From the NCBI RefSeq assembly GCF_026151205.1, contig NC_087072.1, forward strand, positions 16,569,669 through 16,633,668: DNA of 64,000 nt, given 5' to 3'. The translations under genes were made by a program, and so were the position numbers. This DNA is from Bolinopsis microptera (lineage: Eukaryota; Ctenophora; Tentaculata; Lobata; Bolinopsidae). Shown in pieces: positions 1 through 64,000 of this stretch (positions are counted from its first letter, which is position 1; each line of letters opens with the position of its first letter). Below the pieces are notes generated by a model, which made no database searches, had not been told where the DNA came from, and saw only the letters and a program-made list of their open reading frames with translations.

Positions 1-1000
1 AAGTAAAGAAGGTGAGAGGGAAAATTGGGGCCCGCGTCTAAAGGAAAGCGTTTTTGAAAAAGCCTTGGAAAAATTTCAGTGGAGTCCCCTCTACTTTGAA
101 AAGGGAAAAAAGGGTAAAGGTTTAAAGCTTTTTTTTATTTACTTTTAAAAGATCTTTCTTTTTTGGCCAAATTAAAAAGCTTTTAAAATAAAAAATGGGA
201 TTTCGAGTCGAATATCAACCTATCGATTAAAGGGGATTTTAGGTATAAGGGTTTTGATAATCATTACTTTTTTAGTTTTTTGGGTTAAAAAAAGGGAAAT
301 GATTTTAAAAAAAGTTTTTCAAAAAGGAAAGGTTTGCCCTTTGGGTCAACACAAAAGAAAAAAAAGAAGGTTACTGAAGGGAAACCCCCACGACCCCTTT
401 TTAGCGCCCGCCCTCTGGGCGTTACCTTAAAAGGGCTGCCTTCTTGGGGAGGGAAAAATATTGGAAGGGAAAATTTCAAAGTGAAATTTTCTGCCCTTTG
501 GGAGGGTTAGGGGCTGCCCTTCAGGGCACCTTTTTATTGCCCTTTGATGGAGAGGAAAAAACTTGGGCCCCCCCCCGTTTTTAAACCAAAGATATCGGGG
601 AAAACTTATGGAAAAAACCCTTTAAATCAACGAGACATTTTTGTTTCTTAGGGGGAAAACATTCAAGGCCCCCGGATAGAAAAACCGTGGAAGGGAAATG
701 GGTTGGGGGAAAAAAAGACTGTGGTGGGAAGGGATGCTTAAATAAGGAAATTGTTAGTTATATTATCAATTTTACTTACCGGGCCCCCTTTGAATTTCAA
801 ATATTAAAAAATCTTTTTTTTTATGGTATAGTTAGTTGTTTGAGGAAAGTAACCCTTTGGTTTAGGAAACACGTTTTTGGGTAAGGGTTTAAATTAAAAG
901 GGGGTTTTTTTTAAGGGAAAAAATTCTTACTTTGCCATTCCCCTAAAAATTTTTAAATTGGGCCCTTTTTAAAAAGACGATTGTTTTGTTTTAAGAAAAA
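1..1000. other. Homopolymer-rich stretch, no gene
   Basis: This block is crowded with runs of four to nine identical bases (A, T, G and C) in a way seen nowhere else in the window; after about position 1000 the texture becomes normal. No believable coding region is visible. It could be a contig end with uncorrected sequencing errors or a decayed low-complexity region. Short open frames here should not be trusted. Confidence 0.6.
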
Positions 1001-3429
1001 AGGTTTTTAGAGAAAATGTCTGAAGTTAAGAGTATCAGATGTTTTGTCCTTAAGCTATGTTCTGCCTTGGTTGAATGTTAGGGCCACTTAAAGTATACGA
1101 GTTGTGTTCTATGAGTAAGCTAGATGGTAGTTGGGTACTATTTAAATTGTTTTGGTAAGAACGTGTCTGTAAAAAAGGTCAATTATTAGCAGAATTTTAG
1201 ACTTAACTGAGAGATAAAGACTAACGTGGTAACTCTTACTTCGTTTTAAAGATCTAGATTACAGTATGCTATATAGATAAATATCTACCACATACCCACT
1301 TTATTTTTATCACCAAACGACTATTAATCTGAGTACCCGTCTAGAGATTTGGCTGTTGAACCGGAAACAGTCTGATATCAGTCTATTTTTTCTGTTAGCA
1401 TGCCCTTTAATAGTTGATACCAGATATGGAACCAAATATTTAGCTTAAAACTACTGCAAAATTTAGGGTCTGACATTTTGAAGCGCTGAGGCATCCGATC
1501 ATTTTCATTAATTTTATTATGCAGATGAATTTTAGTTGTGTTATCTATCCATCTCCAGGATACCAATTGTACAAGTTTTAATTATATGTGGTCTGTAAAT
1601 ATTGTTGATTGTGACTAAAATTATGCTATACTGATTAATTTGGAATATGTTTTCTGATTAAACTACTAATTTTGATGTCCTGCACAAGCAGATCGACGCA
1701 TTTTTAATTTATTTACTATTTCTATTTATATTGCTGTTAAATTTGACTCTAATTCTAATTTGTAAATGCTTTCCTGTCTTAAATTCAATACCGGGACTTA
1801 AGTGTTCAGACCACTAAACACCCAAAGCCCGGGGTCCCCAAGTAAGCAAGTAAGAATAAGATAGAGAGAGTTGCAAGTTCAAAAATTGTGAATAGTTGAG
1901 GGTTAAGCTTTTCTGTTAATTGTGATCACATCATCGAAGAAGTCAACATACAACGCCAAATAGTCTAGAACCTTCTAAATGTGACTCTACCGTACACGCG
2001 GTAACAATTAAGTATTGAATCCATCATCTCGCGCACGCGAGTTCTTCTCGTACAGTTGCACCTGAGATTTCTCGCGAATCTCGCAATTCGGATGACACCC
2101 ACTATAGTGAAGCGGCAGTGGGGGTCACCGCGTGATACAATAGCCGCGGTGGTCTATCACAAACGTATTTTAGGAAACCTCCTACTTCACTGATCTTGCA
2201 CTCACCTGAAGTTAACTTATTAAACATATATTTTGAACCATATTCCATAACCTGAATAATGAATCTGTTATATACAAGATTACTTTTATTCGAATATTCA
2301 AAAGGTTACCAGCATTTGAACCGGAGCTGGAGCCAGGGCCATATCTTGCTTTTTTCGTAGGATAGGGATTGTCTTGCGACGAAATGATATCATATAAAAA
2401 CGATGATAGCAAGTGGCAAAAAAATCCGCATTTGAATTTGCAAAAATGTAGGATTTGTTATAAGAAAATGAATAATTTTTCTGGGTCAACCTTGCTTATA
2501 TAAGCGTTTATTGTTATATATTATGCTCATATTATACTTGCCACCCCATGGCAACATTAAAATAGGTGCGACTATTCGGATAACCGCTAAAACACTATTT
2601 AATACCAGGTCACGCTGCTCTGTGCGTTTGGTCAGATGATTCAATTAGAGTTAGAAAAATGACTGACTGACCAACTTGAACCAATTACTCAATTAACAAA
2701 GATAATGTGTTCAGGGACAGTTCTCAATATATTATAACCAAAAAGGAACAACCGATCACCGTAAACCATGATGTTGCTAAGCGCAAAATGGTACAGGGTC
2801 CCCGACCTTGGTAATTTGCACGGAGGACACCAGTAATGTGAGTACCATGCTTTACAGGCATGAGCTGAAAAGTTTAAACCTGCAGAGAGGTGTAAATTCC
2901 TTAGGCACATGTATTACAAATTTACTGATGGATCGCATCACCAATTAATCGTCACTGATTGGATGACATGAATTGAAATATATAAGATTGACGCATCACC
3001 GTAGCTGTATCAAGTGTATTGTTAGTGCTTCTTAGTAAGACATCCAGCGTCTAGCAGTTCGCTCATTGCAGTTCGCTCAGAACAGGGTTTAAGTTTTTAC
3101 CAAGTTTCTGTGATTGTCCCCATTATTGCGGGTTCCAAAGTAAGTCTCGTACATGCTGAAGTGCTGAGACTTATCACAATCAATATCATTTTATTTTACA
3201 ATAACCGTCCCGTATACGGATTGATCGTGCGTATGATAGCATTGGGATGTTATATTTGAAGTTCAATATGTTGCGAGGTTTGCTATTCTTTTCAACTCTT
3301 ATAAAAACAAAGGCTGACATCTCAGACGGCATTGTTTTCTACGACGTCAAATATTTGACACCCAAATGCTACAGAAAAATGGTGTCTTTTCTTTTTTTTC
3401 TTGTTACTTATAATTCAGAGAATTCTTTT
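1001..3429. other. Intergenic, no gene recognised
   Basis: AT-rich sequence without a frame that looks like a protein. A CpG-rich patch lies around 1985-2165, with several short CG-containing palindromes, and could be regulatory, but nothing fixes a role. Confidence 0.5.
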
Positions 3430-3532
3430 GTCTGTATGTACGACCGCCCACGTGCAAATCAGACGAAAAATAGGAAGTTGCGTAGTTACCATGGTAACGA
3501 GGATTGTTACACGCACGTGCACGTGCAATGAT
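3430..3532 (+). repeat. Dispersed ~100-bp repeat, copy 1
   Basis: A ~100-bp block containing cgaccgcccacgtgcaaat, then a short palindrome accatggtaac, then a run of acgtgcacgtgc. A diverged direct copy lies about 290 bp downstream (3720-3820). Open frames over these copies are by-products of the repeat. Confidence 0.7.
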
Positions 3533-3570
3533 TGTTTTAACGTCATTTTGATCGGTTTTGTTGATATTAC

Positions 3571-3706
3571 GCTGTGTTTAGTACGAGCAACATTTTAATC
3601 GGCTGTATCTTCAGTTGTGTACTTGTGTAGGATATTATTGACACGATTTAAACTTACTAACAAAAATACTATTAGTTTCCTCCCTTACCACGGGTTTTCT
3701 AGTTTC
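3571..3706 (+). repeat. Dispersed repeat family B, copy 1
   Basis: This stretch shares a long similar sequence with 6621-6757. Both run from tgtgtttagt through attttaatcggctgtatctt to a shared end with ccacggg and ttctagt. The internal part differs by small indels. It is a two-copy interspersed repeat of unknown class. Confidence 0.65.
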
Positions 3707-3719
3707 TGTATAATGTCTG

Positions 3720-3820
3720 TCTGTCTGTACGACCGCCCACGTGCAAATTAGACGAGAAATAGGAAGCTGCGTAGTAACCATGGTAACGGTATTCAAAAGC
3801 GCACGTACACGTGCAAAGAT
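3720..3820 (+). repeat. Dispersed ~100-bp repeat, copy 2
   Basis: Diverged direct copy of 3430-3532, with the same order: gaccgcccacgtgcaaat, accatggtaac, then acgt-rich sequence. Confidence 0.7.
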
Positions 3821-3850
3821 TGCCGAGCGATATTTTGATAGATTTTGTGG

Positions 3851-3975
3851 TACCTTATCGGACCTTATTTGAACGGACATTAATTGAACGCTGGAGGTCC
3901 TAGCGTTCATCTTAATGTCCGTTCAAACAAAGTCCGTCCGTTTAAAGGTTTAAGGTCCGTCCAATTTAAAGTCCG
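3851..3975 (+). mobile_element. Small fold-back element, TACCTTATC end
   Basis: It starts TACCTTATCGGACCTTATTT, the same start as the copy at 10316. Inside is a hairpin of about 22-bp arms (3870-3925) built from gaacggacattaa and its complement around ggaggtcct, followed by repeated gtccgt motifs. It looks like a non-autonomous element with no protein. The right end is not clear. Confidence 0.5.
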
Positions 3976-4549
3976 TTGAGGTTTTTTCAAAATTGTTCCA
4001 CTGCGAACTCATGTTTAGGATATGACAACTTTTTAATTTCAGTCAATTGTAATTTCTATCATCGGATTCGGACTAAACTATATCATTGGATCAATGAAAC
4101 ACGAGTTATTATGAAATTTAAATATTCTAAGCATCACATTATGGCATGATCACTATCTTGATCTTTTGCTTCCTTGTTCACTTCTTCGGAGTTCATATTT
4201 ACCTCCACAATATCTTGTTAAAGTTTACACTGAAATGCAGGACCGAGGTGGTCAAATAATTTTTTTTTCTTCAAAAAGCAGGTATTACTGATATGATGCT
4301 TTAAGCATGGAATATTTAATGCACGATAACCCATTTGAGAAAGATGACCTGTGATATGGTCATCAAATCTGGTCATATTTCGAATCTGTTGTTTTTACAC
4401 AACTTTCATAATCATAGACACTGATCTACAGATATTTTGACATTTTTTTACTGCTTAACGATTGCCTTTCTTGCTCATCACAGTGCTGGCAAGCACGACC
4501 GTTGCATTTATTGTGGGTATACTATGTTCCCCATTTACTATAAAGCTAT

Positions 4550-4616
4550 AATACCCCCTTTACTATTATACCCCCTTTACTATTATACCCCCTTTACTAT
4601 TATACCCCCTTTGGTA
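4550..4616 (+). repeat. 17-bp tandem repeat, about 4 copies
   Basis: The unit ataccccctttactatt is repeated head to tail nearly perfectly. It lies in non-coding sequence. Confidence 0.9.
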
Positions 4617-5968
4617 GTGTTTTTAGTTCAAAACATTCTAATTTGATGTCAAAGATGACAGGAATAAAAAATAGTTATGTTGAGATTTTTAAGAAATTTG
4701 CATAAAATAGTCGCCAGCACTGTTATACGAAATTCGGTAAAAAACCCAAAATCGCCATATTCAGGTGCCTAAAAACCATGTTAAAATTGAGTTAGAGATG
4801 TGAAATTTTTAAGGGCGTCTAGACGTTGACCAAATCGACTGCAAAAAAAATTTCAGGTTTCAGGAGCATCGGGAAATGGGTTTTCTAGAACCCCTGTTTT
4901 ACGACAGATTGTCGGGACATATACATACAGATATACATATATATTCAGGGATAGACGCTTTGCCAGTCAATTGTAGCCTGTATTTAAGTGTCCATAGATT
5001 CAAAAGTATAAAAGATACAGCCATTTCCGACCACAGGTCTTGCAAACAATTGTTTACACCTTAGTTTACATTGTATACAAAAATTATTTGACGTCATAAA
5101 CACCCCTTGATGACGTCATCAAGTTAACCGTTTTTAAAACTTGATTTTTGACAAAGTAATAACTTTTAAAATTAATTTTAAACCATTAAGGAGTAATTTT
5201 ATTCAAAATCTGAGGAAATTTTCACCTTAGATAATTGTTCAAGCATTCTGAAAATCTACCGGAAAGTTTTTCTAGCTTGCTCCTTCATAAAGATATTCGT
5301 CATTGAAGTTTGTGCTTTTTTGAAGAATTATTTTATAAAAACGTCAATTTTGCGATTTAGTATTCTCTGGTGTTGGGCCATGCCTTGGATTGTGGAGCTC
5401 AGTTCTGCTTCCTATAGGTATAAATTGTGCATTAGGCTAGTTTTAAAGTTGAAAATCAAAAAGTTGCACACGTTGGGACACGCCCAAATTGATAGAAAAT
5501 TGCTAAAATCACTGAAAATTACTGTTTTCGCCATTTTCTGTCAACTTTAGAGTGCCGTTGTGATTACAGTTCTTCTTGAAATACTTTGAAACTTTGCATG
5601 CTTATCAAGCTATATATAAAACAATTACATGCAAAAATTTACGGCGATTTGATATTAGATGCGCACGCAACGTCCGCTCAAAGTTTGCACGTGCGAAAGG
5701 TGAGAATTTTGCTCATTCGTGATTTCCAACAAATTCTGCTTTGCCACGACAGTTTAATGTCATTATATATGAATTTAATGTCAACTTGAATGAGTATTAA
5801 GTGGTATATTCAGTCAGTGATGGACCGATATGCTTACCTAAACACAAGGAAATGTTTTTAAAGGAAACATTTCGAAATCGTTGAAACTTCCTCCTTATTA
5901 TAATGAAGATATCAGTTTATATTTCGACTTTATAAAGTACCCTGACATTATAATCAAAAAGAGATGAT
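4617..5968. other. Intergenic, no gene recognised
   Basis: I see no gene, RNA or clear repeat here. The open frames in this stretch are short, have no recognisable domain and are of the length expected by chance. Confidence 0.5.
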
Positions 5969-6479
5969 ATTTTACCAAAACCCATAATCATGGGTAGAGT
6001 GGACCGCTGCCAGTGTCTCTCTTTCCCAAACAAAAGGAAATGATATTAATTTGATTGACCGTTCTCAAATGCAAAATGATACCGAGAATGAAATCGGTCG
6101 CTCGCTTTTCCCATTCATTTACAATTGTAATAGATTAAGAAGAACTACCCAAAGGCAGCTGTACTCGGCAATGAAGATTCAATAAACTTCAGCTTGTTCA
6201 ATAAGTAATAACTACCACCCTTGTCCCTTACCCCGAAATACTAGGTATCTACCCGAACGCAACCCAAAGATATTTTTACAGCATCTGATTGATGTAATCA
6301 ATCGAAACTTATATATACAATTCGTAAGCCGTAATGGGAAAAGCGAGCGACCGATTTCATTCTCGGTATCATTTTGCATTTGAGAACGGTCAATCAAATT
6401 AATATCATTTCCTTTTGTTTGGGAAAGAGAGACACTGGCAGCGGTCCACTCTACCCATGATTATGGGTTTTGGTAAAAT
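5969..6479. mobile_element. 511-bp inverted-repeat element with 147-bp arms
   Basis: Left arm 5969-6115 and right arm 6333-6479 are reverse complements over 147 bp with no mismatch I could find; the loop is 217 bp. The outer ends read attttaccaaaaccc and its complement. The loop holds no coding frame. This structure fits a recently made MITE or fold-back insertion. No target-site duplication is obvious in the flanks. Confidence 0.75.
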
Positions 6480-6549
6480 TGTATGAACAATTTATAATTT
6501 ACAAATAATCTGCTAAAATTTTAAAAACGCAAAAAAAAAGATGATTTTG

Positions 6550-6625
6550 AATGCCTTCGAGCGTTCATTTTAATGTCCGTTCATAATTATAATGTATGTT
6601 CATTTAATTTCCGGTCAAATACGTT
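6550..6625 (+). repeat. Partial copy of the GTCCGTTCA fold-back repeat
   Basis: Contains gcgttcattttaatgtccgt, a variant of the motif in 3851-3975, and tttccggtcaaata, shared with the right end of 10316-10490. It runs directly into repeat family B. Confidence 0.5.
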
Positions 6626-6757
6626 GTGTTTAGTGCGAGCTACATTTTAATCGGCTGTATCTTCGGTTGTGACGGATATTTTTTGATGCGATAAAATTAA
6701 CTGACTATACCAAAGAATACTATTAGCTTCCTCCCTGTGACCACGGGATTTCTAGTA
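6621..6757 (+). repeat. Dispersed repeat family B, copy 2
   Basis: Direct copy of 3571-3706 with point changes and small indels. See that entry for the shared motifs. Confidence 0.65.
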
Positions 6758-6773
6758 ATATAATAAAAACGAT

Positions 6774-7365
6774 TACCTTACAAGACATTTTTATAACGTA
6801 CGAAATGCGACGGTTTTCCCGAAATTTCGCCATATTTTCGGACCGCCAAAATTTCGGTCGTCGTAATAGAATCCGTCGCATTATTTTTAGCTTATTCCAA
6901 TAATTGTGGCTTCATCGATTCATTTTGTTCTTGAAAAGTTAGTGATATGATGGTGGGACAAATAAACACAATATTCCATGATGAATTTAATGTCAAGTAA
7001 TACGTTTTAAATTTACAATAAATTACATTTATGTGCTAACATAAACGTCTTATAAGAGACTAAGTCAAGATAAACAATTTAATACCAAACTCAATAAGTG
7101 AAACTGAAAGAGTCGAGCCGGACCCCTTAGAGGAAGATGAAGAAATCGATTTATAAGTTTCATTTTGTTTCAACATGATTTTACCGATTTTTAGAAAAGT
7201 TTGAATTTCCTTTAGCTTTGTGTCAGAAAACAAAATGATGAAAAATACCCTTATTTTCTGTGACGTCCGAAATGTGACGGTTTTTGTTCAATTTCGCCAT
7301 ATTTTCGGACCGCCAAAATTTCGGTCGTCGCAAATTGGTCCGCCACAAAAATGTCTTGTAAGGTA
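6774..7365. mobile_element. ~590-bp TIR element, TA-CCTTACAAGACAT ends
   Basis: It begins TACCTTACAAGACATTTTT and ends with the exact complement, finishing AAGGTA, so it has terminal inverted repeats of about 19 bp bordered by TA, as in the Tc1/mariner/pogo group. Inside, two direct copies of a ~75-bp block containing atattttcggaccgccaaaa sit near each end. No transposase is visible. It is a non-autonomous DNA element, or two fused ones. Confidence 0.7.
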
Positions 7366-8008
7366 TCACGTGCGCCAAACACCACTCTGGGATGCAATAC
7401 AAGTAAAACAATTACATTGTAGGCAGTAGGGAAATTTGATCGTGCTTGGTGTATTGTGTAACCGCGGAGAAATTATTGTTTAGCTTTAAAGTCGGAAAAT
7501 CAAAGTATGTAACTTTGATTCAATATTCAATATTCAATATTGAACAAGGGCCCTAATCAGGTTCTAATCAAGGGCCCTAATCAGGCCATACGAGCCTTAA
7601 GTTTAATGTTAAATATATGTGGGGATTTATAAAAGGAAAATTGCGTCGACTCATCGACTGTCAGCTGTAGTTTAGAAGAATAGGGCAGTGGAGATCAGAG
7701 ATAGCTTGTTACTTTGTTAGCGTCTCGGGTTGCACTTTTGATTTGAGAATCAAATTTCAGAATATTGTGAATTCTTAATCTTAAATTGGATTGTGAGCTT
7801 TGCAAGTTCTTATCGGCATCTGCAGAAATTCAATACTATTACGACACTATTGGCACAGCCAGTTGAGTGTATCACAATGAAAAACATTCTTGTTATATCA
7901 CGACAATTTTCTTTCCTGGTACTACTGAATTTTGAAATCTATGTAACTGATGTAACTTTGGCATGACTTTTAAAGTTTTCTGCTCGTCGCATTTTTGAAA
8001 CTTGAGAA
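7366..8008. other. Upstream region of the first GPCR gene
   Basis: Contains a short duplicated segment (aagggccctaatcagg, twice near 7545-7590) and a candidate TATA box. Any 5' UTR of the following receptor gene would lie here. There is no protein-like frame. Confidence 0.4.
7628..7634 (+). promoter_or_regulatory. Candidate TATA box of the first GPCR gene
   Basis: TATAAAA about 375 bp upstream of the receptor start codon. Spacing would allow a 5' UTR of roughly 340 nt. It is a sequence match only, in AT-rich DNA where such words are common. Confidence 0.3.
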
Positions 8009-10189
8009 ATGATTGAAGATTTCTCTAACCACTCCAAGGAAGACACTGATTGGTTTGCTCATAATGTCGGTTATTCTCTTATCGTCATGGGTAAGTTGTA
8101 AGATACCATTTCTAGTAATTATACTAACTGTACAATGCACTGATGAAAAATAGCTGAGGCCTTACGTAAGAATAAAATAACTATTTATGTGAACTATACT
8201 TTTTTGAAAAATCATTTTTCAAAAAAGTATGCTTCAACGTCAGGCTGTTTGGGAGTTGTGTTCAATACGATCTGTCTGATCTACTTCATCAAACTGAAGA
8301 CCGAGTAAGTTAACCCAGTGATTGATAATAGAATGCACGAATATTAAATTAAAAAACTCTTTGTCACCTATTATATTACCTGTGTATCACCTATATTCCT
8401 GTATCAAAAGTTTTCTCTTCTCTATATGATCTCCAAATAATACCGGGGTCCGGGATCATAATGATTAGCTCACTGGCTTTGCTTCAGGACAGCATACTCC
8501 ATGTTTGCAAGAATAGCGTTCATCAACCTGGCGGTAGTTGATCTGCTGCTATCTATCTCATCTGCTTGCATACGAGGTCCTGGGTTCGTTGATCCTGTCT
8601 TCATATGGGGGTCTAAAGTCGCAAAGTCAGGTACCATCTTGATAAAGTGATTTATTAATTAAATACCCGTGGCGAGTCGTTAATTATATGTACATCGAAG
8701 AAATTATTTGAAAACCGATTATTACAACAACTCGACTAACAGGTGATTTCAGCAAATGGTGTGAAGCTGGTACCCTAATCACGTGGTTCATCAGTGACCT
8801 CAGCTTGTTGGGTGTCATCCCCCTTTCCTTCATGTTCGTGTTCTTATACTTGCCCTTCCTGTCGCTCACCAAACTCAGCGTAAGTCAAAGTTTCTTGTTA
8901 TATCTGAAAAGATTTCTTTAAGAGGCACACATAAAATACAACTTTATTACCCATATAAACATGGATTATTTCAGTTGTTGCTGTGCATTATCAGTTGCTG
9001 GAGTGTACCAGTATTGGAGATGATGTTCATACTCTCTTCCATAGCTCAGAAGAAGATTATTGTTCAATATGAGGTAAGATTTTTAGCTCGTTTAAAATTC
9101 TTAGTTTTGAAGCTCAAAGACAAAACCCCTGGTTTTAGAATCCCTCATGACCACTTAGTCCACTGTGTTGACGTCATACTTTACAGGACGTGTACAGACG
9201 TTGCACTCTGAGGGGGGAATATTCACGCTATCTAGACAGGGAAAATGCTTCCGTCTTCTTCGCTATTCCCCTGGGAGTAAGTTTAAACTTATTTCAGTCA
9301 GCTTATTGATATCAACCAAGGTTTTGACTGTTAAGAATTATATACTGCTGAATCAGTGCAGTGCTGATTAATTGTTTTATCCTGGGAGATCGATTTCATT
9401 CATCAGTCTATCAACTGCATAGAAACTCGTTTAGTGCTACTGCTAATAGGAATAATCTTAATTAGATGAAATAGAAATATTTTTCAGATTCATATCATAT
9501 CCTGGAGTCTGATCATATTTTACGTTTGTCGTGTTGGAAACGGTTATCAGGACAAACAATGGTGGAAATTCCTTAAAACCGGTTTGTTTTCTGTTAGAAC
9601 ACAATAAATGCTTTATTATTTCGCTCATGGTGTCAGCTGTAGGTCGAGACTGATCCAATTAAGTCTCTCATGTGTGCCACACTTGAGACACTCACTTTAG
9701 CTAATGAAGCTACGCGACAAATCTGAGCTAAATGTTGAGACAGTCTCTTAAACCGTATTATAACTCAAACCGTAAGTTCAACATGTCAAGTTCCAGTTTA
9801 TATGTACTAAGTTATAAATTTATAACTGAAAGTATAACCTCCCAGGGGTGATAGTGGTAGTTACCTTCACCTTCACCTGGCTGCCCTACTTTATAGCAGT
9901 GGTCTGGCAAACCATGGAGCCTGACGGCTGGTTCACCTTTGTGTACTGCTTCCTCTACTCCTCCGTTATACTGAACCCTCTAGTCTACGGGATGAGGTCC
10001 ATGCAGTTTAATGGTAAAACTATCGGAGATATAGTACGGAATCTGTGTGGGGAGTTCAGAGCTAGAGCCATGTCCCGGGCCCGGCCAGCACCAGCTCTTA
10101 ACCAGGTTGTAGGAGTGGAGAACAGTACTTACTCTTCTTATCAGGATCTGGACGAGGACGAGGGGGAGGATATGAACACTATCGCTTAG
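8009..10189 (+). CDS. Rhodopsin-like GPCR, 8 exons, orphan
   Basis: Seven-transmembrane receptor of about 349 residues for signalling at the plasma membrane; the ligand cannot be told. Exons: 8009-8090, 8244-8304, 8488-8630, 8743-8879, 8975-9073, 9187-9276, 9488-9581, 9846-10189. All introns are GT-AG and the frame is continuous. Class A landmarks are N35 in TM1 (GVVFNT), D66 in TM2 (LAVVD), C102 before TM3, W150 in TM4, C180 in loop 2, P202 in TM5, TWLPY at 246-250 in TM6 and N279-P-L-V-Y in TM7. The DRY position after TM3 (about residue 126) reads MFV, so the usual G-protein switch is missing. The C-tail is short and acidic. The start was chosen because the ATG precedes TM1 by a short, hydrophilic N terminus containing one N-glycosylation site (NHS). 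Subfamily is unresolved. Confidence 0.85.
8196..8230. repeat. 35-bp near-perfect palindrome in intron 1
   Basis: The sequence reads atacttttttgaaaa, then its complement after a short centre, with at most one mismatch. It ends 13 nt before the chosen acceptor of exon 2 of the receptor gene. It could fold into a hairpin in the pre-mRNA. Confidence 0.6.
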
Positions 10190-10315
10190 CTTGACAGCTA
10201 AATAAGGAACATTTTAGTAACAATTACGAATTAAAAAGTAAATGAGCTGGTGATCAGTTGTCTCAGGTCGTCATAGCAGTGACACTGACAATGAATATTT
10301 TAAACAGAATCGATA

Positions 10316-10490
10316 TACCTTATCGGACTTTATTTGAGAGGAAATTGATTGGACGCTAAAGGACCTAGCGTTCATTACAATTTCCGTTCAAATTTTGACG
10401 GACGAAGTAGATGGCTCCTTGAGCGTTCATTTTCATGTATTTCGTTCAAAATCATGTTCGTTCATGCAATTTCCGGTCAAATAAGGAAAG
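10316..10490 (+). mobile_element. ~175-bp fold-back element, TACCTTATCGGA end
   Basis: It starts TACCTTATCGGACTTTATTT like 3851 and ends ccggtcaaataagg, the complement of a CCTTATTTGACC-type end. Inside it has the gacgct-aaggacct-agcg hairpin and the repeated cgttcatt words. It lies about 130 bp after the stop codon of the receptor gene. No coding capacity. Confidence 0.55.
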
Positions 10491-10556
10491 ATTTAATATG
10501 TCTCATTTATCTGTATTTTCAATTTTGTAAGAATTAGCATAGAGTAGAGTATCAGA

Positions 10557-11213
10557 TACCTTACAAGACATATCTATGTTCGACATAATTCCGGTGACCT
10601 AAATGATTTGGGAACGAAAATATGGGAATTTTTAACAAAAACCGCCACATTTCGCACCCCAAATTTAATCATGGTATTTTGGGATTTTTTAATCTCCTTT
10701 AATTTTACAAAAAATGAAACCCAATATTCTAGAAAATTAAATACAAAAATCTTCTCTGATCAGCTGTTTTATCTTGTAAACAATTTCGCCGGAGCCTTTG
10801 AAAGTTAGCCTCAACTTAACTTATAATCCTCCAAAGGGTATAGGAGTATAGGAGACCGACACTGACAGTGTTCGTTATTTTCATTCCCACTACTCCTGAA
10901 ATTTCACCGCTGTGGCCAATAAAGTAGTGACAGAGCTTGCTTATTTTTAATGGATAACGTGTCCAAAATCATTTTAAAGCAATTCATGATCGAATACTTA
11001 TGTTTATTAATTGTTTGATGAATCATATTCATAATTTACTATATTGATAAGTTGATAGTAAATCGATAAAGTCTTAATTTAGGAAAATACGTGAAAAATT
11101 ATATGCAGAAAACAATGATGGTGACTTAAATTTTTAGTCCGAAAATATGGTGTTTTTTCGAAAAAAAACACCGACTTTTGTAGTCGTACCTTTTAAATAT
11201 GTCTCGTAAAGTA
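10557..11213 (+). mobile_element. ~657-bp TIR element (same family as 35366-36005)
   Basis: Begins TACCTTACAAGACATA and ends tatgtctcgtaaagta, giving imperfect terminal inverted repeats bordered by TA. The whole body is found again in reverse orientation at 35366-36005, including the words for a short hairpin with cggaccgaca-like sequence and gtggccaataaagtagtgac. It holds no long frame and is a non-autonomous DNA transposon. Confidence 0.8.
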
Positions 11214-13108
11214 ATATAATAGTAATACGCTGAGTTTAACTTGGAGTTGGATTGTTGTAGTTATTCGTTTCGAAGTGTATGTTTTTACGTTTTAATTACT
11301 AATGTAAAGATATTAGTTTTAATATTAACGGGTGATACTCGTAAAATATTTGGACCGTCGACGAGTCCAACTCTGAACTCGGCGCGCGTCCTGGTACGGT
11401 GTCGGTAGGTTATAAACCTACAATTTTAATATAAAATTAAAGGCCACTTCCTCACAATTGTTTCAAGGTTTTCAAAATATAACTTTTAATTTTGTGATCC
11501 TTTGCTAGTTAGTCCTGACATTCTTTTCCTCAAAATATAAAATAGGCCAAACATCTACCAACAATGTTTTATAAAAGTTTTAACTTGTATAAATATAATT
11601 GTTCTGAGCGTCAGTGTAACATAATGTTACCTCTACCCTGTTGCTACACCAGAAAGGAAAAATAATTTACTTTACGTACGTTATATTTTACTATTATAAA
11701 TGTTATCAATGTCTACGTCTCGTCCATGATAAAGGCGTGGGCCGCAACGTTGACAACTATTTGTTTGATAAAACTGAGTGGAGACTCTCACTTAATAATA
11801 ATTGTCCCAAAACATCAAATATAATTTAAAACTTTAATTGAAATTAAACGAAAAAGTATGGAAACTTTCGATGGAGTTTAAGTGATTAACTATTTGTTTT
11901 TTACCTTTTATGCTTTGATAGACTTCGCTTGAGCCATAGGTTTTTAACAAAAAGTGACAAATTAATAATTATCATCACATATGCATAAATTGAAAAACTT
12001 TGGAAGTTTGAACCAGTTATATAATATTTATAAACCGGCAAAAGAAAACAAAGCACCTAGGACTAAAAAGATTGACAGAATAGAGAAAAAATCATTTAAG
12101 TCTGGGTACATATCTTGGGATAGCTGATACAAAATATCAAGCTGAATGAAGGTTGTGATCATGTCATTCTATTTTTATAGAGGGTTCAAAATTCAATTTT
12201 GTTCCGTCCAATTCTTGCATGTTTGAGGTTTTGAGGTCCTGGGAATGTGGCTCGGCTAAAAGTATAAAAAAGTGATATTTTTATCTATCCTCTGACACTC
12301 CCTGAACTGCTTTAAAAAGTTCCATGTAAAAATATTGATCGGTCATTGAGATATGTGATAATATATGAGACGTTCCTCATGCCCGGAACGAGCAGTATCT
12401 GGCTAAGTTGCGCAGTTTCCGTCATAAAACCACAAAAATCACTCTTATCAACCTAACTGTTAATGTTCCTGGATGTAAAATGTATCAAGGAACACAGTGG
12501 TGAAATCTATTTGATTCTAAAATGTATCGTTTGGCCGGTACATCAATTTTCAAGGTCAGCATGCCCATATTTGGGCATTATGCCAAATAATCGCCTCCTC
12601 ATGCATGAAAAACTTGCAAATGAACACGACGATAATATCCACAAGAGGCATTTTATAAGTTTGAGTTCATGATTGTAAAAATTATCAACATTTCGTAGCA
12701 CTTAACAAATTCATTAATTATTATCAAAAGTTATAGTTTTATTAATTATTATCCTGAACGAAAATAAATTTACATACATATTTTACCTATACGGTGCAGA
12801 AACCACCAAATTGGACAGTTATTATTGCCAACATATGTCCACCTCCAACGATTGCTTTAAAATAGGCCCACTGCATCTCATTTCAAAAAAACAATACAGA
12901 TGTTGGGTGGCTAAGAGGTCCACACTGAAAAATCCAGCTTACGATCTTCATTTAACATTTTGACATTTTGGGAAACCACTGAATAACAAAATTTGAATCA
13001 TTTTCAAACATAAAATTCAGAACTCAGAAGAATGTTCGGAAATAAAATGCATGATTTTAAGAAAGACTTTTAAACATCACTGGTAATTGTTACTTGTACT
13101 TTTTCAGC
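11214..13108. other. Intergenic, no gene recognised
   Basis: Short palindromes such as taggttataaaccta near 11405 are visible, but no coding region or RNA gene. The 3' end of the ZP-domain gene transcript should lie in the right part (opposite strand). Confidence 0.45.
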
Positions 13109-14809
13109 TTAAACTCTCTTTCTGGCACTACTACTAGTGCTCACAAAATTCGGTGTAGTGGTTGAAATTGCTTCCTTTTTCGCATATTTTTCAGGGGTTT
13201 TTCCATTTTCAGTAACGAGAGCCTCAGTCCCATTTTGAGTGGAGACAGCCACATCCCCCTGTCTAACTGACAGCACGCAACTCAAATACACCATTGCTTT
13301 TGGGTAATCCTCAAACTTGTCAGCTTTAAACGAGAACCTCTTGCGAGTAGCCTCATCTGTCTTCAGAAACTCAGCCGAGAGAGACACTATTTTGTAGTTC
13401 TTAATAAGTGTTTTCTGCAGTTCATCCAGCTCATTCAAGGTTATGTGAGTGCGACACGATTCTATCTCTAGGACAGCCCCCTTCTCTATTGCTTCCACCT
13501 TAGCCTCAGCGAAGATATTCTCCCCAGCATTTTCTATCTTGAGAGGCATGTCCAGTTCCTCAGTGAAAGAGGAGTCAGAGTAAAGGTGTAAGGAAAAGGA
13601 CCAGGGTGTAAAGGTATGGGTAGATTCTAGACTTATCTTATCAATCACATAGGCACTAACTGTCACCTCCTCAATCTTCATTGGTCGTGGGGTGTATCTG
13701 CAGGATACGTCCATCAGTTTCTTTGTCTCTGAGTGGGTGTGAGAGTAAACGCTATTCATGTAAATAGTCTGTTCTCCGTCCGTCCGACTCTTGAACCCAC
13801 AGGAGGCGAGTGAAGCGTTGGTTGCCTGGTAACCAGTACTTTCACCTGACCAAGTAAGATTACAGCCCGACTCTCCGAGGGTGACATTGACTGGATAGTC
13901 AACATATCGGACCCTGTTATAATGATACCTGTCGTAGTATGATTTAGTGGTTGGAGTTGGTAGGTTGAATGCTGTCGGCATGATACTCAAGGACATGTCC
14001 AGGTCGCTGCACTGGATGTCTGTGGCGAATGATATACTGATCTCAGTGTACGGTTCAAGTTTAACGTTGCTATTTGGGATCAATTTGTAAGAGGAGACAA
14101 GGTTGGATCCACGTAGGATACTGTTCTCGTTACTATTGCATTGTAAGCTGAACGGGTCATGAGATGTCAGGCAGGTTTTATATCGATTGAAGGAACTAGT
14201 GGAATAGTGTCTCCTAATCAACACGGGTGTTATCTTACCTTTAAACCCTCGTCCGATTGCCCAGGTATTGGTGCCGCTACTTTCCTGTTCAAGGTCTTCC
14301 TGCTCCATTACTTCAGATGCTAACTCTCTCAAAGGTGATTTGTTCAAACCTTTGGTGTACATGCTCGGTTGCGGATACACGGTGAGCAGGATAAAGTGCC
14401 ATTCGTTCATCGTGACATTGCAATTGGGAAAATTGAACACTTTGTGACTGCCCGATTGCTCAACTACCATGAGTTTAAGTTGGCTTGCTTCCATTACAAG
14501 CTCATAATGATGAACGAGTTTGAATTCGATTATCTTATTCAAACCAGCAGTGTTGTTTTCAGGTTTTATCCAAGTTCCTAGAGATACCATTCTTCCTCTT
14601 GACCCGTAACTCCAACCGGTATAAATCGTATCTTCAATATCTATGTCACTGACATTGTCATCTGAATCTCCCATTGCAACCTGAGCGTAATCTTCATTGC
14701 TTCCATCAAAGTAGAATACACCGACCTTTTCATCACCAATTTCAACTCTAAGTCCTGAAGTTAAACCAACGAGCACCAGACCCGTTATCAAAACAAATGG
14801 TAACCTCAT
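13109..14809 (-). CDS. Secreted LamG-like/ZP-domain protein
   Basis: Intronless frame of 566 residues for a probable extracellular or matrix protein. Residues 1-20 form a signal peptide (basic MRLP, then a hydrophobic core). Residues about 60-215 look like a laminin-G/concanavalin-type fold: the phrases GTWIKPENN, NEWHFILLTV and AIGRGFKG are typical spacings. Residues about 265-515 look like a ZP module. ZP-N has four cysteines at 267, 316, 337 and 370 with the SxxxHTHSET-VSCRY pattern. The ZP-C part has C452 and C511 and a FSFKADKF strand. Several NxT/S glycosylation sites are present. ZP proteins normally polymerise outside the cell and are released by furin-like cleavage before a membrane anchor. 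Here the frame ends SARKRV, with a furin-like RKR but no anchor. The LamG assignment is less certain than ZP. Confidence 0.75.
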   Translation of the reverse strand: MRLPFVLITGLVLVGLTSGLRVEIGDEKVGVFYFDGSNEDYAQVAMGDSDDNVSDIDIEDTIYTGWSYGSRGRMVSLGTWIKPENNTAGLNKIIEFKLVHHYELVMEASQLKLMVVEQSGSHKVFNFPNCNVTMNEWHFILLTVYPQPSMYTKGLNKSPLRELASEVMEQEDLEQESSGTNTWAIGRGFKGKITPVLIRRHYSTSSFNRYKTCLTSHDPFSLQCNSNENSILRGSNLVSSYKLIPNSNVKLEPYTEISISFATDIQCSDLDMSLSIMPTAFNLPTPTTKSYYDRYHYNRVRYVDYPVNVTLGESGCNLTWSGESTGYQATNASLASCGFKSRTDGEQTIYMNSVYSHTHSETKKLMDVSCRYTPRPMKIEEVTVSAYVIDKISLESTHTFTPWSFSLHLYSDSSFTEELDMPLKIENAGENIFAEAKVEAIEKGAVLEIESCRTHITLNELDELQKTLIKNYKIVSLSAEFLKTDEATRKRFSFKADKFEDYPKAMVYLSCVLSVRQGDVAVSTQNGTEALVTENGKTPEKYAKKEAISTTTPNFVSTSSSARKRV

Positions 14810-15212
14810 ACCGGCTAGAAATGGTGTAATACATATTCTCGTGACATATTTAGAGAGAGATTATCTAATTTGCAATTCCTGTAAAATAATCGGTCTGGTT
14901 AGTCCGAGGAGACTTAAGATAATTTCATGGAGAGGACATTTCGCCGGATTAACACAGGATTGAAAATTAATCATAAACTGGCTCTCTTGAGCAGCTCTCG
15001 GAGTGAAGCAAAGTGGAAGTGGGGGATATAAACTGTCTTACAGCACGTTCAAATCAAATTTGTATTCTGATTCATGATAGATAAGCGTGTCGGGTTGCAT
15101 GGTTTATTCATGGTACTATGAGTATGGTTGGTTTCTAGTGAGCCCACTTCACGCTTGCAAGTAACAAATTCAATGTAATATATAACCTTTCTAAGAATAA
15201 TTGGACGTTGTA
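14810..15212. other. Upstream region of the ZP-domain gene
   Basis: Non-coding spacer between the ZP-domain start codon and the minisatellite; any promoter of that gene, read on the minus strand, should lie here. No clear core element is visible. Confidence 0.4.
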
Positions 15213-16253
15213 AACCTTAAAACACAACCGTGACATTACTCTACCACTTACAGTTACCACCTTAAAACACAACCGTGACATTACTCTACCATTTACAGTT
15301 ACCACCTTAAAACACAACCGTGACATTACTCTACCATTTACAGTTACCACCTTAAAACACAACCGTGACATTACTCTACCACTTACAGTTACCACCTTAA
15401 AACACAACCGTGACATTACTCTACCATTTACAGTTACCACCTTAAAACACAACCGTGACATTACTCTACCACTTACAGTTACCACCTTAAAACACAACCG
15501 TGACATTACTCTACCACTTACAGTTACCACCTTAAAACACAACCGTGACATTACTCTACCATTTACAGTTACCACCTTAAAACACAACCGTAACATTACT
15601 CTACCACTTACAGTTATCACCTTAAAACACAACCATGACATTACTCTACCGCTTACAGTTACCACCTTAAAACACAACCGTGACATTACCCTACCATTTA
15701 CAGTTACCACCTTAAAACACAACCGTAACATTACTCTACCATTTACAGTTATCACCTTAAAACACAACCGTGACATCACTCTACCACTTACAGTTACCAC
15801 CTTAAAACACAACCGTGACATTACTCTACCACTTACAGTTACCACCTTAAAACACAACCGTGACATTACTCTACCACTTACAGTTACCACCTTAAAACAC
15901 AACCGTGACATTACTCTACCACTTACAGTTACCACCTTAAAACACAACCGTGACATTACTCTACCACTTACAGTTACCACCTTAAAACACAACCGTGACA
16001 TTACTCTACCACTTACAGTTACCACCTTAAAACACTACCGTGACATTACTCTACCATTTACAGTTACCACCTTAAAACACAACCGTGACATTACTCTACC
16101 ACTTACAGTTACCACCTTAAAACACAACCGTGACATTACTCTACCACTTACAGTTACCACCTTAAAACACAACCGTGACATTACTCTACCACTTACAGTT
16201 ACCACCTTAAAACACAACCGTGACATTACTCTACCACTTACACTTACAGTTAC
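15213..16253. repeat. 45-bp minisatellite, about 23 copies
   Basis: Head-to-tail units of 45 bp that contain ccttaaaacacaaccg, tgacattact and ctaccacttacagtt. Copies differ by single changes, mostly C/T or A/G, such as ctaccattta for ctaccactta. Because 45 is divisible by three, one minus-strand frame stays open through most of the array as a 15-residue repeat. One copy near 16035 carries a change (cactaccg) that closes that frame. There is no start context or flanking domain to support coding. Confidence 0.95.
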
Positions 16254-16301
16254 CTAGACACAGAACCTACAAGAACTTTGAAATAAACAAATGTTGATCC
16301 A

Positions 16302-16403
16302 CGAACTCGGGCAGTATCCAGATAGCCCGACCCCTGTCGAACAGCTGTTCACGAACAGATGTTCGTGAACAACTGTTCCCTATCTGGATACTGCCCGAAC
16401 TCG
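16302..16403. repeat. Nested inverted repeat
   Basis: Outer arms cgaactcgggcagtatccag and its complement (one mismatch, about 24 bp) enclose a second set of nested palindromes built on gttcacgaac and gttcgtgaac. The structure could extrude as a branched hairpin. It lies just outside the minisatellite. Confidence 0.7.
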
Positions 16404-17469
16404 ATTGCCCTTACGTGACCTTATGTAAATCTTCTTTCCTTGATGTATGATTGACGTGTCCTGCACCTCAGATACGAATGCCTCATTGTTGATCTCTAGT
16501 CAAGAAAACCTATCAAATGTCTCAACATAACATAAACTTACTTCTTCATTCGTCCATAATTAGGTACCTAGCTAATTAAGCTGCTGATACTGATTAGAAT
16601 CAATTACGTTAAAAGAAAAGTGAGAAATGAAACACATGTTAGTTACACAAACCTCTTCCTCAATGTACGAGTATTGAGGACCTTTGAAGCTATGTTTTTA
16701 TTAGCTTCTAGTAAACGTTTGCTTATTTTGCTTGTACACAACAGTTCTATCATGTTCATTAATAAATAATGATAACTTAAACAGTTTTTTTGTCGATAAT
16801 ATGTTGACTTCCTAATTAGATTCGAATATCCTCCATTATTGTATAACTCATTCACACAGGTTCATTCAACCTTCTATCAGCAATTTAATCATTGATTTTT
16901 GTTCGCACTTTTGATTTTAGTTATGCTGAGTGGATGAGGATTGAGGAAGTAGCATTTTTTTCGGGTTGCCTTTTGTTTTGTTTGGGAAGTTGTTCTACAT
17001 ATAGATTAAGATAATATACCCAGAAAATCATAGAATGCTTATCTGACGATGACGCTGATAGTGATATAAATCAATTGATAACATATAAGGCAAGTCAACA
17101 TTATTTGCATTCGCTGGAACCAAATCTCTATTTAAAACCAAATTCATGTAAATAAACGGTCTTGATTTTACTTTTAACGCTGAAACCTGAAATATGCTAT
17201 TCAATACATAATAAATGTTTCGTAATTTATGCTTTAGATCCCAGAGATCGTATCCTGCAATCCTTTACTATTTTATTAACAATGATATCACTTCTCAGGA
17301 TTTATAGTTTCGTTAACAAAAATAGTCACGACCATGCGTGATGGGTTTGGTAACGGTAATTGAAGATTTTTTTGTTATAGAAATTGATGTTTCTTTTCTT
17401 CAAAATTTTGTATGAGAGACAACGTTTATTTAACTGACTGACGTTAAAAACAAAAAAAAATCGATTTTA
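16404..17469. other. Region upstream of ferlin exon 1
   Basis: AT-rich sequence holding any ferlin promoter, 5' UTR or an upstream short coding exon. I could not identify a convincing upstream exon. Confidence 0.4.
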
Positions 17470-20400
17470 ATGAAAGGAGTATTAATAACTCAAGCATATT
17501 TTATCCCCACAGAGTATACCCTTGACGTATTGGTGAAGAGAGCCAAAAACTTGCCTCTTTTTGACAAGAGTGGACATCAGAGTTCCGTCTTCACAGTAGG
17601 ATTTCAGGGATGGAAAAGCAAAAGCAAAGTGTTTGACAATGATCTTAATCCACGTTACAACGAAATGTTCACCTTTCCAATTGGGATGCATGGCATTATT
17701 GAAGATGACAAAATTGGGATAAATGTAGAAACCTACAAAACGACGGGGCGAGGTCGCTCCCTTGGAAACATCACCCGAATTTTTCCAGTTAGCGAACTAA
17801 GAAGTGGGAAGGCGGTGAATTGTTCATGGGCCCTAAGTGACAATAACGGTTGCCTTAACGGAGCAACAATCGAACTAGAGTTAAAAGCAAAGTTTTGGCC
17901 TGAATTGAAAGTCGAAGAAAAAAAGATACAGTCAAAGCCAATAAACACGACGTTACTGCCAAAAGAGGTTGATACGTATAGGTTGCGTTTTCTGGTCCAC
18001 AAATGCACTAAGCTAGTCCAATCACCCTGTTCGGCAATAGTAGTGATTCGCTTTGGAACAGACATCAAGTCAACCCAGATTTGTGAACTCACTCAAGATC
18101 CTGAATTTGAGGAGGAGATAAACTTTGTCGTCTACATGAGTCAGAGAGATATAGCTAAAGAAATTGTGACGATTGAGGTTTTAAATACCCTACGAACTGA
18201 TAAAGAAGCGGTGGTAGGAGACTTTAAATTTATGGTAGAGACTGGATTCACTGGGGAGGCGGTAGGATGGGATGAGCCAGCTTATGAGGCCAACACAGTT
18301 TGTCGAACCATGACAAAGAAATGGATAATTTTAACTAATCCGTTCCAAACTCCAAAGAATATAAATGGCTTTGTTAACATGTCGTTTAGCGTGTTGCAAT
18401 CAGGACAGTCTTTGGAACAATCGCCCATAATCGATCCCATAATACTCGATGTGTTAAGAAACGTGATGAGGCCGAGTGAGGTAACTGCTCAATACAAAAG
18501 GGTATATTTCAGAGTTTACCTTGCCGAAGATCTCCCAATCATGGATAATCCTGACGATATGTCTCATGTCATGGAGAAAATGAGATTAACGAGGGCGGCA
18601 TTCTGTGACCCGTATGTTGGCATTTCCTACTGCGGGGTGGAAGCAAGAACTTCCATAAACTATGCTAACTACAACCCCCGGTTTAACACTGACATAATAT
18701 TTAACATCGAAATACCAGCTGTAACCGATACAGTAGTAATAACACTTTATGATTACGACGCTGATAAAATCAACTCAGCAGATATACTAGCCACGAAGCA
18801 CTTATCTCTCACCGAAATATCATATTTGTCAGATGACGAATACGGTTTCGATCCAACATTCGGCCCCTCTTTAGTGCCCTTCTATGGTTCGCCGAAGCAT
18901 TTTGAACACTCTCAACACCCTGAACTGAACGAAGGAGCAAATGGTATCGGGTATAGAGGAAGAATACTGCTGGAGGTGTTTACAAAACCCAGCTTCTCTG
19001 TTGGGATGTTTGCCAACACTGCCCCTGCCCCCGAAGAGGCAATAAAGAGGGCAGCCAAGGGACTACGAACCCAAAAGTGTGTTCTGGTGATGGGTGCAAT
19101 GGAAGCAACTATGATCCCAAAAGAGTTTGCAGACAACCCAGTTAGCTTTGAGATATCTGTGGGCGAGTTTGGCTATGCAAACTCTTTATTTACTAACCCG
19201 ACTACAAGTAAGATATGGCCTCAGGCACCTTTGTTTGACTCAGTGAATTACTACTGGCTAGAATTTGATATAGATCAGGCGTGCATTATACCAATGGAAT
19301 GGGAACATTCAATATTTCGACTTGAGCATTTGAACATTCTGGAAAGAATCAGAGACTTTTACAGAAAGTCTTTGGATGATATCGATGACGATATACAAAA
19401 AGAAAAAATCCCCGCTGACATAATCTCTTCTATGAAGATTCTGGTGAAAAGAACTATAGACAGGTGCGGCATTACTCTACCAGATCTACCAGATAGTGCC
19501 AATAACTTAGACAAAAACCAGAAAAGCTTAAGAGAGATGAAGTTGAGATTAATCATTCAAGAATGTAAGAAACTAGCCCGAGGATCTCTAGATGGCACCC
19601 CTCTCGCTCTGAAACTCCTTCAAAAAATTCTTCAAATCCTGGATGAAATCTGTTGTGAACCACAGATCGAAATCCCAAATGTTATCGTTTACATGTTCTC
19701 TGGAGACAAGCTTGTGGCCTATTTCTCAAGTCCCATTCACTACTTCCTAGAGTCTTCAGTAGCGAAAGGAAAGGACTGTGAAAGAATGATGTACATGGAT
19801 CTGAAATCGACTGATGGACGGGATATGATGGCTGCTCAACTTCTTGGCTTTTTATGGTTTGGTACAGAAAAAATGTATAAAGAAGACTTTCAGTTCCCTT
19901 ATGATGGCCGAATTTCCTCTTATGCTGAAATGGTGAGTGATACACTATTCAAACGTTTTGAGACCCTCAATTTTCGAAATCCTATTTACAGACTGACTCT
20001 GTAACAGTGAGCTGAAGTTGCTAAGGTTTACTTTAACCAAAAATTAAATGAGCACCATAGCAGGCATTCCTTCCCAGTCCCTAAAATTATTTGGTATTTG
20101 TATCTCTGTTTATTTTTTATAACATGTATCGGAATTTCCACCGTATATTTTCAGTATGAAAACGAAATTATAACAAATGGGCGATGGGGTGTAAAGAACT
20201 TAACACGGCCGCAATTCTCGAATGAAGATGGAACGGTAAGTACGCCTTGATCAACAGCTCAAATACTCGAAATAAGTTTCAGTCACATTATGACACCTCA
20301 AAAATCAATCCGTAAAAAGCATATAAACTCGCCATCCTACGCTATACAACGAAACTCTACGACACTTTTTACAAACAAAGTCGAGAACTATAAACGATGA

Positions 20401-23400
20401 CCTCGTTCCCAGATGCAAACTCCGAAAGATTTCTTCACGGTACCAAAAGGATGGACGTGGGAAGGCGAGTGGGAAATTCAGCCAAAGAAAGGTTCGCTAG
20501 TTAGCGAAGAGTTCACACTGAAAGAATGGGTTGACAGAAGATATGAGACGGTGAACTATTTTGATCCGGGTGATATCGAGACTCAATGGTGGAACAAGGT
20601 TCTCATTTTTATTGATTTGGAGAGTCATGCAGTGTGAAAAGAGAAATGAAGCAAGTTTAGAGAATGCAAGTTTAAACAAAGGAGTTAGTTGAAAAACTAA
20701 CACTTCTAATCTATTACATTCAGGACATGATAGAATCGAGCGCTAAAGATGAAGTTAAGTTGTCCAGTGACTGGGAGTGGACACATGAGTGGGTCATTGA
20801 CTCAGAGGAACCTGGAGACGTTGATGGTAAATTTAAAATTTCTTTAAACTTAAAGGTTCTAATCGACATTTTGTCAATGCCTCAAAACATTTTGTCATGA
20901 ATGCCAAACAACTTTTTCTAAAATGGTAGGGAATGAAATATCGAGAGGTGTAATGTTCGGCCACCGTATATTAGATTAAATAGATCGAATGTAAAAATCA
21001 ACAGATAAATTTCACAGTATAGATTTAAGTTCGAACTAACTCCGTTCATTTAGGATGGTCCTACACACATAGTCCAGATAGTCAGACATACACATGCTCT
21101 GAGAAGAAAGGAAATTCGTTTAAGAGAAGAATGTGGAAAAGAGAAAGAGTCAGAAATGGGCCTCCAGTTCTGCCCGATATAAAGGTATGCTAATTAGGTG
21201 ATCCTGCTAATTATGTGCTAATTAGGTGATCCTGCTAATTATGTGCTAATTAGGTGATCCTGCTAATTATGTGATAATTAGGTGATCCTGCTAATTAGGT
21301 GATAATTAGGTGATCCTGCTAATTATGTGCTAATTGGGTTATCCTGCTAATTAGGTGCTAATTAGGTGATCCTGCTAATTTGGTGCTAATTTGGATGATC
21401 CTGCCCTTGTTTAATTGTGATTATGTATGGGAATAAGCTGTCAGAATGATATACCAGCTATGTGAAAATTAGGCCAGCTATGTGTTCATTAAACTATTCC
21501 AATTCTCACCTACTTCCAAATAAAGCTAACCCCTGCTAAGTCATTTAAATTTTAACCTATTAGCGCCATAATTTTTCAAGATTATAGAAATAACATACTT
21601 TAAATTAAAACTTCGTGATTTGTTAATGTCAAGAAAAAAGGAGCCGTTATAATGTTCTCAATTCAGGAAGTTGTAGAAAAGAAGGGCGGATGGGTGTACA
21701 GCAAAACATTCAAGAGCAAGTTCAATATTGAAGAATTATCAACTGACATGGTCAGACGAAGAAGATGGATTCGAAATATGTCCTCAATGGATCCTTGTAA
21801 GTTCTTGAGACAGTGATCTCCTGATCTCTGATCAGGAGTAAGAATTTCTCGACTCTAGATTCTAGAGTGAATCATTAACTACTCTTACGTCAGTTTGATC
21901 AACCATTTCTATTTTGGGCCATATTTTTGATTTTAAGACAAAAAGTTACATAAAATATGTATATCATTGTAATTTTAATTTCGTAGATGCTGTTACCTTC
22001 TCGACAAAAACAGCAAACGCGGTGGTCACAGTAGCTCCCTCTCTGTTATTGAAGTTTCCAGGTAGACTGCCGACTTACTTACTTTAGGTTGAAACCATAT
22101 GAATGAACCATGCGTAATATTTTTTACTTTGAAAGATGCTTACCTCTCTCTCATCTTGCATACTTGTTTAAAGTCTATTGTTTTACGAAGGTCAATTATG
22201 TTTTCATCACTCATTATATTCCCTTAAAACTTAAATAATATTTGACAGATATGCTCCGTTACGAAGTTCGAGTTCACATCTTCCAAGGGAGGACCCTCAC
22301 TTCCCCCGACATTATGGGATACGTCAGTAAGTCAATATATGGTGCTATTTTGCAATCTAATAACAGCAAAGGATATAAGGTAAGCGAAATTGGGCCTATC
22401 TGGCTCATTTCAGACGGCACTATAATGCGTATTGGTCATATGGTGCAACTGGAGGGGGTTCGTAGCAGCAAACCTGTGTTTCATTTGGCTCTGATAACTC
22501 CATTGGTTTTATCAAAAGCTTTCAGTGGTGCTGATAGCGGGTAATATTTCCAACGCTGCATACGATGTTTTTAGGGCCAATGGATTTTACAAAATATCGA
22601 CGATCATGTTTACATTTGTGTTAACTGTGATAAACGTCACTATACCTATGGCTATTGGCTATATGCTTATATGCTTATATGCTTATATGCTTATATGCTT
22701 ATATGCTTATATGCTTATATGCTTATATGCTTATATGCTTATATGCTTATATGCTTATATGCTTATATGCTTATATGCTTATATGCTTATATGCTTATAT
22801 GCTTATATGCTTATATGCTTATATGCTTATATGCTTATATGCTTATATGCTTATATGCTTATATGCTTATATGCTTATATGCTTATATGCTTATATGCTT
22901 ATATGCTTATATGCTTATATGCTTATATGCTTATATGCTTATATGCTTATATGCTTATATGCTTATATGCTTATATGCTTATATGCTTATATGCTTATAT
23001 GCTTATATGCTTATATGCTTATATGCTTATATGCTTATATGCTTATATGCTTATATGCTTATATGCTTATATGCTTATATGCTTATATGCTTATATGCTT
23101 ATATGCTTATATGCTTATATGCTTATATGCTTATATGCGCATATATTGCGCATAATTGCGATGATTCTCGCATTTTCCTTGTTACGAACTATGCTGCTGC
23201 AGTCACGGCTGACAGAACGATTTTTCAGCGGTGTACGGGATTGTTTGTGTTTCTGGAGTTACTCATGTGACAAGGACAATCGAGCACCAGCTCTCTCCTA
23301 CCTTCGACCAGACCCTTAAGTTTGAGGATATAGAGGTTATAGGGAGTTCTGAGTACCTACACTTAACTCGACCTAAAGTTACCATCCTCCTCTTCCACAA

Positions 23401-26400
23401 GGGACCCCAGGTACCTGACACAAGCTGTCTCTTCTTTTATCCAATTAGAGAGTTAATTAAATTCTGTATTATAGTCTCCTCAGTTCTTTTGTGATATTAG
23501 AGTATTAGCGCATTCCAGCGCTAATTAGCGTATTTAAAGCTCACTTTTCGTTCTCTCGGTTCGTGCCCTTTTGTGGTACAGGGATTGGCGACGGTCCGTG
23601 AAAAGCTGCAATTCACTATTTCAGCACAAATGATACGTACATATCCCAGGGAGATGTGTTTATTGGCAGAACGTCTATGTTTCCTGATATTGCCAATATT
23701 GGAGTCAGTCACCGGATGAAGTGGCATGAAGTAGAGTTGAAGGGAAACTATGCGGGAGACATTTTGGGGATGGCACAGATCTACAGATCTCATACTCCCG
23801 AGGATAAGGCATTGTTGCCATTTGATCCCCCTGTCATGCCAGACGGAATGTTTCAGCTTCCCCCAGGAATCAGACCAGTTATGAAACTTACTAGAATCGA
23901 GGTCAGTTATTTTCATCGTTTTCCCTACTTTAGATTTTCAACTAGGGACCATATGGGGTTTGTAATTATGTAAACTTATGTATAGTTGATACATTTTATC
24001 GTGCTATATTGTTCAGACATACAATTAAATAAAACGTGAACACTGATCTCCAAACCAGATTTTATCGTGGGGATTACGAAAGCTTAAGTTTTGGAACTCC
24101 AAGCCAATTGATCACCCACGAATTGAGATTGAATGCGGAGGCAGCACAACGACACTGGCACAAATTGAAAACGTTAAACTCAACTCCAACTTTCCTGAGA
24201 CCAGTACCTTTTTCGATATTTTGCTGCCAGAAGGAAATACCTACAAACCACCCATCAACATTAGACTTCTCGACAAAAGGGGCAATGGATTTATTCCACT
24301 GGTTGGGAAATATGTCGTCACCGAGTTTGCCAAGTAAGAGCTCCAGTAAATGAGAAAATCAGTTTTGTTTATCAATGTGGAACTGGAAAAGAAAATGCAA
24401 ACGTTACGTTGTAGTTTTGTAATAATATCCCCATACTCCAGGTTTGACCCAGAATATCTAGCGAAGGTGATGGCAGCTACAGACAAGATAGAGAAGCAGG
24501 GAGGAGGTGGTGGAGATGAAGAGGAAAACTCTTTGTATAGCTCTGAACATGGAACCTCTGTCAGTACTGACAGTACTGTCGTCATCATCGGTGAGTGCTT
24601 CTTTCCCCCTGTACTTTGGGCAACATTTTTATCGCGTTTTATTTGGAGTGAACATTTGTAATGTTTTATTGACCAGTTTACAACACACAGACTAATAACA
24701 AAATAACACTTGTCTTGCCAGAGGACGAGAACGAAGGCCAGACAGGGTGCATGGCATGTCTCAGTAAGATGGTAAAGGTGGTATCCTCCCTCATGGGTAC
24801 TGAGGTGTTAGATGAAACTGATGATTGGGAGTTTCTGAGCATGTACTGGTGGTCCCGGTATTACGCTATGCAAGGTAACTGGTTTTGAATAAATATTATA
24901 GAACTGAAACATGTCAAAATTCTGTGACATATGAAAAAAAATTTGCTTTTTCTCAATAACAAAAATGAAATTGCCTATCTATTAAAATGAAAACAGAAAA
25001 ATTCAGGAAACACGCTTTTGTACAAGACATTCAAACACCATGAGCTTCCGATGATATCGGTATTCGAGAAGGAGATTGAATTTTACTACAACAACTTTGC
25101 TGACTCGATCCAACAGTTCAAGTTGCAAACTGTGGCAAAACTAAAAGAGTCAAAAACTGACGAGGACTTGGAAAAAGATCCCATTATTGGGGTTTACAAA
25201 GGTGAGAATCATTTTAGTAAATTAAAATAGCGGCCAACATTTCGCTCGATAGTTATCCAAAAATTATTCAAATATTTTACTTTTAACAGCTCATCACTGA
25301 ACTTCATACAATATTATTTCAGGGTCATTTAGGATATACCAGCTAGAAGATGGGGTAGAAAAACCTTTGTTGTATGCTTCAGTTCCAACCTCGAAACCTC
25401 TGAGAGTATTAATCAGAGTATATTGCCTGGAAGGAATTCAGCTCGCCTGTAACAGCCCTATTAAAGACAGGTTAGATTATAGACCTAGAGCTGAGACCTA
25501 CAGCTGAGTTTCTTTATAAAAGAAATAAAATATTTAATATTTATGGATCAACCTGATTAATAATGTTAAGTGTAGTGCTCATTTGTCATTTATTACGCCA
25601 GTAACAAATCAATAAAGAGCAACCTTTTACCTCTTCCATGCTATACAGGTATTGTGATGCCTATATCCAGCTGCAGATCGGACCAAAAATCATCAAAGAC
25701 GTTGGAAGTTTAGTCCGCAAAACCAGAAACCCACGGTTCTCCAAGATTTACAATGTCGAGACTATTCTCCCAAACTTTACAGAGCTTTCTGTGTCCGCCT
25801 ACGACTTCGAGGCAACCGAGGAGAAGCACGACAAATTGATTGGAGAGACTAAGATAGATATTGAAAACAGATTCCTTTCAATTAAACGACCTATCTGTTC
25901 ACTGATTGAACGTTACATGATGTAAGTTTAAATTTTAAAATTTTTCGACATAATATATTGGATTTAAGGTTTTAATAAGAACGTCATTTTATTATTTGCT
26001 TCTGAATCCCATATCAATTATCGACTATTCGAACAGAGTATCATAATCATATCTAATGTTTTTCAGAGGTGGTCCACACAAGTGGCGGGACTTCATGATG
26101 CCGACTCAGATACTGGACGAGTACTGCGTTGCAAATGGAATCTTCCTTCCGTCCTACAGCACGGATGGTACTACTTGCATTATTGGTAAGTCTTCTGTCG
26201 CATTATGTCACGGTACTCAAAGTGGATGGGAAAATTAATAAACAATTCTCTTTCTGATATCTATTTCAAATTTCACATCCAATTCCTTTTTACCCACAGC
26301 TAGCGAGGCATACACATTGGAAGAGTTTGAAAAGCACAAAGAAAACTTTGAAGACAGGAAGGTTTGGGGTCCTGCTAAGGAGAGGGTAGCCTTGTATGTG

Positions 26401-29400
26401 TTGCTAGAATTGGGGCTTATCCGTGACCATGTGGAGAAGAGAAACCTCTACAACCCTGTTCTACCCGGTAACTACTAAATAATATATTCAGAGCAATTTA
26501 TTGATAGAGACTAGCAAATACAGGACTGGAAGAGTGGGCTAGTTAGAACTTTAGATTGATTTTAGACAGTACAGTGGGTAATGAACAAATAAAAAAGATC
26601 AAAATCTAGCAATTACGAATAAAACAATCATGATAGCAGCAAAAGAAAAATATTTATTTGCTGATCCTGTTGCTTTCTTGGCACTGCCTGAAATTCTATA
26701 GTTACACTCTCAGCTATAAATGGAACATCTTTCCTACTCCCAAACCAACGTTAGAAACTTTGCCTCAGGGGTGTCACAAGGTAGGCTGCTGATGTGGTGC
26801 GACATATTCCCTTATATGGAGAGTCCTCCAGAACCCATGAACATAGACCCTCCTCTCCCAGTGGAAATGGAGCTCCGGGTCATTGTGTACGACTGTATTG
26901 ACGTGAGTCCTTTTCTTCGATATACTCTTTATATAACCTCTGATATTTATCTGATATCTACTTGATATTTATCTGATATCTACTTGACAAATCTATTTTG
27001 GTTTACTTGATGTATATAGTCTTGGCGGAGACAAGGGTGTTAGTGCTTCACCTGATTATTTTATTTTTAATTCCAGTTTAATGTATAATATATCATCTGA
27101 ATGACCCAAACTTGCGTGCTCAATGATTGATGAATATTAGTCTGCTATTATACTCACCTAACGAAATGTTAGGGTGAGAGAGCTATGTTTAAATCTTACT
27201 ATTATATTACTATGGCAGTGAAGTTTAGCTTAAATGACTCATGAAATTAAATGCTACAATGCTGTGTAGATTCACTATCACATACACATAGCGATTTAAT
27301 ATGCTAATATGAGTAGAGGTGGAGTCTTATAAAGTTATAACCTGCACTTCCCGCTCCGATGATTGAATAAGTTCTATCACCGCTGTTGTGCGCATGTTGT
27401 GCTCATGACACACACCCATGATCTCGTTACTATTCTATGTGATTGGGCAACCTTGTGCGATCTGTTCGGCCGCAGACCACTATACTGCCTGTGAGTCACA
27501 GTGGGGAAGTCACGGTTACATTGCTCCCTCTAATTTACAGGCAACCTTCACAGTGGTATTGACGTTACAGTGCGTCATGAGGGCTGAGGAGGGGGGGGGG
27601 GGGGGGCGTTTAATTGCATTTTATGAAATGATTGGGTAGCGTGGGTTAACACTGTCCTTACAGTCTGTCTACCTGTATCTTAGCTCACATGTGGTTGTAG
27701 GTATATGAGACATTGGCACAGTGGGGTCGTCTAAAACATAAGGCGAACTGTTACTATATCTTACTATAACACGAGACGCTATAAAGCTTTCACTTTAAAG
27801 CTTTTGAAACTATGTTTACATAAACTGAGGGTCAAAGGCTCATTAGAGGGCCTGAAATATTATCTGAATAAAGTTCAAACAGACATAAAATTATTACAAG
27901 TCTAGATAAAGACAAAGCTGGAGCCTGGACGAAAGGTGGAGTATAATTCATGAGCACATATTAATACTAATAGTCCTGTCGATGACAATTAGTTTTCACT
28001 TTTACAGCCTTTAACTTACTTTCACGTTGCTGTTTTGCCAAATTATTAATAAAATGTTGTCAGTTACGTATCACACGGTTTTTGTGTGCGAGAAAACTAC
28101 CGAATCTTGCAAAATTGTGTTTGCATACTTTCAATTTTGGAACCCACACAAGTCGAACTGTGCGAGTAGTAACTGACAATGTAGCTCCTTATTCATTGTG
28201 ACTTGATTTTGTGATTATGATCTCTTAGATTAGTAAATAATTTTTGTCTTCATCTTATTTCAAAGATGTAAATTTAGGTCTAGGCATCCCCAAAAGATGT
28301 CGATCGATGAACCAGTCCATTTCTTATTTGAAACATTATGTCCTGATGGATATCCATTTATAAAAAGTTTCATATCTCCGCATCGGCTCTTACTAATTCG
28401 CTCGCCCAAAAATTTCACGTGACTTTGGTGGTTTCACGTGACTTTTATGGTTTTACAGCCATTTAGTAGGAGCGCTCCGCATCATGACCTGCTCATGAAA
28501 CATATCGCAGTGTCGATACAAAGTTGCAAACACTGGAGTCAGTGCAGTACTTTTCTTGAAGGCTTTATTTAAAACGATCATTAAAAATACCACAAATGTC
28601 ATAGACATTATAGTTATACTCTACGTTAGCCCGAAGTTTATTTGGGAATTGGTCTTTCATCTGGCCGCCAACAAAGATGCCCAATAAGCTCGGGAAAGTC
28701 ACCAGAAAACGAGCCCAACTGAACAATATCCGTAGTTACTCAGCTGAATTATGAGTCCAGAAATGTTGGTAGCTAGATATATATTATATAGTTCCATCTG
28801 AATACTCAGTACTCTCATCTTCTTTCATAAAGTCTTTGACAATCTTGTGTCTGTCTCCATCATGACATCTCACCATAACGTCCTTTTATTTATCAAGGTG
28901 GTACACGGCTTCGGCCGTGTTGCTGTGATACCTATAAATTTAACGGTTTCCCCATTTTAACCATGTGGGCAGTCAATCATTAGTTTTGAAAATTATATTT
29001 CAGGAAACTAAATACATTTTAATCGAAAACAGGTGCAAATAAATCTTAACATATGCTAATATTATATGCATATATATAATATATACTATTTGTGAAAAAT
29101 TCAAATCAAAATCAACATCTGTTATAATAGCCCGTACATGTTCATTCGAAACGGCTTTTCCACATTTTTGACGTTTTCGAGTATTAAATATGTATTTTGA
29201 CATTATTTTACATGCGTTTTCGGGTATTATGTATATGTTTTGTGATAAATTTAAATGTCGTGTTCGAGTATTATGCATGTATTTTGTTATTGATGTACAT
29301 GGTCACTGTATTCTTGTGCAAATTTGTATTGATCCCGTTTGATGCGACAAGGAAAAATGCTCTTATCAGGAAAGGAATTATTCAATGTTTCAATGCTACA

Positions 29401-32400
29401 GCAAATTTCTTAAAACGATGTAAACGACGACAAGTTTTTCCAGTCTTCATTTTAAACAGTTTGTCACATCAGCAGTCATTATTTCCCATCTGTAATCATG
29501 TGTAGTATATTTAGTCTTGTAGTAGTTTTAGGATTGTACGTTATTTACTATAAAAGTTTGTCGTCGTATGAACTAATTTTGTTATGAATTTTTGTTATAA
29601 ATTTTTTGTATCGCATTTTTTGGATAAAGTTGATTGAATTAAAAGTAAATAATTGTAAACTAATTTTGCCTCAGATCTATGTTTTTTACGTTTTGAATTT
29701 TTGATAGAAATATTTTAAGATCATGAATACGAGTAGATGTTGTAACATTGAAACGTTGAAACGTTGAAACGTTGAAACGTTGTAACATTGAAACGTTGTA
29801 ACATTGAAACGCTGAGTAATTCCTTTCCTGATAAGAGCATTTTTCCTTGTCGCATCAAACGGGATCAATACAAATTTACACAAGAATACATTGCAACCAT
29901 GCGACTCATAAACATTCTAGTGATAGTCTAGATCCGGATTTTACATGGTCACTGTTAAATTCAACATTTGACCAATTTCCCAACCCTTGAAGGATTTACA
30001 ACCCCGATTTCGGTGTTTGCTGGCTACATTTAGTTTACTTCTATATTGTTTTCCTCCAAACTTTCTGTAGAGATAATACAAAAGTCAATTTTGTGACTCA
30101 AATTTTTGCCATAGTCTCCACATTCGACAAACATTCGTCATACGGTTTGCCTCATTCTCAAGTCTTTCGACCGATTTGTTTCCTTCTGCCTTCGCTTCAT
30201 TGCAAAAATTGTTACTCTATAAAATTTATTGAATATGACATTGAGTATGATTATTTATTGTTATATAAAATATATCTATCCAGTATGCATCGAGTGACCG
30301 TCAAATTTAACCTTTGTTTCGTTAACCTTTGTTCTTTTAAAATGCACGCACCACATGAACTTTGGCGGACCTTTGTTATTAGTATAGACAGCTAAGACAC
30401 GTGCCGTACTATTAGACGGCTCATTTTGGGTTACAATTGTAATTGTTGCACAGGGACCATGTGGGTTTCGCTGACAAAAGTAATACTACATGATAAACAT
30501 CATACGGTATTTCTTGGTCGATGATTGATGGTTATATCTGGTTTTTGTACAGCCACTCCTCATCAACTCCCCATTAATAGCATTTTACTGCCAGTAGGTT
30601 TATCCACTGTCCAACTACCTGAGCTCACCAGTAATTACCCCACATCACAAGCCCATCCTCTCAGGAACTCCGCTATTTATAGGCAGACTCCCAAAGAGTT
30701 GTTGTTGTAGTTAGTGATCTCTAACGTCACAGCACATGACGTGTGGGGGGTCAGATAGTTTGATTTAGTCCCCTAGTCCAGTCCTTATATCATTGGAGTA
30801 ATTTCCTCACCTAAGTCTTGTAACTATTATATTCTTACATTTATTGGGTTTATATCGCTTAAAATTACATTGTATAAACCAGCCTTTGTATCGAAGGCCG
30901 TAACAGATACTCAGATACACTATACAGCCAGTACGACATTTGGGTTTTAAGGAATAGAAGCCAATTGGTCAAAAGTTTTGCAAATTTTTCATAAATTTTT
31001 TTATACCATGAAATTAGAAAATACTGATTGTTATTTTGGGTAAAGCAAAGGTCGCTTGAACGCAAAATTTCTACGTCATTTAAAAGACAATGATTGTTCA
31101 AACATCGTAAAGTTTAATTTAGGGTAGTCTCCCACAAGCTGCAGCTGGCTAACGAAACTGTCGGTACTTGGTATGCAGTGTGCGACACTTTTGGGTTTTT
31201 GGGGAATCACGTTTTTAGGAATAGCAAGTTCGATGTGATATCACGTTTGCAGTTTAACTTAATGTCGTACTCCTACCTCCGTAGTGCACTTGACCGAAGT
31301 GACCGAAATGACTTTAGAGGCCAGTTCATTTCATCAAAATCTCGATGCGATGAAACATTGATTAAAACTTTAGAAGCCAGACTTTAAGCTTCACAGACTA
31401 TAAACATTAACAACACAGACCTTCAAATTAGTTAGTTAGATAAGTTTTCTGCGGTATTTGTTGCGCAAGGGTCATGATAAGTTTCCAGTGTTAACGTTGT
31501 AAGCGATGTTCTGGGGGTAGAGCTCGTGATTAAATTCAATGTTGAGGTGTTGATCCACGATTTGAGAGGTGATATTTTGATCCTGTGCACGTAAGACTAA
31601 TTTGTCATTAAACAACAATATCATTCACTCATTCATAATGAGCACGTACTGAAGTTATGACATTGAGCTCCTATAATATGGTCGGACGTTTGATCTGAGG
31701 GTTGATTTGCAGGTTAGTAAGGAATTTAAGTCTCAAACTTGTATACTCTTATACTTTCATCTAAAGCATAAACAGGGTGTTTCAAAAATTGTGTCCAAAC
31801 ACTGAGTACCGCTCGCTTACTGAAGGTTTGTCTGCAGCTCCTATATAGCCACCTTCATGCACCAGTAATCATCCACTAACGACCATGATAATAGTTGATT
31901 AATCGGTTACACTGTACAACTACAATTTAATGGGACGAGTTAGAAGCTGGTATACTGTGGTTATTATTCTTCACACTCTGTGAGTCAGATGATCCACCAA
32001 CCTCATAGAAGTCCAAACTTATGGTTGTTAGTTTGCAGATCTTGGTAGTGTATGTGTTTCTCATGCATTGTCCAGAGTCGGCAAAATGGACCATGGTTCA
32101 CTGTGATATAGCATGTTTGTTAATTGTGTACTTTTCTTTTAACTTTGTTACGGATCTACTAGAAAATTGTATCACGTCGTGACCCCCATTGTCGTTTCAT
32201 TAGTATCGTGGCCACCGCGGCAGGTCTACAACTAGAAACTAAACCTGCATTTTGGCTTTCTTGAAGGACTATCTCGAAATTGTTGCTATCCTAAGGAATG
32301 GGGTTTATTGATTAACTAATCTGCTTGAAGGACAGAGGCAACATGTAGGTGCGGTTTATTGAAGGAATGTCTCGAGATTGTAGTTCTCATGGAGAAGGTG

Positions 32401-35400
32401 GGGTTAATCGATAAACTAGCTAACTGAGACATGTAGGGAAGAGAACTCATTAGACTCAAGCCATAGCAGTAATTGATTAATTGTGTACCACCATTGTATC
32501 TGTAATTACAGCTTCAATATTTTCTTAATTCTACAATTTATATCAAACAGATTTACCGACGAATAAATTTCGGTTTGTTGATTAAGAAATGCCAACAAAT
32601 AAACGCCAATTGATCGGTAAATGCCAATTTATGACGCATTAATATTTAATATTCATTAATCTGATTTATTTGGTCAAATTCTGAGAGCCAGTTAAACTGA
32701 CATCTTGATTTGCGGACCTGTCAGTAGAGCTTTGTAAGCAGCGTATGAGCGTAGTTTAACTCCAGCCCTTTATACAGCTTCTCTCTTCCCCAAATCATAG
32801 ACGTTAAGACGAAGTCAGCCCTGCTCATGCAATGCCGCCTAGAAACGTTTAGTAGCGTCTCCCTGTAATATACCAACTGCTCCTGCTCCCACACTCTCCA
32901 ACCGTAGATATTAAAAAATGTTCAATCTCTCCCAGTTTAATTATCAAGATTAGCCTGCTTTTAAACGTACTGCTCAGTTTCATCAGCTCAAGATCATCTC
33001 CGCCTTCGCTTTGATTAATTCCAAAAGTTAAAACCTATGTAAACTGTAAAGTATATTATATAGATTATAGCGGACACCCTTATCACATGTTTATTGTTGT
33101 TACCCACACTACTGTGACGTTGTGAGGGTTTGAAACTGGTCAACTTGCAGCTGAGAGCTTCCGTACAGAATTTATGATAAACTTTAGTTCATCTGCATAA
33201 ACAGACAAAAGGAACGTTTATGTTAATGTTAAATAGGTAGTGAGCTGCAGAGTTGCACAGCTCTGATGGTTATAATATAAACATCAAAAATAGTCGCTCG
33301 TCCTAATTAATTAAGCTTTAGTGGAGGTTAGTTTGACTGCAGCTAGTGATTTAGTAATTGACCCTTCTTATATTTCTTTGTAGAGACTAGAATCTGTGCA
33401 GCAGCTTCAAGAGGTGTTGGTTGGTTATAGACTTACTAATTTGCATTTCATTCTGTTGCTTTAATTTATCAAATTTTTATTTTATTTCTAAGCACTATCT
33501 CTGTATCTTTGTATCTCTGAATATAGTCTTGAAATATTTTAGTTTGACGCAATGCATCAGTATAGTATTATCCACAAAGTTTACGTTTATACAGTTTTCT
33601 TTGAGGAAAAAATAATTGTTACCTGGCTGGTGAAGTGAAATCACTATAACCAATGTCTGCACTTTCAAGACTGTAGCGACTAAACAGTTTTTGATTATTC
33701 TGTCGCACAACCAGTCAGCTATTGCGTGATTGCCAGCATTCCACCCTCCAGAGGGATTGTCAGCTACCTCCACAGGGTCTCAGTACTGGAAACCTAACAT
33801 ATCAGCCGCACGGGCGAGCTGAAGAATGTACTATGGAGACGGCCGCTTACATCTGTCAAATTGTCTGTGTCTCAGCATGGTTCGACCAAATTAAATACCT
33901 CAAATATCCTAATCGAATATAATCTATACCAGTATATCGAGCCCTAATTCGGATCATATATTCCTAACTGTCATCGTGATAGTGGAACCCTGTGGTTCAA
34001 GGCGAGGTGATGATATCCAGAATGGACACCCGACATATATCCTGCTTGTCTTTGTTTATTAGGCGTGATTTTCAAAGTACCCATCATACCGCATTCCGTA
34101 TGTGGCCGGTTTGCATGGCTTCTCCAGTGCCTCCCCTCAATCTCATCCATCATACCAACAATAGTTTTTCTACTGTAATTATTCGATATAATTTTGCTGT
34201 TTGTCCGTGTTTTTGTCGATTAATTTTGGTCTGTTTTTCTGACGTACAAATATACGAGGTGTTATTGCATTTGTCTTTGGGTTGAGTATTAAATGATGAA
34301 ATAATGAAGTATCATCGACGACACCAGATTTAGTCCACTTAATGCATTGCACTAAAATCATACTATTGCAGTAGTCCATGGCGCTATATTCATCGCATTT
34401 AGGTAGCTCTTACTCAGTGATTCAGAGAATTTCAATAGAATCCTAGCTTGAATTAGTTGTAGTTTATTTCTAAGATAGGAAACAATTGTGTTAGAAATAT
34501 ATAGCTAAAGTCAGACTCCATTACCATGATACAGTGTATCATGGTAGTGTAGTCTGACTTACACCACCACCCAGATCCAGGTGGTGCAGCACCTTCCCCG
34601 CTTATAAGGTTGGTTATCATTGTTTTCTCTTTGGAAACTTAAACGATCGTTTTTTATCAATCTACCCTCTACTATACTCAGGGGATTGTGTAAGACTTGG
34701 TTAATGTAAGGCCTCGTTTAATGTTGTAATGGAGGGATCAAAGGTCTGGAGATGAAATTATTAGCGAGGAGAGTTAATGTACACCCAGCAAACAAAGCAT
34801 TATTTTTAAATGATCAGTCGGTAGCAGTGAAATTCATGTATCACTTCTCCTACATATCAAGAGCAATATAGGCCCTTTTCAAGTCATGACGCCAGTCCGC
34901 CGATGATTTGGGAAATTATGCAAATTCGGGAGGGGTACTGAGAGGGGGTACTAAGAGTTAAATATTGAAGCTTCTCTTGTGTTCTCAGATCCACTTTCTT
35001 TGATCTTGAACTTCTCCCATTTTTCAGTTTTCCGCTTCCCCTGCAGCTTCTTCTCGGCCCCAGTTTTACTGTCCAAACTCACTTTTGCAGTGCCCAATCT
35101 TGAATTAATACAGCCTCTCCATTTTCTGCCTCAGCCATACAATTCAGTGGTCCAGCTTTTAATTTTTAAACTCTTGCTGTGTCTTTCTCCTTTAAGTTAC
35201 CCATGGCTTTGATTGATACGCTGCTGCTATATTGTCTATATTAATGCCTCCTTAAAGTAACAGTACGCCTTTTGACAAATGAAATAAGGTGGTCAATCAA
35301 CAAACCATTCCTACAGCGGGAACATGTTTTCCACAAATCTATTGGTAAAAATGAAGGAAAATTGGTTGTCTTACGAGAAATATTTAAATGGTACGAAAGT

Positions 35401-38400
35401 CGGTGGTTTTTCGAATAAACACCATATTTTCGGACTACCAAAATTTAGGTCACCATCATTATTTTATCCAAATTATTTTTCACGTATTTTCCTTAATTAT
35501 GACTTTATCGATTTACTATCAACTTATCAATATATAGTAAGTTATAAATATAATTCATCAAACAATTAAAAAACACTAGTATTCGATCATGAATTGCTTT
35601 AAAAATGATTTTGGACACGTTCCATCAAAAATAAGCAAGCTCTGTCACTACTTTATTGGCCACGGCGGTGAAATTTCAAGAGTAGTGGAAGATAACAAAC
35701 ACTGTCGGTCTCCTATACCCTCTGGAGGATTATAAGTTAAGTTGAGGCTGACTTTCAAAGGCTCTGGAGAAATTGTTTACAAGATGGAACAGCTGATTAG
35801 AGAACATTTTTGTATTTAATTTTTTCAAATATTGGGTTCCATTTTTGTAAAATTAAAGGAGAAGAAAAAAATCCCCAACAAATTATTTAATTTGGGGTAC
35901 GAAATGTCAAATGTGGCGGTTTTCGTTAAAAGTTCCAATATTTTCGTTCCCAAATCATTAAGGTCACCGGAATTATGTCGACATAAATATGTCTCGTAAG
36001 ATATACCATCTCATAAACCAACCAATTGATTAAAAATGTGTGCTCTGAAATGAGTGGGAAACTGTAAACCAATTGTTGAACAGCTTCACTATCGTGTCAC
36101 GCAGTCATTAAGTTGAAGTTTACAGCAATTTATTGCCTCTTTTATTCTGTCGCATTTAGCTGTTGTGAAGTGGAGCAGTCTTAAGGCGTAACTCTCCCTG
36201 AGAGAGAGAGAGAGAGAGGTCGGAGAGAGTGGTACAAATTAGTTATATATTGATAATTATGAGTAGAGTAGTAATAAACGAGTTGTAACTTACATTTACA
36301 GATACAGAAATTTAGTATTCGATCTACACTTGTTTGTTTTGATCTAGGAACAATAACTGATGCAGCTGTATTCTATGTTGCTTAACACGCTAAACTCAAA
36401 TGAAGACCGCAGTTAAATTGTATTAATATAGATGTTCCCAATACTTGATCGTCCAGAACTTTCGTGCAGTAAAAGATTAAATTGCATCGCATGGTGTAAT
36501 TGCAATCATTTAGCGTAACATTTGACGCAACTTAAAAGAGAACGAGCTCTTGCCCGTTTTGTAATTACTTGTTAATTTTGACTTAATTCGCATTGACTAA
36601 ATATTATGATGACCATGTATGAATCTGATAAGTGGTTTAAAAAAATTAGCTGTGACGCTTTGGTTTAAAGATAGACGTTCGTCTCACTTCGCGAATAAAA
36701 TTTAATTGAAACAGTGAGTCGGTCTGCTTTTATTATTTGCAAATTTGTGTAATTGAAGCACACCAGTTTAAATGTCGCATGGTGTTAGAGGTTTTCCCAA
36801 CAATTGCAAACCATAGAAATTGAACAATAAGGCAAAATAGCTGGGAAAATTTACCAGGCAGGTTTCCGTTTAAAAATGTAATGGCCCAGTGGCTCGCCTG
36901 GTCGAACTAGACTAAAAAATGCGAAAAGTACTTCAAATTTCTCGCATTTCATCGGTATAATTGATATCATAATTATGTTTCTGTCTTTGGGAAGGAGTCG
37001 TTGAAAGACGCTGATTGCTTTCTACACAGTTCACTCTTCCAAATCTTCACAAATCTAAGTAGTTCTGAGTCGAGCCGACTCACTCGTGATGTTTTGTATC
37101 CTTTTCATCGGCGTTCGGACAGACAACATGATATGCTTCTGCAGCTTTCATGACATATCAACATAAAGACTGTAATAACTTAATAAGGGGTTCCGACCTG
37201 AATTAAAATAAACTTGTAACAATGTAACAAACATCCGCTACTTTAACTTTATAAACTTATAATGACAAAGGGCACATCGCAAATTTAATGAATCGGGTTA
37301 TACAGCTCACATTGTTTTAAATTTGTTTTAAATTACCTTCGAGATATTTCTATCACGCCGATGACTTTTATTTTAAATATACTCCTAAATTTCAATGAAA
37401 CATTTTTTGCGGTAGGTTCTAAGGTTCGCAGTATAATTTGCTGAAAGGTTAGACACTTTCAGACTTTCACCTTGAGGGCGATTGTGTCACAACGAATTCG
37501 TCCTGTCATAGATACCACCTTTTGGCCTCTTTGATGGCGACAATGACGCCAATGGGATGCAATCCTTGTTCAACAATGGCTATGGTAGGGATATTTTTGC
37601 CTCTAAGCTAATGTGGCCGCGTCATTTCAGCTGAGATATGAGACCCGTGTCTCTGGCGGTTGGTCGCCACTAAGTGTCTACATGCGTCAGCTGCACTTCT
37701 CTTCTACCATTGTTAATCTTATTCTTATGCCTGTAATATACCAGTTACCCTGTGTTCTGTAGGGGAGGTTTTAAAAAATTAACAATAGTACTCCGCAAAA
37801 GTATTAGAGTATTGATCACTGCTAAAAAGTTGCGCTGTTTATTGGTCGACAATAATGCGACTTGGATTTATTTCATTCAATACTCAAATTGAGGCGATCA
37901 TCTTCATTTAAAGCTCCTATACGGTTAATTATTAACCATATGACTATTGATCAATCAAATAGGCGGCTGTAGTGGTGAAACACTACAGTTGATAGTTCAC
38001 AAGTCCTCTTTATTGAGCACATTATCTTATCACAACACAGGTTATGAGTTAGGGATCAATATTGATCAGGATTCAGGAGTTGTAATCACTTATTATCGCT
38101 AAAGTTACTGTTACCCCCTCCCACTTACTCTTACAATACTGTTAACACATCTTTATTTATTGGCTAAGAATCTGACGAGCTTAGCAACATTATAGCCGCG
38201 TGCTAAACTTAATATTCGGTAGTTCAACTCCTAGTTGGGTATAAGTTGGTCCGAAGTAACCACTTCACTTTAACACATCCCAGTGAGGGTAAATCATGAC
38301 AAGGTAAAACGTCAAATCGTTTCCATGTTGTGGTGGTAGCTGTGGCGCTCTACAGCAAATGATCAATGACTGTGACTATGAAATGACCGTTACACGGTTA

Positions 38401-41400
38401 CAGGGGCGTATTAATGCAAATTCAGTCATAATTGGGTGTGATCCTAATCTTATTCAATTTATCCATAATATTAATAATCATGCAAATGATTTACAGACAT
38501 TTGATCATGGTACCGTCTAGTGCTTGTTGTCTGCAGAGAATTATCACGATCAGTCCCTTCAGTTTTCACTCTGAGCTTCCAATATTTTACATAATTAGGA
38601 GATTAATTGCAAAATTATATTGCAATTCTGATTATCTGCATGGTTGATAATTAATGATGTTATCTATATAGTGCTCGTGCGTATTTGACCTTAAGATGCA
38701 CCTTTTTGGTTACAATTAGAGCTGTTATAGCTTTATCACGAACAGAATAATGCACCAACAGTCCTGAACTTGCATAATTTTTACCAATTAATAATAATTG
38801 TAATAACTAATTGATTCGAATGGTATAGTGGAATATCAAGCTCATTGCTGCAATTGTTTGGATCACATTTAAATAAAATATACCATCTGGTTATTGACTT
38901 GTAGACAAAATATCAACATGCTATCTCTGGTGAACAAAAAGCGTACATAATTACCACCGTCCACAATTTTAACCGTGCATAATTCTATCTTTGTTATTGT
39001 AACCGATAAAGTTGTCAAACAGATTGAGTGTGTGATCCTTACCGCTACATTTCAAATCCAGCGCAGTATTTAATATTTGCTTGTTCAATCATATTTATAT
39101 ATTTGTACAGTTGCGATTTTTGAATTAATTATGGTCTATGGATGAAACTTTGTAGCCTAGCAGCTGGTGTTGTGAAAGTGATATAGAGTAGAGAACTTGT
39201 AATATGATCCTTGGTGTCTTATAGTGCCTATTTCAAATGTAAAAACAAGTACCGAACTTCTCAACCATTGTCAGGGAGATGCGTCAATCTGTCCTCAATC
39301 TGTTTCATATCAAAACTTGTCCCCTGCAGTGGAGATATCTCACAAAGACTCTGGGTACCTGGAGACACTCTATACTAGGACTCTATAATACTCGGATACT
39401 TTAATAGTTAATACCTTAGTTCCCAAAAATTTGTGTGCCATTATATTGAGCACAATTTATTTGAGCCCGAAAAATTTGGGCAGAAAATTTGAACTCATTT
39501 GGGCGACCGAAAATTTGGGCACAAATTCTTCGAAAAATGAACGAATTTCCACTAAAATTTCAGTTACATATTTGCCTTAGTTCATTATTATTCCTTATTA
39601 TTCCAGTCATTTTGATTTCAATTTTAAGCATGTAGGTGGTAGTCTGAGTTGTTTCACATTATGAAATTTACGATCTGCCCAGTAACTACTAAAAAATACA
39701 GTGATGATGGCACAGGAGGAGTTTCATCAGACAATGTGAAAATTGATACCCGCTTGACAGTGATCCGTGAAGTACACGCTCGTTGGATCAACGAACTTTT
39801 TGTAAATTTAAAAGGGAGGCCAGATGACATAAGGAAAGGCTTTGAGAAGTCGGGTATAACTGATGCTTGTAGATCAGACTTTACGGTGGATGATAATCCA
39901 TTTGCAGATCTTGTTTAAATCTCTAGCTATCCGTACCTCTAGCCATTTGTTTTATTAGTAGTTGTTAGCTATTCCAGTTATTTCTATTCATTTAAAATAT
40001 AAGCCTTTTTACTTGGTCAAGCCATGAATGACAGATTAGAAAACTAAAATTTCAAATATTATTTCACTTGGATATGAAGAAAAAGCCTTCTTTCTATAGA
40101 TTTCAGGGCCACAGGCCAAACGCCAAAAGTTGGTTAGCAAAAAATTTACCAGACGGAAAAGATTTATGTTAATTTGGTCTGCAAAAAATTTGGGCGAGAG
40201 GCCCGCTCAAATTTTTTGTCGCCCAAATTTTTGGGAATTAAGGTACTCAGAACTTTAAAATCCCGGCCCGGCAGTCCAAGTGTCTGACCGCACTTAAGGT
40301 CCTGAAGAGTTAGAGTACTTTAGTTGTATAGGTGTCAACAATGATGATCCGGTGGTCAGGATACCACGACTGCCTTTTAAATATTGTAGCATGAAAAATG
40401 CACGGACCTCTTGTGGGCGCTATAGTACTTGGTGTGCAGTAACATTGAACATCTGCTTATCTTGTCTAGTTTTAAATGATTTGCTAGACTGGGTAAAATG
40501 TAGTACTTTTTAATTCCAAAAGTATCTGAATGACAGCAAAATCTTTCAACAGCATCTCACATCTTCGAAAACTTGAATTTATAGTTTCTCGCCAAAATCT
40601 CTCCAATTGGTAGAACGGGACTGCCGGAATTTCACTAACTACGGTTCCCAGTATTTCTTAATTAGTGATCATAATATTATGAGCATTAAGAATTCCACTC
40701 CCTCGATCTTTAATTCCATTAACTGGTAGTTTGCGCTCATTTTAAGGATACCAGAAATGTTCATCCACATACTTTATCACACGGCAACAATAATTAATTA
40801 GTTTACTCCTTCGCCAACTTTTCTACTGGAGATTAACAATTGTATGAGACCAGTTTCATATACTTCACCCCGAATGACCAATATACATAGACTCACAGTT
40901 GTTATGAACATTATTAATGTTATTGATAAATATTAATGTTATTAACCAATATTAACGTTATTGGCCACGTACTCTTCGCCTCTGTTTTTCCTGAAGATGT
41001 TAATTCATTAATTACACTGTTTGTGCTGCGGGAGGAGTGTTTAGTCTTTTACTTTTAGTGGAGTGTTGTGCGTATAACTATAATTTGTATTAGCCACCTG
41101 TTTAAGACAGACTGACATGTCAACCTCCTCTTTTTGAGTAATGATCTTGTTTTAGCTCTCCGTGTCTGCATAGAGTATGGAATTATAATTATCATATTGA
41201 TGTGCTTTATTTAGTAATCATCGGACACACCTTATCTATACATGCGTGAAATGAAGACAACGTCCAGCAGTTAGATCCTGGTTCAAACTTCAAATAGGCA
41301 CAGCTCACTTTTGAAGATAATCTTACTGGAAACTTGAGACAAGATCGGTTATAAAGTTTTAACGAGAACAGCCGATTACAGCCGTCAAAATTACGGATTA

Positions 41401-44400
41401 CTTATAGTTTGAAGTTGAATATTACATCTCTTCCAATGGAGAGGTTAATATTTGATCCCCAGATATCAAGAGCTTAAATCATGAATTTTCTCGTGTGCGA
41501 TATTAGGAACATATAATCCTATCTCTGACATCAGCACTTGGCTTTCTGCCATGCCGATATCATTATCATGAAGCGATACGTAGCAGGGTAGGTACCATTA
41601 TTAATAGTTCCATGGTTTATTTTGGAATGGAGATTGGAAATCCAACCGGACCCTCTGACTACATAGTTAAAATTTGGAGATCTTACTTGATTCTGGTGTC
41701 CAAAAACAGTTGTTGCCGTCCTAACCTAGAGTATAATGGCTCCAGCTGAGAGCTATGAGAATATTAACACAAAGCCTCTGGAACAACAAACTCTCGTATC
41801 AATTAAATGTATGTATATTTACATAATTATTTAATGGAGGGTTAAAAATAGCACTTAAAGACTTTCACACTAACCCTGATCCATTGTCAGATACGTACAT
41901 TAATGGAAATGTTAATCTAAGTAGAAGGCTTAGAGCTTACCAATTGTTTAAAATATCTTATTCAAAAGCCAAGATGGTCGTTAATTATATTTATATATAT
42001 TATATTTTTGATCGTATCGCCTGTTGTTCGCTTATAATAAGTATATTGTTAATAAATGAACCCTTAAAACAAGATTTTCCTACCAAAATTATTAAGCTTT
42101 ATAAATGCGACCTTTAGTCTACCTCCATGGTCCTTAGTTTTCATTTGCATTACCATTTGCATTGTGTTTTGGACTTCACATATTACGAACACCAGATTTT
42201 AACCTTTAAGATCCATCCCTCCTCCGTACACCATGTAAGCCTTTCCTTTCCCTACTACTCTACTACTGTGTTTTCGGACGCTGATTCCAAATCACCCCCG
42301 TGCGACATTAGGGTTTCAGTAAATGCTTTTGTTAGGGATTGGGTTAGGGTTAGGGTTAGGATCAGATTAGAATAATAGTTGTTCAGGGCCGGCTAGAGGA
42401 CAGGTTGAAAAAGTCGCGTGACAAACTTCACCAAGGTCAAAAGGAAATCGCGGCACGTGCAGAATCTCGATTTTCCCATTCTCCACGACAAATTTGTTAA
42501 GTGGGATTTGGAACAATGAGAACATTGATCAATTTTTAAGACAATTAATCTATATTGCTGCGATTTTCGAGATTTTCGCCACGATTTCGCCTAGTCGCGG
42601 CGCCTTGTCGCCGCAATTTTTGGCCTATATAATCGCGATTTTCTTTTGTCCTGGACAAATACTGAATAATTGGATATAGTTGTTTACCATAGTTATATTC
42701 CAGGTAATAGCATAACGTAATATCTTTAACAGTGTACCCCATCCAACCAGGTAGCCTTTTAGGCGAGTTGTTTTATGTTTAGTGCCCGGGTAGGCTGCCC
42801 GTCGCAATTACCTTCCGGGTAGTATTGCGTGCAACTTATATCAGAATTTTTGGAGACGAATGGGTAAATTTAGTGGTAAACAATAAAGATGCTTTTAGTT
42901 TTGCATGACAACTTAAGTAATTGTTTAAGTGATAACAAGTGTAAGATAACCTAAGGCATAAGAAATTAAGGGAAAAAAAGCGTAGTAATCGAACAATTCT
43001 TAAGGTAAAGCTTCTGGACGTAAGAGTAAGACAGAGCATTTAAAAGCTTGAACATTTAAAACATTTAAGGGCATTTAAAAGCTTGTTGTCTAAGTGGGTA
43101 CTATTGTCTGTAAAAAAACCTTTTATCAAAGTAGGAAACCTATCATGACAGTAAAGCCCTTTGTGCCAAAGTACTCGGTGCTCTTTGCCTATATCAGATA
43201 TTCCAGCATTCAGTCGATCATTTATAATATCAGTCGATCATTTATATCTGTAAATTGCGTGAGCAGAAGACTTTGTAACAGACGTCTTGCACTACCAGGT
43301 TTTATTGTAAAGTTTTGTTTAAATGTAGTTGCACTATGCAGTAGCTGCATGACCATATTTAAGTTTAACAGGCGTGTATGAAACTACTGGTATTAAATAA
43401 CAAGCTGCTCGCAAGGATAAGGCAGGGCGGAGGACCGAACTAGATAAAGATAAAGATAAAGATTTCAGCGTGCCTAACAGTAACAATTTGACCACTATAT
43501 CCTCATCATAACAATGTTTATTCGAGCAAACAAAAAAATTATTATTTGTTCATATGATGTTTATTTGAGCAAACAAAAGCATTATTACTTTTTTCATATG
43601 AAGTAGTCAATATCATTATTAGTTACGTAATATTATTAAGTTGTAACGTATTATATTTATCTTTTGATACTTTAAACAGGTTTATAGGTTCCAAAGCGGC
43701 TATGTTTGAAGTTGACACAACTGTTTGATAAAGTTAACATTAACTAATCTCCTGTCATTTTTACTGATATTCCGGATGTTTTGTCATCGATCTGTCGAAA
43801 ATCTTCTGTAATCTGCAATTAGTGCAATTATTTATTGTGTTTAAATTTAATTCCTTTGTAAGTTGTAACTGCAGTGATTTCTGTCAACATGCTTCGCTCT
43901 GTAATATTTACTACACTTACCCAGTTACTGCAGTTACTAACAGTTTCCAACTGTTAACAATTCCTAGCTGTCCCACAGTTATCTTTCACAACTTGCAACC
44001 TTTTGTTGGATTTTAATCACTTCTGATTCAAAACTGAAAACGATCGCCATCTTAATTTCCTGAAATTGATCCCGGCTTTCAAATTGCAGTTTTGTTTCGA
44101 AGTGATTTTGATAAAAATTGTGAAGTAGTCAGTAGTATTAGTAAACTCATTTATTGCAATCAGAATACATACAACTTGAGGAGAAGGTTTAATTGTCAGT
44201 GAGTTTAACACTGGTTACAAGAGGAGGAGGAGGAGCCCAACAAGTACCCGCTAGTAGTAGTTACCTGACACTACTTCAATACACTACTGCAGCTCTGTAC
44301 CATTAGTCTAACGTTTAATTAACTGGAACCCTTCCTTCTCCCAATAATTGCACTTTCACTGTACCTCCTGTCTCTGTTTTCAGGAAAATAGCTTAACCGT

Positions 44401-47400
44401 TGTTAGAGGTTGGAAAATTAATAAATTGATAGTTTGGCGTTATAGTCGGCATATATTGAAAACTTAGTTCATTTATAATTCAGAGTCAGTTGTAAATTTG
44501 TGAGTGAGACGATCACTTTTTTACTTTTTCATATGCTCAATGCTCATATGTTAATACTTTAATATACTGCTAGTTTTTCTTTAATAATTTTGGAGCCATG
44601 ATTGGATTAAGAAGATGCATCATATTGTTTACAGAGATTAAAATATATATCATATGATTCATAAGTCCAGACTTTTGATTAACATCAAACGATTAGCTAA
44701 TATAAACCATCAGCAACAAATAACGATTCTATTCGCTGCGATAGTTTTTATTTGACTTTTAATTAACTTAACGTCTGCACAATCTATACATATATTCAGT
44801 ATAATGACACCTGCAGTCCATTTCGGCTACGCACTGTTTGCTCAAACATGCACACGAATATCTATTAAATCAATAATTGTGAGGTAATCGTTACCTTGGA
44901 CCCCAGGCTATAATTATGTTCATTATCATAAACATAGAGATTCGGTGGAATGACAGGCTGAGCGCCGCCCAGTAATTGGTAATCGCAGTTACTTTCACAC
45001 AATGTCATCTCCTTGAAGTTGATCTAAACATCTTTTCTTTGTCCACCACAATAAATTCGGAAATGATAATTAAAATCTTAATGCCGAACAATTTCCGCTT
45101 ATTAATCATATCTATCTTGAAGATCAAGTGAACATATCCGAGCTGAAATCAGTTTAGCGTTAATTCCACCGTCAAATGGGCATGTGTCGTAAATTCGTTT
45201 AACATATCTATTTGTCGTGATCAGGAAAATATAAGGCAAAGCAACAAATTTTCATTCATTTCAATATCCCTGAGAATTTAATTGTCCGAGTTTCGTTTCC
45301 GAGTCTGGTCATGATAGCGTTTATTTGAGCAACCAGGATTTGAATATTTTTAATAGGTCGTGGTACCTTGTTGTTCCTTTAATTTTGTTATCTTAAACGA
45401 ACTTTTAGTTCGGCAGAAATGCTGGAACTAAAAACCATGTCTGTTTGACATATTGAGTAAATAATTGATTTATTGCAATTTTTATTTTATTTATTGAAGT
45501 CTGGTTATTATCTTGACATATATTCTTAGCTGTCATTACTAACATGTGTAATTATATTTTACTTCGAATTCGTTAACACATCTCTGACAAATGTACTAAT
45601 TGTACAACTATCGATAGGAAAAATTTAGCTGAGCTTTTTTGTAGCGATTATTGAGCCATTTCTAAATTGTTTCAAATTGTTTTGTTAAAAGATATCGACA
45701 GTTTTGATGATATATAATTAATCGCTAATGCAGCAGCAGCAGCAAGAAGATTATGAAATCCAGCACCTGATTTCTCTATCGAACAGTTATCTCGACATGA
45801 CCTTCACGTTCGGCGCAGGTCCTAAACATGATCCTTACATCAACTACTTTTTTGCAGCATTCATGATCGTGTGCTTCATTATTTCAACATCACTCAACCC
45901 CCTCATTTTCTACAGCTACACCAAGAAAAATAAAACAATCCAGAACTTTCTGTTTAAGGTGATAGCCTCGACGGACTTTCTGACGAACCTGGTGCCGACC
46001 CTTTTTATGAGCTACGTGTTCCTCAGCAAGATGCAGTTCGAATACACGTTCAATAACCAGCTACCTGAGTTCTTCAGCTGTACCTTTGGGTGCATCTCTC
46101 AAGTTACAACAACCATGATGGCAGTCACTCGCATGATTAGCATCCTCAAACCCTTCTTTATCGTCAAGTTTAAATGGGTACTGGCTTACCTCATTTTCTA
46201 CGCAATCTACATGTCAATTGGAAACGCTGGCGGTTTGATCATAACCGGAATAAGGGATTCAAATAATATTAGTGAGAAGGAGTACCAAATAATGTTGAAG
46301 GAACATGGAAACAAGTTGGACTTCACTAGCGTCGCTACCATAGAAATTCTAAACAAATTCTTATGCTTTGCCATGAATGTCTTTCACTGCTTCCTGGGTA
46401 TTTTCTGTAGTTTCGTCACCGTCGGATATCTACGTTCCATTGTCGGTGGAAGTGCTGAACAAGTTCGGAAGTTGAAAAGCTGCAATACCATCCTCATCAT
46501 GAACATTCCCTATGTGATTTCTATCGTCAGCAATTTTCTTGCTTATTATCAAGTTATAGGAATAGACTTTAAACTTGTTAACCACTACCTACTCCCCATT
46601 CTAACAAGTGCCTTCAACCCATGCGTCATCGTGGCGCGCACACCTGCTCTCAAGGTAGCGTTCGCATCACCAAAGAACCGGCGACAATCCATGTATAGCA
46701 GAAGTGCCGTTACAACAGTTCACACCCAACGATTCACCCAAAAGACTCCCATCGTTATATTCGAGAACCCTAGCATGGGCAACGGGACAGAAACTGAAGG
46801 TTCTGGGGTATACTTTCCCGAAAACGAGAACAACATCGAGCTGGTGAGTGTGAGCAACACTTCCTCACCCTCCCCAGATCGGGTGAACTCTGCCAGCGGC
46901 AGTGATGAGAGGGTGTGTAGTGCGGACAGTGTTCTCATGGTGGATGATAAGAGTGAGTAAAGGAGGACGTGAGAACTAGACGTGTTTTAGTGATAGTATT
47001 TCGGGGCAGGGGTTGAGAGCACGATACAAGTTTTTAATTGTTTCTTATTTGTTTCTATCATGAGAGCAGAGTCTGCTCAGCAGACCTTCAGTGAACCTGG
47101 AGTGCGAGAGTCTGGTTGACTTTGTAGACACAATCATGAATGTAGTGATGATATGTTTTATTATTTGATAAGTTATTCGTTGCGAGAGCTAGTGATTTGT
47201 TTGGTCAAGAAGCAAGTAAACGTGATCAGTGACGATATTGTTATTATCACGAAGACTTGTCGATGGTCAGGCAATAATTCCAAACGCAATTTATGTAACA
47301 AGCAATGACTTCTAAATCTTGCTATTGAGGACTGGATTTCACTCCATATACCTCCGTAAACCCACAAATATTTGACCGAACTATGACAAAAACCAAATTG

Positions 47401-50400
47401 CTTAGACTATACACGTTTGCGTTACAAATTTCCATAAATTGAGCTGAAGGATAACATGTTAGCGCGCAGGAAGGTTTACTTACTGGCAGGATATCAAATT
47501 TTGATAATTTCTTCCAAAGCGTGACCTGAATTATGTAAAATATTTATATCTGTGCAGTGTGCATTAAGTCTGATCTAGTAAATCTAGTAAATCTGTGCTA
47601 TTTCCCAGACACTAGCTAGCCAGCTGTCTGGTGAGAAAGTTAGTTTGCTGGGTGAGAAAGTTAGTTTGCTGGGCCTGACCGTCCCACGCAGATCCGACTG
47701 TTTATAACTGATTAGATTAATTAATTTGTTGAAAGATAATATTTAGATGTTAAACGATTTTAATTATCTATTAACTGGGCATCGTTCACTCAAAATAGCT
47801 AAATAGATGCGATATACGTACCAGTGCAAATAAATTCTTATAAAATGTTTCTGGAGATGGACATCGAATATTCTAAATCGATTGTAGAACCATTCTAAAA
47901 AGGTGTTTTATTTAGCTGTGGGGAAGTGTGGCCATAAAAAGCAGTCGTTTAGTAATAAGCATTACATATATGCTGAAACAAACTAAAAATGCAGTTATCC
48001 TTCAACAGATCCACTCTTCAATATATGAGATAATATTAACGAGTTAAAGTAATAGCTATAAGTATAACACTGGTGGAAAGGACATTTTGAATTACTGAAT
48101 AATAGCAGGACCACTAGAATTGGTTCACATCCCTGAAAACACAGCATATGCGGTCCAATAGTTACAATTTTCCAGCATTAGTGTTTAGTGAACGCCGAAA
48201 AAATGTTTTTCGAAATATCAGTATGTGCATGGTGCATCGGTGTACTAAATTCTTTAGTAATTAACGAATTGCATTAAATCCAAAGAGAAAACGGTAGTGA
48301 GCGTTCAGATAACTGTAAATGTGATAATAATAAATTCAGAATTAAAGATTTCGATTGTTTTATAATATATGTAATTACCTAATTTAATAAAATCAATAAA
48401 ATAAAATAAAATAAAATAAAATTTAAAAATCTTTGCGAGGTCACCGCGGCCAAACTAACAAACCGGTTTCAGCAGAGACCTCACTAAATTTATACATCTA
48501 GTATATTTTAACACGTAACATACTGACAAAAGCCCTTTTAAGAGGGACGGAATAAAAAATGATAATCTACGCAGGCTCTTGTGACAATATCCGACATTTA
48601 TCGTACATGATATCGTAAATTTTGGTTGTGAAAATTGCTTGATTGTATGCATATACATTATACAATGTATTTACGCTTATATTCACTGTACCTCTTCAGG
48701 TGGCCACGGTTGAAGAAGAACCTCCAGAAGATGCCTCAGCAGACACACTCCATGATTTAGTTTCTAAGTCTAAATTTGTTGGAGAAAAGGAGGCCGACGT
48801 TTCTGAGATTCATGTTAGGGCTATTAACGGTAAGTGTCACCTTACTTCGCTGTTACGGAGGGATCATGTATTTGGCTTAACTATGATATCCATGTGCTGA
48901 TGATTAATGCTAAAAACATGATTCTGAGATCTGCAGCTGAATAATTTGAGACGCCGTCCAACTCTCACTATTTAAAAAAGTAAAAAAAAACATAACAACG
49001 AGTCACAAACTCAGGTGGGGGATCTTTCAACTGGAGGTTCCTACACAAGTTCCACTACGCCTATCTGGAGCGCAAGGTTATAGTTGAGGGAGAGATCGAG
49101 GACCAAAAGTTCGACCCTGTTATTACTCTGAATATCAGTGATGCTGATCCTAGTATTGCACCACTCCCTTATGGTAATTATTGTGGTTGAAAGCTGTAAA
49201 TTTATTTGGGAGATATGGCGGAATTAGTTCAACTAATATTAAAGAAATATTGATTTAATGAAATTAATCTGTATCATAAAATTAAAGTTATCTGTATAAT
49301 AAATACCAATTATACCTGGTTTCTTAACTAAGACCCCCAGGTTCAGTGTCCCTGAACCTAGCGAACTGTCCTAGAGGAGCAACAGACTCAGCTAAATGTC
49401 ACATGTCCATGATCCCCGGGTACGAAAAACCACCAGGTGGGTCCATGTTAAGTCTGGAAATAGTTTTTGCAGATAGAAATTAAGAGAAATAGCAGGTAGA
49501 AATGAAAAGGTAAATCGAAGTCTATCTTTATTATAATGCGTAAACAGTAAACAGCTAATGTGAACTGGAGTATATTTTTAGAGTTGATTGAAGAAGAAGA
49601 AGAGAGTGGCAAAAAGGAAACCATTCCCAAGCTAACCTATCTGTCTGTTTTTAAAAAGAAGAAAACACTGGGTATGAATCAGAATGCAAACAAATATAGT
49701 TTTAGACAACTTATACTTATAGCGTAGAAAAGTCATGAAAAGTTAAGTGGTTGACATTGAAATAATCTGCAGATTATTTATTTGTGGATCACCTTGAATT
49801 ACAGCTCCTAATTGCAGGTTGGTGGCCGATTTATGTTAAAAAACCGAACGGGTACATGTACCAGACAGGCATGATAAGCTGTGAGCTGGAGGTAATGACC
49901 AAGGCCCAGGCCGCAAAGAGGCCTGCTGGGACAGGTCGAGGGGAGCCCAACACTAACCCTGTAATAGAAGAACCTATGTGAGTAATACATTTTTTAATTG
50001 GGCATTGGGGCTATAACAAATTTTAAAATTTGCGACCTGCTTAGCATTTTGTGTTTTAGCATTAAGTTTTAGGCTTTAGTATTAAGTTGAAAGCTCGGAT
50101 GTTTTCACCAGTTTTGTATGGATGTATAAAATTTCAAATGAGATTGATTAAACCATTAAATCACTTGAATATTTCATTAATCAATCCATCTCGTTTCAGT
50201 CGCATCCCAACAACGTTCCCAGTGATTGATTCTAAGGTTAAGATGGTGAAGTTTATCTGGAAGAGTCCTAACAAACCGAAACTGATTCTTGGACTCATAG
50301 CGCAACTTGTAGGCGGGCTTCTAGCTGGATTTCTCCTCAACGCTTCCGTACGTTTTCACTTTTCACTCATCTTTATCAGTGGCATTGACTCAATACATTC

Positions 50401-50557
50401 TAAGTCCTACACCTTGTATTCTACATCGCAATATAGGTACTGATGAAATTAAAACTACTGTCGGTTATTATTTGACCGCCGCAATACGGTTTTATAACAA
50501 TTATTTCAGGGTATGGTTACAAGTTTGCTCGGTGTTGGTGGTGGTGAAGAAGCATAA
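17470..50557 (+). CDS. Ferlin (multi-C2 membrane-fusion protein), 26 exons
   Basis: Ferlins are tail-anchored C2-domain proteins for Ca2+-linked vesicle fusion and membrane repair. Joined exons give about 2041 residues, the usual family length. Order: C2A 15-140, C2B 163-290, FerI about 315, C2C 340-480, FerA/FerB about 555-820, DysF 822-1040 (W-rich, WEGEWEIQP), C2D 1057-1230, a C2-like segment 1228-1320, C2E 1515-1630, C2F 1755-1925, the ferlin signature GWWPIYV and RPAG-GRGEPN, a TM segment about 2003-2022 and a short tail. Exons: 17470-19932, 20155-20235, 20413-20598, 20724-20826, 21054-21184, 21667-21796, 21987-22061, 22249-22326, 23229-23410, 23650-23901, 24059-24333, 24442-24590, 24722-24874, 25007-25201, 25323-25470, 25649-25921, 26067-26185, 26300-26467, 26769-26902, 48700-48829, 49015-49173, 49341-49436, 49582-49671, 49818-49977, 50200-50347, 50510-50557. 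The start is uncertain: a tattttatccccacag acceptor ends at 17512. C2A loop 1 reads DKSGHQSS, losing a usual Asp. Dysferlin/myoferlin versus otoferlin type is not decided. Confidence 0.9.
21187..21413 (+). repeat. 28-bp tandem repeat in ferlin intron 5
   Basis: About eight copies of a 28-bp unit (tgctaattaggtgatcctgc plus taattatg) begin right after the exon 5 donor. Later copies are more diverged. It is purely intronic. Confidence 0.9.
22671..23138 (+). repeat. 8-bp satellite (ATATGCTT), about 58 copies
   Basis: An almost perfect run of ATATGCTT fills ferlin intron 8. With an 8-bp period all three plus-strand frames read the same eight-residue cycle and contain no stop, which creates three long but meaningless open frames. 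The array ends 90 bp before the exon 9 acceptor. Confidence 0.97.
27591..27606 (+). repeat. Poly-G run (16 G)
   Basis: An uninterrupted run of 16 G in the giant ferlin intron. Its length may be unreliable because homopolymers are hard to sequence. Confidence 0.9.
29307..29890. mobile_element. Fold-back element with ~85-bp inverted arms
   Basis: The left arm (29307-29395) and right arm (29802-29890) are inverted copies with few mismatches; both contain gatcccgtttgatgcgacaa or its complement. Between them, next to the right arm, lies a 9-bp tandem array (gttgaaacg, about 7-8 units, 29745-29815). No coding sequence; the matching short frames on the two arms are by-products. Confidence 0.65.
34508..34560. 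repeat. 53-bp hairpin sequence
   Basis: aagtcagact begins and agtctgactt ends an imperfect palindrome of about 25-bp arms with almost no loop, centred on atacagtgtat. The mismatches are at a few paired positions. It lies in the giant ferlin intron and could fold as RNA or be a small MITE remnant. Confidence 0.6.
35366..36005 (-). mobile_element. ~640-bp TIR element (same family as 10557-11213)
   Basis: Reverse-oriented copy of the 10557-11213 element over its full length, including the aattccggtgacct region next to the end and the gtcactactttattggccac word. The end near 36000 reads tatgtctcgtaagata. The other end, tcttacgagaaata, is slightly worn. Non-autonomous DNA transposon in the ferlin intron. 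Confidence 0.8.
36201..36218 (+). repeat. (GA)n microsatellite
   Basis: About nine AG dinucleotides, followed by gtcggagagag. Intronic. Confidence 0.8.
39412..40245 (+). mobile_element. Pogo/Tigger-like DNA transposon remnant (834 bp)
   Basis: Ends read TACCTTAGTTCCCAAAAATT on the left and the near-exact complement aatttttgggaattaaggta on the right, so it has TIRs of about 20 bp flanked by TA, the target-site preference of Tc1/mariner/pogo elements. Subterminal words such as aaatttgggc are repeated in both orientations. It carries the C-terminal tail of a transposase (39649-39918). The catalytic part is deleted, so it cannot move itself. Confidence 0.75.
39649..39918 (+). pseudogene. C-terminal fragment of a pogo-like transposase
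   Basis: The phrase HARWINELFVNLKG, followed about a dozen residues later by GFEKSGITDACRSD, matches the pattern near the end of DDE transposases of the pogo/jerky group (Hx.W....y..L......i..Gf.kaGI..a). There is no DDE catalytic core and no start codon in good context, so this is a leftover of a deleted transposase inside the 39412-40245 element. The family call is by recall of the pattern. Confidence 0.55.
42331..42361 (+). repeat. Short interstitial TTAGGG repeats
   Basis: Three to four GTTAGG/TTAGGG-type units in a row (gggttagggttagggttagg). This is the ancestral animal telomere word. The tract is too short to be a telomere. Confidence 0.8.
45728..46960 (+). CDS. Rhodopsin-like GPCR, intronless, nested in ferlin intron
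   Basis: A 410-residue seven-transmembrane receptor. TM segments lie at about 40-63, 75-98 (D83), 116-139, 150-172, 208-232, 252-276 (P261) and 284-304. Class A features: C118 or C121 before TM3; TRM at 134-136 where DRY is expected, so the Arg is kept but the flanking residues differ; NPCVI at 297-301 in place of NPxxY. The N terminus is short with five glutamines after Met. The tail after TM7 is about 100 residues, Ser/Thr-rich, with likely phosphorylation and arrestin sites. The ATG is the first in frame and lies about 40 residues before TM1. It is on the same strand as ferlin, inside intron 19, so it needs its own promoter. The ligand is unknown. Confidence 0.85.
   Translation: MQQQQQEDYEIQHLISLSNSYLDMTFTFGAGPKHDPYINYFFAAFMIVCFIISTSLNPLIFYSYTKKNKTIQNFLFKVIASTDFLTNLVPTLFMSYVFLSKMQFEYTFNNQLPEFFSCTFGCISQVTTTMMAVTRMISILKPFFIVKFKWVLAYLIFYAIYMSIGNAGGLIITGIRDSNNISEKEYQIMLKEHGNKLDFTSVATIEILNKFLCFAMNVFHCFLGIFCSFVTVGYLRSIVGGSAEQVRKLKSCNTILIMNIPYVISIVSNFLAYYQVIGIDFKLVNHYLLPILTSAFNPCVIVARTPALKVAFASPKNRRQSMYSRSAVTTVHTQRFTQKTPIVIFENPSMGNGTETEGSGVYFPENENNIELVSVSNTSSPSPDRVNSASGSDERVCSADSVLMVDDKSE
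48392..48423 (+). repeat. (AAAAT)n microsatellite
   Basis: About six units of ataaa/aaaat near the end of the giant ferlin intron. Confidence 0.85.
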
Positions 50558-50984
50558 AAGACAAAATGCGAAGAGACCAAACGTACCACATTTACATTTA
50601 CAGCCCATGACCCGCGGCCGCATTTGAATAATCTAAACTGCACTCGAAACCAAGGAACTGGCAATGGTAAAATCTAAAACCAAAGCCAGTAGAGAATAGA
50701 ATTGTAAATTTTCTGTAGATGTTAGGGCGGAATGATTTTTACAGAGTCGAAAGAAAGTAGAATGACAATAGATTATTTTGCTTACAGTTTAAATCGATAG
50801 AGATGACTCTAACCAGCTTTGCGACTTTCATTTATAGTTTAAATAAATGACATCTTAAAAGTTTTTTATCTACTGAATTAACATTGTTAATCACCATGTT
50901 GTAACCATAGATCAAGGATTCTTTTAACATTTCAATATTACAACACTAGTATGTTTTGGTTGTCAAAGTTAAAAAAAATATGAA
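50558..50984 (+). other. Probable ferlin 3' UTR and spacer
   Basis: Non-coding sequence between the ferlin stop codon and the 3' end of the retrotransposon. It contains a candidate poly(A) signal. Confidence 0.5.
50842..50847 (+). terminator. Candidate ferlin polyadenylation signal
   Basis: AATAAA about 285 bp after the ferlin stop codon. It is a word match only, without cleavage-site evidence. Confidence 0.4.
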
Positions 50985-51039
50985 GCATGATGATGGTGGT
51001 TATGATGATGATGAAGATAATCTTGCTTGATTGACGATG

Positions 51040-51095
51040 TCAATCCGTCGAGATCGTTGCTCTGCGAAGCAGAGCAACGATCGTCGACGGATTGA
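51040..51095 (-). repeat. Strong hairpin near the retrotransposon 3' end
   Basis: Inverted arms of about 26 bp (tcaatccgtcga...ttgctctgc and its complement) with a 3-nt loop (gaa) and a single bulge. Non-LTR reverse transcriptases often recognise a 3' stem-loop on their RNA, so this could be that site; the role is inferred. Confidence 0.65.
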
Positions 51096-51890
51096 GATAA
51101 TTACTTTCATCACGCGCATTGTGAGCCGCGCCAAATGAAATTGATGACAATGTGCACTTTGGTAACCAATACGGTAATCTAGCACGTGTGGAGCTGAGAG
51201 CCGCGCACTGCTCCCGTATTGCTGGCAGGCAGCTGCAAAACTGACTGTCATGATTGATTGATTGGGAATCGAGCGGTTTACTCGATTAATGTTTACTCAA
51301 AATTATAATACAAACAGTAATAGATAGAAAATAGTAACGTTAAAGAATTCTTTTAAAAAACCCTCTGGAAAGGGCACTGCACACGGTTTATCAAAAAGTA
51401 CACTGTGATCATGAAGTACTATGAACTACAGATTTAAAAAACACAACGCTTCACGCTACACATGATATTACACATCCATAACCTATAGATTAAGAAGTTT
51501 AGAATTGCACTGAACAGCTTGGACTATTGATTTTAAAATTTTGTGCAAAATTTTACCATCAGTGATTAATGATTTTGGCCGGTAACTCAGCGCTTACAGT
51601 AATTATGAGTGCGCGATTGAGATTAATGTATGGAAAAAGAATTTAGCGGCAGTGAAATGCTTGCTTATCTACGCTAAGTGGGGGTAGTTATGCGAGCGGT
51701 TATTATATTGGTAGTCAGTAATTGCGAGTTGTCATTTAAATTTGTGTCATTTAGTGTAGTTTCTATGTGCTGGGTTGTGTGATTTTCATACTGCTCCCTG
51801 TTGCAAGCCATTAATTAGACAATAGACTTAATTTAAACTTAGATTATATTCGTTTCAGTTGAAATTCGATTCAGGTTAAATGTTAAAAGT

Positions 51891-54089
51891 TTAAATTTCA
51901 CGTCTAGACTGTCTTAGGCCAGGAACATTGTGCAGTAGGAATGGTTGCCACTCGTTAACATCACCATCACTTTGAAGATTAAGAAGCATTTTCTTGGCAC
52001 TACTCTTGAACAGATTTATCGAAAATAATGTCGGAAGTGTAGTAACGTCTGCTTTGTCTGCGAAGACAGAGAGCAGTGGTCCCTTGTAGAAAATACTGTT
52101 TTGAAAGTGTCTTTTCCCGTATAACTGGAGCCAGGAGCAGGCTGACGTGTGATCAGAAAGTTTTGTGGGTATGTCGACGGGAAAAGCTTGAGAGATGTTT
52201 TTGGGGACTAATTGTGGCATGCTTTTAACTTTATGCATCAAGATAATTGAGTTGTAAACGATAAGACCATGCACAGTGAGAATTTCATGTTCACTGAAAA
52301 ATGGCTTTGTGTGTTGTGGTAAGGCACCTTCCTTAAAGTAGTAGTTTACGAAGCCAGGCATAATAGCCCTTATTCCTTGCTTCTGTTTGCTGAATAAAGC
52401 ATCTATATGGCTTTTTGCAGCAAAACCCCATATCAATGAACAATAGTTTATATGAGACTGTACAAAGCTTTGGTATATCTGGAGTCTAACTTTAATCGGC
52501 AGCCGACTTTTTATTTTGTACATAATACCAATATACCGCATCATTTTCGCTTTAAGAGCAGTAATGTGACTGGTCCAGGTCAATTTTTCGTCAACAATTA
52601 CGCCAAGAAATCGGGCCTCAGTTTTTCGCTCAATAGTGGTGCCTGCAATTTGAATATTTACGTCAGGTGTTGAGGTTCTGTTGGGTGAGAGGAGCATGTA
52701 GCACGTTTTCTTAAGGTTTAACGAAAGACCATTTTGATCTACCCAGTTTATCAATAAAGGTGAAAATTCGGTCATCTTTTGTAGTATTTCTTGATGATTT
52801 TTACCTGAGATAATTATGTTTGCGTCGTCAGCATATAAAACAAATTTAGCGTACGATTTGATTTTTGGCATGTCATTGATATATATTATGAAAAGTAAAG
52901 GTCCTAAAATACTGCCTTGCGGCACTCCGTGTCTCATGGACTGTGAGGAAGAATTTGTGCCCCCTATTGAAACATACTGACTCCTGGAACTTAGATAAGA
53001 CTTGAACCATTGGTGTGCTAGTCCTCTTATGCCATAATGATACAGTTTGTCTAAGAGAATATCGTGGGAAATTACATCAAACGCTTTGCTAAAATCAAGT
53101 AGGAGGAGTAGAGAGACCTCTTTTTTGGAGAGGTTGTGTCTAATCGTGTTGGTTGCATCAAGGAGCGCATGTTCACACGACCGACCCGGCCGAAAACCGT
53201 ATTGTCCTTCAAATAAAGTGCTATGTCGCTCCAGGAAGTCAAGGACTCTTCTGTGCATGAGTTTCTCATAGATTTTTGAAAAGGTGCAGAGCAATGATAT
53301 TGGTCTGTAGTTTTTCACATCCAGTTTTGAGCCTCCCTTAAGGATAGGAACTACCTTTGCAATTTTCAGTGATGTCGGAAAGCAGCCTTCATTGAAGGAA
53401 GAATTTACTACATTTGAGAGTATTCCACAAAACTTAGGACAATCCTTGGCAATCTTGAGCGGCTCAACTTTTACATCCTGTGTGGCCTTATTTTTCAAGG
53501 TACATATTGTTCGTTGGATTTCGACAGGATCAGTGGGCGAGATGAACATGCTCTCCTCAACCTGGCTGTCTAAATATCTTGCATGCCCGCCAGGGTCGAA
53601 AGTGGTACGCGCACTGATCTGATCTTTGATTCTAGTTGCTATATTAGCAAAGTACGCGTTGAAATGTTCAGCAACATCGCGGTTCGAATTTATCAAGTTT
53701 CCATCATCTCTCCTCAATTTGAATTTGGAATTTTGCTTAGCTTTCCTGCCTAGAAGTTTATTTATCATCTCCCACTGTTTCTTGGAATTGTACTGATATT
53801 CTTCAAAGTATTTTTTGTGGTATTTGTCCCTTGCTAGATTGATATGTTTTTCACAAAAATTTTTCAATTTTTTGTACGTAGCATCATTTTTCTGTGTGGG
53901 GCAAACTGTGGATTCAAAATACATCAAGTTTTTTCGAGCACACGCGTCTTCAAGCCACGGCAGAATAAAAGGCTTGGGGTTTTTCCTTTCATTCATCCTT
54001 CTGACATGCTTAGATTTGATTGGATACGCGGTGTTATAGTGCTTGTTGTAAATTTCGTTGAACTTATCATACTGCTCATTAGCATCCAT
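51891..54089 (-). CDS. Reverse transcriptase of a non-LTR retrotransposon
   Basis: 732-residue open frame from the first Met. RT blocks in order: KVVPILKGG and NYRPISLL at about 245-267; QYGFRPGRSCEHAL at 296-309; motif A LLLDFSKAFD at 329-338; GVPQGSILGPLLF at 388-400; the catalytic YADD at 419-422; LNLKKT and FLGVIVD afterwards. A C-terminal part with ARAIMPG-like IRAIMPGF and many hydrophobic blocks follows. No LTR, protease or integrase is present. Motifs fit the CR1/L2/Jockey side of the non-LTR tree; the exact clade needs a tree. No stop or frameshift interrupts the RT, so the copy is young, though its 5' half is lost and it cannot move without help. Because the frame stays open upstream, the Met at 54089 is not the native start. 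Confidence 0.88.
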   Translation of the reverse strand: MDANEQYDKFNEIYNKHYNTAYPIKSKHVRRMNERKNPKPFILPWLEDACARKNLMYFESTVCPTQKNDATYKKLKNFCEKHINLARDKYHKKYFEEYQYNSKKQWEMINKLLGRKAKQNSKFKLRRDDGNLINSNRDVAEHFNAYFANIATRIKDQISARTTFDPGGHARYLDSQVEESMFISPTDPVEIQRTICTLKNKATQDVKVEPLKIAKDCPKFCGILSNVVNSSFNEGCFPTSLKIAKVVPILKGGSKLDVKNYRPISLLCTFSKIYEKLMHRRVLDFLERHSTLFEGQYGFRPGRSCEHALLDATNTIRHNLSKKEVSLLLLLDFSKAFDVISHDILLDKLYHYGIRGLAHQWFKSYLSSRSQYVSIGGTNSSSQSMRHGVPQGSILGPLLFIIYINDMPKIKSYAKFVLYADDANIIISGKNHQEILQKMTEFSPLLINWVDQNGLSLNLKKTCYMLLSPNRTSTPDVNIQIAGTTIERKTEARFLGVIVDEKLTWTSHITALKAKMMRYIGIMYKIKSRLPIKVRLQIYQSFVQSHINYCSLIWGFAAKSHIDALFSKQKQGIRAIMPGFVNYYFKEGALPQHTKPFFSEHEILTVHGLIVYNSIILMHKVKSMPQLVPKNISQAFPVDIPTKLSDHTSACSWLQLYGKRHFQNSIFYKGPLLSVFADKADVTTLPTLFSINLFKSSAKKMLLNLQSDGDVNEWQPFLLHNVPGLRQSRREI

Positions 54090-54237
54090 GTTTGATGTTA
54101 TTTGCTCCCAATTTTCAGCGTCGATCAGTTCGTAAAATTTTAAGTTATTAGCGGCGTTGAATGCACGTGTATCACGCTTTTGTGATCGTTCGGTTTTGGA
54201 TCGATCATTAGGCTCATGGTAGTCGGGTGCCGCGCGG

Positions 54238-54267
54238 ACTTATCGCTCGGTCGATCGAGCGATAAGT
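54238..54267. repeat. 30-bp palindrome at the retrotransposon truncation point
   Basis: Arms acttatcgctcg and cgagcgataagt are perfect complements around gtcgat. It lies exactly where the reverse-transcriptase reading frame closes. It may mark a fold-back or rearrangement made at insertion. Confidence 0.65.
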
Positions 54268-54386
54268 AGCTCCTTATCGCTCGTGCGCGTCGTCACTTCA
54301 AGCACAATTGCGCGTCGTATCGTACTCGATGCTTGCCAAAGAGCTTTAATACTTTGGTTTTGGCGTGTTACATCTGAAGTCCAGAA

Positions 54387-55340
54387 GATGAATCCGAGAT
54401 TGTGGAACCAGATGATACGGTTTTTGAGGCATTTTGATACGGTCATTTCAGTCTTTTAAAGTAGTTTCAGAGTGCTGGAAATGGTTGTACGGTGTAGGGG
54501 GATGTGTTTACTAACTATTTTGACGTCAAAATTGTCGCCAGAGGCTCCCTGAGTCATGGAATGAACGGAATGAACAAAAATGAATTTTTTTTCTAAAACT
54601 CGTCGGATTGCCCCAAAACAGGTCGGAATCGTTTGGTATTGACCCTTATAGTGTTCCTACAAAGTTTGGTGGCCCTAGCACTCCCAGAACGCCCACTAGA
54701 GACTTAATTCCATTTCCGTATCAAAAAGCTGGTTCCTGAGTATCCGATATTGATACGGTCATTTCAGTCTGTTAAAGGGGCTGCAGAGTGCTGGAGATGA
54801 TTGTACGGTGTAGGGGGATGTGTTTACTAACTATTTTGACGTCAAAATAGTCGCCCAAGACTCCCTGAGTCATGGAATGAACGGAATGAACAAAAATGAA
54901 TTTTTTTTTCTAAAACTCGTCGGATTGCCCCAAAACAGGTCGGAATCGTTTGGTATTGACCCTTATAGTGTTCCTACAAAGTTTGGTGGCCCTAGCACTC
55001 CCAGAACGCCCACTAGAGACTTAATTCCATTTCCGTATCAAAAAGCTGGTTCCTGAGTATCCGATATTGATACGGTCATTTCAGTCTGTTAAAGGGGCTG
55101 CAGAGTGCTGGAGATGATTGTACGGTGTAGGGGGATGTGTTTACTAAATATTTTGACGTCAAAATAGTCGCCCAAGACTCCCTGAGTCATGGAATGAACG
55201 AAATGATCAAAAATGAACATTTTTATAAAACTCGTCGGATGGCCCCAAAACAGGTAGGAATCGTTTGGTATTGACCCTAATAGTGTTCCCACAAAGTTTT
55301 GTGGCACTAGCACTCCCAGAACACCCATTATACCCTTGGC
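54387..55340 (+). repeat. ~316-bp tandem repeat, cluster 1 (about 3 units)
   Basis: The word gatacggtcatttcag recurs at 54436, 54752 and 55069, a period of 316-317 bp. Each unit contains acggtgtagggggatgtg, a ttttgacgtcaaaa palindrome and cctagcactcccagaac. The last unit is more diverged. The same unit is found in reverse on the other side of the next gene (58405-58875), so the two clusters act like inverted terminal repeats around it. Open frames here are shadows. Confidence 0.9.
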
Positions 55341-55774
55341 TGGATTCAAGAATTTAGAACCAGTTGAGCAGATAAAACGGATTTTGAGAAATTTTGTCTG
55401 CTTGTGTTGTTGCAGAGAGTTGAATTTGGTTCAACAGTATTCAAACAAGATGTGTTCCAACTTAGTTTTGTAGCCCTACCAGTTTCAGAACGTCCACTAG
55501 AATCCGGTTCCATTTTCTTCCAAGAAGCTGTAGACAAGGTTGTTTGAAATTTAAATTTAACCTCTCTGGTAATACAACTTTTTACTTGGATGGATTTCAA
55601 TAATTAAAGAGAGCAGATTGTTACTTTGTTATTTTTGAGATTTGATTTTTTGATATCATATGTATAAATGTATAAATCAGTTTCTACAAATTATAACAGC
55701 AATTGGCAGTAATAAAGCGGTAGTAATAGTTTTGCACAACATCAATCATAATATCATTCAATACTTCAATACCT
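55341..55774. other. Spacer between repeat cluster 1 and hexapeptide-repeat gene
   Basis: AT-rich sequence in which the 3' UTR of the minus-strand gene should lie. A worn repeat-related word (cgtccactagaatccggttc) occurs near 55490. Confidence 0.4.
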
Positions 55775-57865
55775 TCAAAATAATTTAACTCGGTTATAAT
55801 AATTTAAACGCAGATCTAAAAGAACTAAGCACAGTAGTAGGATGAACTTCCAGGCAAGGTTGGAGGAAGGTAGAGGTGAAGCTGTGGGTAAGGATAGTAG
55901 GCTGGGAAGGATCCATTTCTGATCCAGAGCTGATGATTTGGGTTGAACTGATGATTTAGGTGGTACAGATGATTTGGGTTGAGCTGATGATTTGGGTTGA
56001 GTTGATGATTTGGGTTGAACTGATGATTTGGGTTGAGCTGATGATTTTGGTTGAGCTGAAGATTTAGGTTGAGCTGATGATTTGGGTTGAACTGATGATT
56101 TGGGTTGAGCTGATGATTTGGGTTGAACTGATGATTTGGGTTGAGCTGATGATTTGGGTTGAACTGATGATTTGGGTTGAACTGATGATTTGGGTAGAAC
56201 TGATGACTTGGGTTGGGCTGATGATTTGGGTTGAACTGATGATTTAGGTGGTACAGATGATTTGGGTTGAGCTGATGATTTGGGTTGAGTTGATGATTTG
56301 GGTTGAACTGATGATTTTGGTTGAGCTGAAGATTTTGGTTGAGCTGAAGATTTGGGTTGATCTGATGATTTGGGTTGAGCTGATGATTTGGGTTGAGCTG
56401 ATGATTTGGGTTGGGCTGATGATTTGGGTTGAACTGATGATTTAGGTGGTACAGATGATTTGGGTTGAGCTGATGATTTGGGTTGAGCTGATGATTTTGG
56501 TTGAGCTGAAGATTTAGGTTGAGCTGATGATTTGGGTTGAACTGATGATTTGGGTTGAGCTGATGATTTGGGTTGAACTGATGATTTGGGTTGAGCTGAT
56601 GATTTGAGTTGAACTGATGATTTGGGTTGAGCTGATGATTTGGGTAGAACTGATGACTTGGGTTGGGCTGATGATTTGGGTTGAACTGATGATTTAGGTG
56701 GTACAGATGATTTGGGTTGAGCTGATGATTTGGGTTGAGTTGATGATTTGGGTTGAACTGATGATTTTGGTTGAGCTGAAGATTTTGGTTGAGCTGAAGA
56801 TTTGGGTTGAGCTGATGATTTGGGTTGAGCTGATGATTTGGGTTGAGCTGATGATTTGGGTTGAGCTGATGATTTGGGTTGAGCTGATGATTTAGGTGGT
56901 ACAGATGAGTTGGGTGGTACAGATGAGTTGGGTGGTACAGATGAGTTGGGTGGTACAGATGAGTTGGGTGGTACAGATGAGTTGGGTGGTACAGATGAGT
57001 TGGGTGGTACAGATGAGTTGGGTGGTACAGATGATTTGGATGAGGGACGAGAGGAAGACAGTTCCTTAATACAATCTAGACTATGTTTGGAAATAGATGG
57101 ATCAATCTTTACATAATCAGAAAACTTAGGCAAATCTATATCTGAACGTTTCAACTTCTTACTCTTAAACTTAGGTGCTTGCTCGAAATCCTCGTCTGAG
57201 TCGACAGAGGGTTTGACTGAATGTTTACGTGACTGATTATCTAACTTGGCACCTAGTTCCTTCCTATTCTGGAGTACCTGTTCGGCAGAACAAATCATAA
57301 CAGAGTACGACTTGTCTGCCCGAACTTCCTCAACAGAATGAAACAACTGGTCAGAGTATCTAACTAAAATCTTAGAACTTATGGAGGTGTGGAAACTTGC
57401 AACTATTCCATCTAATACTTTCTGGCTCTCCAAGAGATTAAACTTAAGAGACCTATCAGTTATTATGCAGCTATATAAATTTAAGAGAGCCTCTACAGAG
57501 CCATCCTTATCTAGTGAGCAGTGGTCAGAACATTAATATACATCTAAAGTGTGCTTACAGGGGAAAAAGTGCTTAAAGAACTGTTGCAACTTATCAGATA
57601 AAGGAAACATGAGCTGAACTAAGGAACTACAAAACAATCTAACGTGGGGTATCTTAGGACCTGACTTAAGATCAGAAATGAACACATAAGAACCACACTC
57701 TAACCGCAGTACTACAGAGGAGCACACGGTCAGGGGGTCAGAATAAGCATGTGATAAAGGAGGCAAAGCATCCTGCATATTATGATAATATACACCTAAA
57801 GATGAATCGAACTTGTGGGAGTCACGAATGAGCTCAACCACGGCATTTACCTGAGATGTATCCAT
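55775..57865 (-). CDS. Hexapeptide-repeat protein, left copy
   Basis: No family recognised. Two open segments in the same frame, 57865-57559 and 57510-55775, are separated by one TAA. Removing a 48-nt GT-AG intron (57511-57558, donor t/gtaagc, acceptor ctcactag) gives one frame of about 680 residues. Residues 1-230 are a globular-looking, conserved part, with acidic and basic stretches (VDSDEDFE; KFKSKKLKR, a possible nuclear signal). After that come seven SVPPNS units and then some 50 units of S-A/V-Q-P-K-S (18 bp each), ending in a hydrophobic C terminus (WKFILLLCLVLL). The alternative is read-through of the TAA, or a dying gene. The second copy at 62069 has the same structure, which argues for function. 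A TATA box lies about 315 bp upstream. Confidence 0.6.
55930..57045 (-). repeat. 18-bp coding tandem array, left copy
   Basis: About 62 units of 18 bp. The first seven (57045 down to about 56910) read tctgtaccacccaactca in the coding sense, the rest mostly aaatcatcagctcaaccc with A/V/T/D/L variants. Higher-order blocks of about 450 bp are repeated (56248-56445 resembles 56698-56895). Confidence 0.9.
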
Positions 57866-58179
57866 AGGGAGTAGTCGTGTTGACTGAGTTAGCTGTAAAA
57901 AACAGCCAATAAGTAAAACTCAGATAGGGAGAAGTGTAGTCAAAGAACTGGTTGAAGGAAACAACACAGTCCAGATAGGAGTAGGAAGGGAGGACTCAGA
58001 ACTAGTTGTAGAAAACAACGTAGTTTAGAGTAAAGTAGGCAAAGAAGACAGGCACGTAGCGTAAACTACAAAATAAAAATGTGTATTTGAAAGATAGAGC
58101 TTAAAGTTGAAATGTCAAAAGATTGTACTCAGTGTGTGAAATAGTAAACTGAAACCGGGTGAGCTATATTTCACGAGGG

Positions 58180-58187
58180 TATTTATA
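58180..58187 (-). promoter_or_regulatory. TATA box of left hexapeptide-repeat gene
   Basis: Read on the minus strand it is cgggTATAAATAccctcg, about 315 bp before the start codon. The same box is at 61747-61754 in front of the right copy. The flanking ggg and ccc make it a short palindrome. Confidence 0.5.
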
Positions 58188-58404
58188 CCCGCTTCATCGT
58201 GACAGGGATAACGAGCCAATTGTTTACAAACAAGCAGCAAGCATGTGAATCCTTCTTGATAAGGTTCAGATCACGTTTGATCGCATGCAGGGTTCTTGTC
58301 TCCGATAGATCAGATCATTGTCTTCTAAGAAGATCATATCCTCGTTCTTGCCCCCTCTGGCTCCAGTGGATCTCATCATTACTCGATAAGCATCGGATCA
58401 AATG

Positions 58405-58875
58405 ATTGCCTCAAAAACCGTATCATCTGGTTCCACAATCTCGGATACTCAGGAACCAGCTTTTTGATACGGAAATGGAACCAAGTCTCTAGTGGGCGTT
58501 CTGGGAGTGCTAGGGCCACCAAACTTTGCAGGAACACTATTAGGGTCAATACCAAACGATTCCGATCTGTTTTGGGGCAATCCGACGAGTTTAGAAAAAA
58601 TTTCATTTTTGTTCATTCCGTTCATTCCATGACTCAGGGAGCCTCTGGCGACAATTTTGACGTCAAAATAGTTAGTAAACACATCCCCCTACACCGTACA
58701 ACCATTTCCAGCACTCTGAAACTACTTTAACAGACTGAAATGACTGTATCAAAATGCCTCAAAAACCGTATCATCTGGTTCCACAATCTCGGATACTCAG
58801 GAACCAGCTTTTTGATACGGAAATGGAACCAAGTCTCTAGTGGGCGTTCTGGGAGTGCTAGGGCCACCAAACTTA
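58405..58875 (-). repeat. ~340-bp tandem repeat, cluster 2 (about 1.4 units)
   Basis: Inverted version of the units in cluster 1, with the extra piece gagattgtggaaccagatga that lengthens the unit to 340 bp. It lies just upstream of the left hexapeptide gene. Matching short frames on both strands are non-coding. Confidence 0.9.
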
Positions 58876-60721
58876 GGCATCCAATCTTTGCAGTTGTTTC
58901 TTTCATGGTAGTTGCGAGCGTCTATACTTTCAGTCTTTAGCTTGCTCATTTTGTATTTACATCATTTGTACAAGACTAGATGGTAGCCATGTTCTGTGTC
59001 CTAAACCTAACTTTAGTGTGCATGTTATCTATTATGTTGGTCTCAGTTTAAACCTGAAAGCCATTGAATATGTTTGCCACTGCTTCTCAGCTGATCATAA
59101 ATAATTTAAAATAGGGTTCAGTGTTCTGACCATTTGTGTATGTAGATGAAGCAAGGTCAGGAACCCAGCACGGTGAAGGATTAGGCCGGTTATCTAGCAA
59201 AGATCTCTGTCACTATACTTTTGTTGCTCAGTATCATTAGTATCATCATTGAAGATTGTGCATACACAACTTTATTAAAGTAAATGTTAGACAGTGTTAT
59301 TTCGAATACATCCCAGCACAAATATTATCAGCTTCATCAATCTTGATATCTTAGCGATGACCCTGGTCAAACAATTTAAAACTTCTGTAATTTCATTTCT
59401 AGTATGCGTATAGGAAATCGATAAGGCTTTAAAATGATATGTTCGGCGACCTTTCAGCTCAATCACGAGACTCAGTAGGAGTGATTGAACTGCAAGGGAC
59501 AATTGAGGCTAACGAATTAGCAGTTTCAAGTTAAGTTTAATATAATAACGAATTAATTATAATAACCAATGAATTATACAGGTTGTACGTACACGCCACA
59601 GAATTAAAAACGTTCTGATCGAGCTGCACTTGCACTTATGAGCTGAACGTTTGCGGAGTTAAAATCGCAAGCTACCAACGCGATACTTCCAAATATAGTT
59701 GCGCGGCTTATTAGTAAAATTAAAAATTAGCTTTCGAATGTTTATTGTTTATTTTGATTTTGTTGCATATTGTTTTCAATTAAATTATATCTAATTTACA
59801 ATTTATAAATAAAATGTATACTGAATACAACAATTTTTTTAAAATCTAATTATAGTCTGAAGCTAATTTTTAATTTTACCTATAAGCCGCGCAATTGCCT
59901 TTTGAAAGTTTCGCGTTTGTAGCTCGCGATTGTAACTCCGCAAACGTTCAGCTCATCAGTGCAAGTGCAGCTCGATCAGAACGTTTTTAATTCTGTGGCG
60001 TGTACGTACAACCTGTATAATTCATTGGTTATTATAATTAATTCGTTATTATATTAAACTTTACTTGAAACTGCTAATTCGTTAGCCTCAATTGTCCCTT
60101 GCAGTTCAATCACTCCTACTGAGTCTCGTGATTGAGCTGAAAGGTCGCCGAACATATCATTTTAAAGCCTTATCGATTTCCTATACGCATACTAGAAATG
60201 AAATTACAGAAGTTTTAAATTGTTTGACCAGGGTCATCGTTAAGATATCAAGATTGATGAAGCTGATAATATTTGTGCTGGGATGTATTCGAAATAACAC
60301 TGTCTAACATTTACTTTAATAAAGTTGTGTATGCACAATCTTCAATGATGATACTAATGATACTGAGCAACAAAAGTATAGTGACAGAGATCTTTGCTAG
60401 ATAACCGGCCTAATCCTTCACCGTGCTGGGTTCCTGACCTTGCTTCATCTACATACACAAATGGTCAGAACACTGAACCCTATTTTAAATTATTTATGAT
60501 CAGCTGAGAAGCAGTGGCAAACATATTCAATGGCTTTCAGGTTTAAACTGAGACCAACATAATAGATAACATGCACACTAAAGTTAGGTTTAGGACACAG
60601 AACATGGCTACCATCTAGTCTTGTACAAATGATGTAAATACAAAATGAGCAAGCTAAAGACTGAAAGTATAGACGCTCGCAACTACCATGAAAGAAACAA
60701 CTGCAAAGATTGGATGCCTAA
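58876..60721. other. Inner part of the palindrome, no gene
   Basis: Contains the inner arms and the ~115-bp AT-rich spacer (about 59741-59855). The two ~71-residue open frames that mirror each other across the centre (59287-59502 and 60092-60307) have no recognisable domain, and their matching merely reflects the inverted duplication. Confidence 0.5.
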
Positions 60722-61528
60722 GTTTGGTGGCCCTAGCACTCCCAGAACGCCCACTAGAGACTTGGTTCCATTTCCGTATCAAAAAGCTGGTTCCTGAGTA
60801 TCCGAGATTGTGGAACCAGATGATACGGTTTTTGAGGCATTTTGATACGGTCATTTCAGTCTGTTAAAGTAGTTTCAGAGTGCTGGAAATGGTTGTACGG
60901 TGTAGGGGGATGTGTTTACTAACTATTTTGACGTCAAAATTGTCGCCAGAGGCTCCCTGAGTCATGGAATGAACAAAAATGAAATTTTTTCTAAAACTCG
61001 TCGGATTGCCCCAAAACAGATCGGAATCGTTTGGTATTGACCCTAATAGTGTTCCTGCAAAGTTTGGTGGCCCTAGCACTCCCAGAACGCCCACTAGAGA
61101 CTTGGTTCCATTTCCGTATCAAAAAGCTGGTTCCTGAGTATCCGAGATTGTGGAACCAGATGATACGGTTTTTGAGGCATTTTGATACAGTCATTTCAGT
61201 CTGTTAAAGTAGTTTCAGAGTGCTGGAAATGGTTGTACGGTGTAGGGGGATGTGTTTACTAACTATTTTGACGTCAAAATTGTCGCCAGAGGCTCCCTGA
61301 GTCATGGAATGAACGGAATAACAAAAATGAAATTTTTTTCTAAACTCGTCGGATTGCCCCAAAACAGATCGGAATCGTTTGGTATTGACCCTAATAGTGT
61401 TCCTGCAAAGTTTGGTGGCCCTAGCACTCCCAGAACGCCCACTAGAGACTTGGTTCCATTTCCGTATCAAAAAGCTGGTTCCTGAGTATCCGAGATTGTG
61501 GAACCAGATGATACGGTTTTTGAGGCAA
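60722..61528 (+). repeat. ~340-bp tandem repeat, cluster 3 (about 2.4 units)
   Basis: Units with anchors gatacggtcatttcag at 60844 and gatacagtcatttcag at 61184, a period of 340 bp. It is the right-arm partner of cluster 2 and has one unit more. Orientation is opposite to cluster 2 and equal to cluster 1. Confidence 0.9.
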
Positions 61529-61746
61529 TCATTTGATCCGATGCTTATCGAGTAATGATGAGATCCACTGGAGCCAGAGGGGGCAAGAACGAGGATATGA
61601 TCTTCTTAGAAGACAATGATCTGATCTATCGGAGACAAGAACCCTGCATGCGATCAAACGTGATCTGAACCTTATCAAGAAGGATTCACATGCTTGCTGC
61701 TTGTTTGTAAACAATTGGCTCGTTATCCCTGTCACGATGAAGCGGG

Positions 61747-61754
61747 TATAAATA
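61747..61754 (+). promoter_or_regulatory. TATA box of right hexapeptide-repeat gene
   Basis: TATAAATA inside gcgggTATAAATAccctcg, about 315 bp before the start codon at 62069. It mirrors the left copy exactly. Confidence 0.5.
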
Positions 61755-62068
61755 CCCTCGTGAAATATAGCTCACCCGGTTTCAGTTTACTATTTCACAC
61801 ACTGAGTACAATCTTTTGACATTTCAACTTTAAGCTCTATCTTTCAAATACACATTTTTATTTTGTAGTTTACGCTACGTGCCTGTCTTCTTTGCCTACT
61901 TTACTCTAAACTACGTTGTTTTCTACAACTAGTTCTGAGTCCTCCCTTCCTACTCCTATCTGGACTGTGTTGTTTCCTACAACCAGTTCTTTGACTACAC
62001 TTCTCCCTATCTGAGTTTTACTTATTGGCTGTTTTTTACAGCTAACTCAGTCAACACGACTACTCCCT

Positions 62069-64000
62069 ATGGATACATCTCAGGTAAATGCCGTGGTTGA
62101 GCTCATTCGTGACTCCCACAAGTTCGATTCATCTTTAGGTGTATATTATCATAATATGCAGGATGCTTTGCCTCCTTTATCACATGCTTATTCTGACCCC
62201 CTGACCGTGTGCTCCTCTGTAGTACTGCGGTTAGAGTGTGGTTCTTATGTGTTCATTTCTGATCTTAAGTCAGGTCCTAAGATACCCCACGTTAGATTGT
62301 TTTGTAGTTCCTTAGTTCAGCTCATGTTTCCTTTATCTGATAAGTTGCAACAGTTCTTTAAGCACTTTTTCCCCTGTAAGCACACTTTAGATGTATATTA
62401 ATGTTCTGACCACTGCTCACTAGATAAGGATGGCTCTGTAGAGGCTCTCTTAAATTTATATAGCTGCATAATAACTGATAGGTCTCTTAAGTTTAATCTC
62501 TTGGAGAGCCAGAAAGTATTAGATGGAATAGTTGCAAGTTTCCACACCTCCATAAGTTCTAAGATTTTAGTTAGATACTCTGACCAGTTGTTTCATTCTG
62601 TTGAGGAAGTTCGGGCAGACAAGTCGTACTCTGTTATGATTTGTTCTGCCGAACAGGTACTCCAGAATAGGAAGGAACTAGGTGCCAAGTTAGATAATCA
62701 GTCACGTAAACATTCAGTCAAACCCTCTGTCGACTCAGACGAGGATTTCGAGCAAGCACCTAAGTTTAAGAGTAAGAAGTTGAAACGTTCAGATATAGAT
62801 TTGCCTAAGTTTTCTGATTATGTAAAGATTGATCCATCTATTTCCAAACATAGTCTAGATTGTATTAAGGAACTGTCTTCCTCTCGTCCCTCATCCAAAT
62901 CATCTGTACCACCCAACTCATCTGTACCACCCAACTCATCTGTACCACCCAACTCATCTGTACCACCCAACTCATCTGTACCACCCAACTCATCTGTACC
63001 ACCCAACTCATCTGTACCACCCAACTCATCTGTACCACCTAAATCATCAGCTCAACCCAAATCATCAGCTCAACCCAAATCATCAGCTCAACCCAAATCA
63101 TCAGCTCAACCCAAATCATCAGCTCAACCCAAATCATCAGCTCAACCCAAATCATCAGCTCAACCCAAATCATCAGCTCAACCCAAATCTTCAGCTCAAC
63201 CAAAATCTTCAGCTCAACCAAAATCATCAGTTCAACCCAAATCATCAACTCAACCCAAATCATCAGCTCAACCCAAATCATCTGTACCACCTAAATCATC
63301 AGTTCAACCCAAATCATCAGCTCAACCCAAGTCATCAGTTCTACCCAAATCATCAGCTCAACCCAAATCATCAGTTCAACTCAAATCATCAGCTCAACCC
63401 AAATCATCAGTTCAACCCAAATCATCAGCTCAACCCAAATCATCAGTTCAACCCAAATCATCAGCTCAACCTAAATCTTCAGCTCAACCAAAATCATCAG
63501 CTCAACCCAAATCATCAGCTCAACCCAAATCATCTGTACCACCTAAATCATCAGTTCAACCCAAATCATCAGCCCAACCCAAATCATCAGCTCAACCCAA
63601 ATCATCAGCTCAACCCAAATCATCAGATCAACCCAAATCTTCAGCTCAACCAAAATCTTCAGCTCAACCAAAATCATCAGTTCAACCCAAATCATCAACT
63701 CAACCCAAATCATCAGCTCAACCCAAATCATCTGTACCACCTAAATCATCAGTTCAACCCAAATCATCAGCCCAACCCAAGTCATCAGTTCTACCCAAAT
63801 CATCAGTTCAACCCAAATCATCAGTTCAACCCAAATCATCAGCTCAACCCAAATCATCAGTTCAACCCAAATCATCAGCTCAACCCAAATCATCAGTTCA
63901 ACCCAAATCATCAGCTCAACCTAAATCTTCAGCTCAACCAAAATCATCAGCTCAACCCAAATCATCAGTTCAACCCAAATCATCAACTCAACCCAAATCA
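62069..64000 (+). CDS. Hexapeptide-repeat protein, right copy (cut by window end)
   Basis: Mirror copy of the gene at 55775-57865: residues 1-102 in 62069-62375, a 48-nt candidate intron 62376-62423 that contains the in-frame TAA at 62399-62401, and a second part from 62424 to the window end still inside the repeat array. The N-terminal 110 residues are identical to the left copy. The array has three more SAQPKS units than the left copy before the shared internal block. Start: the first ATG after the TATA box that opens this frame. Function unknown. Confidence 0.6.
62887..64000 (+). repeat. 18-bp coding tandem array, right copy
   Basis: Seven SVPPNS units followed by more than 50 S-x-x-P-K-S units, running past the window end. 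Third-position and GCT/GTT changes produce the A/V alternation. Confidence 0.9.

Follow-up and report, generated by a model that had tools for sequence, protein, structure and literature searches.

The repeat-rich segment at the right end of the window (the whole 64,000-nucleotide stretch analysed, C1:16569669-16633668 of a 264.65-Mb eukaryotic assembly) is a single 11.25-kb palindrome, which starts at window position 54211, continues past the window to coordinate 65460 and is flanked by TTA and TAA. It is likely a non-autonomous, near-perfectly palindromic Foldback-type transposon from a lineage in which fuller relatives code for a KDZ-like (CxC4/Ulp1) transposase. Two Foldback-type traits are present: long inverted termini built from tandem units, the architecture that an earlier note on this DNA had recognised, and dispersed copies with constant ends at identifiable empty sites. 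The palindromic copies are probably helper-dependent.

Layout of a single palindrome

The features are collected in Table 1. The inverted arms pair over 2,941 nt at 96% (55934-58874 with 61060-64000) and, towards the centre, over 1,074 nt at 99% with 207 nt between them (58620-59693 with 59901-60974); the N-terminal regions of the two arms are identical across 822 bp. TRF places cluster 1 at 54434-55327, with a period of 317 and 95% matches. The inner part of the left arm segment encodes, on the minus strand, the last ~50 codons of a fused ORF, and the segment is present too in copies with other gene fragments.

The repeat clusters of the earlier note are confirmed, with its mirror cluster moved from 60722 to 60716. 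Its element start, 54387, gives way to 54211, as the units come only after 176 bp of terminal repeat. The missing fourth cluster that it had sought beyond 64000 lies there in reverse orientation, and what it took for a second, mirrored copy is the other half of the same palindrome. Two independent head-to-head elements are rejected, given that the same central spacer is found in nine of 11 copies examined (both centre halves accompany it in seven of those nine) and that at empty sites it is only the two outer flanks that are found joined. The spacer is absent from C5:13718k and from the examined part of the C2:35k copy.

Table 1. Parts of the palindromic element, in window coordinates continued past position 64000
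Feature	Coordinates	Strand	Remark
Left flanking TWA (TTA)	54208..54210	.	TTA also at the one empty LINE site read
Left outer terminal repeat, starting GGCTCATGGTAGTCGGGTG	54211..54386	+	Short subterminal palindrome, by eye
Unit cluster 1, ~three 315-317-bp tandem units	54387..55340	+	
Arm segment between units and array	55341..55926	+	
18-bp x 62 array, KSSAQP-type repeats	55927..57039	-	Expanded linker of transposase gene
Transposase N-terminal region, left-arm copy	57040..57865	-	Stop at codon 111
5' region of left-arm gene	57866..58404	-	Mirror of 61530-62068
Inner unit cluster 2	58405..58878	-	
Centre, left half	58879..59693	.	
Central asymmetric spacer, 207 bp	59694..59900	.	68% identity to its own reverse complement
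Centre, right half	59901..60715	.	
Inner unit cluster 3	60716..61529	+	
5' region of right-arm gene	61530..62068	+	TATA-like TATAAATA by eye at 61747-61754
Transposase N-terminal region, right-arm copy	62069..62894	+	Same stop as left
18-bp array, right arm	62895..64000, on to about 64061 past the window	+	
Right arm segment, beyond window	64062-64647		
Fourth unit cluster, beyond window	64648-65284	-	
Right outer terminal repeat, beyond window	65285-65460		
Right flanking TAA, beyond window	65461-65463		

At C5:13718200-13736500, an inverted-repeat element of ~17 kb carries the same 317-bp units with different outer ends. In the window itself, outside the palindrome, an 8-bp unit, TATATGCT, is repeated 60 times at 100% (22660-23138), and a 45-bp unit is repeated 23 times at 97% (15214-16247), part of this array being an open minus-strand frame.

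Ends, insertions and target site

The ends recur across the assembly, hits being spread over contigs C1-C13 and a few small ones. With a 22-base end pattern that itself includes TWA, so that ends with three other bases escape the search, 83 ends with at most two mismatches were found genome-wide and none with a reversed control pattern; 13 facing pairs were counted among the 83. The end has the form TWA followed by GGCTCATGG, and a perfect 19-base core is preceded by TWA in 47 of 55 listed ends. The unit cluster has at least 52 genome matches (40 of 174 candidates scored). The co-occurrence at many loci envisaged in the earlier note is borne out: the ends are constant, the insertion target is short, and most copies read contain both unit and gene. 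The terminal ~20-25 bp also occur on other elements, whose interiors are unrelated.

Three insertions have identified empty sites, namely the window copy, C6:9696455 and C6:11225142. The window copy interrupts a LINE, with the reverse transcriptase on the left (a 732-aa frame at window 51891-54089, RVT_1 E 9e-36) and the endonuclease part, recognised by eye, on the right. With 40 of 138 candidates scored, nine LINE copies are listed that run across the joined flanks; seven of them measure 400 bp, one 399 and one 401, where the joined flanks come to 401. The one empty LINE site read is CATTAGCAGGACTG, and the filled site runs CATTA, element, TAAGAGACTG; the 1-bp gain is read as TWA plus a 2-bp loss of flank. 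C6:9696455 sits in a reverse transcriptase copy, where the predicted 34-bp empty site is matched exactly by 34 among 40 listed, and its insertion gains 10 bp that resemble an end fragment, possibly an excision footprint. For C6:11225142, which lies in a repeat and has the best-supported empty site, insertion without gain is rejected: measured against the joined flanks, 20 of 21 full-span rows fall short by 3 bp and the remaining one by 1 bp. In a search with the predicted single-TWA empty site, 17 of 21 matches are exact, and the filled copy is bordered by TAA to its left and TTA to its right, though the empty site holds a single TWA.

Gains at other loci are mixed. Of the six rows for the flanks of C9:217683, three gain 3 bp, two gain nothing and one gains 5 bp; of the nine for C3:20381770, five gain 3 bp, the others showing 4, 5, 12 and 12; C6:7631832 has a single row, 3 bp longer, and C8:16410924 a single row, 6 bp shorter. 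For a duplication of TWA, the record consists of the 3-bp gain at a single TWA in C6:11225142, these mixed gains, and a middle base W that is equal on both sides in five of the 13 pairs and unlike in eight. A target-site duplication (TSD) of 4-15 bp is rejected, with none in 11 flank pairs tested to 15 bp; the longest flank identity is 3 bp, so the 7-8 bp TSD that characterises Galileo and the P superfamily, and also KDZ/Zisupton, does not appear among these pairs. Copying of one end onto the other is a possible way of swapping W, but C6:11225142 and C10:12798414, two of the eight pairs with differing W, carry two different end types, which argues against it in those two.

Some arrangements consist of little besides ends. 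C8:16410924-16411033 is a near-perfect palindrome of 110 bp from match to match, with TTA on both sides, and represents a minimal mobile form. Back-to-back end pairs sharing one triplet occur at C5:9228631-9228671, C9:13619039-13619079, C10:8867876-8867916 and C10:15288961-15289001, the triplet being TWA in three of the four.

The transposase-like gene and its fuller relatives

The earlier note saw a novel cargo gene unlike a transposase. Comparison with other copies points elsewhere: the gene is the N-terminal part of its own lineage's transposase-like protein, the rest having been deleted after the array. The right-arm frame of the C9:2549487 copy is 534 aa long and, over its first 270 codons, has 52% identity with the beginning of a long C2 frame; the window-type protein and C2:1184558 share 58% identity across 110 aa. 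One damaged copy (C2:35.7k-45k) preserves the order N-terminal region, 18-bp array, core, Ulp1, and because of this order the array would be a linker within the gene, and what the window carries would be the 5' part of that gene, joined to arm sequence.

The fuller relatives correspond to a protein of roughly 1,800-1,900 residues. In the long C2 frame, 1,029 aa were read; they include CxC4 and, recognised by eye, C2H2-like and SWIM-like motifs. CxC4 (PF18717) is matched only in the fuller relatives, at E 1.1e-9 to 1.7e-8 (38.6, 35.0 and 34.9 bits against a cut-off of 26.9), and is absent from the window copy. The C1 relative has a SAP match at E 3.1e-4, whose 20.7 bits lie below the curated cut-off of 23.9, and downstream a C48 protease match at E 1.9e-6, above the cut-off. 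Within the protease (alignment A3), H446, D467, Q507 and C513 are invariant in all three rows, at the places expected for Ulp1, and solved Ulp1-type structures match this part weakly (E 0.003 and 0.008). Run against PDB sequences, the core and N-terminal profiles gave no match in one case and a single one, at E 0.99, in the other. The Pfam KDZ core, PF18758, has no match in the scanned proteins or the genome, and 14 control genomes are equally silent.

The relatives are variously damaged. The gene of the C2 relative is cut by a 241-bp palindromic insertion at about 1181.5-1181.7k, and the C1 relative changes frame near its start. C2:2447k has all parts at 82-97% identity together with a unit cluster, and no end within two mismatches. 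C6:9696455 has these ends around a broken gene, with core and Ulp1 parts and without the N-terminal region, and is the only copy read with these ends that holds the transposase core; a copy that combines these exact ends with a complete transposase is not known in this genome.

These copies bear directly on the strongest competing explanation, in which the ends are those of a PIF/Harbinger-type transposase with its gene at another locus, and the CxC4/Ulp1 gene is captured cargo. PIF/Harbinger elements have a TWA target and ends beginning with GG, as seen here. A 3-bp TSD is given for them in the abstract of PMC2213677. That C6:9696455 alone combines these ends with the core, and that elements with unrelated interiors share the terminal sequence, would fit such capture. 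Set against this, the core and Ulp1 parts do sit between these ends in C6:9696455, unit stretches (34-51 bp, 84-91%) recur beside the diverged C2 relative, and no Harbinger-like protein was noticed among the ORF lists read. The W that differs between the sides in eight of 13 pairs is a point of difference from PIF/Harbinger elements. Capture by a Harbinger-type system looks unlikely, and the reading of the gene as the lineage's own transposase is preferred.

Copy numbers differ along the gene. The start of the protein, for which the earlier note proposed a genome search, does recur: a 110-residue query gave 33 listed matches, 21 of them full-query at 96% or more and 20 of these 21 stop-free, and frames among the genome matches reach 558 aa. 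For the Ulp1 end (residues 270-583), 47 rows include, besides the query, seven matches of at least 96%, six of them stop-free, and the one such locus read has the same units and arm segment as the window element. The core gave 24 rows, with matches of at least 95% only at C6:9701922 (the query) and C2:2452k. Because these counts differ, different derivatives keep different ends of the transposase gene.

Fourteen arms show 0-9 differences per 822 bp, and these copies are a young burst; the left arm of C6:11225142 (64 or so differences) and the C2 copy (about 16) are more distant over the same length. Between lineages, dN is 0.39 and dS is saturated, which argues that the N-terminal region was once constrained. 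Unique changes in 13 young arms comprise 18 non-synonymous (2 of them nonsense) and 2 synonymous ones, where a site ratio of ~3.7:1 predicts ~4 synonymous among 20, so recent changes in the burst give no sign of purifying selection, in small numbers. The codon comparison was made without C6:11225142 (left arm divergent, right arm 821 bp), the left arm of C9:2549487 (not full length) and the C2:35k copy.

Selection is also relevant to whether the truncated N-terminal protein is a working regulator, kept because it controls transposition. The truncated P-element protein KP does control transposition, and the stop-free copies of the first 110 codons, the longer frames and a TATA-like motif seen by eye in each arm are compatible with such a role. 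The young arms, few as their changes are, show no visible constraint, and the frame is broken by the codon-111 stop, present in both arms of the window copy and common to C6:7631832, and by a stop at codon 203 in C5:12407764. A regulatory function is accordingly judged quite unlikely.

Probable arm copying and comparison with known systems

The two arms of one element resemble each other to a degree that varies along the palindrome. Sister arms differ by 0 per kb in the gene tail (6.2 between elements), by 2.6 in the N-terminal region (5.0-5.1) and by 2.6 in the 5' region (3.7), and in the segment that adjoins the units sisters are no more alike than arms of different elements (5.4 against 5.2-5.3); one arm of C6:11225142 was excluded from this comparison for three segments, as were arms whose segments are incomplete. 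For gene tail and N-terminal region combined, the true pairing ranks first among 720 pairings of six elements. From the units to the 5' region (four segments: gap, tail, N-terminal and 5'), 12 element-private changes occur in both arms and 34 in one, and no allele is shared with other elements yet confined to one arm.

The centre behaves differently. It holds 3 private changes in both arms, 19 in one and 52 side-shared, with six side-fixed differences when one exception per side is allowed. Divergence there is 12.5 per kb between sisters, 5.75 between same-side halves of different elements and 14.1 between other-side halves; sisters are slightly closer than random, 18 of 5,040 pairings lying at or below the observed value. 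From these patterns, we infer that the palindrome arose once and that its outer arms were later copied onto each other.

C6:11225142 is a chimeric copy, with 62 differences between its left and right arms in about 815 aligned sites. Beside C6:9696455, at C6:9709101-9709421, a 197-bp flank and an end fragment are duplicated, apparently joined at CTAG, in what looks like a template-switch scar.

A mechanism can be proposed on this basis. A transposase from a fuller copy would act in trans on the element ends, and the arms would have grown as internal coding sequence was recruited into the inverted repeats. Lost or broken ends might be rebuilt from the other arm's copy, which would leave the outer arms alike while side differences are kept in the centre. 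The truncated N-terminal gene would be a passenger.

The weakest explanations can be dealt with briefly. Nothing was found in favour of the earlier note's host satellite around a host gene, which is very improbable in view of the dispersed copies, constant ends and empty sites, and which uninterrupted copies of the LINE refute for the window copy. Palindromes are a known artefact of some libraries, but an assembly artefact is equally improbable here, as the arms of several copies differ by private mutations, the central spacer is asymmetric and two unlike flanks rejoin at empty sites.

Drosophila FoldBack termini contain tandem units. In the passages available of PMC4022104, this group has long inverted terminal repeats around a central loop, and several of its families are non-autonomous, likenesses shared by the present element; the differences here are the CxC4/Ulp1 lineage, the ~317-bp units and the coding sequence in the arms. 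Galileo, of the Drosophila P superfamily, is similar in its long inverted termini with tandem repeats, which according to an excerpt of PMC4168063 lengthen both by expansion of the tandem repeats and by taking in internal sequence, a 69-bp piece of the ORF among it, and in its chimeric copies with non-matching flanks (described in part of PMC3573991). It differs in its P-type transposase and 7-8 bp TSD, against a KDZ-like lineage and TWA here, where moreover the whole N-terminal coding region and the 5' region stand in both arms. The element works in the manner of Foldback/Galileo but is not a Galileo, and it is KDZ-like by CxC4 only.

The likeness to Zisupton/KDZ lies in that cysteine cluster of the fuller relatives, which Pfam links to KDZ transposases. 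The difference lies in the TSD, reported in a passage of PMC12730594 as 8 bp for Zisupton and Dileera and 7 bp for Kyakuja, against TWA here, and in the unmatched PF18758, on which the control genomes are silent too; for Pristionchus Zisupton, an excerpt of PMC9297572 mentions that no duplication was detected. In the listed titles, abstract openings and passages of the literature searched, no pairing of Foldback architecture with a KDZ-like transposase was seen, and the one paper checked that mentions both is unrelated.

A wider proposal, tentative and on balance doubtful, is that these elements are a transposon group of their own, with a KDZ-like CxC4/Ulp1 transposase, whose integration at TWA does not duplicate this target faithfully. 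Donor-derived TWA overhangs would pair with the near-palindromic target, the middle base being reset at each jump, and palindromic non-autonomous forms would persist because a lost end can be restored from the opposite arm.

The region shows how such elements become self-mirrored copies, and it would link the Foldback architecture with a transposase lineage of KDZ-like type. Fuller elements, palindromes with one gene end, copies with the other end, young copies, empty sites and a signal of arm copying occur together in one genome, and the differing W at the target offers a testable clue to the integration chemistry.
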